Virus record (IMG/VR): IMGVR_UViG_3300036790_000802 | Location: 1 to 34,882 of that record | From: a virus | DNA: 34,882 bases | Reading direction: 5' to 3' (one strand) | In this document: in pieces, positions 1 through 34,882 of the stretch | Position numbering within the stretch: the first letter of the stretch is position 1 | Layout of the letters: each line of letters begins with the position of its first letter | Position numbers and translations under genes: made by a program | The notes under the pieces: model-generated | The model's database searches: none | The model's input: only the letters and a program-made list of their open reading frames with translations | What the model was told of the DNA's origin: nothing

Positions 1-1062
1 ATGCTCACCATTTATCGGCGGCATCGCGCGAAATGCAAAAGCTCGGCCAGAAAGGCAAAGTGTTTCTGCCCGATCTGGACGCAAGGGGTTCTGCGTGGCG
101 AGACGATTCGGAAGTCGCTCGATCTGACGAATTGGGAAGCCGCGAACAAGCTAGTAAGGGACTGGGAGATCCACGGGCAAGCGATGGTCGTGAGTGTGTC
201 CGACGCGCTCGACCGCTGGTATAAGGACTGCGAGGCACGGAATCTTTCGTCAGAATCTTTGCGAAAATACAAACGCCTTAAGGGATCTCTCATCGCGATT
301 TGGGGAGAAATACCGCTCCGGTCGCTTTCCGTGGATGACGTGCGGAAGATGCGTGAGGGGTGGACATTTTCCCCTGGAACGACGGCGAAACAGTTGGAAC
401 TCGTACGGGCATTTTTCTCTTTTTGCTTAACCTCGGGTTGGATCGAAAAAAATCCGGCCACAGCCGTCCGCGCCCCGCAAGCAAAAGTCGTCCCGACACT
501 TCCCTACTCTGATGCGGAATGGAAGGACATTCTGACCGCGCTTGATATGTACGGGGAGATCCATTATCAGTCCCCTCCTCGCATCCGGAAGCAGCTCCGC
601 GCTCTATTTCTGCTCATGCGATTTTCGGGGCTCCGCATTTCTGATGCGGTCGGCCTGGCGCGCGACCGGATCGATTCATCGGGGAATTTGTTTATTTACC
701 AGGCGAAGACGGGGCATCCCGTATCAGTTCCCCTCCCTAAATTAGTGATCAATGCGCTCGGGGAAATTGATGAGCACGGGCGATATTTTTTCTGGAATCG
801 TGAAGGGACATTGAAAACAGCGACAACTGATTGGTCATCGAAAATGAGGAAGGTATTTTTACTAGCCGGGATTCCGGATGGCCATTCACACCGGCTACGG
901 GATAGCTTTAGCGTCGATTTACTTTCAAAAGGAGTTCCATTGCAGACGGTTTCGATCCTGCTGGGCCATCGAAGTATCAAAACCACTGAGCGGCACTATG
1001 CCCCGTTTGTAAAGGCATCGCAGGACGCGCTCGATGCTGCCGTGAAGGGAACGTGGCAATGA
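1..1062 (+). CDS. int: Tyrosine recombinase / phage integrase
   Basis: Site-specific recombinase that would integrate and excise the phage genome by strand exchange through a 3'-phosphotyrosine intermediate. The 353-residue protein is full length. A Cys-rich N-terminus (C12, C21, C23) precedes a SAM-like core-binding domain (about 65-150) and a catalytic domain (about 165-345). The catalytic set is complete: R212 in LRISD, K236 in QAKTGHP, H297 and R300 in HRLRDS, H323 in LLGHRS, and nucleophile Y333 in RHYAPF. The ATG is the first base of the window, so the promoter and ribosome binding site are not visible, but the MLTIYRRH start looks like the natural N-terminus of this family. I associate the Cys-rich MLTIYRRH-type start with Acidobacteriota integrases; this is from memory and unverified. 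The downstream gene overlaps it by an ATGA, so the two are co-translated. Confidence 0.95.
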   Translation: MLTIYRRHRAKCKSSARKAKCFCPIWTQGVLRGETIRKSLDLTNWEAANKLVRDWEIHGQAMVVSVSDALDRWYKDCEARNLSSESLRKYKRLKGSLIAIWGEIPLRSLSVDDVRKMREGWTFSPGTTAKQLELVRAFFSFCLTSGWIEKNPATAVRAPQAKVVPTLPYSDAEWKDILTALDMYGEIHYQSPPRIRKQLRALFLLMRFSGLRISDAVGLARDRIDSSGNLFIYQAKTGHPVSVPLPKLVINALGEIDEHGRYFFWNREGTLKTATTDWSSKMRKVFLLAGIPDGHSHRLRDSFSVDLLSKGVPLQTVSILLGHRSIKTTERHYAPFVKASQDALDAAVKGTWQ

Positions 1063-1274
1063 GTTCCGAGTGGATGCATTTCAATATCAGCTGCCGTGAT
1101 TGCAAGAACAAAGGCACGCTTTCCATCTGGTCGGATGAGCGATTTCGGTGGGGCGCGGGGTGGGAAGGATTCAAAGGGACCGCGAGAATCACCGGGCCAC
1201 AAGAGGACACCATCCAATGCCTCAAGTGCAATCAAAAAAACATTCAGATCACGAAAGGTGGAAGCGCCAAATAA
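1059..1274 (+). CDS. Small zinc-ribbon protein coupled to the integrase
   Basis: A 71-residue protein with two CxxC pairs (CRDC near residue 12 and CLKC near residue 55), the spacing of a single zinc ribbon. No family is recognised. The ATG at 1059 overlaps the integrase stop as ATGA, and GAAGGGA at 1044-1050 makes a Shine-Dalgarno sequence. I therefore prefer this start over the in-frame GTG at 1053. Translational coupling suggests a role alongside integration, for example as an accessory or directionality factor, but that is inference from position only. It could equally be a small nucleic-acid-binding protein carried with the integrase. Confidence 0.7.
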   Translation: MSSEWMHFNISCRDCKNKGTLSIWSDERFRWGAGWEGFKGTARITGPQEDTIQCLKCNQKNIQITKGGSAK

Positions 1275-1348
1275 TAGAGGAGTTTCAAAAAGGAGGTACC
1301 CCAAACGTGGGAGTGGGTTCCTGCTTTTTAGCTGATACGGTTATTTGA

Positions 1349-1411
1349 TCCCGCCGAAGATGCGGGACGCAAATAAATTATTCATATGCCCGCCGCGACG
1401 TTGCCGGCGGG
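1349..1411 (+). terminator. Two tandem GC-rich hairpins after the integrase operon
   Basis: The first hairpin pairs TCCCGC (1349-1354) with GCGGGA (1362-1367) over a 7-nt loop and is followed by an A/T-rich stretch. The second pairs CCCGCCG (1389-1395) with CGGCGGG (1405-1411) and is followed by ATTATTTC. Neither has a clean run of T, but both lie in the right place to end the int transcript. They could also be protein-binding palindromes near attP. Confidence 0.4.
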
Positions 1412-1458
1412 ATTATTTCAGAACCTCGAAAAAACAAATCGCCGAAAATTCTGAGAAC

Positions 1459-1489
1459 CCTCCCCTTCTTTTTGCATTGAAGAGGGAGG
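1459..1489. repeat. Ten-bp hairpin with one bulge
   Basis: CCTCCC-CTTC (1459-1468) pairs with GAAG-A-GGGAGG (1479-1489), leaving a T-rich 10-nt loop and a single bulged A. No T tract follows on either strand, so it is not a typical terminator. It is one of several strong structures in this gap. Confidence 0.45.
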
Positions 1490-1829
1490 CGAAATAGAGC
1501 TGATGAAATCCTGTTGCGTCCATGCTTGCACGCTCCTTGTGGCGAAGAACCTTTGACGATCATTTCGGATGGGTTTTGCGATCGCAGTCAGTTCACGGTC
1601 CTGATGCGGCAACGGTCGCCAATTGCCATCCTTGCTCGTACTGCTTTACCGGCAATTCTCTGAGTGATGGGTAGGGTTTGCGCTTCTCACCCTCAACGTC
1701 CTTCACGGACTCAGCCTTTATTTATAGACGCGCTCGGACTCGTCATCCCATCATTCAAAGAACTGCTTGAAGTCCAGCGGGCGATCAAAGGAGAAGTCCA
1801 CTCCGGCGCAAGTAATTGGAGGAAACAAA

Positions 1830-1900
1830 AACAGTGTCCTTAGCACGAAACCCAACCTTGTGAGTAAAATTTCGCGCCGAGGACACTGTTCACAAGGTTG
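1830..1900. ncRNA. Interlocked inverted repeats, pseudoknot-like element
   Basis: Two perfect inverted repeats are interleaved. Arm A, AACAGTGTCCT (1830-1840), pairs with AGGACACTGTT (1880-1890). Arm B, CAACCTTGTG (1853-1862), lies inside the A loop and pairs with CACAAGGTTG (1891-1900), which directly abuts A'. A third inner pair, CGAAA (1846-1850) with TTTCG (1870-1874), can stack on stem A. An 11-bp and a 10-bp stem in A-B-A'-B' order is the topology of an H-type pseudoknot if transcribed, or of a compound protein-binding or recombination site if it acts as DNA. The strand of transcription is unknown. A match to a known RNA family was not recognised. Confidence 0.5.
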
Positions 1901-1950
1901 TCCCGCTAAGTCCATCTCAGCATGAAGTGTTTATAGAAAAGCGCAAGCCG

Positions 1951-1964
1951 CCCTGGGGATAAGT
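1951..1964. repeat. Copy 1 of dispersed repeat CCCTGGGGATAAGT
   Basis: This 14-mer is identical to 33281-33294, and its last 12 bases are identical to 25097-25108. A weaker neighbour, TGTGGGGATCA, follows at 1973-1983. The reverse complement begins ACTTATCCCCA, whose core TTATCCCCA differs from the DnaA box TTATCCACA at one base. Confidence 0.6.
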
Positions 1965-1979
1965 ATTCTCGTGTGGGGA

Positions 1980-2162
1980 TCAGCGTGAAATCACAGGCGG
2001 CTTGGGTAGCTGAAGCAGGGCACGCGACTCTGCAATGACTCTCTTAGTTCGGTCAATGCACAGTTCGGTTTCAAGGATGATCTGGCGAGAAGCTCGTAGC
2101 TGAATAAACGACGTGCGGACTAGATCGGACAGGTCATCCGAAGGGAAGGTTGATCCGGGCAT
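1980..2162 (-). CDS. Small helical protein of unknown function
   Basis: A 60-residue open frame starting at an ATG at 2162. The middle (about residues 18-52) is predicted to be helical by eye, with hydrophobic residues at heptad-like spacing and a basic/acidic mix, ending LLQLPKPPVISR. The composition looks protein-like, but there is no good Shine-Dalgarno sequence ahead of it. It is one of two short minus-strand frames in the gap between the integrase and the ATPase-nuclease gene, pointing back toward the integrase. Function unknown; it could be spurious. Confidence 0.35.
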   Translation of the reverse strand: MPGSTFPSDDLSDLVRTSFIQLRASRQIILETELCIDRTKRVIAESRALLQLPKPPVISR

Positions 2163-2256
2163 GACTTACACCGTCACCCATCATCGTACGCCGAATTCGA
2201 AACGAACGTTGCTTTGGAATTGTCGGCTGATGGCGAATCTAAGTGTGTTGGGAAGA

Positions 2257-2424
2257 TCAGTGCGGCTCCAAAAGCGCGATCTTCGCCTCTTTTTCTCGAA
2301 TGATTCGTTTTAACATGACGATTGATTCGGCATTCGGGCCTGGATTTTCAAGGAACCGGCGAAGGTCTTGCTTGTCGCGTTCAAGAGTTTGGCGCAGGGT
2401 TTGAATTTCCAGAAATTTATACAT
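2257..2424 (-). CDS. Small coiled-coil protein of unknown function
   Basis: A 55-residue frame beginning MYKFLEIQTLRQTLERDK and ending KEAKIALLEPH. It is almost entirely charged and leucine/isoleucine-rich with a heptad-like pattern, apart from a short NPGPNAES break near the middle. It therefore looks like a two-helix or coiled-coil protein. No ribosome binding site is evident ahead of the ATG. It sits upstream of the 1980-2162 gene on the same strand and could share a transcript with it. No family is recognised. Confidence 0.4.
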   Translation of the reverse strand: MYKFLEIQTLRQTLERDKQDLRRFLENPGPNAESIVMLKRIIREKEAKIALLEPH

Positions 2425-3238
2425 AGCGCAACAGAGTAACGCCGAACAACACTAGGGCATATGCAAGAGCCGTTCCATTTCGGCGACACGAACAATTCTA
2501 GGCGCGTTTTACACAAGAACTAAAGTTTATGTGTCCGTCATCCGAGAAATTGAGGCGTATACTTTCGCGCAGAGACCATATTTCGATTTGGTTCGGTTTC
2601 GTCATCATACTTTGGGGTTTTCATTCATGACATCTCAAGTTGCCTTGGTTCTCCGGAATGATCCGGAGAGAGCGGATTCGTGTGTTGATTCTGGTGTGGA
2701 GCGTGAGCCAGGTGTGAATCATCCGCTGCGCCGCGCGTCCGATCTTTTCATTTCATTGATCCCCGGCCATGACACATTCACCGAAAGAATTTTGAAGTTT
2801 CTCGGCGCACGCCACATTTAGAAAAAACCGCCGCCCCATTCAAGGAGTGTCGCGCGGTGCAAAAGATAATTCTTTTCGCTTTTCCAACTGGATGGGTCAT
2901 TCGTGATCATTCGCAGGTTCGACCCTTGCCTGTCCCATAAAGCAGGCAATATACAGGGTAGCGGCCGGAAGATGAAGATACTGTGAGGCGACTTTGGCGC
3001 TATCCTTTCCACTCAAGAGCGGTCTCCGCAAAAGCTAACTATCTCATTCGGCTGCGGCCCTATTGATTGGGATAACATTGGATGGCCAATTCGTATGATT
3101 TATTTCTTGCTTCGTGTTGTTTGAGATGGCGAAGAAATGGAGAATCGAGCGTGCTGAAAGGCTGCCGGATTCCGCTAGTTGAAACTATTCGAGATATAGA
3201 TTAGCGTGCATATCAGCTTTCATCTTGCAATGCTCTAG
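2425..3238. other. Long intergenic region holding a possible attP
   Basis: No gene is supported in this 0.8-kb stretch. A plus-strand frame at 2531-2821 lacks a ribosome binding site and a protein-like sequence. The notable contents are the tRNA 3'-end-like piece at 2913-2937 and a small perfect palindrome, ATTGG-ATGG-CCAAT, at 3077-3090 about 150 bp before the ATPase-nuclease gene. The palindrome could be an operator. Confidence 0.4.
2913..2937 (+). other. tRNA 3'-end-like fragment, candidate attP core
   Basis: GCAGG-TTCGACC-CTTGC (2913-2929) folds as a 5-bp T stem with a 7-nt loop of the TTCRANY type. It is followed by a 7-nt acceptor-like strand CTGTCCC and discriminator A (2930-2937), without CCA. 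The 5' half of a tRNA cannot be folded upstream, so this is a fragment and not a gene. Tyrosine integrases commonly use the 3' end of a tRNA gene as attB and carry a copy in attP, and this copy lies 1.9 kb from int. The core may start further 5' (about 2891). Confidence 0.4.
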
Positions 3239-5308
3239 GTGTCGAAAATGGCGAAAGAGCGCTCTTCTGCTCCGTTCCAGCTCCCAAAAGACGCAATCAA
3301 GAGGGCTAGCATCGGTCAGTCTTTTGCAGAATACGATCTGATTCGAGCTCATCCAGCTCTCTTTGTGGAAACCCCTGCGATGCGCGCGGCCGTTGATGTG
3401 AATCGTCCAAAATGCTTTTTCATCGGGCGGCGTGGCACAGGGAAGACGGCGGTGACGTTTTACTTGCAGTCGCGTAACTTTAAGAATGCAATACCCCTGA
3501 TTCCTCAGATGCTCTCGGCTGCTGACCAATACATTCCGAACGAGTGGTCGCCCGATGTCCATCAACAGCCATTTAAGACGCTCGTATGCAGCTTCAAGCG
3601 AGCAATTCTTGATGAGATTCTTTTTGTTTGGTTTAAGCAAGGGCTATATCGGCCGCACGCATCAAGCGTCATTACACGCGAAAAGAATGAAATTGAACAG
3701 TTCGACTTCGATTTAAGACTTCTCAACTTTATCTCTGAAGGCTTCGATGCATTGAATTCGCAGCCGAAAGAGTGGCTGAAATTTGTAGCTAAGCCGAAGC
3801 AAATCGCGGATGAGATGATGGTTGAAGCGACGACTCAGCGGCACAATTTCGTGGTCCTTATTGATAGGTTGGACGATTCTTGGAATGGTTCAGACAAGGC
3901 AGTCGTGCTGGTGATGGCGCTCATGCATGCATGTCTTGAGCTCAACGCCACGGTGACTTGCGCTCAACCGCTTGTGTTTGTCAGAGAGAATGTTTTCGAT
4001 CGAGTGAGGAGTCTCGATAGGGAATCGGCCCGTCTGGAGACGGCTGTCGTCTCGTTGGAATGGACACGTGAAATGCTTCGAGAATTCATCGAGCGGAGGC
4101 TGAATCGAAATCTCGTCGCGAAGCCTGCTCTTGGTGGACCGACCTGGAATGCGTTCTTTGAGCAACCGCAAAGTGGAAGCACAGAAGATCTAGTTTTTGG
4201 GTATTGCCAGTACCGGCCGCGCGACGTATTGATTTACGTTGCAAATGCGCTTGAGTCCGCCCAAGCACACCTTCGGACGAGAATAACGTTAGAGGATCTC
4301 GAGGTCGCGCGCAAGAAGTTCTCGGAAGGTCGCCTGAAGGATCTTTCGGATGAATACGCCGACAATTATCCGCGGCTTGGCATTATTCTTTCCAAATTTT
4401 ACGGTCTTGGGACCGAGTACACTGTTGCGGCTATCGATGATTTTTCGAAGAAACTATTAGTAGATGAAGAAGTAAAGGATGCCTGTCAAAGCTGGATCTA
4501 TAACTATAGCTCACCGGAATTGTTGATTAAGCTGCTTTACAATCTCGGCTTTGTTGGGATTAAGAATGATGGGACAGTCGCATTCAAATCGAGCGAATCA
4601 ACTCTCGCTATGATGCCGACCCTGACCGCCAAAAGCACACTTGTCATTCATCCAACTTATGTGAACGCTCTTAGCCTACAAGATGTTTTGGTTAATAGCA
4701 TGGGAGAGGAGGTACAACTCAGACAGTCAGGAATTGTTGCCGAACTCCCCGAATCAACTACTCTCAGGGTCTATAACGCCAAAATCGCGGCATTACAGAC
4801 GAAACTTGCCAATCTTACGTGTGGTGACGCAGAGTCGGCGGAATATGAAAAGATCGTGCAGGATCTGCTAAAACTGTGCTTTCATAAAGCGCTTACAAAC
4901 GTTCAGCCGAAGGTGCGAGACGTTTCGAGCAAGGTGATTCGTGATTTGATCGCAGCGAATTACTCCAGTATTCCCTTTTGGGAGATGCTGAGGGCAAAGT
5001 ATGGTGCTACGCAAGTGATCTTTGAATGCAAGAACTATATTGATTTGTCGGCTGATGATTTCCATCAAGTTGCTTACTACATGAATGAGGCAATTGGCCG
5101 GGCGGCATTCCTGGTCCATCGAGGCCCCGGAGAGCTCAAGAAAGGGTACCTTGATCACATACGGCGCATTCATTCCGATAAGCATGGCATCGTGCTTCTG
5201 TTGGGAGAAAGGGATTTGGAGGTTTTCCTGCGACAGGCTTTAAACGGCAAGAATAGCGAAGCGCACCTTCAAGATCTCTTCGATCGGACGGTCAGAGAGA
5301 TCTCGTAG
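3239..5308 (+). CDS. P-loop ATPase fused to a PD-(D/E)XK nuclease; candidate defence protein
   Basis: A 689-residue two-domain protein. The N-terminal ATPase has a Walker A motif GRRGTGKT (63-70), a Walker B-like VVLIDRLDD (205-213), and a later YRPRDVLIYVANA segment (about 325-337) of the type I recall from Sll1717-family P-loop ATPases. A middle region (about 370-480) looks like winged-helix or helical linker. The C-terminus (about 540-689) carries a restriction-endonuclease-like core: R560-D561, then IFECKNY with E596 and K598, then FHQVAYY (Q609). This is the D-x(n)-ExK pattern of DNA-cutting nucleases. Position between the integrase/att region and the lysis end, lone plus-strand orientation and AT-richer sequence than the virion genes suggest accessory cargo, probably anti-phage. 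GTG at 3239 or ATG at 3248 could be the start; neither has a strong ribosome binding site. No partner gene is visible. Confidence 0.8.
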   Translation: MSKMAKERSSAPFQLPKDAIKRASIGQSFAEYDLIRAHPALFVETPAMRAAVDVNRPKCFFIGRRGTGKTAVTFYLQSRNFKNAIPLIPQMLSAADQYIPNEWSPDVHQQPFKTLVCSFKRAILDEILFVWFKQGLYRPHASSVITREKNEIEQFDFDLRLLNFISEGFDALNSQPKEWLKFVAKPKQIADEMMVEATTQRHNFVVLIDRLDDSWNGSDKAVVLVMALMHACLELNATVTCAQPLVFVRENVFDRVRSLDRESARLETAVVSLEWTREMLREFIERRLNRNLVAKPALGGPTWNAFFEQPQSGSTEDLVFGYCQYRPRDVLIYVANALESAQAHLRTRITLEDLEVARKKFSEGRLKDLSDEYADNYPRLGIILSKFYGLGTEYTVAAIDDFSKKLLVDEEVKDACQSWIYNYSSPELLIKLLYNLGFVGIKNDGTVAFKSSESTLAMMPTLTAKSTLVIHPTYVNALSLQDVLVNSMGEEVQLRQSGIVAELPESTTLRVYNAKIAALQTKLANLTCGDAESAEYEKIVQDLLKLCFHKALTNVQPKVRDVSSKVIRDLIAANYSSIPFWEMLRAKYGATQVIFECKNYIDLSADDFHQVAYYMNEAIGRAAFLVHRGPGELKKGYLDHIRRIHSDKHGIVLLLGERDLEVFLRQALNGKNSEAHLQDLFDRTVREIS

Positions 5309-5431
5309 TGCGGCGAAGAAAAATTCGCACATCGAGGCAAATTGGCCACCTTTTCCCCAGTGAGCTTGGCGTCCGTGGGACGACGCGGCTTCCCAACCGC
5401 AAAGAAGAACTGGTGTAATCGAATTCTACGC

Positions 5432-5614
5432 TCATCGGGAAATTCCATGTATCACTTCGTGATAAAGCCACACGAAAAACAGAATCGTAAGCGCTATTTC
5501 AAGCGCGGCGAATTTCGCCATGAGAAGGTAGTTGAGGGGGCTTTTGTCGATGCGCCAATAGCCACGCCGTGGCTTGGAAGTTGGCGGCCGAAATAAAGAG
5601 ATTGGCGCAGACAA
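5432..5614 (-). CDS. Small single-span membrane protein
   Basis: A 60-residue protein with a basic N-terminus and one hydrophobic segment (about residues 34-51, KFAALEIALTILFFVWLY), so probably a one-pass membrane protein. It starts at TTG 5614, chosen because a strong AAGGAG lies 5 bases ahead. It follows the exported transglycosylase-like gene on the same strand and could be a lysis accessory such as a small holin or spanin-like peptide, but nothing in the sequence proves this. The overlapping plus-strand frame is less protein-like. Confidence 0.55.
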   Translation of the reverse strand: MSAPISLFRPPTSKPRRGYWRIDKSPLNYLLMAKFAALEIALTILFFVWLYHEVIHGISR

Positions 5615-5866
5615 GGTCTCTCCTTCATGCCCTAGCCACTTAAGAGAGATAGATTTTGGTTTGCGGTGAAACCGACACTGCCCGTTGCTAGGGTTGGGCT
5701 CGATCCGCGTGTCTGCGGGGCGATACGGTCCTGCGGTGTTGCGATGGGTTTTACGACAGAATGGCTCCGGACTAAATGTCTGGATCGCACTCTAAATGAG
5801 TGCTGAATGTTCGCTCTACATGAACGGACATGCTCCACCACAGTATGCCATTAAAAGGAACCTCTA

Positions 5867-6343
5867 TCAAGTCAAATGCAGGATCCGCGCGCAACTCCAG
5901 CGACTGAGATACCCGCGTTCGATTGCAATCTCGGCGAGCTCGACCGCCTGGGCGGGAATCATCGGATCTAAAACGGTGTGATCGATGGAATTGAACATGG
6001 CGACCGTGGAACTCTGCATCTGTAAAATCCCGTAGGAATAAAAGCCGTTCGAGTCGATGATTTTTACGCTCTTGTCGCGGCTTTCGCAGGCAATGAGGTA
6101 TGGAATGACCTTCTGTGCCTGTTCGGGGCTGAGCGGCTCGTTTTTGAGGAATGCGGGGCCGGTGTAGGGAGGCCGGGAGCCATATTCGAGAGAAAGCACC
6201 TGTCCTACCTCCAGGACGGCTCTTTCTTGCCCTTGTGGTGAGCTAGGAGCGACGTTTTGTACGACGGCGGGACTTGGGCTTATTGCGTATGCTTTTGGCA
6301 GAAAAAGGGCGATAAAAAGGGCACATAAATAGAGTTTTTTCAA
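5867..6343 (-). CDS. Exported lysozyme/transglycosylase-like protein
   Basis: A 158-residue protein with an N-terminal signal peptide (positive KK, hydrophobic LCALFIALFL, likely cleavage after AYA near residue 20). The mature part contains LIACESRD with a likely catalytic Glu87, followed by FYSYGILQMQ (102-111). This is the arrangement of the SLT/lysozyme-like fold, in which Glu cleaves the glycan backbone of peptidoglycan. A C-terminal RWSCAR motif pairs C151 with C86, possibly a disulphide after export. The start is a TTG at 6343 with no ribosome binding site, so it is uncertain, but it gives a well-formed signal peptide. It may degrade cell wall during release or entry, in addition to the M23 endolysin. 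A 260-bp leader lies upstream. Confidence 0.75.
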   Translation of the reverse strand: MKKLYLCALFIALFLPKAYAISPSPAVVQNVAPSSPQGQERAVLEVGQVLSLEYGSRPPYTGPAFLKNEPLSPEQAQKVIPYLIACESRDKSVKIIDSNGFYSYGILQMQSSTVAMFNSIDHTVLDPMIPAQAVELAEIAIERGYLSRWSCARILHLT

Positions 6344-6602
6344 AGTTGGTGCGGACTTGTAATTCTCTGGTGGCGGAGGGCAAGTCCACTAGCCTCGTGG
6401 CGTTGGCGGTATACCCGACGCTTAAGTAATCAGATACGCTTTACCCCTCCCCATCAGAGAACTACGCACCGCCGCCGATTGGGCTAAGCCGGTATGAAGG
6501 GCTTGGTTGGTTTGGACGACCTCATAATCTTTTCATGTTGGCGGCGAATTACAAGACCGGCTGTCCACACCCCGCTTAACACTTGCTAACATACGAATTC
6601 GC

Positions 6603-6632
6603 AAAAAAAACGCCCATAAGTAGGAATGGGCG
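6603..6632 (-). terminator. Rho-independent terminator of the DUF932 operon
   Basis: On the minus strand CGCCCAT (6632-6626) pairs with ATGGGCG (6617-6611) over an 8-nt loop and is followed by eight T (6610-6603). It begins directly after the stop codon of the 6633-6845 gene, so it ends the 7769-to-6633 transcript. Confidence 0.9.
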
Positions 6633-6845
6633 CTAGCGGCTGGGTGCCGGAGTGGGTTGGGAGGGTTGGCTCTCGAACTTCTTTTTGAGTTCGGCGAGTG
6701 TGATGGCGAGGCAATCCGAGGCGGTGCGATTGTGGTATTTGAAAATGTACGTCTTTTCGCCGCGCGGGATTTTCACTGACACCTTGTCGTCATCGAGCAA
6801 CGGCAAGTGGCAGTGATCGCAATATTCCTTGCCGTTCCAAAACAT
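6633..6845 (-). CDS. Small zinc-binding-like protein
   Basis: A 70-residue protein with CDHCHLPL (residues 9-16) near the N-terminus, a single Cys/His cluster that looks like half a zinc ribbon, followed by a beta-rich section and a charged tail ending in a Pro/Ser/Gln linker. The second metal-ligand pair is not obvious; H38 and C45 could serve. GAGGAA sits 3 bases ahead of the ATG. It is the last gene of a three-gene operon and is followed at once by a strong terminator. Function unknown. Confidence 0.65.
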   Translation of the reverse strand: MFWNGKEYCDHCHLPLLDDDKVSVKIPRGEKTYIFKYHNRTASDCLAITLAELKKKFESQPSQPTPAPSR

Positions 6846-6851
6846 GGTTCC

Positions 6852-7043
6852 TCACTTTCTGACTAGGACAAGTCGGTAGTCGGGGTCGAGATACTTTTGG
6901 TTGATCTCATCGACGATCTGTTCCGGTGGCGCGTTCCGGAACAGAATGTGCCAAGCGATGTGCTGCTTGTTCGGTAGAAGCGAGATGTTCCGCTTGTTCA
7001 TCCCGCCTCCAAGGGACTTTGGTTTGCGATGATGGCGCGTCAT
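6852..7043 (-). CDS. Small HNH-like protein
   Basis: A 63-residue protein beginning MTRHHRKPKSLGGG, then NISLLPNKQHIAWHILF. The HH...N...H...H order matches the short HNH-like proteins seen in phages and plasmids, where the first HH and the later H bind metal in a beta-beta-alpha fold. It lacks the flanking CxxC zinc knuckles of full HNH nucleases, so catalytic ability is uncertain. AAGGAG lies 5 bases before the ATG. The gene sits between the DUF932 gene (9 bp away) and the small zinc protein, in one operon. Confidence 0.65.
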   Translation of the reverse strand: MTRHHRKPKSLGGGMNKRNISLLPNKQHIAWHILFRNAPPEQIVDEINQKYLDPDYRLVLVRK

Positions 7044-7052
7044 TGAATCTCC

Positions 7053-7769
7053 TTAGTTCAATGAGTTGAAGAACTCGCCAAAGCTGGCGGTGGCTTTGAA
7101 CTGCGGGACCGGTTCGAGGAGCTTGAATCCGCTTGTGAAGGCGTTTTGCAAACTCCACTTCGTCCTGGGCGCAAAGTCCGGGAACGCTGGCTCGAAGTAT
7201 TCGTGATGAATCACTCGCGCCAGGTGTTTTGGGGCGTCGAGCTCGTCCTCGATGAACGCGCGATAGATGATTTCTTTCGCTTGTCCATCGGTGATCTGCG
7301 CGGCGCGCCAGTTCTCGATCTGGTCTGCCATCGGCTTGAAGTTCCGTTGCATCTGCTCAAGACCGACGGCCAGCGCAGAGTTGAGGTCGAAGTGCTTTGA
7401 GTGCTTGGCGAGAACCGGCTCGAAGTCGCCGGAGAACGCCATATTGTCGCAACAGAAAACGCGAACGCCGACAACGAGGCCCAAGCGCATCGATTTGTCG
7501 TTGGCATTGCGGAGTCCGAGCGAGAAGCGGAATCCTTCGCCCGTCGTTTCGAGATCCATCACCCCAAAGAGCTTCATGCCGTCTTGGGAGACCGCGTACT
7601 CCTCCTTCACGACATTGATATGCCGGAAAGAAAGCGATTCGAGGAGTGAGGTTACGAGGTGGATGTGTGCGATCGGCTTGTGAGTGTCGGTCGCCTCGGG
7701 TGGAAGGATTTCAGCGAGTTGTTCGCGGGTGAGCTTTTCTGCCCCGCAATGTGCCATGAGAGCTTCCAT
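7053..7769 (-). CDS. DUF932 (phage/plasmid-like) protein
   Basis: A 238-residue protein recognised as DUF932 by its central GLVVGVRVFCCDNMAFSGD segment (about residues 98-116) and the preceding FSLGLRNANDKS. DUF932 proteins are common on plasmids and phages and have no firm biochemical role. GGAGGA precedes the ATG at ideal spacing. This is the first gene of the operon that ends at the 6603 terminator. Its leader (7770-7962) has two inverted repeats and a CAAGGTGCGTACA element also found in variant form ahead of the endolysin and scaffold genes. A strong ribosome binding site sets this operon apart from the virion genes. Confidence 0.85.
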   Translation of the reverse strand: MEALMAHCGAEKLTREQLAEILPPEATDTHKPIAHIHLVTSLLESLSFRHINVVKEEYAVSQDGMKLFGVMDLETTGEGFRFSLGLRNANDKSMRLGLVVGVRVFCCDNMAFSGDFEPVLAKHSKHFDLNSALAVGLEQMQRNFKPMADQIENWRAAQITDGQAKEIIYRAFIEDELDAPKHLARVIHHEYFEPAFPDFAPRTKWSLQNAFTSGFKLLEPVPQFKATASFGEFFNSLN

Positions 7770-7798
7770 AATTCCTCCTGGATTTTCAAGGTGCGTAC

Positions 7799-7917
7799 AG
7801 GACGTTGTGCGTCCTATTCGCGCCTCCGGGTCGAAGCGAAGGCGCGATTAGGGCGAGCAAATATGGCAAAGCACGCCCACGCCAGTAGCAATCCTGTAGG
7901 AGCAAGCCGCGCGGCTT
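7799..7917. repeat. Three inverted repeats upstream of the DUF932 gene
   Basis: AGGACG (7799-7804) pairs with CGTCCT (7810-7815). TCGCGCC (7818-7824) pairs with GGCGCGA (7841-7847). AAGCCGCGCGGCTT (7904-7917) is a perfect 14-bp palindrome. The last one is about 45 bp past the holin-like stop and could help end that transcript. The first two lie in the DUF932 leader and may be operators. None has a T tract. Confidence 0.4.
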
Positions 7918-7962
7918 AGCTGGGACTCCCCGTCCGTGAGAGCTACTGGTGTGGAGGTTCGA

Positions 7963-8166
7963 CTACTGCTGGGCTGGAGCGGCGGCTTGAATACCGGACC
8001 ACTTCACGAGGCCGGCGGCGGCGGCGTTGATGAACGGCGCGGCGATAAGCCAGTAAGGATTGCCCGAATAGAGCGCGATGACAGCGGGGATCGCCGCCGA
8101 GCCGAGCGCCCACGCAATAATCTTGCAAGCGTGGAGTGCGGCTTGTTCGAATGCTGAGATTTGCAT
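7963..8166 (-). CDS. Holin-like membrane protein
   Basis: A 67-residue protein with two likely transmembrane segments (about residues 13-33, IIAWALGSAAIPAVIALYSG, and 37-53, YWLIAAPFINAAAAGLV) separated by a short loop, and a short polar tail. This is the size and topology of a small two-span holin, which would permeabilise the inner membrane and let the endolysin reach the wall. It follows the M23 endolysin gene by 24 bp on the same strand. No Shine-Dalgarno sequence is seen; the AAAGGTCG element lies 18 bp ahead of the ATG. Confidence 0.65.
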   Translation of the reverse strand: MQISAFEQAALHACKIIAWALGSAAIPAVIALYSGNPYWLIAAPFINAAAAGLVKWSGIQAAAPAQQ

Positions 8167-8190
8167 TTTATTGATAGATAACTTCGACCT

Positions 8191-8850
8191 TTACCATAAT
8201 TTCTCGATGAGCACCGCGAGTTCTGCGAGCCAATCGAGTTTCTGTGCGGGAGTGGCATCAGTAGTCGCCGCGATGTTACTCACAACCGTGGATGCGGAAG
8301 CGATAACGGCTTCCACTGCCTGGATGTCCTGTGCGTAGTGATCGTTGAAGTAGGGAGTTGGGTCAACGCAGCCGAGATACCCGTTCTCGGGGCTGAGGGC
8401 GGTGATGGCTCCATCGCTTTCCCGCACCTCGCACGGCATGACTCCAAGATGGAGATGGGGTCCGGTGCTCTCCGTTGGGAATCCGGAGTTATCGGAGTAG
8501 CCAAGCATCTGCCCCGCTTTGACGGGCGTGTAAATTCCCTGCTCCGTGGGAATTGCATAGGGAAAGCCAGGGGTGTTGGCCGGATACATGTGCCAGAGGA
8601 TGATATTGAATTGCGGGGCGGTATGGTTTGGCGTGCGAATCCAAATTCCGCATCCGCCGTATTCGTCGGTCACGTATAACGCATCACCGTCGCACGGAGC
8701 ATATACAGGCGTTCCCGATTTGCATTCAAAGTCAATTCCCGGATGGCCCTTTTGTCCGAGCGCGGCGTACATGGGCGAGGTCGTGCCGAAGAGATTCGCT
8801 TGATCGATTTCGTCTTTGACCGGGTAGTACAGGAAGGGGATTGGCTCCAT
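8191..8850 (-). CDS. M23 family metallopeptidase endolysin
   Basis: A 219-residue zinc peptidase that would cut peptide cross-bridges in peptidoglycan to release progeny. The LytM/M23 signature is complete: HPGID with H36 and D40, and PHLHLG with H132 and H134; H87 in ILWHMY may also line the site. There is no signal peptide, so export would need the neighbouring holin-like protein. A helical tail (about 170-219) follows the catalytic domain. No Shine-Dalgarno sequence precedes the ATG. A CAAGGTGGGGACAACTAC element lies 33-50 bp upstream. It could alternatively act as a virion-associated hydrolase, but its place next to a holin favours lysis. Confidence 0.9.
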   Translation of the reverse strand: MEPIPFLYYPVKDEIDQANLFGTTSPMYAALGQKGHPGIDFECKSGTPVYAPCDGDALYVTDEYGGCGIWIRTPNHTAPQFNIILWHMYPANTPGFPYAIPTEQGIYTPVKAGQMLGYSDNSGFPTESTGPHLHLGVMPCEVRESDGAITALSPENGYLGCVDPTPYFNDHYAQDIQAVEAVIASASTVVSNIAATTDATPAQKLDWLAELAVLIEKLW

Positions 8851-8936
8851 TATTTTCAGTGTGAAGTGTTTTGAGATTCTTGCAAGGTGGGGACAACTAC
8901 TTGCAATACCGCGCAGGAAGAGTAGTGTGAGGGCAA

Positions 8937-9053
8937 ATGGTCATACGCGATATTGTCTGGGCAGTTCTCATAATTGGAGGTATGTGGATGATTGCGAGTG
9001 TCGCGCGCGCAACGCGCGGAAAGGATGATTGGCTGGACGATTGGGATTTCTGA
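8937..9053 (+). CDS. Tiny plus-strand membrane peptide
   Basis: A 38-residue frame with a short N-terminus, one hydrophobic span (about residues 6-22, VWAVLIIGGMWMIASV), a small basic patch and a strongly acidic, Trp-rich tail DDWLDDWDF. GTGAGGG a few bases ahead of the ATG can act as a ribosome binding site. It is on the opposite strand to the genes either side and fills the gap between the endolysin leader and the last internal virion gene. It may be a lysis or exclusion peptide, or a chance frame. Confidence 0.4.
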   Translation: MVIRDIVWAVLIIGGMWMIASVARATRGKDDWLDDWDF

Positions 9054-9057
9054 TCGG

Positions 9058-10788
9058 CTATTTCTTCTTCGTCTTCGGTGCCGCCGGTGCTTCCGATTCC
9101 ATCGACACTCCGAAGATCGCGGAGAGCGACGGAAGAATCGCGGCGGTGTCTTTCGGGTCGTTCTTGAACATATTGATGTAGTCCTGTAGGACGAGCGGGG
9201 TGAGCTCGTCGTACGTTTCGGACTTCAAGGTCACTGGTTGGCCGACTGCATTCGAACCGGCCATCCAATCCGCGATCGCGCCGGCGATCGGCGAAAGATG
9301 GTCCCTCAAATAGCTCAACGCCTGATCCGCGCGCGACGGCGCGCTGAACGGCGTCTTTTCCTGCTTGCCGGTCTTTGTCGTGGTGTAGAGAGGCGCGCCG
9401 AGGGGCGTAGCCTTTCCGGTGGAACTGACATATTTCCCCGAGATGAGCTGCGAGACCAATCGGGCGTAGGCGGCATTTCCGCCGGTCATATCGAACGTCG
9501 TGTTACCGATTTTTACTTTCCCGAAACTTGTGCTGACGGGATTGGCGTTTACTCCCGCGCCTGCAAGCCGCGACAGTCCGAGCACTGAGGCCGTGACGAT
9601 CAAACTGCCCGTGAGCTGACGGAGTGCGGCCATGCGCGCGGTGGGGCTCGTAGTTGGATCAAGATACGTCTTGGGGTTGAACATATCGAATGTCGCCATC
9701 ACCTTTCGAGGGGAGAAGAAGGTCGTGTTGAGCGCGGCGGTCGCGCGGTCCAGACCGAACGGGAGAGTTCCGCGCCCGGTGAAATTGTTCACTACGTTCG
9801 CGAGATCCTTGGTCGCCTGTGAACCCTTGCTTACGTCCTCGCCGTTCAGCCGCGCGGCATTCAACAGATCTTCAAAGCGGTAAAAACGGGTGTAATTCAG
9901 GAATCCGGTGAACGCGCGCGAGGACGCGCGGATAAGATCAGGCAACCCCGTTTTACCGCTCAGCCACTTGCTCCCCTTCTGCAAGAGCGAAGATTGGATT
10001 GCTTCTTCGCGGTCGTTCAACTTGCCATCGATGCTCGTGATCCCAAGGCCAGCGGATTTTGCGAGGTCATAATCCGGGTGTCCGGAGATCATCGCCTGGG
10101 CGTTCTTGTAGTTGTCCTCGTTCGCGAAGTATTTGAACTGATCCCCGGCCGCCTCCCAGAATCTCCCGGTGCTGACCATACCCCAGCCCTGGACGCCCAT
10201 TGCGGAGAAATGGAGAACCGACGTGAGCGCGGACTTCGGGATGTTGAGGATGTCGGTGATCGTGCTCCCGACCGTGCGGTTCGGATTCGGCTTCAGGGAA
10301 TCGAGATAATCGCCGAACGCGCCTTTCGATTTTCCATATTGGAGGATGTTCTCGTTGCTCGGGTTGGAATCCCGTGATGTCTTCGCTTCTGCGGACTGTT
10401 TTGCGAGATCGGATATTTTCGCGGCCTCCTCCATCGAGACCGTCGCGTTCAGCTTGTGCGCGGCGAGGTCTTTGAGAAACATATCCTGCGTCTTTGGATT
10501 CAGCACCTCGTCCATTTTGCCTACGCGCGAGACGATGTCCCGTTGGGCTTCGGGAGAGATGCCAGATACCTTTTTTGCCCAATTGATGATTCCCTGCTGC
10601 TGATTCTTCAAGAGGAGTTTGCTCTCGAACTGAGCATTGGTTTGCTTCGCGCTCTCTTCGCTCATGAACTCTTTGAAATACTCCTGGCGCTCTTCGCTCG
10701 TCATTGCGGAGAGTTTTTCAGGATTCAATTCGCCGGATTTGATTCGGTTCAAGAATTCTTCTGTTTCTTTTTGTGGAAGGCAAAACAT
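9058..10788 (-). CDS. Internal virion / ejection-type protein with late hydrophobic segment
   Basis: A 576-residue protein. The first 170 residues are charged and helical. The middle and C-terminus include FFSPRKVMATFDMFNPKTY, a hydrophobic run SLIVTASVLGLSRLAG (about 393-408), then GNTTFDMTGGNAAYARLV and IAGAIADWMAGSNAVGQPV. I recognise this C-terminal pattern from large structural or polyvalent-associated proteins of podovirus-like phages, probably injected with the DNA. It is the last of three large genes after the adaptor, the place where P22-like phages keep their ejection proteins. The C-terminus is a Lys-rich KTKKK. Exact role is inferred from context. Confidence 0.65.
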   Translation of the reverse strand: MFCLPQKETEEFLNRIKSGELNPEKLSAMTSEERQEYFKEFMSEESAKQTNAQFESKLLLKNQQQGIINWAKKVSGISPEAQRDIVSRVGKMDEVLNPKTQDMFLKDLAAHKLNATVSMEEAAKISDLAKQSAEAKTSRDSNPSNENILQYGKSKGAFGDYLDSLKPNPNRTVGSTITDILNIPKSALTSVLHFSAMGVQGWGMVSTGRFWEAAGDQFKYFANEDNYKNAQAMISGHPDYDLAKSAGLGITSIDGKLNDREEAIQSSLLQKGSKWLSGKTGLPDLIRASSRAFTGFLNYTRFYRFEDLLNAARLNGEDVSKGSQATKDLANVVNNFTGRGTLPFGLDRATAALNTTFFSPRKVMATFDMFNPKTYLDPTTSPTARMAALRQLTGSLIVTASVLGLSRLAGAGVNANPVSTSFGKVKIGNTTFDMTGGNAAYARLVSQLISGKYVSSTGKATPLGAPLYTTTKTGKQEKTPFSAPSRADQALSYLRDHLSPIAGAIADWMAGSNAVGQPVTLKSETYDELTPLVLQDYINMFKNDPKDTAAILPSLSAIFGVSMESEAPAAPKTKKK

Positions 10789-10797
10789 TTTAGTGAA

Positions 10798-12876
10798 TCA
10801 GCATTTTATGGAGTCGACGAATGACTTCCAATCCTGTATCTTCGGCGCGGCCTTTTTGATCTCCCCTTTGATGTCGTCGGCGATCTTTCCTTTTTCGGTT
10901 TCAAGATTGCCGCCTTTGCCAAGTTTTTCGGTTGCTGCTTTCTCCCGCGCGGTCTGAATACCTTTAATCGCTTCAGTGGGGGATGCATCGTCCCGTTCCG
11001 CGAGCGTCCTGATCCTCTGGCCCATCGTGGTGGCCTCGGTCGTGAGCGATGACTGAGTGGCGAGATCCCGGAGCGTGCTCACGTCATTGTCTTGAATCGC
11101 CTTGTTCTCCACGGCAACGAAGACGCTCTCCGGCAATACACCATCGGGCGGAGCTTCCTGGCCCATTGCGATCCGTTTCGCCTGATCGTAATTATTCGTC
11201 AGAAGATCGACGGCTTTTGATGCTTGATCTTTCATGCTCACGGTTTTGTATTCGGGAAGGTCACTGAACCCACGGGTCAACTTCGCTTCGACGGCTTTCT
11301 CCTGGACACCCTGGGCGAGCGCGCTCGTCTTTGTCTCGCCACTTCCTTCGACCGGCGTGACTTCCGGGGTTTTCTCGGGAACGGTCTCAGCCGGTGCTTT
11401 TTCGACGGGTGCCACTTCAGCTTTCGGCGCGGGCGCCGCGCTTGCGGGTGCCTTCGGCGTTTCTGGCATCGATGCATTGTTCATCTGCTGCGCTTTGTCG
11501 TTCGCATCCGCAACGATCTTGTCTTCCTGTTCGGGAGTGATCTCCCCTTTCGCATCCATCGCGCCCGTAATCGCTCCGTAGATATGTCCGCCGATAATGA
11601 TCTGACCGGCAAGCGTTCCGACACTATGAACGGCGTTTGCAAGATTGTTCTTGGCTGTTTGCGAGATCGGGAGGGCGGAGAGAAGTTTATCGGCGACGAA
11701 TCCTCCAACCTGGCCTGTCTTGTTGAAAATGAGGCCAGTCGCATCGGCCGCTGGCTTTACTACCGGAAGCTGCGACAGGATATTGAACGTTTCTGACGCA
11801 GGAAAGAATAGTGTTGCCGCGGATGAAGTGAGTAGATTGAGCACGTCGCTTGTCTTTTCGGATGCTGAATGGTTCGTCGATGGCGTGAAATCCGAGACAA
11901 CTTGTGTGGCGCTATGAGCGAGATTGCTAATCGTCGCATCTGCTCCTTGCTTCGCATTGTTGACGATCGTGTTGAGCGTCTGAATCGGATGGACTACCGC
12001 GTTGCCGCCCAATTCGTTGAAAAGTGGTTTCGATGTCGCGCCGGGATTCGTGAAGGCGTCTTTCACATAGCTCCCTATCTTTGAAAGCACGGTCGGCTGG
12101 CCGGATTGCGATTTCCCGGTGAGGAGGCCATCGAACAATCCTGGCTTCTGCGCCGGGGTACTCACCTGATTGGGCGCTGGATTCGGGTATCCGCTCGCCA
12201 GCGGATGGGTGCTCGAAGCAAAATTCTGATCGTCGGGAAGCTGGACGCCTTTCGCGCGCGCAATAATTTTCTGTCCGTCGATGTACGAGATCTGGCCGCT
12301 CGCCACTTGTTTGGCCGTCGAATTCTCAAGATCAAGTGACGGCTGGGTTCCGTCCGATTTTAATTTCTCAAGATTGAGATTGGAAGTGTCGTTCGATCCC
12401 CCAAGTTCAAGCGAGATGAGATGGTCGAGCTGCTCGTCCGGTTCCGCGCCGGTTGCTTTTCTTACGGCTTCGCTCGCGGCTTCGGGCATTCTGCCGTTGT
12501 GAAGCACTGACGGGTCGATCTTCTGGGGAACTGTGGGATCAAAGGCCGGCGCGACACGGTCTGAAAGAAGATCGCTCGTCTTCGTGGTCTGATCCTCATA
12601 CGTGAGAAGTGGCTTGCCAGAATACTGGTCTTTGACCGTGGAAGCCCCGTATCCGCTGCCAAGGTTCCCTTTGAATGCGTTTGGGGTCGTGGCGGGGGAA
12701 ATGACGGGTGCGGAAGCCGGGGCTACGGGGGAAAGCGGCGCTACGGGCGTGATAGGGGCCTTGGCAGGGGCCGGAGCTGGGGTAAAGAGCCCTGAAAAGG
12801 TCCCTTTTGCGCTCAAAGGTGCCGCAGGAGCGGATTGTGAACTACCTGTGAAGAGTCCTGCGAATGGAGAGGCCAT
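10798..12876 (-). CDS. Large virion-associated protein with HNH-like motif
   Basis: A 692-residue protein. The N-terminus has three variants of a Phe/Gly-Leu-Phe-Thr motif (FAGLFTGSSQSA, FSGLFTPAPA and, near residue 248, DGLLTGKSQSG) in Ala/Pro-rich linker. Residues 149-170 read QLDHLISLELGGSNDTSNLNLE, the beta-beta-alpha metal-finger pattern DHLIPLELGG...N of HNH-like domains, so a nuclease or DNA-binding role is possible. Later parts include hydrophobic stretches (about 350-425), an Ala/Pro/Glu-rich linker (about 475-525) and a charged helical tail. The gene lies in the ejection-protein position between a coiled protein and the 576-residue protein. Whether the metal site is active cannot be told from sequence alone. 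Confidence 0.6.
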   Translation of the reverse strand: MASPFAGLFTGSSQSAPAAPLSAKGTFSGLFTPAPAPAKAPITPVAPLSPVAPASAPVISPATTPNAFKGNLGSGYGASTVKDQYSGKPLLTYEDQTTKTSDLLSDRVAPAFDPTVPQKIDPSVLHNGRMPEAASEAVRKATGAEPDEQLDHLISLELGGSNDTSNLNLEKLKSDGTQPSLDLENSTAKQVASGQISYIDGQKIIARAKGVQLPDDQNFASSTHPLASGYPNPAPNQVSTPAQKPGLFDGLLTGKSQSGQPTVLSKIGSYVKDAFTNPGATSKPLFNELGGNAVVHPIQTLNTIVNNAKQGADATISNLAHSATQVVSDFTPSTNHSASEKTSDVLNLLTSSAATLFFPASETFNILSQLPVVKPAADATGLIFNKTGQVGGFVADKLLSALPISQTAKNNLANAVHSVGTLAGQIIIGGHIYGAITGAMDAKGEITPEQEDKIVADANDKAQQMNNASMPETPKAPASAAPAPKAEVAPVEKAPAETVPEKTPEVTPVEGSGETKTSALAQGVQEKAVEAKLTRGFSDLPEYKTVSMKDQASKAVDLLTNNYDQAKRIAMGQEAPPDGVLPESVFVAVENKAIQDNDVSTLRDLATQSSLTTEATTMGQRIRTLAERDDASPTEAIKGIQTAREKAATEKLGKGGNLETEKGKIADDIKGEIKKAAPKIQDWKSFVDSIKC

Positions 12877-12878
12877 CG

Positions 12879-13853
12879 TTATTTCGGCTTCGTGAGGCCG
12901 GTATAGTTATTCGTCGGGTCCGCAGTGTTCGCGTACTTCTTAAAATTAGAGATGAACGATGAGGCGGGAAGTCCCTGCGCCTGCCACGCGCTCAATCCGG
13001 TCGCCCAATCTTTTGGATTGATGTATCCATCGGAACCGGTCACGCTGGAGAGTTCCGAATCCATGCTGGAGATGGAATCGGCGGTGGATGGCTTCGGCGG
13101 GGCCGATGTTTTACCCGGAAGAACCTGGTCGAACGTTTGGGTCGTCGGGTTCCATGTGTACGTCGCGCCGTTCGCGCCCTTGATCGTCTTCGGCGGTGCG
13201 CTCGCGGTCTTCTGATCTGCTGCCGCCTGTTTCGCCTGGGCCTCAAGCGCGGCGAGTTTCGCTTTGTTCGACGCGCTGGTCGCAGTGTTGTCGGCGGTCT
13301 CGCGCGTGACGAGATCTTTAACTTGGGCGAGCTTTGAGTTGTACTCGTCCTGATAATTTTTGATGTCGGCAGTCGCCATGTCCGTCACGTTTTTCACGCG
13401 GCCCACGCGGTCGGCCTCGTCGAGCCATGGATTGTCGTTGATATTTCCCGTTGCGGTCACGAGGTCATTCTGTCGGCCGGTGATCGTGTTCTGGAGCTGG
13501 TCTAAGCCAGCGGCGGAATAGGCCGAATTGTAAAGGTCGGTCTCATCGGTCGTCGGCGGGGCCGTGAGTGAGGACACCGCATCGGAGTACGACTTATACC
13601 CCAACGACTGGGCCACCTGATCTTCTGCGCTTTGTGAATCGGTCGGCGCACCGCTCGCGTCCGTCTTAGGAGTCGGCATTCCGGCTGCCGTGCGAAGTCC
13701 TGCGATGCGGGTGCTATACGCTGCCGCGCTTTCACCTGGCGCGAGTGCATATTGATTCGGGGTGATGCCGGTGTCCTTATCAATCGACGTGTCACCGTTC
13801 GGAAGGTTCGGCGTGAGGTTCGGTGCGGGGGTTGTTATAGGTGCGGAAAGCAT
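12879..13853 (-). CDS. Coiled, Ala/Thr-rich virion protein (probable ejection protein)
   Basis: A 324-residue protein rich in Ala, Thr, Ser and Asp. After a Pro-rich start it has a long helical stretch (about 95-215) with NKAKLAALEAQAKQAAADQK coiled-coil character. A small beta patch NGATYTWNPTTQTFDQV follows, and then a C-terminal domain ending FISNFKKYANTADPTNNYTGL. It lies between the adaptor gene and two larger internal proteins, spaced 2-3 bases from each neighbour, so it belongs to the same translation unit. The probable role is as an internal or ejection protein, by position. No catalytic motif is seen. Confidence 0.6.
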   Translation of the reverse strand: MLSAPITTPAPNLTPNLPNGDTSIDKDTGITPNQYALAPGESAAAYSTRIAGLRTAAGMPTPKTDASGAPTDSQSAEDQVAQSLGYKSYSDAVSSLTAPPTTDETDLYNSAYSAAGLDQLQNTITGRQNDLVTATGNINDNPWLDEADRVGRVKNVTDMATADIKNYQDEYNSKLAQVKDLVTRETADNTATSASNKAKLAALEAQAKQAAADQKTASAPPKTIKGANGATYTWNPTTQTFDQVLPGKTSAPPKPSTADSISSMDSELSSVTGSDGYINPKDWATGLSAWQAQGLPASSFISNFKKYANTADPTNNYTGLTKPK

Positions 13854-13856
13854 GGA

Positions 13857-14606
13857 TTAAGGAAAATTACCGATGTTTGTGTCAAACCGCGTCGAGCGGC
13901 GGGAGTTGAACATATCCTGCGTATTGAAGAACGGCTGGTGCTGCGCCATCTTTTCTGCCTTTCGGTCCCCCATCGGCTTCCAAACAACATCGAGCATCGC
14001 CATCCCGCGCGCTTCCTGGTCTTTCCCTCCGGCGACATTTTGTTTCTTGTCGCTCAAAAGCGCCTCTGAATAGGCAAGTAGAATGATCGCGTGATTGCCG
14101 GAATTCTCTTCGGCGTCTGAAGTCGGAGAGAACGGCAAGAGGTCGGTGGAATTGGAGAGGGTCGGCGCGCGCAACTTGCCGTACAAGCTGTAACTCTGCC
14201 CAGCGGAATATGCGGCCGGGTTCAGATAATATTTCCTGGCGAATTCCGTCCAAATGAGCGAAGTGTCGGTGGGATAGTTAGAGAGCCATCGCATGTACTC
14301 TGCGAAGTTCCGCTTGCCGTTCTCTCGCCCGGTCCATGGAACATTATTTATGACCACAAGGAAAATGCTCTCGTCTTCAAACGTCGCTGGGTACGCTATC
14401 GGTGTGGCCGAGGGGGTTCCCATCGTTCCGGTCGCCACGCCCTCGGTAAACGTCCAGGGCTTATAGTCCCACGCGCGCTTGACCCCGTTATTGATATAGC
14501 CGTCGATGTCGGCCTGCGAAAAAAGTGTGTTCGTCCCGGCGAGAACGTCGGCAACGTCAAGATTGAGTTGTGAGCACAGGGCAATTTCCGCTTCGCTGAG
14601 AATCAT
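13857..14606 (-). CDS. Head-tail adaptor / connector-like protein
   Basis: A 249-residue protein starting with a helical N-terminus that includes [21 protein letters not shown] middle FARKYYLNP and a C-terminal helix [20 protein letters not shown] follow. This layout resembles the small adaptor (gp4-like or connector) proteins that sit between portal and tail in short-tailed phages. The start ATG overlaps the stop of the HNH gene as ATGA, and there is no Shine-Dalgarno sequence, so translation may be coupled. Before HNH insertion the tail fibre gene would have been the direct upstream neighbour. The family is assigned by pattern and position, not by a search. Confidence 0.6.
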
Positions 14607-15088
14607 GCTGCCTGTAATAATTTGATTGGTTCATACCTTTCGATGTAGGTATATTTGCGGCAATTGCATTGTTTGCATAGGGGCTGGATATTTGAAATGT
14701 AATCTGAGCCGCCCCTAGAGAGCGGAATAATATGGTCTTCCGTAAGCGTGATTTCTGGTTCAAATCTAAAGCAAGAGGGACACTGATTTGAGAAGCGTAT
14801 TTTTAGTGAAAGCCACTGTTCGTAGGTGTGGGTACCCAATGCCTGCCGCTTTTTTCTGTTGGTTGAATTATTTAGCCAGCTCACGTAAGCGGGATTAGAC
14901 ATTCGCCCGTCTTTATAAAAGTGGGATTGAGTTGTTGGTCGTTTATGCTCTGCCCAATACTTAACAAGACCTGAAGATGTTTCCCCTTTCTTCATCCATG
15001 ATCCGTAATTGTTTCGCAATGCAACGAGACGCATGTTATCTCGATATGTCTGACTATATGGCTCTCGTTTATAAACTCCGCTTGGCAT
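14603..15088 (-). CDS. HNH homing-type endonuclease
   Basis: A 161-residue protein with a clear zinc-bound HNH core near its C-terminus: CPSC, then [16 protein letters not shown] (D-H catalytic), [11 protein letters not shown] (the N and the second CxxC). It would make a nick or break in DNA, probably to copy its own gene into phages lacking it. I start it at MPSGVYKRE (ATG 15088) because this is a common start of such proteins; an upstream in-frame ATG at 15148 would extend it into the tail fibre gene. It is free-standing between tail fibre and adaptor genes and is visibly more AT-rich than both, as expected of a recent insertion. It overlaps the adaptor start by ATGA. Confidence 0.85.
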
Positions 15089-15129
15089 TGATGTGGTTTC
15101 TTTAAGTGTAAGGGGTTTTATATTTTTTG

Positions 15130-16119
15130 CTAGCCCAGCGCAAGCCATGAGATCCCCTGAGCATATCCTGTAGCACCAAGAAAACTCGAAGCGTTTGTCA
15201 AAGAATATGAAATCCTAAATGTAAACGTAGTTGATCCAACACTAATCAGTTCCAATTGCATATTGCCCGACGTTTGCGATCCACTATTAGTCCATGAAGT
15301 AGAGTTTCCTCCACTATGAAGTGGTCCGGTTGACGACGAAACGACAAAATAATTTGAGAATCCGGAGACGTTTGTTCCGCTTGCATCGAAAGTGATACAC
15401 AGTATGGCTTGAAGTTGCGTGCCTAGTCCCGGATTATTTGATCCGGGAACTTGGAAATTGTTTATCGAAACGGTGATGAGTTTTGGGGTCGTCCCTAAGC
15501 CATGCGTAACAACCGTATCGTCGTTCTGGGCACCTACGGTAAATCCGGTAAGAGTAATGTCGGATATAGTCCCGGTTGCGATGGCGAAACTGCCGCCGCC
15601 TCCACCTGAAGGGGTTGAATAAGCGCCTGTCCCGTCAAGGTACTTCGTGGCATCGTTCGGAAGTTTCGGCGCGAAGCCGTGTTGTGAAGTAGAAACGTCG
15701 TTGGTCGTGATATTCGACATCGGCAAAGTCGCGTCGTCGATCGTGCAAGTGATGGTGACATTCCCTGTCCCTCCTCCCGGGCTGATCGAAATTCCCGTCC
15801 CCGCAAGGATCTGATCCACACCCGAACCGCCTCCGCCGCTCACCGCAAACTCATTCCACTGATTATTGAAATAGAGGTAGAGGAAATAATCGGAACCGTC
15901 AAAGACGAAGACGATCTGGTCCTGGAATGTTTGGGGAATATACGTCGGGGCTGAACTCACACAAAGTTGCACGCTCTGAAGCTGCGTGAGGAGCGGAATG
16001 AATTGCGAGATCGGAACTGACTGAACCGGCGGCGCGGAGGGGACGCCCGACTGGCTGTCGGGGGCTTCCGCTTGGATCGATCCGTTTGCAACCCCTGTCG
16101 TGAATTCAGGTTCGGTCAT
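15130..16119 (-). CDS. Tail fibre / receptor-binding-type protein
   Basis: A 329-residue structural protein. The N-terminal third has [16 protein letters not shown] and [22 protein letters not shown] Gly-rich hinge (SGGGGSG) leads to the segment [21 protein letters not shown], a shaft repeat that I know from tail fibres, then a second Gly-rich hinge and a beta-rich, Ser/Thr/Asn-rich C-terminal head. It would sit at the tail and bind the host surface. Its ATG overlaps the stop of the preceding nozzle gene (ATGA). No chaperone or intramolecular peptidase domain is visible. Confidence 0.75.
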
Positions 16120-17804
16120 GTTTGTGTGGCACCAAGATCGTTGAACACCCAGTACGACGTAAGGAGTTCGATTCCGGTCGAGACCCCGTCGAAAACGACC
16201 TTGATGAGGAATTGCTTTCCCTTGATCGAATTCACGCTAAAGAAGATATTCTTGAGCTGTTCGATACTTGAAAACTGCTGGTACTTCACGAGGATGAACG
16301 GCTGCACCTGGACATTGACGCCGGATGATGTTTTGTTCGGAAGGCCGAGATCGATCGTCCACGTTTCATTGCTCAGACCATCATTTGCAATCGCGGTGAT
16401 GTGGGCGATGTACCCGGCGTTGTTGCCCTCCAATATCGTGACCTCATCTCCCACCTGGGCGTCGTAGGTTCCGGACACGGTTGCGTCCACGATCACTTGG
16501 TTGAATGCGGTGGCGTCCGCGCTTGTCACCGCATGGCCCCAGAGCTGCCGCTTGAAGTTATAGACCTTGACCGCCACGCGGAAACTGATCGCGGTCGCTT
16601 GGGTCACGGAGTTGAGAATCCCAAGATTCAGAACCACGGCTTCCATGGTCTTATCCGTGGGGCCGAAGTATAGGCGCTGGTACTTGATCCTCCCCAGCCC
16701 CAATTCCTCGGAGATGAACATCGCCCGCGCGGGCGGCTGGGGCACGAGGGACGCGACGTAGTTCACACCGCCCGAACTGTAGCCGACCGAAATGCGGTTG
16801 TTCGCCGTGTCCACGAAGATGGAGTTCATGAAAAGATTGAACGTCTGGCCGGAGGGGACGGGAATATACGCCCAGGTCTTCCGGGCGATGAGATACATAT
16901 AGAGTCCGGGCTTCATCTTGCCATACTGCGCGACGTTGTTCACGGTCGTCGTGATGAGGAAGAGGAGAATGTCATTCACGAGCGCCATCTGCTGCGGGAG
17001 GACGGAACCGTTGTCGTAGTTATTGAACGAGAGCGGATCGTCCAGCACGCCAAAGAGCTCGTTGATCGTTGTTCCGTTCGTAATGTACGCGCCGCGCTGG
17101 GTCTTCACGATCCAATTGTCGCCATAGGTATCGATCGAAAGGATCTGGCCTTGCACCCATTTCCACGGCACTTTCGAGCGGAACGAAGTGCCATCCCATA
17201 AAATGACCGCGCCCTGGTTGCCGAGATTTGCGCCGATCAGAATTCCTGTGGGACCTGCTTTGATCGCGGTAATCGTCATATTGCTCGGCAGGGTGAAGGC
17301 AGTATTGCTAAACGAACCATCTGAGAATAGACAGTCAACATTCGAGCCGTCCGCGATGAGCCGGAGGTCCTCGTACCATGTCATCGGGTGCTGGGTGGCT
17401 GACAAGGACTGCACGCTGTCGTTCCACGATGATCCGTCGTATATGCCGAGTTGGTTATTCGTCGAACCGCACGCATAAAGTAGATTCCCGAATTGATCGG
17501 CCATCAATCCCGCGCCGTTCCCGCCGGGGTTTCTGACGCTCATAAAGTCGTACGCGCCGCGCGTGCTTTCTTTCCAAATCTGGCCGGTGTCATCCTGAAC
17601 ATAAAGAAAGCCGTTCCCGACGGCCTGGTGGAGGATCGCGCCGAGACCCGGAATGCCCGCGCTGCTCTGTCCGGGGACCATCGAATACATCGTCGAAACG
17701 CCGAAGAGGGACGGGATGAAACTTTGAGAATAAAAATTGGTCCCGACGATGGGTTGATCGGAGAATCCGTCGTATGCGCCGAAAGGAACGATGCGGGTGG
17801 ACAT
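16116..17804 (-). CDS. Tail nozzle/tube-like beta-propeller protein
   Basis: A 562-residue, almost all-beta protein. Many short blades of the type NGFLYVQDDTGQIWKES, FGNLLYACGSTNN and DNWIVKTQRGAYITNG suggest a beta-propeller in the first 350 residues, followed by a separate beta domain around GYIAHITAIANDGLSNETW. The start FGAYDGFSDQPIVGTNFYSQSF fits proteins of the podovirus nozzle type that cap the adaptor ring. It lies upstream of the tail fibre and overlaps it by 4 bases. There is no enzyme motif. The exact tail position is inferred from gene order. Confidence 0.6.
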   Translation of the reverse strand: MSTRIVPFGAYDGFSDQPIVGTNFYSQSFIPSLFGVSTMYSMVPGQSSAGIPGLGAILHQAVGNGFLYVQDDTGQIWKESTRGAYDFMSVRNPGGNGAGLMADQFGNLLYACGSTNNQLGIYDGSSWNDSVQSLSATQHPMTWYEDLRLIADGSNVDCLFSDGSFSNTAFTLPSNMTITAIKAGPTGILIGANLGNQGAVILWDGTSFRSKVPWKWVQGQILSIDTYGDNWIVKTQRGAYITNGTTINELFGVLDDPLSFNNYDNGSVLPQQMALVNDILLFLITTTVNNVAQYGKMKPGLYMYLIARKTWAYIPVPSGQTFNLFMNSIFVDTANNRISVGYSSGGVNYVASLVPQPPARAMFISEELGLGRIKYQRLYFGPTDKTMEAVVLNLGILNSVTQATAISFRVAVKVYNFKRQLWGHAVTSADATAFNQVIVDATVSGTYDAQVGDEVTILEGNNAGYIAHITAIANDGLSNETWTIDLGLPNKTSSGVNVQVQPFILVKYQQFSSIEQLKNIFFSVNSIKGKQFLIKVVFDGVSTGIELLTSYWVFNDLGATQT

Positions 17805-18095
17805 TTATTTTATGAATTTGAGAATGAGTGCGGTGATGGCGACAATGGCAGTGACGATATTTAAAATGACGAGCGTGAACTTTGAAATACCGATGTCTTT
17901 GCCGTCGCTCTTGCTCTGCCAATCCTCGACGGTCGCCATTCGGTCTTCAAGTTTCCCGGTGCGGCCGTTCGCATACGCTTGCTTGGCGTCGATCGCATCG
18001 AGCCGTCCGAACATCTTTCCCATAGCGAACATAATCTGGCCGTGCTCGGAGGTCGGACTGCCTGGCTGAGTGGGGAGTTTTACTTCTTCGTCCAT
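17805..18095 (-). CDS. Small coiled-coil protein with C-terminal membrane span
   Basis: A 96-residue protein: an acidic start MDEEVKLP, a helical stretch with heptad spacing (about 20-65, LDAIDAKQAYANGRTGKLEDRM), and a C-terminal hydrophobic span (about 74-92, LVILNIVTAIVAITALILK) ending in KFIK. This topology resembles XhlA-type haemolysin or holin-associated proteins, or a virion membrane-docking peptide. It sits between the decoration-like and nozzle genes, abutting the latter. Its first six residues, MDEEVK, are the same as those of the tiny acidic gene at 20800-20913. Confidence 0.6.
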   Translation of the reverse strand: MDEEVKLPTQPGSPTSEHGQIMFAMGKMFGRLDAIDAKQAYANGRTGKLEDRMATVEDWQSKSDGKDIGISKFTLVILNIVTAIVAITALILKFIK

Positions 18096-18152
18096 GAATA
18101 GTGAAAGAGGTCGGGCTCCCGGCCGCGTTAGTGCGGCCAGGAAGCCAAAACC

Positions 18153-18650
18153 TTAGAGCGTCTGGAACTGTGCGGCGAGGGCCAAGTCCGAGTCGAAGTA
18201 AACGACGTTCGGAGCGACGGTGCCGTCGTCCAAAGCAGTCGTGCCGCCGACAAAGTTGCCGGTGCCGGTCGGGTTCACGAGGATGAATCCGAAAGGAACT
18301 TCGCCATCGGGGGTTGTCGGGAAGACAACGGCAGCGAGCGTTGCGCCTGCCGTGCCCATGTAGACCTTCACGGTGCCTGAGGCGTTGACCGTGAAGACGA
18401 AGACGTTGAAGGTCGCATTGACGACCGTGCCAACGAGGGCGGTGAGGTCGGCTGCGGCGAGCTTCGTGATGACGCCGTCCACCATCACATAGAGGGTGGT
18501 GGTCGTCTTAACGACCGCCGAAGAGGAACCGTGGATCGCAAGAGTTCCCTTTTGGAGAATCTTGTTCAAGAGATTCCGCTGGAGCTTATCGAAGAGTCCC
18601 GAGAGTTCGCTCTGGGTGTTCGGGAAGCTGATTGATTTTGCGCGTGACAT
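18153..18650 (-). CDS. Structural protein, probably head decoration
   Basis: A 165-residue beta-rich protein starting MSRAKSISFPNTQSELSGLF, then Val/Thr/Ala-rich strands and a C-terminal GTVAPNVVYFDSDL. I recognise this as a type of small virion protein often found next to the major capsid gene, but not its exact role. It lies directly downstream of the capsid gene, separated by a strong hairpin. The AAAGGTCG element is 21 bp ahead of its ATG, with no Shine-Dalgarno sequence. It could be a decoration or a minor tail/head-completion protein. Confidence 0.55.
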   Translation of the reverse strand: MSRAKSISFPNTQSELSGLFDKLQRNLLNKILQKGTLAIHGSSSAVVKTTTTLYVMVDGVITKLAAADLTALVGTVVNATFNVFVFTVNASGTVKVYMGTAGATLAAVVFPTTPDGEVPFGFILVNPTGTGNFVGGTTALDDGTVAPNVVYFDSDLALAAQFQTL

Positions 18651-18687
18651 AAAATTGAGAATTGATTTGTGCGACCTTTTTTGTTCT

Positions 18688-18716
18688 AAAGGGGATGTTC
18701 ACAAGACATCCCCTTT
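18688..18716 (-). terminator. Perfect 11-bp hairpin between capsid and decoration-like genes
   Basis: AAAGGGGATGT (18688-18698) pairs with ACATCCCCTTT (18706-18716) over a 7-nt loop, starting 10 bp after the capsid stop. There is no T tract on either strand beyond the stem, so it may be a partial terminator, an RNA-processing site or a 3'-end stabiliser that lets capsid mRNA accumulate. Confidence 0.5.
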
Positions 18717-18726
18717 AGCGTTGGCG

Positions 18727-19815
18727 TTAGCCGGTGACGAATAATTCGGCGGCGAACTTCAAACGGTTGTCCGTGACTTTCGCTCCGTAGACGTACAAGT
18801 CCTTAAAAGCTGAACCGAAGTTACCGATCTGGTCTTCTTCGATTCCGACTTCCAAAACCTTGTCCGCGAACGTGAGCCAGTTGCGGTTCGCTGCGATGCA
18901 GTGATAGCCGTTCGTGTTGTCGCCCACGACGCGCGGGGACTTGATGATCTTGAAGCCCAAGAGTTCGGTCATGAATCCTTTGACGACGAGATCTTCATAG
19001 GCCGCCGGAACGTTCAACGCGATGCCGGTCCCTTGCGGGATGTACTGCGCGATCGTCGGGTGGATGATGAGGAAGCGATCTTCCTGGGGAATTTCCTGGT
19101 TGTCGAGGATGACTCCAAGGGAGATGATCTTCGCCATGATGTTCGTACCCGTGGTGGCGACCGGAGTATTCGCCTGGACGACATAGGCCGCTCCAGAGAT
19201 CACTCCGCCGTCGTACGTCGTGACCGCGTCATCGTATACGTCGAGTCCGACCACGATGGACGTGGCGGATGCGTACGAAAGCACACGGTACCACTTCGAA
19301 TTGCCGGTGGCTTTGAAGCCCTTGCCGACCATTGCGGAGGTGAACGTCGTGCCGGAGCCGGTTACATTACCAGACACGTCTATGGAGACGGTGCCGGTCG
19401 TGTAATCAGTTCCAACGCGGTTTCCTGCGGCGATCTTTCCGTAGAACCCAAGAACGAACGTATCAACGTTCTTCTTGCGCTCCTGGGCGAGCTGAGTGAC
19501 GATCGTCGGCTTCGGTTCCTTGATATAGGACTTCCACTTATCGATCGTGTTCTCTTTCCAGTAGAACGCTTTCTGCTGGTCGAGTTTCAACTGGCCGTTC
19601 ACTTCCTGAATCGAGGCCGGCGAGAGGTTCGCTCCTGTGTAGACCTGCTCAGAGATCCTCGCAAGCGAGAGGATGTTGACGATGCTCCCAACGGAGTTCA
19701 CATCGCCCTCATAGTCCCGGTTCGTAATAAGGTCGTATACGCTCATCGCGTACACTTCCTTCATTACTTTGGCGGAAAACGCTTCCGCTAATTTAGTTGC
19801 AAATGCTGAAGGCAT
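18727..19815 (-). CDS. Major capsid protein
   Basis: A 362-residue protein that forms the shell. The N-terminal FATKLAEAFSAKVMKEVYA arm, the spine-like region with DRFLIIHPTIAQYIPQ (about 246-261), and GFKIIKSPRV followed by a C-terminal VTDNRLKFAAELFVTG match HK97-fold capsid proteins. A beta insertion (about 140-215, including SVSIDVSGNVTGSGTTF-like and KWYRVLSYASATSIVV) looks like an extra surface domain. It follows the scaffold gene by 39 bp on the same strand and is followed by a hairpin, as expected for a highly expressed gene. No Shine-Dalgarno sequence precedes the ATG; the leader is A/T-rich. Confidence 0.85.
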   Translation of the reverse strand: MPSAFATKLAEAFSAKVMKEVYAMSVYDLITNRDYEGDVNSVGSIVNILSLARISEQVYTGANLSPASIQEVNGQLKLDQQKAFYWKENTIDKWKSYIKEPKPTIVTQLAQERKKNVDTFVLGFYGKIAAGNRVGTDYTTGTVSIDVSGNVTGSGTTFTSAMVGKGFKATGNSKWYRVLSYASATSIVVGLDVYDDAVTTYDGGVISGAAYVVQANTPVATTGTNIMAKIISLGVILDNQEIPQEDRFLIIHPTIAQYIPQGTGIALNVPAAYEDLVVKGFMTELLGFKIIKSPRVVGDNTNGYHCIAANRNWLTFADKVLEVGIEEDQIGNFGSAFKDLYVYGAKVTDNRLKFAAELFVTG

Positions 19816-19854
19816 GAGATTGAGATTTTGTTAAACCCCAACCGTCGCTTGGGC

Positions 19855-20535
19855 CTAAAGTTCCACGGTCACGTCGTGTGTCTTGATGTATCGCTCGTAC
19901 GCTTTGTAGTCGGACGTTCGCAATGCAGAGAGTTCTTCCGAGGTGAGGGCCTTTGGCTTTTCCGTTGTTCTAGGACCGCCGCTGCCGGGTTCTAGACCTG
20001 GCTTCGGCGTCACTACGGGAGCGGGAGCGTCACCGTTTTTCTGGAGGAAGGCATCCACGAGGAGTTCCATCGGAACTCCTTTGTACTGCGGCTTGGAAGC
20101 ATACTGTCGGAACGCTTGCTCTTTGCCTTGTAAGGCATTGTTCGAGGCGAGGACGAGTTCGATGCTCGTTGCCCACGAACGGTCAGCTTGAATTGATTGC
20201 GCGAGTTGCGCTGCGTTGCCTCCGATACGTTCCGCGCGCTCAGTGCGGCGTGCCAACTCCTTCTCGGTGTCACTCATCGAATCCCATAGCGGGAATGCTG
20301 TCCTGAGTTCCGGTTCGGTTGGTTCTGTTGTCTTTTCCTGTTGGGCTTTCTGCCGCGCAACTTCCGCTTCGCGGAGAAGATTCGCCTCACTCGATGACGC
20401 CGAGAACTTATCTTTCCAAAATTCAACGGTGTCTTCGGGCTTCACGACAACCGGCTCAACTATCGGCTGTTCCTTTTTTTTGATCTCAGGAGTGATCTCG
20501 TCCGTCTCGGTTTCGAGGTTTGGATCTTCTGGCAT
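19855..20535 (-). CDS. Capsid scaffolding-type protein
   Basis: A 226-residue, highly charged and helical protein (EEIKKKEQ-type N-terminal region, then SSSEANLLREAEVARQKAQQ and DTEKELARRTERAERIGG). A Pro/Gly-rich linker (about 180-200) leads to a C-terminal helix with KALTSEELSALRTSDYKAYERYI, typical of scaffold C-terminal capsid-binding ends. It is placed directly before the major capsid gene. I prefer ATG 20535 over an upstream in-frame TTG at 20568. The region upstream carries a CAAGGTGTGTACAACTAT element. Confidence 0.7.
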   Translation of the reverse strand: MPEDPNLETETDEITPEIKKKEQPIVEPVVVKPEDTVEFWKDKFSASSSEANLLREAEVARQKAQQEKTTEPTEPELRTAFPLWDSMSDTEKELARRTERAERIGGNAAQLAQSIQADRSWATSIELVLASNNALQGKEQAFRQYASKPQYKGVPMELLVDAFLQKNGDAPAPVVTPKPGLEPGSGGPRTTEKPKALTSEELSALRTSDYKAYERYIKTHDVTVEL

Positions 20536-20614
20536 TGTTGTGGTGCCGTGTCTTACGACGTTTGGCAATAAATTAATTGTGATGCCTTTTCGATTTAAGG
20601 CAAGGTGTGTACAA

Positions 20615-20800
20615 CTATTCTGCTTTCTTCTTTGGCTTCGGCTCGGGCTTGGTGAGTCCGAGAATCTCGCCGAACAGCTCGCGCTGATCTCCCGTGAGAT
20701 ACGATTCGCGCGCCTTCAGAAACTCGATGTCTGTCGCACGGAGCTCATGCGGTTGTTTCGCCATGAGCTCGTCAAACAGGGTCTGTGATTCCGTGTCCAT
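20615..20800 (-). CDS. Small helical head-module protein
   Basis: A 61-residue, acidic/helical protein (MDTESQTLFDELMAKQPHEL) with a Lys-rich tail PEPKPKKKAE. Its ATG overlaps the stop of the tiny acidic gene upstream by one base (TAATG). It lies between the 105-residue gene and the scaffold gene. Its charged-helix nature suggests a scaffold accessory or a small packaging protein. No family is recognised. Confidence 0.6.
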   Translation of the reverse strand: MDTESQTLFDELMAKQPHELRATDIEFLKARESYLTGDQRELFGEILGLTKPEPKPKKKAE

Positions 20801-20913
20801 TACTCGGTTGGCTCAACCGGAGTTTCCGACGCTGCATCGCCCTCGGGCTTTTCCTCGGACTCTACAGGCGTCTCAGGAGCGTCCTGACCTGGCTCTTTTA
20901 CTTCTTCATCCAT
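20800..20913 (-). CDS. Tiny acidic peptide
   Basis: A 37-residue Glu/Pro-rich peptide beginning MDEEVKEPGQDAPETP and ending VEPTE. It starts at ATG 20913, 20 bp after an AAAGGTCG element, and its stop overlaps the next ATG by one base. The first six codons are nearly the same as those of the 17805-18095 gene. It is probably a real short gene given the TAATG junction; function unknown. Confidence 0.5.
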   Translation of the reverse strand: MDEEVKEPGQDAPETPVESEEKPEGDAASETPVEPTE

Positions 20914-20943
20914 GTGAGTATTGATGTGGTTTGCGACCTTTAA

Positions 20944-21261
20944 TTATTCCAGTCCATACTTTTGTTTCAGCATGGCTTTGAGGGATTCGCGCTCCTGCGC
21001 GGGGGTAACGATGACTTTCGTGATCGTGGAGAGAATATCTCCGTACGCTTTGTAGTAGGCGTCCTTCGGCGCTGAGTTGTCGTGCTTGCGGAGCTCCACG
21101 GTCGCGCGCTCAAGCTCGCCCGGAAGAAACTTTTTCAAGTCCTCAATCGTGACATCCTGCTTTCCGAGGATTGATGCCCATTGCATCCACGTTGCTTTCT
21201 CGGCGGGTTTGAGGTCATCGATGCTTTTCAGATTCAGCTTTTGAAGGATCTGGTCGAGCAT
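20944..21261 (-). CDS. Conserved small phage protein of the head module
   Basis: A 105-residue helical protein with LKPAEKATWMQWASIL (about 18-33), VTIEDLKKFLPGELERATVELRK (about 37-59) and a C-terminal AQERESLKAMLKQKYGLE. I associate this pattern with small proteins that sit near portal and capsid genes in other phages. It starts directly after the stop of the beta-helix gene. Function unknown; a head-assembly accessory is plausible. Confidence 0.65.
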   Translation of the reverse strand: MLDQILQKLNLKSIDDLKPAEKATWMQWASILGKQDVTIEDLKKFLPGELERATVELRKHDNSAPKDAYYKAYGDILSTITKVIVTPAQERESLKAMLKQKYGLE

Positions 21262-21262
21262 G

Positions 21263-23008
21263 TTACTGGCACCACGCCGGTTTGGTTGATGTGTTTACCC
21301 ATACACCCGCATTGGGATATGAATACCAGAGCGTGCTCGAATTCGTGTGGTCGTATTCTTCCAGACATCCGCTCCACGCATTAGATACGACGCCGATTAG
21401 GACGGTAGACGACGCACCGAATTGCATCTGTTTGGTGGGGGCAGTTATACCTTGGCCTACGCCGGTACCGGTAAAGAACATTCCCGCAGAGTTGGGAGCG
21501 CCAACCGCCAGTACCCCCCAGCCAGAATTCGGCACATAATTACCACCATTCGGCATGGTGATATTCCCACCACCGCTGATTTGGAAATTGCCGCTCGAAT
21601 CAACACTCGTCCAGATGGCGTTCCCGTTTGCGAATTGCTGTACGCATCCTTCCCACGGAGTGGACGTCGGTACAGTGAGTGCTTTTGGTGCGAATTGCGT
21701 ATATCCGCCGAATGCGCTTGAGCTTGCATCGAACGCGGAGACACCGCAGATCTGTACCGCTTCATTTCCAGTATGAGAGCTGTCCGTCATGAAGTTTGCC
21801 ACGGTGGAGGTGCCGGTTCCTTTTCCGATGACGACACCCGTGATGTTCGCTTGGCCGTTAAGGTCGAAGAAAGCGGTGTAGGCGGACGAACTCGATCCAG
21901 AGTAGTAGAACTTTATTCCATCAATCGAGAGATAGATCTGAGTTGAATTGTCCTGCACCCACGGAATATAGTTCACCGTGCCTCCGCTATCCTCAACTTT
22001 ATTTCCACTTGCAAAGACAGCCGTGCCTCCGTGCTGATGCACCTGGCAATTGTCGTTCGTGTTATTGGAGTAATCGATGTTATCGCCTCCTGACTGCTCG
22101 AAGACGACGCAATCAATCGGGCTGCCAAAGTTATCAACGAACCAGTTGTTTTCAACTTTCGTGGCTTCAGTCGCGTTGTTGGATGTCTCTACGTCCAACA
22201 CGCGCGCATTGTTATACGCAGAATTATTTGCGATGAGAAGGTCATAGCTTCCGCTCGCCACATCAAATGCTTTTCCGCAGTTCGTGACGGTATTCCATTC
22301 CGTATCAGAATGAGCGCCACCGAAGTTCGATGAACTTCCAATCTCAAGCCCAATCGAAGGAGAACTCGTGTTGATGGTTGGATCAACGCAATTCAGTGTG
22401 ACGCCGGTAATGCCGCCGCCCTCGATGTGAGGGGTTGCGGCCATCGCGTACTGGACGATAGGGACGTTCGCAACCGACGCGCCATTCCACACGGTGCCGC
22501 CCCCCTTCACTCCGATATAGCTGCACCGATTGGTGAGCGTGAGGGTGTTGTTGCCCCACGAGGAAGATGGGATATTCTGCGTCGGCAATTGGATCACCAC
22601 TGGCTGATTCCCGTGGCTCGTATAGTTCGTATTGCAGAGATTCTGATAGTACTGATATGCCGAAGTGGCATTATGCAGCATGTATCCAAGCGGCGACGCA
22701 TAAATAATGGATGAGCTTCCGAGAGCCGTATCCCCATTGAAGTTTGCCGCTCCGGCCGAGACAATTCCCCCCGAAAACGTCTGCTGCGCGCTAAAGGTAT
22801 TTGGAGTCGAGGTAGATACTCCGCCACCTCCGCACCCGCCGACGATATTCGCGCACGGAACCTGAAGGTTTCCATTGATCGGGCTGATCGTGCTGCTCGG
22901 GACGTTCGTTCGCCAATAGTTCGGATTCGTGGACTGCGCGTGTGCCCCGATCGCTATGACGGTCCCGACGATGAGCGCGGGGACGAGATATTTAAGAATT
23001 TTTTTCAT
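21263..23008 (-). CDS. Exported parallel beta-helix (pectate-lyase-like) protein
   Basis: A 581-residue protein with a signal peptide (MKKILKYLVPALIVGTVIAI, cleavage likely after AHA near residue 24). A Gly/Ser/Thr-rich linker is followed by a long right-handed beta-helix region (about 95-370) with stacked Asn/Thr/Val strands such as WNTVTNCGKAFDVASGSYDL and IANNSAYNNARVLDVETSNN. The C-terminal domain is beta-rich and ends in PAWCQ. Beta-helices of this kind are often tailspikes or polysaccharide-binding/degrading proteins. Here it has an export signal and sits between portal-proximal and scaffold genes, which is odd for a tailspike. I place the start at ATG 23008 and not the upstream frame start, because the signal peptide begins there. 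Confidence 0.7.
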   Translation of the reverse strand: MKKILKYLVPALIVGTVIAIGAHAQSTNPNYWRTNVPSSTISPINGNLQVPCANIVGGCGGGGVSTSTPNTFSAQQTFSGGIVSAGAANFNGDTALGSSSIIYASPLGYMLHNATSAYQYYQNLCNTNYTSHGNQPVVIQLPTQNIPSSSWGNNTLTLTNRCSYIGVKGGGTVWNGASVANVPIVQYAMAATPHIEGGGITGVTLNCVDPTINTSSPSIGLEIGSSSNFGGAHSDTEWNTVTNCGKAFDVASGSYDLLIANNSAYNNARVLDVETSNNATEATKVENNWFVDNFGSPIDCVVFEQSGGDNIDYSNNTNDNCQVHQHGGTAVFASGNKVEDSGGTVNYIPWVQDNSTQIYLSIDGIKFYYSGSSSSAYTAFFDLNGQANITGVVIGKGTGTSTVANFMTDSSHTGNEAVQICGVSAFDASSSAFGGYTQFAPKALTVPTSTPWEGCVQQFANGNAIWTSVDSSGNFQISGGGNITMPNGGNYVPNSGWGVLAVGAPNSAGMFFTGTGVGQGITAPTKQMQFGASSTVLIGVVSNAWSGCLEEYDHTNSSTLWYSYPNAGVWVNTSTKPAWCQ

Positions 23009-23009
23009 G

Positions 23010-23324
23010 TTAGGCGAGATATGAGAATGAAACGGTATCGTTTGCTGACGTGCCATCGAACCAGATTTTTGAGAGGTCATCGATCTCGATCGTGAATCCG
23101 CCGCCTGCGCTCATGTCCGCCCCGCTGTGGCCGGAGGTGGCTGCTACGACGGTCAGCCCGCCGATCGTGATGATGCCCGCGTTACTCTGCCCTGCGGCGA
23201 GAAATACTTTTGCGCACGGAATGGAAACGGCTGAGAGCTGAACGCGCGTACCGGGAGTGACGAGCGTGGTCTGTGCGCTCGGAACTGATGCGTTGTCTTT
23301 GAAAACGGTGGCTGCTGCTTGCAT
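23010..23324 (-). CDS. Small bead-like structural protein
   Basis: A 104-residue beta-rich protein (MQAAATVFKDNASVPSA; then GIITIGGLTVVAATSGHSGA; C-terminus FDGTSANDTVSFSYLA). Composition suits a decoration or minor virion protein. It lies between the portal and the exported beta-helix genes with a 19-bp gap on the portal side. It has no known catalytic motif and no Shine-Dalgarno sequence. Confidence 0.55.
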   Translation of the reverse strand: MQAAATVFKDNASVPSAQTTLVTPGTRVQLSAVSIPCAKVFLAAGQSNAGIITIGGLTVVAATSGHSGADMSAGGGFTIEIDDLSKIWFDGTSANDTVSFSYLA

Positions 23325-23343
23325 TGGTGTTGATAGTTAGTTT

Positions 23344-25035
23344 TTATGCTGCGACTGGAAGGGGCGGCTGGGGCAATTGCGCGGGTTTCGCGCCAGGTGG
23401 CCCCGGCGGGGCTCCGGGTAATGCTGGCTGCTGGTCGTCGAAGTTCATGACCTCGGCCTTTTCTTCCGGCGTGAGGTCAAGCCAGTCGAGCGTCTTTTGC
23501 TTCTGGATCTTCTGTAAGGGGATGTTGTTCGGGAACTGCGCCGTCGCGACCTGGAGCTTCTGGACGGTCTGCAAGGCGTCGGATTCCTTGTCGGCCTTTG
23601 AGCCAACGGTCACTTTGTAACCCTCTTTAGAATAGGTCTTTGCGAGATCCAATGTTTTTGCGTAGAACTTGCCGCTCGCGCCTTTCTTGTGGAGCTTTGG
23701 CTTTTGCATCGTCGAACCATTCGCCTGGACCAAAGCGACAAAGATATTCCCGATGTCCTCCCAATACCGTTTGTGATATTTCGAAACGTTCTGCGCGCGC
23801 TGCTTCGCTTTGGAAGCGAGGATCTGGATCTCCTGGGCGGTCTGCTGCGCACCTTGCTGGTTCGGGTCGGTGTCGCCGTTCTCTATCGCCGTGGCGCCGG
23901 ACACACCCTGAATCTCACCGTCGATAAAGTTGAGCTCGTTGAACACATCTTCCATCTCGGGAATCTGTACGCTCGTGAGCACGTCTTTCGGCGGACCGGG
24001 CAATGGATAGAATCCGAAGGGTGCCGGATCATAGCCCACCGGCGTCCAGCCCTCCTTGAGCGTCGAGTCGTAGAAGTTCATCCCGTAATTTACGAGCGTG
24101 CCATTCTCGACCTTCTGGCTCCAGCGCGCGTTCGCGACAAGGTTCAATCCTCGAACCGAATCCGCCCCGCCGTCGCTCCATACATCAGTCCGTTCGGTAT
24201 CTCCTGCCCATGATGCCCACGAGAGCATATTGATGCCCAAGATCTCTTCAAGCGGTTTCTGCATCAGGATCTCGGTGCCGTTCGCCGTCACGACGACCAT
24301 GACAACATCTTTCTGTTGGTCCGGGTCCCACACTTTCTGCTGGCACTCGTTCAGCTCAACATACGTTTCACCGACGACCGGCAAAAGAGCATCCGGCACG
24401 CCCATGTCACTCATCCGTTGTGTCCGGTCGGCGACAGCAAGCGAGTTCTGGCCGGCCTGAATCAATCCCTGCTTTGTAGCGAAAAACACCTCAAGGCGGC
24501 TGATTGCCGCAGCGTCATAGAGCGGATTCAATTTGATGTCCGAGAGCGTGCGATAGATTCCGATGTGGGTGATCCTGCGGCCGGATTGGATGTCCCAAGG
24601 ATTCGCATAGCGGTCCAAGAGAACATCCTGCGGGTCGATGACCTCCATCGAAAACCAGCCGTCGATGATGTTCAGCTTCATGAACGACCGGCCGTACAGC
24701 CATTCCTGCTTGCGATCGACTTCCTCAAGGATGTCCAGGCGCAATCGGTCGGCACACTCCGTCCAATAGGCGTTCAGGAAGAGTTCCTTCTGCCCGTCGT
24801 TGCCCTTGTCCTCATACTCGTTATCGACCGGCCAATTCGTCTGGGTGAGATACGTCTTGAGCGTCTTCTTCATATACGGCACGTTCACCGATTGCCGCTG
24901 GGTCAGGCGGTTGATGATGACCGTATCTCTGTATAGCTCGTAGTTCGTCGTCCATTGCGGATGACGACGCAAGCGCCAATTCAAATCGGCCTGGTAATTC
25001 TTCTGGATGGATTCGATGGAGAGAGGTTGAACCAT
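23344..25035 (-). CDS. Portal protein
   Basis: A 563-residue protein that would form the dodecameric DNA entry ring at one capsid vertex. Recognised by the early VNVPYMKKTLKTYLTQTNWPV, the LYGRSFMKLNII and VIDPQDVLLDRYANPW segments (about 115-145), the middle FNELNFIDGEIQGVSGATAIENG, and a helical C-terminal crown (TAQEIQILASKAKQRAQNVSK), all in portal-typical order. The C-terminus ends in a Pro-rich tail. It follows the terminase genes with a plus-strand gene inserted between. A GAGGTCGAACG element, similar to the AAAGGTCG motif, lies just upstream. Confidence 0.85.
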   Translation of the reverse strand: MVQPLSIESIQKNYQADLNWRLRRHPQWTTNYELYRDTVIINRLTQRQSVNVPYMKKTLKTYLTQTNWPVDNEYEDKGNDGQKELFLNAYWTECADRLRLDILEEVDRKQEWLYGRSFMKLNIIDGWFSMEVIDPQDVLLDRYANPWDIQSGRRITHIGIYRTLSDIKLNPLYDAAAISRLEVFFATKQGLIQAGQNSLAVADRTQRMSDMGVPDALLPVVGETYVELNECQQKVWDPDQQKDVVMVVVTANGTEILMQKPLEEILGINMLSWASWAGDTERTDVWSDGGADSVRGLNLVANARWSQKVENGTLVNYGMNFYDSTLKEGWTPVGYDPAPFGFYPLPGPPKDVLTSVQIPEMEDVFNELNFIDGEIQGVSGATAIENGDTDPNQQGAQQTAQEIQILASKAKQRAQNVSKYHKRYWEDIGNIFVALVQANGSTMQKPKLHKKGASGKFYAKTLDLAKTYSKEGYKVTVGSKADKESDALQTVQKLQVATAQFPNNIPLQKIQKQKTLDWLDLTPEEKAEVMNFDDQQPALPGAPPGPPGAKPAQLPQPPLPVAA

Positions 25036-25096
25036 TTAAGGAAACGTTCGACCTCGTTTGCCTTCATTATGAGTGGCAATAGAAATATGTAAAGGG

Positions 25097-25108
25097 CTGG
25101 GGATAAGT
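25097..25108. repeat. Copy 2 of dispersed repeat CTGGGGATAAGT
   Basis: Identical over 12 bases to 1953-1964 and 33283-33294. It lies 18 bp upstream of the plus-strand membrane gene start, in the only gap between portal and large terminase. Confidence 0.6.
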
Positions 25109-25126
25109 CGTGCTACGATTCCCGGC

Positions 25127-25540
25127 ATGACCAATTTAGTTCCGGCAACTGGCTCTGTCTGTCTTGGGATTGTGTTCGGATGGCTGGTTCGTTATTGTAT
25201 GCGGCGGTTCAAGAAATTCAGTGCCGCTACGCTTACCACGATCGCGTCGGTATTGGTGGGCGGGGTAGCGATCAAATTCCTGAACTCAGACCCGACGGTT
25301 CTGTGGTTTTATCCCATCGGACTGCTTATTGGATTCATTGTTTACTCTGTAGTGGGATATTTTGCGATTCGATTCGGCGGCAGCAAATACGACCAAGTTC
25401 TTTTTTGCAGAGTGGATACAGAACGAATCCCGAAGAAACTTCCGAATGAGACAGAGAGAGAATTCTTAGAGCGCGTTGAACCTCTTATCCCGGCATCCCC
25501 GGATAGCTCTTCACCAAGCCAGTCGTCGGGGCCGGAATGA
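25127..25540 (+). CDS. Plus-strand multi-span membrane protein (moron)
   Basis: A 137-residue protein with about three hydrophobic segments (near residues 8-24, 34-50, and 60-82), a basic RRFKKF loop after the first, and a charged, Pro/Ser-rich C-terminal tail. It is encoded against the surrounding virion operon, and its last 56 bases overlap the 3' end of the large terminase gene antisense. An extended -10-like TGCTACGAT (25111-25119) sits just before the ATG with little room for a leader, so the mRNA may be leaderless. Likely a lysogenic-conversion or exclusion protein; no family recognised. Confidence 0.6.
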   Translation: MTNLVPATGSVCLGIVFGWLVRYCMRRFKKFSAATLTTIASVLVGGVAIKFLNSDPTVLWFYPIGLLIGFIVYSVVGYFAIRFGGSKYDQVLFCRVDTERIPKKLPNETEREFLERVEPLIPASPDSSSPSQSSGPE

Positions 25541-26660
25541 ATCCAACCGGCTTCTGAACTTCAAAGAACATCCGCATGATGAAGCAGTCGCCATAGTCCG
25601 GTGATCTGCCGAGCGTCTTTTTGGTCTCATCCTTCGATTGAATCTTGCGCTTGCCGTCCTTGTCGGCGTCCTTGCTCTTGATTTGCTCCAGTTCCTCAAT
25701 GAGCGCCTGACGTTCGGATTCGCTCGGGTTCGTGACTTTCATCTGATGGGTATTCACGAGATCGGCGAGCTTATAAGCGCATTGCGCTTTCAAGCTGTCG
25801 AAGTTCTCCGGCTCCCTGGTGATGGGATTTTCAAATGGCCGGTGGTTCGCGACAAAACCCTTGATGCCTTTCAAATGGTCAACGATGCCGCCGCCGATAC
25901 CGTCTTCATCCACGAGAATGTGCGAGTATGGAATTGACTCCTGGATGGCGAATTGGCGGATGTCTTCCTCCGTTTTGTCGGTGCCCTGCATCGTTCTCAT
26001 GACCGTTTTGTAGCAGTGCAATCCCTTCCAGAACGTGAACACGATCCTGTCCCCGCCGAAGCGCGCGGCATCGACGATGAGATACTTCACTGTTGAGTCA
26101 ATGACCGTGTTGGTGAACAGGTCGGTCAACGCGTCGTAATCGATCATCGCGTTTTCCGATTCATATTCCCAAATGCCCTGCATCAAACGCTGGCGGCTGA
26201 TCTTGTCCGTGAGTTCCGCGAGTTGCTTGCCGTAGATCTCTCGGGTAAATGGATTGTCGTTATAGAGCGCCTGGATGAATGCATACTGAGGCGGAAGCGT
26301 TCCCGCCTTCCACGGCTTATAGAACAGCGTGTAGAGCCAATTCTTGTCGGGGTTAGCGGTTAAGCCGATCTTCGGGAGAAGGCCGAACTCCTCGTTCTTG
26401 TGCCGCCCGACGCGGGACTTCAAAACATCGAACGCTTTGAACTGGATCTCACCGGCTTCCTCGATGTCGCCGTTCGTATATTCGAGCGAGCCGAACCGCT
26501 GATACTCCGGGTCAGAGGGCTGGAAGTCGAGATCGAGCAGATCTATCGTCGAGCCGTTCTTGAAGTGGATGACGTTGTATTTGCCGTCCAGCCACCAATC
26601 GTCCTTCGGGATTTTGTGAAACGCGCATACTTTCGTCCACGTGATGAACGTGGACTGCAT
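25485..26660 (-). CDS. terL: Terminase large subunit, C-terminal part (frameshifted)
   Basis: A 391-residue frame that holds the end of the packaging ATPase and the nuclease domain that cuts the concatemer: acidic IEEAGE near residue 66, YLIVDAARFGGD (about 193-204), HILVDEDGIGGGIV (about 248-261) and SPDYGDCF near the C-terminus provide the RNase H-like acidic residues. The Walker A motif is missing here but present in the adjacent frame 26669-26854. The sequence FIGRKELKRL reads in this frame just before the ATG, so the two pieces were one gene. The break lies at about 26686-26693. The terminase is encoded upstream of portal as expected. Confidence 0.8.
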   Translation of the reverse strand: MQSTFITWTKVCAFHKIPKDDWWLDGKYNVIHFKNGSTIDLLDLDFQPSDPEYQRFGSLEYTNGDIEEAGEIQFKAFDVLKSRVGRHKNEEFGLLPKIGLTANPDKNWLYTLFYKPWKAGTLPPQYAFIQALYNDNPFTREIYGKQLAELTDKISRQRLMQGIWEYESENAMIDYDALTDLFTNTVIDSTVKYLIVDAARFGGDRIVFTFWKGLHCYKTVMRTMQGTDKTEEDIRQFAIQESIPYSHILVDEDGIGGGIVDHLKGIKGFVANHRPFENPITREPENFDSLKAQCAYKLADLVNTHQMKVTNPSESERQALIEELEQIKSKDADKDGKRKIQSKDETKKTLGRSPDYGDCFIMRMFFEVQKPVGFIPAPTTGLVKSYPGMPG

Positions 26661-26668
26661 GAGGCGCT

Positions 26669-26854
26669 TTAATTCCTTACGGCCGATGAACGAATGCCCG
26701 GATAAGCGTACGCTTCGTACAATCGCTTCTCGCAGATGTGCCAGCTTTTCCCTCCGCCCGCGCCTCCGCCGAAAAATATGAAGCGCGTGACGGAATCAAG
26801 CCAGAACTGCCATGCGAGGTACTGTTTAGTTGTCGGTTTTATCTGGACGATCAT
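26669..26854 (-). CDS. terL: Terminase large subunit, N-terminal part (frameshifted)
   Basis: A 61-residue frame with the P-loop of the packaging motor, FGGGAGGGKSW (Walker A, residues 28-38), following RFIF. After AYPGIR the frame runs into a stop (SSAVRN), while the neighbouring frame continues as FIGRKELKRL into the 25485-26660 piece. A missing base (net -1) near 26690 would restore one protein of about 455 residues, a normal terL size. There is no slippery heptamer at the site, so a sequencing or assembly error, or a real mutation, is more likely than programmed frameshifting. It overlaps the small terminase gene by 29 bases. Confidence 0.8.
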   Translation of the reverse strand: MIVQIKPTTKQYLAWQFWLDSVTRFIFFGGGAGGGKSWHICEKRLYEAYAYPGIRSSAVRN

Positions 26855-27305
26855 TCGGCGGGATCATTTGAAAGCCAGTCACTCGTTCGCCGCCTGATGT
26901 CACATCAACCTTCTCCGTGATGCGCTGCCGAATTTTGTTGTATTCACGGATCGCCGATACTTTCGGTTCGAGCTTATCGTTTTGGAGGATGACTTTTGCG
27001 AGCTGGGCATCGACAATATCGTCCTTCAACATCTCGTTCAGGAGTTTCGTAATGCGTTCTTGCACCTTAAGGTTCCTCAAGAGTACTGAACCTTGCACGC
27101 TACACACTCGGTAAGCTTTGTCGTACTCGCTTGATTCGATCAAATGGCCTTCATCGTCCCGCGATTCTTCGTGCGACAGCGTTTCGAGTTTGTAGTTGTA
27201 CGCCTCGGCATAGCAGAGCGTCGCATTACCAAACAGCTCTTCGTTCTTCACGTAGAGCTGGCAGAAGAGTTCATGTTGGGGTTTGAGCGGGACGGCCTTA
27301 GCCAT
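26826..27305 (-). CDS. terS: Terminase small subunit
   Basis: A 159-residue protein. The N-terminal helix-turn-helix-like part has LKPQHELFCQLYVKNEELFGN and ATLCYAEAYNY, a pattern of small terminase DNA-recognition domains. It is followed by a helical oligomerisation region (LLRNLKVQERITKLLNEMLKD) and a charged tail. It recognises packaging sites and loads the large subunit. It lies directly upstream of terL, overlapping it by 29 bases, in the usual order. Confidence 0.75.
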   Translation of the reverse strand: MAKAVPLKPQHELFCQLYVKNEELFGNATLCYAEAYNYKLETLSHEESRDDEGHLIESSEYDKAYRVCSVQGSVLLRNLKVQERITKLLNEMLKDDIVDAQLAKVILQNDKLEPKVSAIREYNKIRQRITEKVDVTSGGERVTGFQMIPPNDRPDKTDN

Positions 27306-27546
27306 TCTTGAATTGGTATCGTTTCGCGTCGTCGATGATCGCGTTTGCCAGGTCTTTCCTTGTCTTTGCGGTGATCGTGAATGCCACGAACTTTGCTCCG
27401 TGCTTTATGACTTTCTTCCGTTTGTCATAATCCTTCGGGCGAACGACAACGTAATGCTTATCTACGCACGGAAGTTTGCAGGGATCGGCGGGAATGTTGG
27501 TATCTCCCAATTCCATGACGAGGTTGAGCGGTTGAGCCTTAGACAT
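27298..27546 (-). CDS. Small conserved-looking phage protein
   Basis: An 82-residue mixed alpha/beta protein with KHYVVVRPKDYDKRKKVIKHGA and FTITAKTRKDLANAIIDDAK. It overlaps terS by 8 bases at its 3' end and the upstream gene by 8 bases at its 5' end, so translation is probably coupled. It is basic, as would suit DNA or RNA contact. No family is recognised. Confidence 0.6.
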   Translation of the reverse strand: MSKAQPLNLVMELGDTNIPADPCKLPCVDKHYVVVRPKDYDKRKKVIKHGAKFVAFTITAKTRKDLANAIIDDAKRYQFKNG

Positions 27547-27736
27547 TGAACTCGTGTTTCGTTTTGGCTTCCGGCGCGAGAACGATCAGCATCAATCCTT
27601 TCCACAGGAACCACGGCATCAGCTTTGGTTTCCTCCGGATCAGTTTTTTCGCCAGGAAGTGCATGGTCGCGGGGTCTTCGAGGATCTCGACGACTTTTCT
27701 ATTGATGGTGAGGGTGCGGTCGAATTTTCGGGACAT
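27539..27736 (-). CDS. Small basic protein upstream of terminase genes
   Basis: A 65-residue protein starting MSRKFDRTLTINRKVVEILE, with a basic patch KKLIRRKPK and a hydrophobic WFLWKGLMLIVLA segment (about 40-52) that may insert in membrane. I start it at ATG 27736 because the TGA of the upstream membrane peptide overlaps it (TGATG); longer in-frame starts exist. It overlaps the next gene by 8 bases. Function unknown. Confidence 0.55.
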   Translation of the reverse strand: MSRKFDRTLTINRKVVEILEDPATMHFLAKKLIRRKPKLMPWFLWKGLMLIVLAPEAKTKHEFNV

Positions 27737-27837
27737 CAGAGATGGGTGAGGATTTGGAGCGCCGCGACAGTGAAAAGAAAGGTGAGGGCAACGAGGCACA
27801 GAAGCCGCAGGGATGCCTTGAATGTCTTGGATGTCAT
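27736..27837 (-). CDS. Tiny membrane peptide
   Basis: A 33-residue peptide, MTSKTFKASLRLLCLVALTF followed by more hydrophobic residues and ending HL: a basic start and one membrane span. The stop codon overlaps the next gene's ATG (TGATG), which supports it as a real coupled gene at the start of the terminase operon. Possibly a lysis or superinfection-related peptide; not recognised. Confidence 0.5.
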   Translation of the reverse strand: MTSKTFKASLRLLCLVALTFLFTVAALQILTHL

Positions 27838-27979
27838 GGGGAATGGTTTAACTGTGCGGGATTTCAGGGAAAAGTCAAGCGGCGCGGGGTGTCGTTTAGG
27901 AATCCACGATCGCGCGACAGGAAGCTCTGGGGTTGATCGCATAGAATTAGGAGATATTTCGCCAAGAAAGAATACGAGA

Positions 27980-28411
27980 ATGGATATTGCCCAATTCTTG
28001 GTTTCATTGGTCGGCGGTGGACTTGCTGGCGGCGGGGTCAGCACCATCTCAAACCGGTTGCTCCACTACCGGTCACTTCGTACACAGTTCGAGCCAAAAG
28101 TGAGCAGTATGCTAGCTGCCTATGCAATTCGGCTGGAAACCCCTCAAGGAAGATTCTTAATTCGAATTGCCGGAAAGAATCCTTCGACAGAGGATACCGG
28201 CTTTGTAGATCACCGAAGCAATTTTGTGTTGGACCTCGTTCAATTCAATGAACTAAGGGAAGTTCGCGTCTTGAGGAAAAAGATGCTGTCCAATTCTCAA
28301 GGTTACGGGCTCATCGAGGCGATTCATTTTAAAACTGATCTGACACCGGAAAGGAATGCTCTTGTGGAGTGCTTAATTATTGTTCAAGGGAAATTAGGGC
28401 TCTCAAAGTAA
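27980..28411 (+). CDS. Plus-strand protein with an N-terminal membrane-like segment
   Basis: A 143-residue protein starting MDIAQFLVSLVGGGLAGGGV, a Gly-rich hydrophobic N-terminus that may be a membrane anchor, followed by a soluble domain (SLRTQFEPKVSSMLAAYAIR; C-terminal ALVECLIIVQGKLGLSK). It is divergent from the terminase operon and more AT-rich than the virion genes. I start it at ATG 27980 because the upstream in-frame sequence is antisense to the terminase operon leader genes and not protein-like. Likely a moron expressed separately from the lytic genes. Function unknown. Confidence 0.6.
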   Translation: MDIAQFLVSLVGGGLAGGGVSTISNRLLHYRSLRTQFEPKVSSMLAAYAIRLETPQGRFLIRIAGKNPSTEDTGFVDHRSNFVLDLVQFNELREVRVLRKKMLSNSQGYGLIEAIHFKTDLTPERNALVECLIIVQGKLGLSK

Positions 28412-28492
28412 TTGATGATCTGGCCTGAGCTCAAAATACAACTGCTGATACGCCCTCGGACCCATCCTCGCGGCTGACCCGAAAGGAACTCA

Positions 28493-28804
28493 ATGGAGAA
28501 CGATCAAGCAATGCAGAAAGGGTATATTTGCACCTGCAAACAAGACGATCCGCCAAACGATAATCGCAATGTATACACGTTTTGCCGAGAGGTAGATCAG
28601 GCCATGTGTTGGCGGCATCGTGTTAGCGCGCAAATTCATTGTGACGATCTGAATCGGGGTGTGACGATTCCTCCTGGCGGCAATTATGTGTGCACGAATT
28701 TCGAGGTCGAAGAACTTGGGCCGGATAAATTCCTCATTTTCTGCGAAGCGCCATTCGAAGACCTCAGACACTCGCCGATCTATTTCACAACCAGGTACGT
28801 ATGA
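28493..28804 (+). CDS. Plus-strand Cys-containing small protein
   Basis: A 103-residue protein with AAGGAA before the ATG. It has several Cys (ICTCK near residue 12, FCREVDQAMCWRH near 31-43, and later HCDD, VCTN and IFCEA) and a Pro/Gly-rich IPPGGNYVC turn, suggesting a small beta fold with structural metal or disulphides. It follows the 27980 gene on the same strand, with an 81-bp gap. Its last 25 bases overlap the DUF1064 gene on the other strand. No family is recognised. Confidence 0.6.
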   Translation: MENDQAMQKGYICTCKQDDPPNDNRNVYTFCREVDQAMCWRHRVSAQIHCDDLNRGVTIPPGGNYVCTNFEVEELGPDKFLIFCEAPFEDLRHSPIYFTTRYV

Positions 28805-29232
28805 TCCGGGTGATCGGGAAGCCACATGATCTCTAGAAGCCGCTTTTTGAGCTTGTACACGTCCGTCTCGAATCCCTTCACTTCCACGAGCTCATAGCTC
28901 CCGTCCTTCTGCTTGACCCGAAAATCCACCCATAGGGAACATATCTTCTCGCCCTGGTACATGATCCTCACGGGGTACTGCCGTTCCCACGACTCAATAT
29001 CCTTCGCCTTGAGTCGCATATCGAGATTCATCGCGTAGTTCGCCTCGAACTTTGAGTCATACCAGAATCCGTTATAAAAACATGTCTTGGCGTGGTATTT
29101 GTTGGCGGCCATCGGGGCCGACCCTTTGACCTTCCCGCACAGGCAGACCGCATCGTGCGTCTCTATGTCTACGAAATATTTATGGGAATGCTTTTTTGCG
29201 AAACGCCTTTGAAGGTAGGGCGAGAGGGTCAT
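28780..29232 (-). CDS. DUF1064 PD-(D/E)XK nuclease-like protein
   Basis: A 150-residue protein recognised as DUF1064 by YDSKFEANYAMNLDMRLKA (about 58-76; E63), WVDFRV (D103) and ELVEVKGF (E117, K119), the acidic/Lys set of PD-(D/E)XK nucleases, plus a downstream K128. Such phage proteins are thought to act in DNA recombination or junction processing. The start ATG overlaps the stop of the upstream small zinc gene as ATGA. The 3' end overlaps a plus-strand gene by 25 bases. Confidence 0.8.
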   Translation of the reverse strand: MTLSPYLQRRFAKKHSHKYFVDIETHDAVCLCGKVKGSAPMAANKYHAKTCFYNGFWYDSKFEANYAMNLDMRLKAKDIESWERQYPVRIMYQGEKICSLWVDFRVKQKDGSYELVEVKGFETDVYKLKKRLLEIMWLPDHPDHTYLVVK

Positions 29233-29435
29233 CTAAAGCGTGGGTTAATTTGCTTCCTCGCCTTCAATCTCATCCGCTCGGCCATACTGAGATGGCAGTG
29301 GCACGAGCACCCATGATCGTGGCCGTTGAATTCTTCCCTGGGTACATAGCCGTCACAGGAGTCATGGCGCCCCGCCTTGCAATCAGCAGAAATGAGATGG
29401 ATTTTGATGTCGTCAAAGAATGGGGTGCGGGGCAT
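29229..29435 (-). CDS. Small Cys/His-rich protein
   Basis: A 68-residue protein with ADCKAGRHDSC (about 17-27) and HDHGCSCHCHL (about 39-49), enough Cys and His to bind one or two zinc ions. A basic C-terminal helix MAERMRLKARKQINPRFR follows. I start it at ATG 29435; an ATG at 29489 in the same frame would add 18 residues. Its stop overlaps the DUF1064 ATG (ATGA), suggesting joint expression. Possibly a DNA-binding partner; function unknown. Confidence 0.55.
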   Translation of the reverse strand: MPRTPFFDDIKIHLISADCKAGRHDSCDGYVPREEFNGHDHGCSCHCHLSMAERMRLKARKQINPRFR

Positions 29436-29506
29436 GGACGTGGAAATTTTGAAAGAGATTACTTCTAAGCGTACAATTCTCGCAAACATCGTCAACAGGT
29501 GAAAAC

Positions 29507-29728
29507 TTGGGCCTCCGGAAGAACGTCGTATACCGTTTTGTCGACGACCAAGGGGCGGACGAGCTGGAAGTTGACCATCCAGGTGCGCTCACAATCAGAA
29601 AGGGGGAGATCGTTGAAAAAAAGGGTAGGCTATGGCAGGTATGTTCCGTCCAGTGGGAATTATCTGACGAGAACTCCAAACGGGTGCCGACACTATGGGT
29701 CTATTTGCAAAAACCCCGGCTCCACTAA
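29507..29728 (+). CDS. Small beta-barrel-like protein, tandem paralogue 1
   Basis: A 73-residue protein with VVYRFVDDQG near the start and IRKGEIVEKKGRLWQVCSV (about 30-48), a strand-turn-strand layout like a small SH3/KOW-type barrel. It starts at TTG 29507 with AGGTGA at a reasonable distance. The next plus-strand gene is a diverged copy. It lies opposite to the regulator operon and after a gap from the DUF1064 pair. Function unknown. Confidence 0.55.
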   Translation: MGLRKNVVYRFVDDQGADELEVDHPGALTIRKGEIVEKKGRLWQVCSVQWELSDENSKRVPTLWVYLQKPRLH

Positions 29729-29763
29729 TCAGCGAAACCGCACTTTTACCGGAGAATGTTGAA

Positions 29764-29994
29764 GTGGTGAAAGTGCGCACAAGGCCCAAACACGTCGTCT
29801 ATCGATATAACGCCGATCCGCAGAGCGAAGAGAAGATCGCGGATCGCGCGGGTGATTTGCCATTTCACCGCGTGGGGGAAGTGATTACCCGGAACCGCAG
29901 ACAGTGGAAAGTGTCCAGCACCATCGACGAAGGCAGCGACACCGGGCCGGACTGGACTTTGATTCACCGAGTGCTTCTCACTGATTCGCTATAG
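29764..29994 (+). CDS. Small beta-barrel-like protein, tandem paralogue 2
   Basis: A 76-residue protein sharing the plan of the preceding gene: RPKHVVYRYNADPQ then FHRVGEVITRNRRQWKVSST. I place the start at GTG 29764, with GGAG 9 bases ahead, which gives a similar length to the first copy and no overlap with it. An ATG at 29695 would overlap the first gene by 34 bases. The last 17 bases overlap a minus-strand gene. Function unknown; it probably arose by tandem duplication. Confidence 0.55.
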   Translation: MVKVRTRPKHVVYRYNADPQSEEKIADRAGDLPFHRVGEVITRNRRQWKVSSTIDEGSDTGPDWTLIHRVLLTDSL

Positions 29995-30136
29995 AGTCCA
30001 TTAATTCCTCTCTCTTTGCGCACCGCGTAATGATGATCGGCCGCTCGCCCTTCCTGCTCAAGATCGCGCCCCATCCCTGAAGCGGGTGATACCAGCAATC
30101 CCATTCGTTATGAGCGAAGTCAATGCGGGTGGTCAT
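29978..30136 (-). CDS. Small Trp-rich protein
   Basis: A 52-residue protein, MTTRIDFAHNEWDCWYHPLQ then GWGAILSRKGERPIIITRC and a charged C-terminus. The start ATG overlaps the stop of the upstream gene as ATGA, which is in turn coupled to the winged-helix regulator gene. The three therefore form one unit. The dense W/H/Y start looks like a real folded protein. It ends in antisense overlap with the plus-strand paralogue 2. Not recognised. Confidence 0.55.
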   Translation of the reverse strand: MTTRIDFAHNEWDCWYHPLQGWGAILSRKGERPIIITRCAKREELMDSIANQ

Positions 30137-30378
30137 TTCTTTTTTGATTTCGTGTGGGGCACAATGCGGATTTCGACGGGGACGATCACTATTTTTGCGC
30201 TTCCGTGATTAAACTCGTCCGCACACTTTTTCAATTGTTTGAGTTTCTTTAGGTCATCCCCGATAGCGAATACTGTCTTGTCGTGAAGGTCGGGATAGTA
30301 ACCAGGAACAGCCACACCACATCCAAGAATCTCATCGCTACCAATTATTTGGATCCCCCACGCCTTTATCGTTTTCAT
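30133..30378 (-). CDS. Small alpha/beta protein coupled to the regulator
   Basis: An 81-residue protein starting MKTIKAWGIQIIGSDEILGC, with KLKQLKKCADEFNHGSAKIV and a basic end HTKSKKK. The ATG at 30378 overlaps the stop of the winged-helix gene (ATGA); longer upstream frames are antisense artefacts. It is probably part of the early/regulatory unit. Function unknown. Confidence 0.6.
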   Translation of the reverse strand: MKTIKAWGIQIIGSDEILGCGVAVPGYYPDLHDKTVFAIGDDLKKLKQLKKCADEFNHGSAKIVIVPVEIRIVPHTKSKKK

Positions 30379-30701
30379 ATTCCAAGTAATTGTGGATTTG
30401 CTTCGACCTTTGTCTCTTCCCTCGCCGGCGGCAGCACCGGATACTTCGCCTTCCACTGATGGGCGGTGTTCCCCGTTATTCTGCACTTCCTGCGCCCGGC
30501 ATCAATGACAAGTCCCATCTTTCGGAGCTCGTTCGTGCGGGGCGTGATTTCATTGATCGGGCGCGCCAAGGCATCGGCGATCTCCGCGTTCGTAAGCGCG
30601 ACGCTCGCATTGCGGAGATAGTGAAGCACGATGGCCTGGCGGTGGCCGAGGTTCGGGTAGATGTTCTTGAGATAGGTTTGAAGCGAAGTGTCCTGGATCA
30701 T
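30375..30701 (-). CDS. Winged-helix DNA-binding regulator
   Basis: A 108-residue protein with a compact winged-helix-turn-helix: GHRQAIVLHYLRNASVALTN (helix 1 and turn), AEIADALARPINEITPRTNELRKMGLVIDAG (helices 2-3), then a RRKCRITGNTAHQW wing. It resembles small phage MarR-like regulators that read a short site. The start is ATG 30701. A perfect palindrome at 30726-30743 lies 25 bp upstream and is a natural self-regulatory operator. It is first in an ATGA-linked operon of three. It could control the early or plus-strand genes opposite. Confidence 0.75.
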   Translation of the reverse strand: MIQDTSLQTYLKNIYPNLGHRQAIVLHYLRNASVALTNAEIADALARPINEITPRTNELRKMGLVIDAGRRKCRITGNTAHQWKAKYPVLPPAREETKVEANPQLLGI

Positions 30702-30725
30702 CTTGATTACTACTAATTTTCGATC

Positions 30726-30743
30726 TGCACCAAGCGTGGTGCA
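30726..30743. promoter_or_regulatory. Palindromic operator candidate
   Basis: TGCACCA-AGCG-TGGTGCA is a perfect inverted repeat (7-bp arms, 4-bp spacer). It sits between the winged-helix gene (minus, start 30701) and a plus-strand gene at 30880, so it could control both. Confidence 0.5.
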
Positions 30744-30879
30744 ATCCACAAATTTTCTCTTTCTTTGCACTTGCATCCACAGAAAACTAAAGATACTTTG
30801 AGAACCGAGCGATCCTAGGAAACATGAGATCTGGCCAGATGCTCCGTCAACGAACTCACTCTTCATCCAGGAGGGATGT

Positions 30880-31029
30880 ATGGGGCATCTTTTGTCCAGC
30901 GAGTATCTTCTTAAGCTTGTGCTTGCGATCTTTGAGGTCACCGGGCTAATTGTCTTTCTTGTCTGGGTGATTGTCCGGGCATGCCGCGAAATCCGCGACA
31001 TTTTCATCGATCGGGGAGGGTCTCCATGA
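30880..31029 (+). CDS. Small plus-strand membrane protein
   Basis: A 49-residue protein, MGHLLSSEYLLKLVLAIFEV then a hydrophobic segment TGLIVFLVWVIV and a charged tail RACREIRDIFIDRGGSP: one or two close membrane spans. A near-perfect AGGAGG is 5 bases ahead of the ATG, making this one of the best ribosome binding sites in the window. It is transcribed away from the winged-helix gene across the palindromic operator. Its stop overlaps a downstream ATG, but that frame is only 18 codons. Possibly a small lysogeny or exclusion peptide; not recognised. Confidence 0.6.
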   Translation: MGHLLSSEYLLKLVLAIFEVTGLIVFLVWVIVRACREIRDIFIDRGGSP

Positions 31030-31085
31030 GGCGCAAAATGCCTACGCAAGTATTCCCCCTTTATTCCTTGCGAAACCCCTGATTG

Positions 31086-31523
31086 CTAGAACGGTATCTC
31101 CGGCAAGTCGTCCGGCGCGCCGACTTTCGTTCCCTTCTTCACGATCACGGTATAGCCGTTCTCGTCGTCCACACGCTCGTACCCATCCGCCACAAGGTAC
31201 ACCGCCGTCACTGCCTTTCCTGCGACACGCACCTTCTCTGTCTCGGCGGTGAGAACCTGTCCAGTCCACAATGCCGAGTCGTCGCCAAAGGCATCAATGA
31301 GGCCATTGATCGTCGCGCGATTCAAGCTGATGTTCTTCTCCTCGGTATCGCCGCTGAAGAGAATCTTCGCCACGTCCTGCATCTTCACTTCGCCCGTCTT
31401 CTCGTTCTTGAACTGACTCTGCATCGGTTGGGTTTCGCTCATCAGCTTGCAATGAGCACCCGACTGCACTTCGGCACCTTTTACCCACGCTCCACCGATT
31501 GACTGCTGTTTTTGATATTTCAT
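31086..31523 (-). CDS. OB-fold-like / single-strand-binding-type phage protein
   Basis: A 145-residue protein with ISLNRATINGLIDAFGDDSA (about 65-84) and WTGQVLTAETEKVRVAGKAV (about 86-105), then a VYLVADGYERVDDENGY section. This N-L-x-AFGxD...W-x-G pattern is common in small phage DNA-metabolism proteins with an OB-like barrel. An SSB-like role in replication or recombination is plausible, not proven. It is followed on the plus strand by a converging gene, and the upstream gene (31530-31766) is 6 bp away on the same strand. Confidence 0.55.
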   Translation of the reverse strand: MKYQKQQSIGGAWVKGAEVQSGAHCKLMSETQPMQSQFKNEKTGEVKMQDVAKILFSGDTEEKNISLNRATINGLIDAFGDDSALWTGQVLTAETEKVRVAGKAVTAVYLVADGYERVDDENGYTVIVKKGTKVGAPDDLPEIPF

Positions 31524-31529
31524 GAATGG

Positions 31530-31766
31530 TTAAAATGTATTTTTCTTTTTAATTTGTTCGACCTTCTTCATCTCGCTCTCAATCGTCCGTTCGACCTCCT
31601 GCCGGACAAGCTTATCGAGATGCTCGGAAAATGACGTGATGATCGTGTCGCTCGGCATGGAATCATCCTCATACTCCATCGAGACGGAGCAGAATGAATT
31701 GATCGGCTCGAACGACTGAACTTGTTTTGTCTTGCTAAACGACCTGGTGACTACGATTTTTGCCAT
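31530..31766 (-). CDS. Small phage protein with charged helical tail
   Basis: A 78-residue protein beginning MAKIVVTRSFSKTKQVQSFE and ending in a helix EVERTIESEMKKVEQIKKKN. I have seen short phage proteins with the V-x-R-S-F/Y-S-K-T opening near DNA-binding genes. It lies directly upstream of the OB-like gene, separated by 6 bp, suggesting they work together. Function unknown. Confidence 0.55.
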   Translation of the reverse strand: MAKIVVTRSFSKTKQVQSFEPINSFCSVSMEYEDDSMPSDTIITSFSEHLDKLVRQEVERTIESEMKKVEQIKKKNTF

Positions 31767-31768
31767 GG

Positions 31769-31972
31769 TTATTCGTGATAGTTACTTCTTGCTTCGGACG
31801 ATTCGACGTTCGTCCGTTCGATCTCTCCAAGGAAATCTTCCTTGGTATTTTCAGGGAAGGGGGAGAATTTGTGCGGGGCCGGGCGGAGCAAGCGCTCAGC
31901 GCCCATTTCTATCCGGCGCTGTTCCGCGTTCCAGTCCTCGGTGTTCTCTTGTGAGATGTTAGGGATGTTCAT
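31769..31972 (-). CDS. Small charged protein downstream of YopX gene
   Basis: A 67-residue, polar and mostly unstructured-looking protein (MNIPNISQENTEDWNAEQRR; Pro-rich LRPAPHKFSPFPEN in the middle). Its ATG overlaps the YopX gene's stop (ATGA), and its stop is 3 bases before the next gene's start. It shares the MNIP- start and leader style with the gene at 32381-32635. Function unknown; the open frame is supported mainly by its packed position. Confidence 0.45.
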   Translation of the reverse strand: MNIPNISQENTEDWNAEQRRIEMGAERLLRPAPHKFSPFPENTKEDFLGEIERTNVESSEARSNYHE

Positions 31973-32388
31973 TTCAAGAGTGATGGATTTTCATGGATGT
32001 TGCCGATGACTTCGGAATTGACCGCATAGCTGGCGAAATCCGTGAAGCTATTCATTTTGCCCGCAAAATAGATGAGATACCCACCATCATCCTGCCGCCA
32101 TTCAACGCTGCCGATGAAAGGTGTCTTAATATGCTTTCCTTTCTCGCCGACTAGCCGCATCGCGAAGGAGACAATATCCCCCTCATATATCTCTTTACCG
32201 TTTTTATCCTTTAGACCGGTGAACTGCATGAGAACTGTCCCACTCGGGGTCGGTGCTATCGTGCCATCATCATCATTCATCATTTGAAGTTCACCCTTCA
32301 CGCCGATAAATTCAAATGTCCAATCACCTAGGCGACGCATTTGCCCCTCACTGGGAACCCAGGCCCTAAACTTGATTTCCCTAGTCAT
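31969..32388 (-). CDS. YopX family protein
   Basis: A 139-residue protein matching YopX: MTREIKFRAWVPSEGQMRRL at the start, LMQFTGLKDKNGKEIYEGDI in the middle (about 53-72) and EVIGNIHENPSLL at the end. YopX proteins are small beta-barrel phage/plasmid proteins of unsettled function, often in early regions. It overlaps the upstream zinc-ribbon gene by 8 bases and the next gene by 4. Confidence 0.85.
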   Translation of the reverse strand: MTREIKFRAWVPSEGQMRRLGDWTFEFIGVKGELQMMNDDDGTIAPTPSGTVLMQFTGLKDKNGKEIYEGDIVSFAMRLVGEKGKHIKTPFIGSVEWRQDDGGYLIYFAGKMNSFTDFASYAVNSEVIGNIHENPSLLK

Positions 32389-32635
32389 GTGCTTCTTGTT
32401 CTTCCGCCGAAGCGACCAGCCCTCGGTTTGAAAAGTATTCCGGCGCTTCCGCCATCGCTTCGTTGATGCACGCTCCGCACATGCCGGCGCGGGGATCGAA
32501 GTCGTCCTTCTTCACTAGACGGCGACATTGATAGCAGAAGGTGCGGGCGGGAACCGGGCCGAGGAAGAACTCTGTCCACTGCGCTTCGGTGTGAGGCGTG
32601 AAGTCCTCTGGGAACGGAACGGTTGGGATGTTCAT
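32381..32635 (-). CDS. Small zinc-ribbon protein
   Basis: An 84-residue protein with FCYQCRRLVKKDDFDPRAG and MCGACINEAM: two CxxC pairs (about residues 34-37 and 53-56), a typical zinc ribbon. A flexible polar tail follows. It overlaps the YopX gene by 8 bases, so they are co-expressed. It could bind nucleic acid or a protein partner; function unknown. Confidence 0.65.
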   Translation of the reverse strand: MNIPTVPFPEDFTPHTEAQWTEFFLGPVPARTFCYQCRRLVKKDDFDPRAGMCGACINEAMAEAPEYFSNRGLVASAEEQEAHD

Positions 32636-32662
32636 GGGTTTGAATTGATAGGTTTATTTATT

Positions 32663-32745
32663 GAACGGGTAACCTCTGGCCTCCTAATCAGACGAGTAAA
32701 CCTGTGCGGTAAAACTCATGCAATGTACCAGACGTTATCCCGTTC
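32663..32745. repeat. Long-range inverted repeat with internal arms
   Basis: GAACGGGTAAC (32663-32673) pairs with GTTATCCCGTTC (32734-32745) over 11 positions with one bulge, enclosing 60 nt. Inside are a 5-bp arm TCTGG/TCAGA (32675-32679 with 32688-32692) and a 4-bp arm GAGT/ACTC (32694-32697 with 32714-32717). It is an intergenic, cloverleaf-like arrangement, but not a recognisable tRNA. Confidence 0.4.
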
Positions 32746-32756
32746 GATGCACGGGT

Positions 32757-32921
32757 TTAGAACGCGCCGATCGACGCGAGCCACAAGAGGAGAAGCAGAA
32801 GGCCGACGAGGAGCGCGGCGAATGCCACACCTTCCGCGATTGCCTTCCACATTGATTGCTTCGGGCGGATGAAGTATCCGACTTCGCTTGCAATCAATTC
32901 AGTTTCAATATTGTGATTCAT
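32757..32921 (-). CDS. Small single-span membrane protein
   Basis: A 54-residue protein starting MNHNIETELIASEVGYFIRP, with a Leu-rich span (about 31-49, AFAALLVGLLLLLLWLASI) and a very short end GAF. ATG 32921 is 3 bases after the stop of the upstream gene. No Shine-Dalgarno sequence is present. A hydrophobic single span with a charged N-terminus is consistent with an early membrane peptide. Not recognised. Confidence 0.6.
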   Translation of the reverse strand: MNHNIETELIASEVGYFIRPKQSMWKAIAEGVAFAALLVGLLLLLLWLASIGAF

Positions 32922-32924
32922 GGA

Positions 32925-33110
32925 TTAGTGGATTATTGTTTTCTCAAACTGGCCGTCTTCGCCAAACTGAATGCACACATGCGTGGTATGGTCTTTGAGA
33001 CCATCTTGCATGAACGGCGATCTAATTTCAATTGTGAAGCCGTCATCGCAAACAACGAGATTGCCGTCGATGGAATCCGCTACAAACTGGAGAACTTTTT
33101 CAGGATTCAT
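32925..33110 (-). CDS. Small acidic protein of the early region
   Basis: A 61-residue protein, MNPEKVLQFVADSIDGNLVV then CDDGFTIEIRSPFMQDGL and an acidic end. The balance of hydrophobic and charged residues looks like a folded alpha/beta protein. An AAAGGTCG element lies 25 bp ahead of the ATG, with no Shine-Dalgarno sequence. It is followed by the membrane peptide gene. Function unknown. Confidence 0.55.
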   Translation of the reverse strand: MNPEKVLQFVADSIDGNLVVCDDGFTIEIRSPFMQDGLKDHTTHVCIQFGEDGQFEKTIIH

Positions 33111-33280
33111 GGGTTTTGTAATTGGTTTATCTATTCGACCTTTTAGATGATTCGCTGAACACGGGAGCCGCCGAGTTGCACGGCAGGCGGGCGATGCCCA
33201 CTGAATCCTCAGCTCCCTCGTTCAACGAACCACCCTGACTGCCCATTAACAATAACCCGCTGACAGAGGAAGTCAATAAC

Positions 33281-33294
33281 CCCTGGGGATAAGT
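33281..33294. repeat. Copy 3 of dispersed repeat CCCTGGGGATAAGT
   Basis: Identical over all 14 bases to 1951-1964 and over 12 to 25097-25108. It lies just past the stop of the basic protein gene (33296-33478). An inverse TTATCCCCA at 33508-33516 is on the other side of that gene. Confidence 0.6.
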
Positions 33295-33295
33295 C

Positions 33296-33478
33296 CTACG
33301 CCCCAATAGCGCTTATTTCACGCGCCTTGCGAAGCCTGCCATAGGTCCGGTTGTAGGCCGTGATCTTCTTGCGGTGCTTCCTACGATATTCGGCGTGGTA
33401 GAGGTTGTACTGTTTCCGGCCTTCGCGCCTGCCGAACTTCTGCACAAAAAATGAGAGTGATGCCATTGCCTGAATCAT
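33296..33478 (-). CDS. Small very basic protein
   Basis: A 60-residue protein rich in Arg, Lys and Tyr (FGRREGRKQYNLYHAEYRRK; later NRTYGRLRKAR), likely to bind nucleic acid. Another in-frame ATG (33463) gives a 55-residue version; neither has a clear ribosome binding site. It is bracketed by DnaA-box-like sequences on both sides. It has no recognised family; a histone-like or replication-accessory role is only a guess. Confidence 0.5.
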   Translation of the reverse strand: MIQAMASLSFFVQKFGRREGRKQYNLYHAEYRRKHRKKITAYNRTYGRLRKAREISAIGA

Positions 33479-33590
33479 GACAGTTTCTCAAATTGGCGCA
33501 AGGTTATTTATCCCCACCCCTCCCCTGTACATTCCCTGACAGTTCTCTACAGTGAGTGGGTAACTCAGCTCATTGAAAATCGGAGGAAAT

Positions 33591-33785
33591 ATGGCAGGAA
33601 GAAAACCTGATTACAACGTTTGTGTGTCTGAACGCAAGGAAGGCGAGAACGGGTCAAAGCGGTACCCGTATCGTGTGGGCGCGGCTTGGACGGGCGACAA
33701 GGGACAGATCAACGTCACGATCGGCGTCCCGCTCCTGTTCACCGCCTCAACGGAGCTCGTGCTGTTCGAGAACAAGGACGAGTAA
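33591..33785 (+). CDS. Small plus-strand protein upstream of the primase-like gene
   Basis: A 64-residue protein MAGRKPDYNVCVSERKEGEN with a beta-rich C-terminal half (VGAAWTGDKGQINVTIGVPL). A strong GGAGGAAAT precedes ATG 33591, which is why I choose it over the longer frame from 33573. A TGAGT-N5-ACTCA palindrome (33553-33567) upstream may be an operator. It is followed by a hairpin and the primase-like gene, probably one transcript. Function unknown. Confidence 0.6.
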   Translation: MAGRKPDYNVCVSERKEGENGSKRYPYRVGAAWTGDKGQINVTIGVPLLFTASTELVLFENKDE

Positions 33786-33789
33786 ACCA

Positions 33790-33814
33790 GAAGCCCTGCC
33801 ACGTGCGGGGCTTC
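33790..33814 (+). terminator. Hairpin between the plus-strand early genes
   Basis: GAAGCCC (33790-33796) pairs with GGGCTTC (33808-33814) with a further T-G pair inside and a 9-nt loop. No T tract follows, and the next gene's ribosome binding site is 14 bp on. It is more likely an attenuator or processing hairpin than a full terminator. Confidence 0.45.
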
Positions 33815-33834
33815 ATCATTGAAAGGAGTTCGAT

Positions 33835-34395
33835 ATGAACTTCAAAGAAGTGAAGGAGCGAATCAAGATCATTGATGTCTTGCTCCACTACGGGATACGG
33901 CTCCGGAAGAGGGTCGGAGAGGATTATGCCGGCTCCCCCTGTCCGCTTCCCACTCACCCCGAAGACCGGAACAATAACTGCTTCGCGGTTCACCTTCCGA
34001 CCAATAGATGGCAATGCAAACATCCCGCTTGCGGACGGAATAACGGCGTAGGTGACAAATGGGGCGATTGTATTAACCTGGTTGCCACGCTCGATAAGAT
34101 TTCTTTTCTTGAAGCAGGTAAGAAACTTGAGCGGTGGTTTCCAAAAGAAAATCCCGCGCCCTCACATGGAGAATCGCGGGAAAGAGAGGAGAGGACACTT
34201 CCCCCTCCTGCTCACATACGGGACGATACCAGTTCCTCGGTAGCAGTCAACTACATGGCTTCGATTGACCTGTGGTTCACCGAAACTTTTAAACTAGTTC
34301 CGGATGAGGAAGATGAGAATTACTGGAAGCGGGTTCGTAAGGCGGTAAAGTCAAAGCTTGTTGATTCTTATCGTGCTGGTCAGAAATGTGCTTAG
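33835..34395 (+). CDS. CHC2-type zinc-finger primase-like protein (N-terminal domain only)
   Basis: A 186-residue protein resembling the zinc-binding start of DnaG primases: FKEVKERIKIIDVLLHYGIR, GSPCPLPTHP (C36, H41) and RWQCKHPACGRN (C61, C66), then DCINLVATLDKISFLEAGKK. The Toprim catalytic domain is missing: after about residue 100 comes a Pro/Glu/Arg-rich linker and a helical tail (WKRVRKAVKSKLVDSYR). So it may recruit or regulate a primase or act in DNA binding. AAAGGAG precedes the ATG. Its last 107 bases are antisense to the AT-hook gene. Confidence 0.75.
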   Translation: MNFKEVKERIKIIDVLLHYGIRLRKRVGEDYAGSPCPLPTHPEDRNNNCFAVHLPTNRWQCKHPACGRNNGVGDKWGDCINLVATLDKISFLEAGKKLERWFPKENPAPSHGESREREERTLPPPAHIRDDTSSSVAVNYMASIDLWFTETFKLVPDEEDENYWKRVRKAVKSKLVDSYRAGQKCA

Positions 34396-34537
34396 CGGGT
34401 CTGCCGCGTTTCTTTAATGGAAGCGCGGTTTTATTATGCCCGAGCTGCTGGAGCCGCGCATCAATGGCGTCGCGCTCGGCGAGCAGGATGTCCACGGCCT
34501 GCTGTGTGAGTTGATCGGCTTGTTCAAGTGCGGTCAT
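34289..34537 (-). CDS. Coiled protein with an AT-hook motif
   Basis: An 82-residue protein: an N-terminal helix ADQLTQQAVDILLAERDAI (about 6-24), then a KKRGRPAKHI segment, which is the AT-hook core RGRP in a basic context, then a Gln/Pro-rich tail. AGGAAGG precedes ATG 34537, chosen over a longer frame. The 3' 107 bases lie antisense within the primase-like gene. The AT-hook points to minor-groove binding of A/T-rich DNA. Function is otherwise unknown. Confidence 0.55.
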   Translation of the reverse strand: MTALEQADQLTQQAVDILLAERDAIDARLQQLGHNKTALPLKKRGRPAKHISDQHDKNQQALTLPPYEPASSNSHLPHPELV

Positions 34538-34606
34538 ATCAATCCTTCCTGGAGGGCGCAATATGGCGGTAACGAAAAGAGCGGCCGACTCGTTTACTTC
34601 ATTGAC

Positions 34607-34882
34607 CTACTGCTCACCGGGCAATAGAACGGTTGTTGCGCTTCTGTCCGGTTCCGTCGTCACCCATATTTCAGTGCGATCCGGAAGACGGTACGAGGAT
34701 AGGATACGTCCTCCCATTTCGAGTGCCAGTTCATTCGAGCTCTTGTCCTGGTCAGTGACATCGCCCCAATCACCCATGACATGCCGCTGAACGATGCTCG
34801 TGGCCATGATGTTCGTCCGATCCAACGCCTCAACCGCTCCTTCCGTGATCCCGACCTGTCCCAAAGGAAACATCGGTTTCAT
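34607..34882 (-). CDS. Small conserved protein (plasmid/phage maintenance-region type)
   Basis: A 91-residue protein of a widespread unnamed family that I recognise by FPLGQVGITEGAVEAL, HVMGDWGDVTDQDKSSNE and IWVTTEPDRSATTVLLPGEQ. It occurs on plasmids and mobile elements; its activity is unknown. The ATG is the last base of the window, so whatever controls it lies beyond. The next gene downstream on the same strand is the AT-hook gene. Confidence 0.75.
   Translation of the reverse strand: MKPMFPLGQVGITEGAVEALDRTNIMATSIVQRHVMGDWGDVTDQDKSSNELALEMGGRILSSYRLPDRTEIWVTTEPDRSATTVLLPGEQ

Follow-up and report, generated by a model that had tools for sequence, protein, structure and literature searches.

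Interlocked repeats near a phage integrase gene encode a candidate small RNA that may adopt two competing folds

The viral DNA analyzed here, a stretch of 34,882 nucleotides that is referred to throughout as the window (IMG/VR record IMGVR_UViG_3300036790_000802), begins with a tyrosine integrase gene on the plus strand (1..1062; Pfam Phage_integrase, E 4.8e-19), and a gene at 3239-5308, probably a prophage-borne defence gene, encodes a protein of 689 aa that matches PADLOC PDC-M36A weakly. Between them lie two perfect inverted repeats of 11 bp, stem A (1830-1840/1880-1890) and stem B (1853-1863/1890-1900), which interlock in the order A-B-A′-B′. A preliminary description had reported two such perfect interlocked repeats, correctly except that arm B had been given as 10 bp. 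Nowhere else in the whole window do two perfect stems, each of at least 10 bp, cross one another within 100 nt, and no such pair arose in 300 dinucleotide shuffles of the window (0/300), in which single stems of at least 10 bp occurred at a mean of 2.7 per shuffle. With an inner pair, stem A extends to 1830-1850/1870-1890 (21 nt, 86% paired), and a third helix, absent from the preliminary description, joins CTTAGC at 1839-1844 to GCTAAG at 1905-1910. A transposon end or other repeated element was considered and rejected, as the element has no second copy in the window record and its arm patterns do not occur in the viral contigs.

Comparison of the two strands indicated which of them would be transcribed. 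The predicted folding energy was −40.7 kcal/mol on the minus strand (z −6.2) versus −29.4 kcal/mol on the plus strand (z −4.6), and imperfect positions in the inner stem become G-U pairs if the minus strand is read and A-C if the plus strand is read. The inner pair noted earlier is real, and its minus-strand version is longer and includes the G-U wobbles. Model R1 matched the window at 1819-1916 with 89.8 bits on the minus strand versus 23.6 bits on the plus strand, and models from two of the three types described below (types 1 and 3) gave members 62 to 108 bits on the minus (RNA-sense) strand and at most 27 bits on the opposite strand. The RNA strand is taken to be the minus strand because the wobbles are G-U there only, because of the model scores, and because a T-rich tract follows segment A and a promoter precedes the element. 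HDV-like ribozymes have a similar helix order; a plus-strand ribozyme of this kind was rejected because the wobbles, the T tract, and the promoter are all on the minus strand. The earlier suggestion of a frameshift or readthrough element was not borne out, as no conserved open reading frame runs through the element. A coding leader was likewise rejected because the 54-aa frame found in the window is missing in the close relative L043.

The interlocked repeats are therefore read as encoding a candidate small structured RNA of about 95 bases on the minus strand (1821..1916), which matches model R1 and belongs to type 1 of a group of 16 members. From 5′ to 3′ its segments would be C′, B′, A′, I′, B, I, C, and A, followed by a U tract. 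C′ (CTTAGC in the RNA, 1905..1910) lies in the 5′ part and pairs with C (GCTAAG, 1839..1844), the last bases of which are the first bases of A. B′ (CAACCTTGTGA, 1890..1900) is the partner of B (TCACAAGGTTG, 1853..1863), and A′ (AACAGTGTCCT, 1880..1890) is the partner of A (AGGACACTGTT, 1830..1840). The inner stem is formed by I′ (approximately 1867..1878) and I (approximately 1842..1851), the latter overlapping C. A T-rich tract (TTTTTGTTTCC, 1821..1831) follows A and would complete an intrinsic terminator in which A′ and A are the 5′ and 3′ strands. Read in the RNA sense, every member has a stable stem with a T-rich tract after it (in the window, TTTTTGTTT; in L040, only TTTATC), and a generic terminator scan misses the element because of its loop limit of 8. 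At gathering score, Rfam returned only tRNAs from the window and member loci and no family matching the element, and at E up to 10 it gave only subthreshold matches, such as SAM-Chlorobi on L041 (21.5 bits versus a cutoff of 35).

Upstream of the RNA, a DnaA-box-like 9-mer (TTATCCCCA, 1954..1962, minus strand) precedes a putative promoter (1919..1946, minus strand) with a −35 element TTGCGC (1946-1941), a 16-nt spacer, and a −10 element CATGCT (1924-1919), from which the RNA would be expected to start near 1912, approximately. The arrangement defines a promoter class: a box TTRTCCMCA (also given as TTATCCMCA), 1 to 11 nt, a −35 element, exactly 16 nt, and a −10 element. When the fetched loci were scanned with the pattern TT[ATG]TCC[CA]CA, 16 of the 35 distinct boxes were followed by −35- and −10-like hexamers at the exact 16-nt spacing, compared with about 0.2 expected in shuffles at that spacing, and none of the 35 had spacings of 12 to 15 or 17 to 21 nt. 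The window holds five such sites (33508+, 33292−, 25106−, 8896−, and 1962−), of which 8896− lies upstream of an M23 endolysin-like gene and 1962− is the putative promoter of the RNA, and the class also occurs upstream of genes in relatives. The −10 element is weak or displaced in L043, L030, L041, and L045, the box is reversed in L037 and L053, and L048 has an ordinary promoter instead (TTGACT-N17-TACAAT). From these sequences, the RNA appears to share a phage-wide promoter class.

A search with the window integrase yielded two relatives, L006 (56% identity) and L007 (40% identity), in which the A-B-A′-B′ order recurs about 0.5 kb and about 1.2 kb beyond the integrase, respectively, with arms unrelated to those of the window (GCAAAACCCCC/GGGGGTTTTGC with TTCAAAAG/CTTTTGAA in L006; AACCGTTGTT/AACAACGGTT with CCTTGCAA/TTGCAAGG in L007). 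Further relatives came from an alignment-based search, which brought in contigs of acidobacterial genomes along with 11 viral contigs. The element was near the integrase in 11 of 11 viral contigs with a related integrase, as well as in L030, a prophage of an Acidobacterium genome assembly. A sequence pattern added L048, L050, and L053, for a total of 16 members, nearly all metagenomic and with the window included, whose arms differ yet stay complementary. They fall into type 1 (window, L043, L044, and L039), type 2 (L040, L038, and L036), and type 3 (L041, L030, L045, L037, L042, L046, L050, L053, and L048). Pattern scans for further type 1 or type 2 members returned only known members and unrelated matches, and no match to the element was found among named phages and plasmids, nor did model R2 match anything around the integrase of Tunturiibacter phage Tunturi_4. 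Strictly filtered, nonexhaustive searches of Acidobacteriota genomes matched only the L030 genome among 396 with model R2 and none with model R1, the latter with no positive control, and a chromosomal RNA of Acidobacteriota was rejected on these results. The element is rare in the sampled Acidobacteriota genomes and therefore seems phage-borne, traveling with these phages, whose host is inferred from the relatives to be Acidobacteriota.

Comparison of the members also bears on whether the repeats act as DNA, as in the earlier proposal of a double protein-binding site, or as a recombination site, tied to integration. The element lies 0.45 to 3.7 kb from the integrase in members that have both in sequence, as such a site might. 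Its arm sequences are nevertheless fully divergent, the promoter is strand specific, and the G-U wobbles, confined to the minus strand, and the strand-specific T tract indicate RNA. Moreover, in the four members with a tRNA just before the integrase (L044, L045, L038, and L030), the tRNA is on the far side of the integrase from the element. An integrase or att site was rejected, there being no fixed sequence and the element being on the wrong side of the integrase. We consider a DNA element extremely improbable.

Other noncoding features were observed around the element. An inverted motif pair, CTTTGAATGATGG and CCATCACTCAGAG, flanks a variable stretch of about 75 to 130 nt in the window (1652-1671/1747-1766) and in L043 (1573/1673) and occurs twice, with matching changes, in L039 (4269/4397 and 4473/4623); it may be a further RNA structure or else a miniature mobile element. 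Noncoding DNA at 1438-1660 and 2539-2986 of the window matches L043 at up to about 99% identity, compared with only 42% between the two integrases, a pattern of mosaic exchange with strong noncoding conservation. Inside a longer L043 match, 31 nt at 2854-2884 recur at about 90% identity in L030 and L045 and include a short AAAAGA/TCTTTT inverted repeat. At about 2912-2940, TTCGCAGGTTCGACCCTTGCCTGTCCCA resembles a tRNA 3′ end (T arm and acceptor) and is possibly an attachment-site remnant. In L007, an apparent second copy of the integrase 3′ end (...ESAVKGTR, stop) at about 2120-2180, about 0.6 kb after the integrase, is perhaps a trace of recombination.

Covariation in the arms was assessed within types. 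For the four type 1 sequences, 14 of the 30 pairs of A′/A, I′/I, and B′/B contained double changes, and 94% of cells were paired, compared with 35 to 47% after sliding. In type 3, C′/C and a 5′ hairpin were 92% paired with 14 double-change cells versus 4.9 in shuffles, and the terminator hairpin was 93% paired with 21 versus 7.4, the alignment (A10) having been fitted to the latter fold; both helix sets exceeded all 500 shuffles in double-change cells. By hand alignment, as many as five pair types occur at a single position of B′/B. The window and L043, the flanks of which are 87 to 92% identical, differ by seven double substitutions in A and B combined, as counted from the alignment. Relatives thus keep the A-B-A′-B′ order through compensatory changes, which gives good support to the regulatory RNA that the preliminary description had listed as one option and answers the covariance check it had proposed, as the arms change yet stay complementary. 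The covariation of C′/C and B′/B also bears on whether the element is solely a terminator insulating leftward prophage transcription from the convergent integrase. A long stem followed by a T tract near the integrase 3′ end would suit that role, for which C′/C, B′/B, and a dedicated promoter 70 nt upstream would all be superfluous. We regard an insulating terminator alone as very unlikely.

Certain bases covary with two partners. The end of C and the start of A share bases, GUC in most type 3 members, that can pair with C′ or with A′, and where GUC becomes GCC, both partners change: column 130 forms A-U six times and G-C three times with column 20 and likewise with column 55. In type 3, the B region can pair with B′ or with the segment that precedes C, and the two pairings change in concert. 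Because each of segments B and C has two pairing partners, two alternative folds fit these data better than one. We define fold P as C′/C plus B′/B, with side hairpins in type 3, in which A′ and A are not paired together and B′ and C′ engage B and C, respectively. We define fold T as the terminator hairpin, A′/A plus the inner stem I′/I, in which B lies in the loop.

The preliminary description had instead proposed a static H-type pseudoknot in which A′/A and B′/B form at once. The arm order suits a pseudoknot, and A′/A and B′/B could coexist, most easily in type 3, where the linker between A′ and B is short or absent and a long one precedes A. In type 1, however, geometry suggests that the long A′I′/IA hairpin leaves no B′-A′ linker with which B′/B could reach the loop, and so the helices are read as alternatives there. 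Moreover, the second partners of B and C also covary. We consider a static pseudoknot improbable, and the interlocking is better read, from sequence comparison, as two competing folds.

Structure prediction was consistent with competing folds. Folded without A, the RNA was predicted to adopt fold P in nearly all type 1 and type 3 members (in L037, a longer 5′ hairpin replaces C′/C), and fold P could thus form first because the 5′ part alone suffices. For full-length RNA, predicted energies of T and P, with pseudoknots and protein ignored, differ by −10.7 to +1.2 kcal/mol: fold T was better by 10.7 kcal/mol in the window, preferred by 1.6 to 7.9 kcal/mol in most other members, and balanced with fold P in L039, L030, and L045.

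The most probable use of two such folds is an attenuator-type transcription switch, in which the terminator is opposed by a competing fold. Leftward, minus-strand transcription would start at a promoter belonging to the phage's own class, with fold P forming as the 5′ part of the RNA emerges. Segment A, once made, would either convert P into T and stop the polymerase or fail to do so. If P held, RNA polymerase would pass; if T formed, transcription would stop and a short RNA of about 95 to 130 nt would be released. A factor that tips the balance between P and T may be involved. Conservation, strand, helix covariation, shared bases, the T tract, and the promoter class can be read from the DNA, and we infer that the cell makes use of both folds and that what is regulated is readthrough. 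An attenuator should have a second fold that uses some of the terminator's bases and is able to form first, and one was found. It should also have, downstream on the same strand, a gene under its control; no downstream gene is common to the members, leaving nothing conserved for readthrough to turn on, and in several phages the convergent integrase is the next gene after the RNA. In addition, the strong preference for T in the window suggests that its RNA may simply terminate. We give the switch about an even chance of being correct and propose that the element works like an attenuator, and because it has no fixed regulated gene downstream, membership of the attenuators is not claimed.

The main rival to a switch is a constitutive, trans-acting phage small RNA that always ends at the T tract, the second fold being a folding intermediate; suggested roles are superinfection immunity, host takeover, and an RNA or protein sponge. 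Its own promoter and terminator and the variable downstream genes are consistent with such an RNA, as is the neighborhood. Around the element, at the genome end that carries the integrase, the gene content varies from phage to phage (neighbors scanned included Mrr and GmrSD-type restriction endonucleases, AIPR/AbiU, DndB/DpdB-like, TIR effector, OLD/Gabija-like, and HNH proteins), and the RNA stays constant while neighboring defence genes are swapped. Seven members have a common upstream protein gene on the same strand. On the other hand, no antisense target of the RNA above chance was found in the phage genome, and a plain small RNA needs no base sharing conserved with both partners. We consider a constitutive small RNA possible but rather unlikely.

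The switch reading can be extended, more speculatively, to a new family of phage RNA switches that work by base pairing only, with no conserved ligand core, and that hold the terminator 5′ strand in the loop of a competing hairpin. Driven by a promoter of the phage's own class, such switches would control leftward transcription into the defence-gene and integrase end, and the fast-diverging arms would mean that each phage's switch answers only its own kind. We regard the extension as doubtful. The element nonetheless appears to belong to a previously undescribed family of RNAs found in temperate phages of the Acidobacteriota, a phylum that is prominent in soil and whose phages have received little study. 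It stays in a hotspot where prophages exchange defence genes. Since the arms evolve quickly and yet both folds persist, the family provides a good test case from nature for RNA switches that are recognized through covariation with two partners.

Known RNA classes resemble the element in part. In metabolite riboswitches a conserved core of unpaired ligand-binding bases and a regulated gene to match are expected, and here only 6 of 174 columns are invariant over all 13 sequences and there is no common downstream gene. RNA partners of defence proteins (AbiF, retron, or type III toxin-antitoxin) accompany a constant cognate protein gene; neighbors of the element differ among members, and neither AbiF nor a reverse transcriptase was seen beside the RNA among the neighbors scanned. 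Acido-1 and Acido-Lenti-1 (RF01686 and RF01687; PMC2864571) are likewise structured noncoding RNAs of Acidobacteria, and their Rfam models matched no tested member locus. Like the element, the c4 antisense RNA (RF01695) is small, structured, and phage-encoded, and it has short complementary segments. The CI/SeqA RNA of phage P4 and IsrK of Gifsy-1, the latter with short terminated and long readthrough forms, are more loosely alike, being prophage RNAs with internal complementary segments that are tied to transcription termination (PMC4825925). The element differs from c4, P4 CI, and IsrK in having no Rfam match and no separate complementary target in the same genome, its arms pairing within the RNA, and by these tests it does not belong to the c4/CI family. 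In the ON/OFF leaders of RepA_N plasmids (pSA564, pSK1, and pSK41), antisense RNA1 tips a switch built of complementary segments and an intrinsic terminator (PMC8129170). The element is phage-borne and unrelated to these leaders in sequence, with no downstream replication gene or ribosome-binding site and no antisense promoter found at it, but the likeness to the leader switches is one of design: complementary segments give mutually exclusive folds, one of which is a rho-independent terminator (PMC8129170).

Follow-up and report, generated by a model that had tools for sequence, protein, structure and literature searches.

A prophage-borne ATPase with a FokI-like nuclease domain as a probable single-gene defence protein related to TnpX of Tn1000

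The window analysed here, a stretch of 34,882 nucleotides taken from virus record IMGVR_UViG_3300036790_000802, carries near its integrase an intact gene whose product, to judge from its sequence, modelled structure and genomic position, is probably a prophage-borne protein that by itself defends against other mobile DNA. It is predicted to consist, in order, of an ORC/STAND-type AAA+ ATPase, a winged helix, a linker and a C-terminal FokI-like nuclease of the PD-(D/E)XK type. A preliminary description of the DNA had read it as a stand-alone sensor and effector that excludes competing phages, and this interpretation is supported, if not proven, by the domain content and the retention of the catalytic residues, by the gene's accessory and mobile distribution, and by the slot that it shares with restriction and defence genes. 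The protein may protect against phages, and it may sense before it acts, with no separate sensor domain recognised in it.

Residues 25-478 match the Sll1717 family of P-loop ATPases in NCBIfam (NF047389; E 2e-67; 228.3 bits against a curated cut-off of 75; profile positions 1-454 of 454 covered), and AlphaFold2, given 69 aligned sequences, models the whole protein with a mean pLDDT of 90.5 and a pTM of 0.72. The 689-residue reading frame is present as first described, and because of this family match and this model it is not a product of chance. A Pfam scan of the whole protein gave no family above thresholds, a sequence search of the PDB found no solved structure, and a structure search against viral models brought up generic AAA ATPases and, in one short match, a restriction endonuclease, but nothing else. 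The gene is indeed AT-richer than the virion genes (G+C of 48.7% versus 54.4% in structural genes), and no partner gene is present. The statement that it stands alone on the plus strand holds only loosely, as the tyrosine integrase lies on the same strand. Its placement beside int and att holds for the integrase but not for att, no convincing repeat having been found within positions 1-7100. The window record starts exactly at the integrase ATG, as many of its relatives do, and truncation there may have removed an att site. The provirus records L160, L161, L162, L165, L168, L169, L172, L174, L176, L178, L180 and L183 likewise end or begin exactly at the integrase start codon, and since these borders coincide with that codon their attachment sites were probably removed by the provirus caller. 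Between the integrase and the gene, positions 1275-3238 comprise about 2 kb without a convincing gene; within the same part of the window, 1438-1846 is 86% identical to L176, as is 2539-2986, which includes most of conserved element A, at 92%.

Table 1. Features of the window, and contents of the corresponding slot in related proviruses.
Feature	Position	Strand	Remarks
Tyrosine integrase	1-1062	+	PF00589 E 4.8e-19; phrog_1 E 4.5e-46; one border of the cargo slot
Conserved noncoding element A	2820-2993		left of the cargo; 95% identical over 65 nt in L161
ATPase-nuclease ORF	3239-5308	+	689 aa, intact, GTG start
Walker A (GRRGTGKT)	3425-3448	+	residues 63-70
Walker B	3851-3877	+	residues 205-213, with D209 and D212
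Winged-helix-like domain	4406-4693	+	about residues 390-485; helices 396-436 and strands 439-448 in the model
Flexible linker	4694-4762	+	about residues 486-508; pLDDT 54-63
PD-(D/E)XK nuclease domain (predicted)	4763-5305	+	residues 509-689
D569	4943-4945	+	
E596	5024-5026	+	
K598	5030-5032	+	
Q610	5066-5068	+	
Y614	5078-5080	+	
Conserved noncoding element B	5353-5413		right of the cargo; 95% identical in L161 and L189
Slot in L160			OLD-like AAA_15 + TOPRIM protein, VRR_NUC, HNH
Slot in L161			NotI-type enzyme, D12 methylase, AIPR
Slot in L162			C5 methylase (Dcm), Vsr, HNH
Slot in L168			GmrSD_N, FRG-SET protein
Slot in L170			N6/N4 methylase
Slot in L177			Mrr_cat
Slots in L183 and L189			DndB-like
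Slot in L198			N6/N4 methylase, AIPR

The strongest evidence for a defensive role is positional. With window proteins as queries, about 17 related proviruses were found, among which the integrase is common (up to 70% identity to that of the window), the homologue of window positions 7053-7769 is conserved (46-97% identity), and a homologue of 5867-6343 occurs in many. None of the stretches examined in these proviruses encodes a homologue of the ATPase-nuclease. The gene is accessory, and it sits in a slot that is held in relatives by known restriction and defence genes (Table 1); the slots of L167, L171, L174 and L178 hold no recognised defence gene. Several slots of the group also contain proteins of no recognised function. 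The gene behaves as exchangeable cargo, since the two conserved noncoding elements A and B that flank it have copies in relatives and adjoin one another in L161 without the insert. There, at 13784-14024, they nearly abut beside the NotI system, the joined flanks of the window align with this site at 80% identity over 256 columns, and L161 lacks the 2.36 kb that separate these flanks in the window, gene included, save for one weak 33-nt match elsewhere. Partial copies of element B occur in L160, one of them beside the OLD-like gene. Compared with shuffled sequences, element A folds somewhat better (z -2.4) and element B no better, and the two may be cassette-exchange sites or regulatory elements. 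An integrase-side prophage slot that swaps restriction and defence genes between short conserved elements can itself be searched for further systems.

This arrangement makes it improbable that the protein serves the life cycle of its own phage, for example in degrading or nicking host DNA, initiating replication or packaging. Replication does involve ORC-like ATPases, nucleases of the PD-(D/E)XK fold class are used by phages, and the gene does lie inside a phage record; however, the 17 or so related proviruses manage without it, it has a higher AT content than the virion genes, it is an exchangeable insert between conserved elements, and most of its homologues are found in chromosomes, plasmids or transposons rather than in phages.

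A role in defence is also supported by the domains and their conserved residues. The P-loop and the Walker B motif that had been assigned to the N-terminal half are borne out by 80 full-length homologues, in which G63, R64, R65, G66, G68 and K69 of the former and D209 and D212 of the latter are invariant. R249, R287, R326 and R328 are invariant in the same set and R265 nearly so, which makes them candidates for an arginine finger, as judged from conservation and a model of the monomer. The closest folds to residues 19-480 of the model are archaeal SSO1545 (Z 13.2), Cdc6 (12.7) and ORC2 (12.1), together with MuB (12.0) and, at about 11-12, TnsC, plant NLRs and CED-4; the ORC/Cdc6 alignments extend through the winged helix to residue 480. 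As modelled, with an AAA+ fold followed by a winged helix and with Walker A and B conserved, the ATPase is a member of the ORC/Cdc6-STAND clade of AAA+ proteins.

The ExK core reported for the C-terminal half is likewise real and conserved in E596-x-K598, but its proposed upstream acidic partner is not: D561, put forward as a catalytic residue, is D in just 8 of the 80 full-length homologues and is rejected, and D569 is conserved instead. The latter is D in 74/80 homologues, within R568-D569-x4-N574, position 596 is E in 64/80 and D in 10/80, K598 is K in 76/80, and Q610-x3-Y614 rounds off the set (Q610 in 76/80, Y614 in 74/80). One of the search seeds spanned the ExK motif, and the 52 rows obtained without that seed were checked separately. 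The full catalytic set is kept in 46 of these 52, with E in 44 and D in two, which is strong sequence evidence that the nuclease site is under selection and shows the ExK residues to be retained, not lost, among homologues. The fold prediction does have nuclease topology, and by its modelled core fold and its conserved D569, E/D596 and K598 the C-terminal domain is a member of the PD-(D/E)XK superfamily. In the model of the whole protein, residues 508-689 resemble FokI (Z 11.9) and the R.BspD6I small subunit (11.8). Modelled alone (pLDDT 95.1), the domain matches the BspD6I nickase best (Z 12.2; 3.1 A over 158 residues), then the BspD6I small subunit (12.0) and FokI (11.9), the top VIA matches to BspD6I and FokI spanning Z 11.6-12.2; AF1548 comes next (10.9), and Shedu SduA (9.7), Can2 (9.4), NucC (7.9) and McrBC (7.8) score lower. 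In a Foldseek search with the nuclease, FokI was the sole match below 0.001 (E 5.6e-4). A profile search of PDB sequences gave no FokI match up to E 10, and because sequence homology was not detected the likeness to FokI and BspD6I is a statement about the modelled fold.

The nuclease domain is perhaps a reusable effector domain. In Acidobacteriaceae (L106, L107, L111, L113, L114 and L116) it matches proteins of 361-482 residues that have no ATPase match. The PADLOC candidate profile PDC-M36A matches residues 522-663 of the window protein at E 9.5e-16; membership was rejected, as just positions 288-429 of the 457 in the profile are matched.

The gene belongs to a family that is patchily distributed and often mobile. 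Scans of viral and genome collections with the single sequence gave no homologues. Searches by tblastn found relatives that span 80% or more of the protein, at roughly 24% identity, both on 180 plasmids and on two Klebsiella phage records, the latter nearly identical to each other; an alignment of these relatives, scanned over the collections, then yielded 80 genome loci and 12 viral loci. Prophages and phage-plasmids carry members of the family, as do an integron-like array and the Tn1000 of the F plasmid. Homologues are frequently found in mobile contexts, and most lie in chromosomes, plasmids or transposons and not in phages. The tree resolves two deep clades, each with 100% SH-aLRT support. 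The close clade joins the window protein to relatives of 41-53% identity from Acidobacteriota, Planctomycetota, Actinomycetota and a betaproteobacterium, and the distant clade comprises TnpX and sequences mostly from Pseudomonadota, phages and plasmids. The window gene groups among Acidobacteriaceae sequences, which suggests an acidobacterial host. In the family of Terriglobus albidus, 16 of 250 genomes have some match and two have a full-length relative, which in one of the two is interrupted by what looks like a frameshift; in other proteins of these genomes the nuclease part or the ATPase part is also matched separately. A weak ATPase-only match (E 4e-4) was seen in the terminal 'DNA-binding protein' of the Pf-type filamentous phage PfAC09 (L009 5944-7446).

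Among the plasmid relatives is a hypothetical gene of the F plasmid that adjoins the resolvase. Its product, WP_000422420.1, is 24.8% identical over 97% of the window protein, with collinear ATPase and nuclease parts. From its place beside the recombinase and from the general organisation of Tn1000, we take this gene to be tnpX. That name is in use for the Tn1000 gene adjoining tnpR (PMC6340991). TnpX is annotated as hypothetical, and the papers searched, including those on Sll1717, PDC-M36A and passenger or defence functions of Tn1000, yielded nothing on function.

In the close clade the neighbours of the homologues are mostly ordinary genes, with integrases near the gene in L013 and L022. 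In Neorhodopirellula pilleata (L037 7772-12368), a stop interrupts an integron integrase, four direct repeats of 220 nt follow that gene, and the homologue lies between the third and fourth of these, as in a gene cassette; the integrase match and the positions of the repeats make them candidate attC sites. In the distant clade, methylases of types I, II and III occur among the immediate neighbours, together with specificity subunits, MzaA, PD-Lambda-5_B, PD-T7-4 and HmaB/C. A PADLOC scan of this clade at 1e-8 covered 110 genes that are immediate neighbours and 81 genes more than 6.5 kb away; because the latter still lie within defence-rich surroundings, a second control was made of 106 genes taken at arbitrary positions in 16 of those genomes. 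The three sets matched 140, 44 and 6 PADLOC families, respectively, figures that count families and not genes, as several models can match one gene. Since the genes beyond 6.5 kb also score, the data suggest that richness in defence genes is a property of the island and not of adjacency to the gene.

These mobile contexts raise the alternative of a helper in recombination or transposition, a protein by which the element moves or chooses its target. The ATPase matches chains of TnsC and MuB in fold, TnpX lies within Tn1000 next to the resolvase, and ATPase-REase proteins have been linked with transposable elements. Such a role is nevertheless unlikely: the window has a tyrosine integrase of its own, relatives with that family of integrase lack the gene, and Tn1000 moves with TnpA, resolvase and its ends. 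Genes for movement are also few around the homologues, Phage_integrase, the top Pfam family among the 110 immediate neighbours of the distant clade, accounting for 4, rve for 3 and Resolvase for 2.

As a defence protein, the ATPase-nuclease could work in the following way. The ORC/Cdc6-STAND-type ATPase, with its winged helix, would bind invader DNA or a structure formed in DNA processing or replication. In its ATP state the ATPase would assemble into a multimer, this assembly would pair the FokI-like domains at the C-termini, and as pairs they would cut DNA. FokI needs dimerisation to cut, and by analogy the same need may apply to the window protein. In this scheme we infer the ATP-dependent assembly, the pairing of the nucleases, the DNA target, the trigger and the protection itself. 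No modification enzyme accompanies the gene, and self-protection is not obvious because no methylase lies beside it. Should ATP-gated pairing of FokI-like domains be right, a single protein would lead from recognition to the cutting of DNA with no methylase for protection, and the sparing of the host would become a clear question. An addiction or suicide module, in which the ATPase restrains a toxin-like nuclease until a disturbance of the prophage or of another element frees it to kill the cell, is very unlikely: nuclease effectors of similar general fold, such as NucC (Z 7.9), do act by killing the cell and the lack of an adjoining modification enzyme would suit such a module, but no antitoxin-like small partner adjoins the gene, the fold is closer to the sequence-targeted or DNA-bound nucleases FokI and BspD6I than to NucC, and the ATPase belongs to a DNA-binding clade. 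Restriction-like action is favoured over suicide, and we lean towards invader DNA as the target.

A wider proposition has about an even chance of being right: that proteins of this type form a widespread immune family, as yet without a name and encoded by one gene, whose ORC-like ATPase gathers on the DNA of an invader and so switches on the FokI-type nuclease tethered to it, with neither a methylase nor a partner, and that this family is carried by prophages, phage-plasmids, an integron and Tn1000. If it is, an immune gene travels with the F plasmid's own transposon, and the family offers a testable function for TnpX.

The preliminary description had recognised no named system here, which is fair, as the protein has a name only as an Sll1717-family ATPase and, in a relative, as TnpX of Tn1000. 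With the Sll1717 family NF047389 it has the ATPase and winged-helix part in common, whereas that model is without the nuclease and several members are ATPase-only. TnpX of Tn1000 (gamma-delta) has nearly equal length, an identical domain order and the same catalytic set, but belongs to the other deep clade and is carried by a Tn3-type transposon beside a resolvase rather than by a prophage. DS-41, from DefensePredictor, is an experimentally tested antiphage system (PMC13092281); its model NF053860 bears a remote likeness to the window ATPase over residues 202-369 (E 1.2e-5), and membership was rejected at 24.5 bits against a cut-off of 370. OLD-family nucleases and Gabija GajA likewise combine an ATPase and a nuclease in one protein, and an OLD-like gene occupies the slot of L160, but these pair an ABC-type ATPase with TOPRIM, whereas the window protein pairs an ORC/STAND AAA+ ATPase with PD-(D/E)XK; membership was rejected, the nuclease being modelled as PD-(D/E)XK and the Pfam scan giving no TOPRIM or ABC-type match. 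The cleavage domains of FokI and of R.BspD6I/Nt.BspD6I share the modelled fold of the C-terminal domain (Z about 12), and where a recognition domain carries the nuclease in FokI, it is tethered to an ATPase here.

Counterparts in outline are the CR-effectors and their prokaryotic relatives, for which the order ORC/Cdc6 NTPase, HTH and REase has been described (PMC10853773, PMC5289972); ATPases of the ORC/Cdc6 type are also recurrent in BREX and related defence (PMC12839542). By description, which is the basis of the comparison, the domain order of the CR-effector-like proteins is that of the window protein, although CR-effectors are described as a class and are in part eukaryotic effectors. 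The architecture is therefore of a kind already known in outline, and what is new is that a family of single genes encoding a FokI-like nuclease is recognised here, that it is linked to TnpX of Tn1000 and that it has a place in a prophage defence slot.
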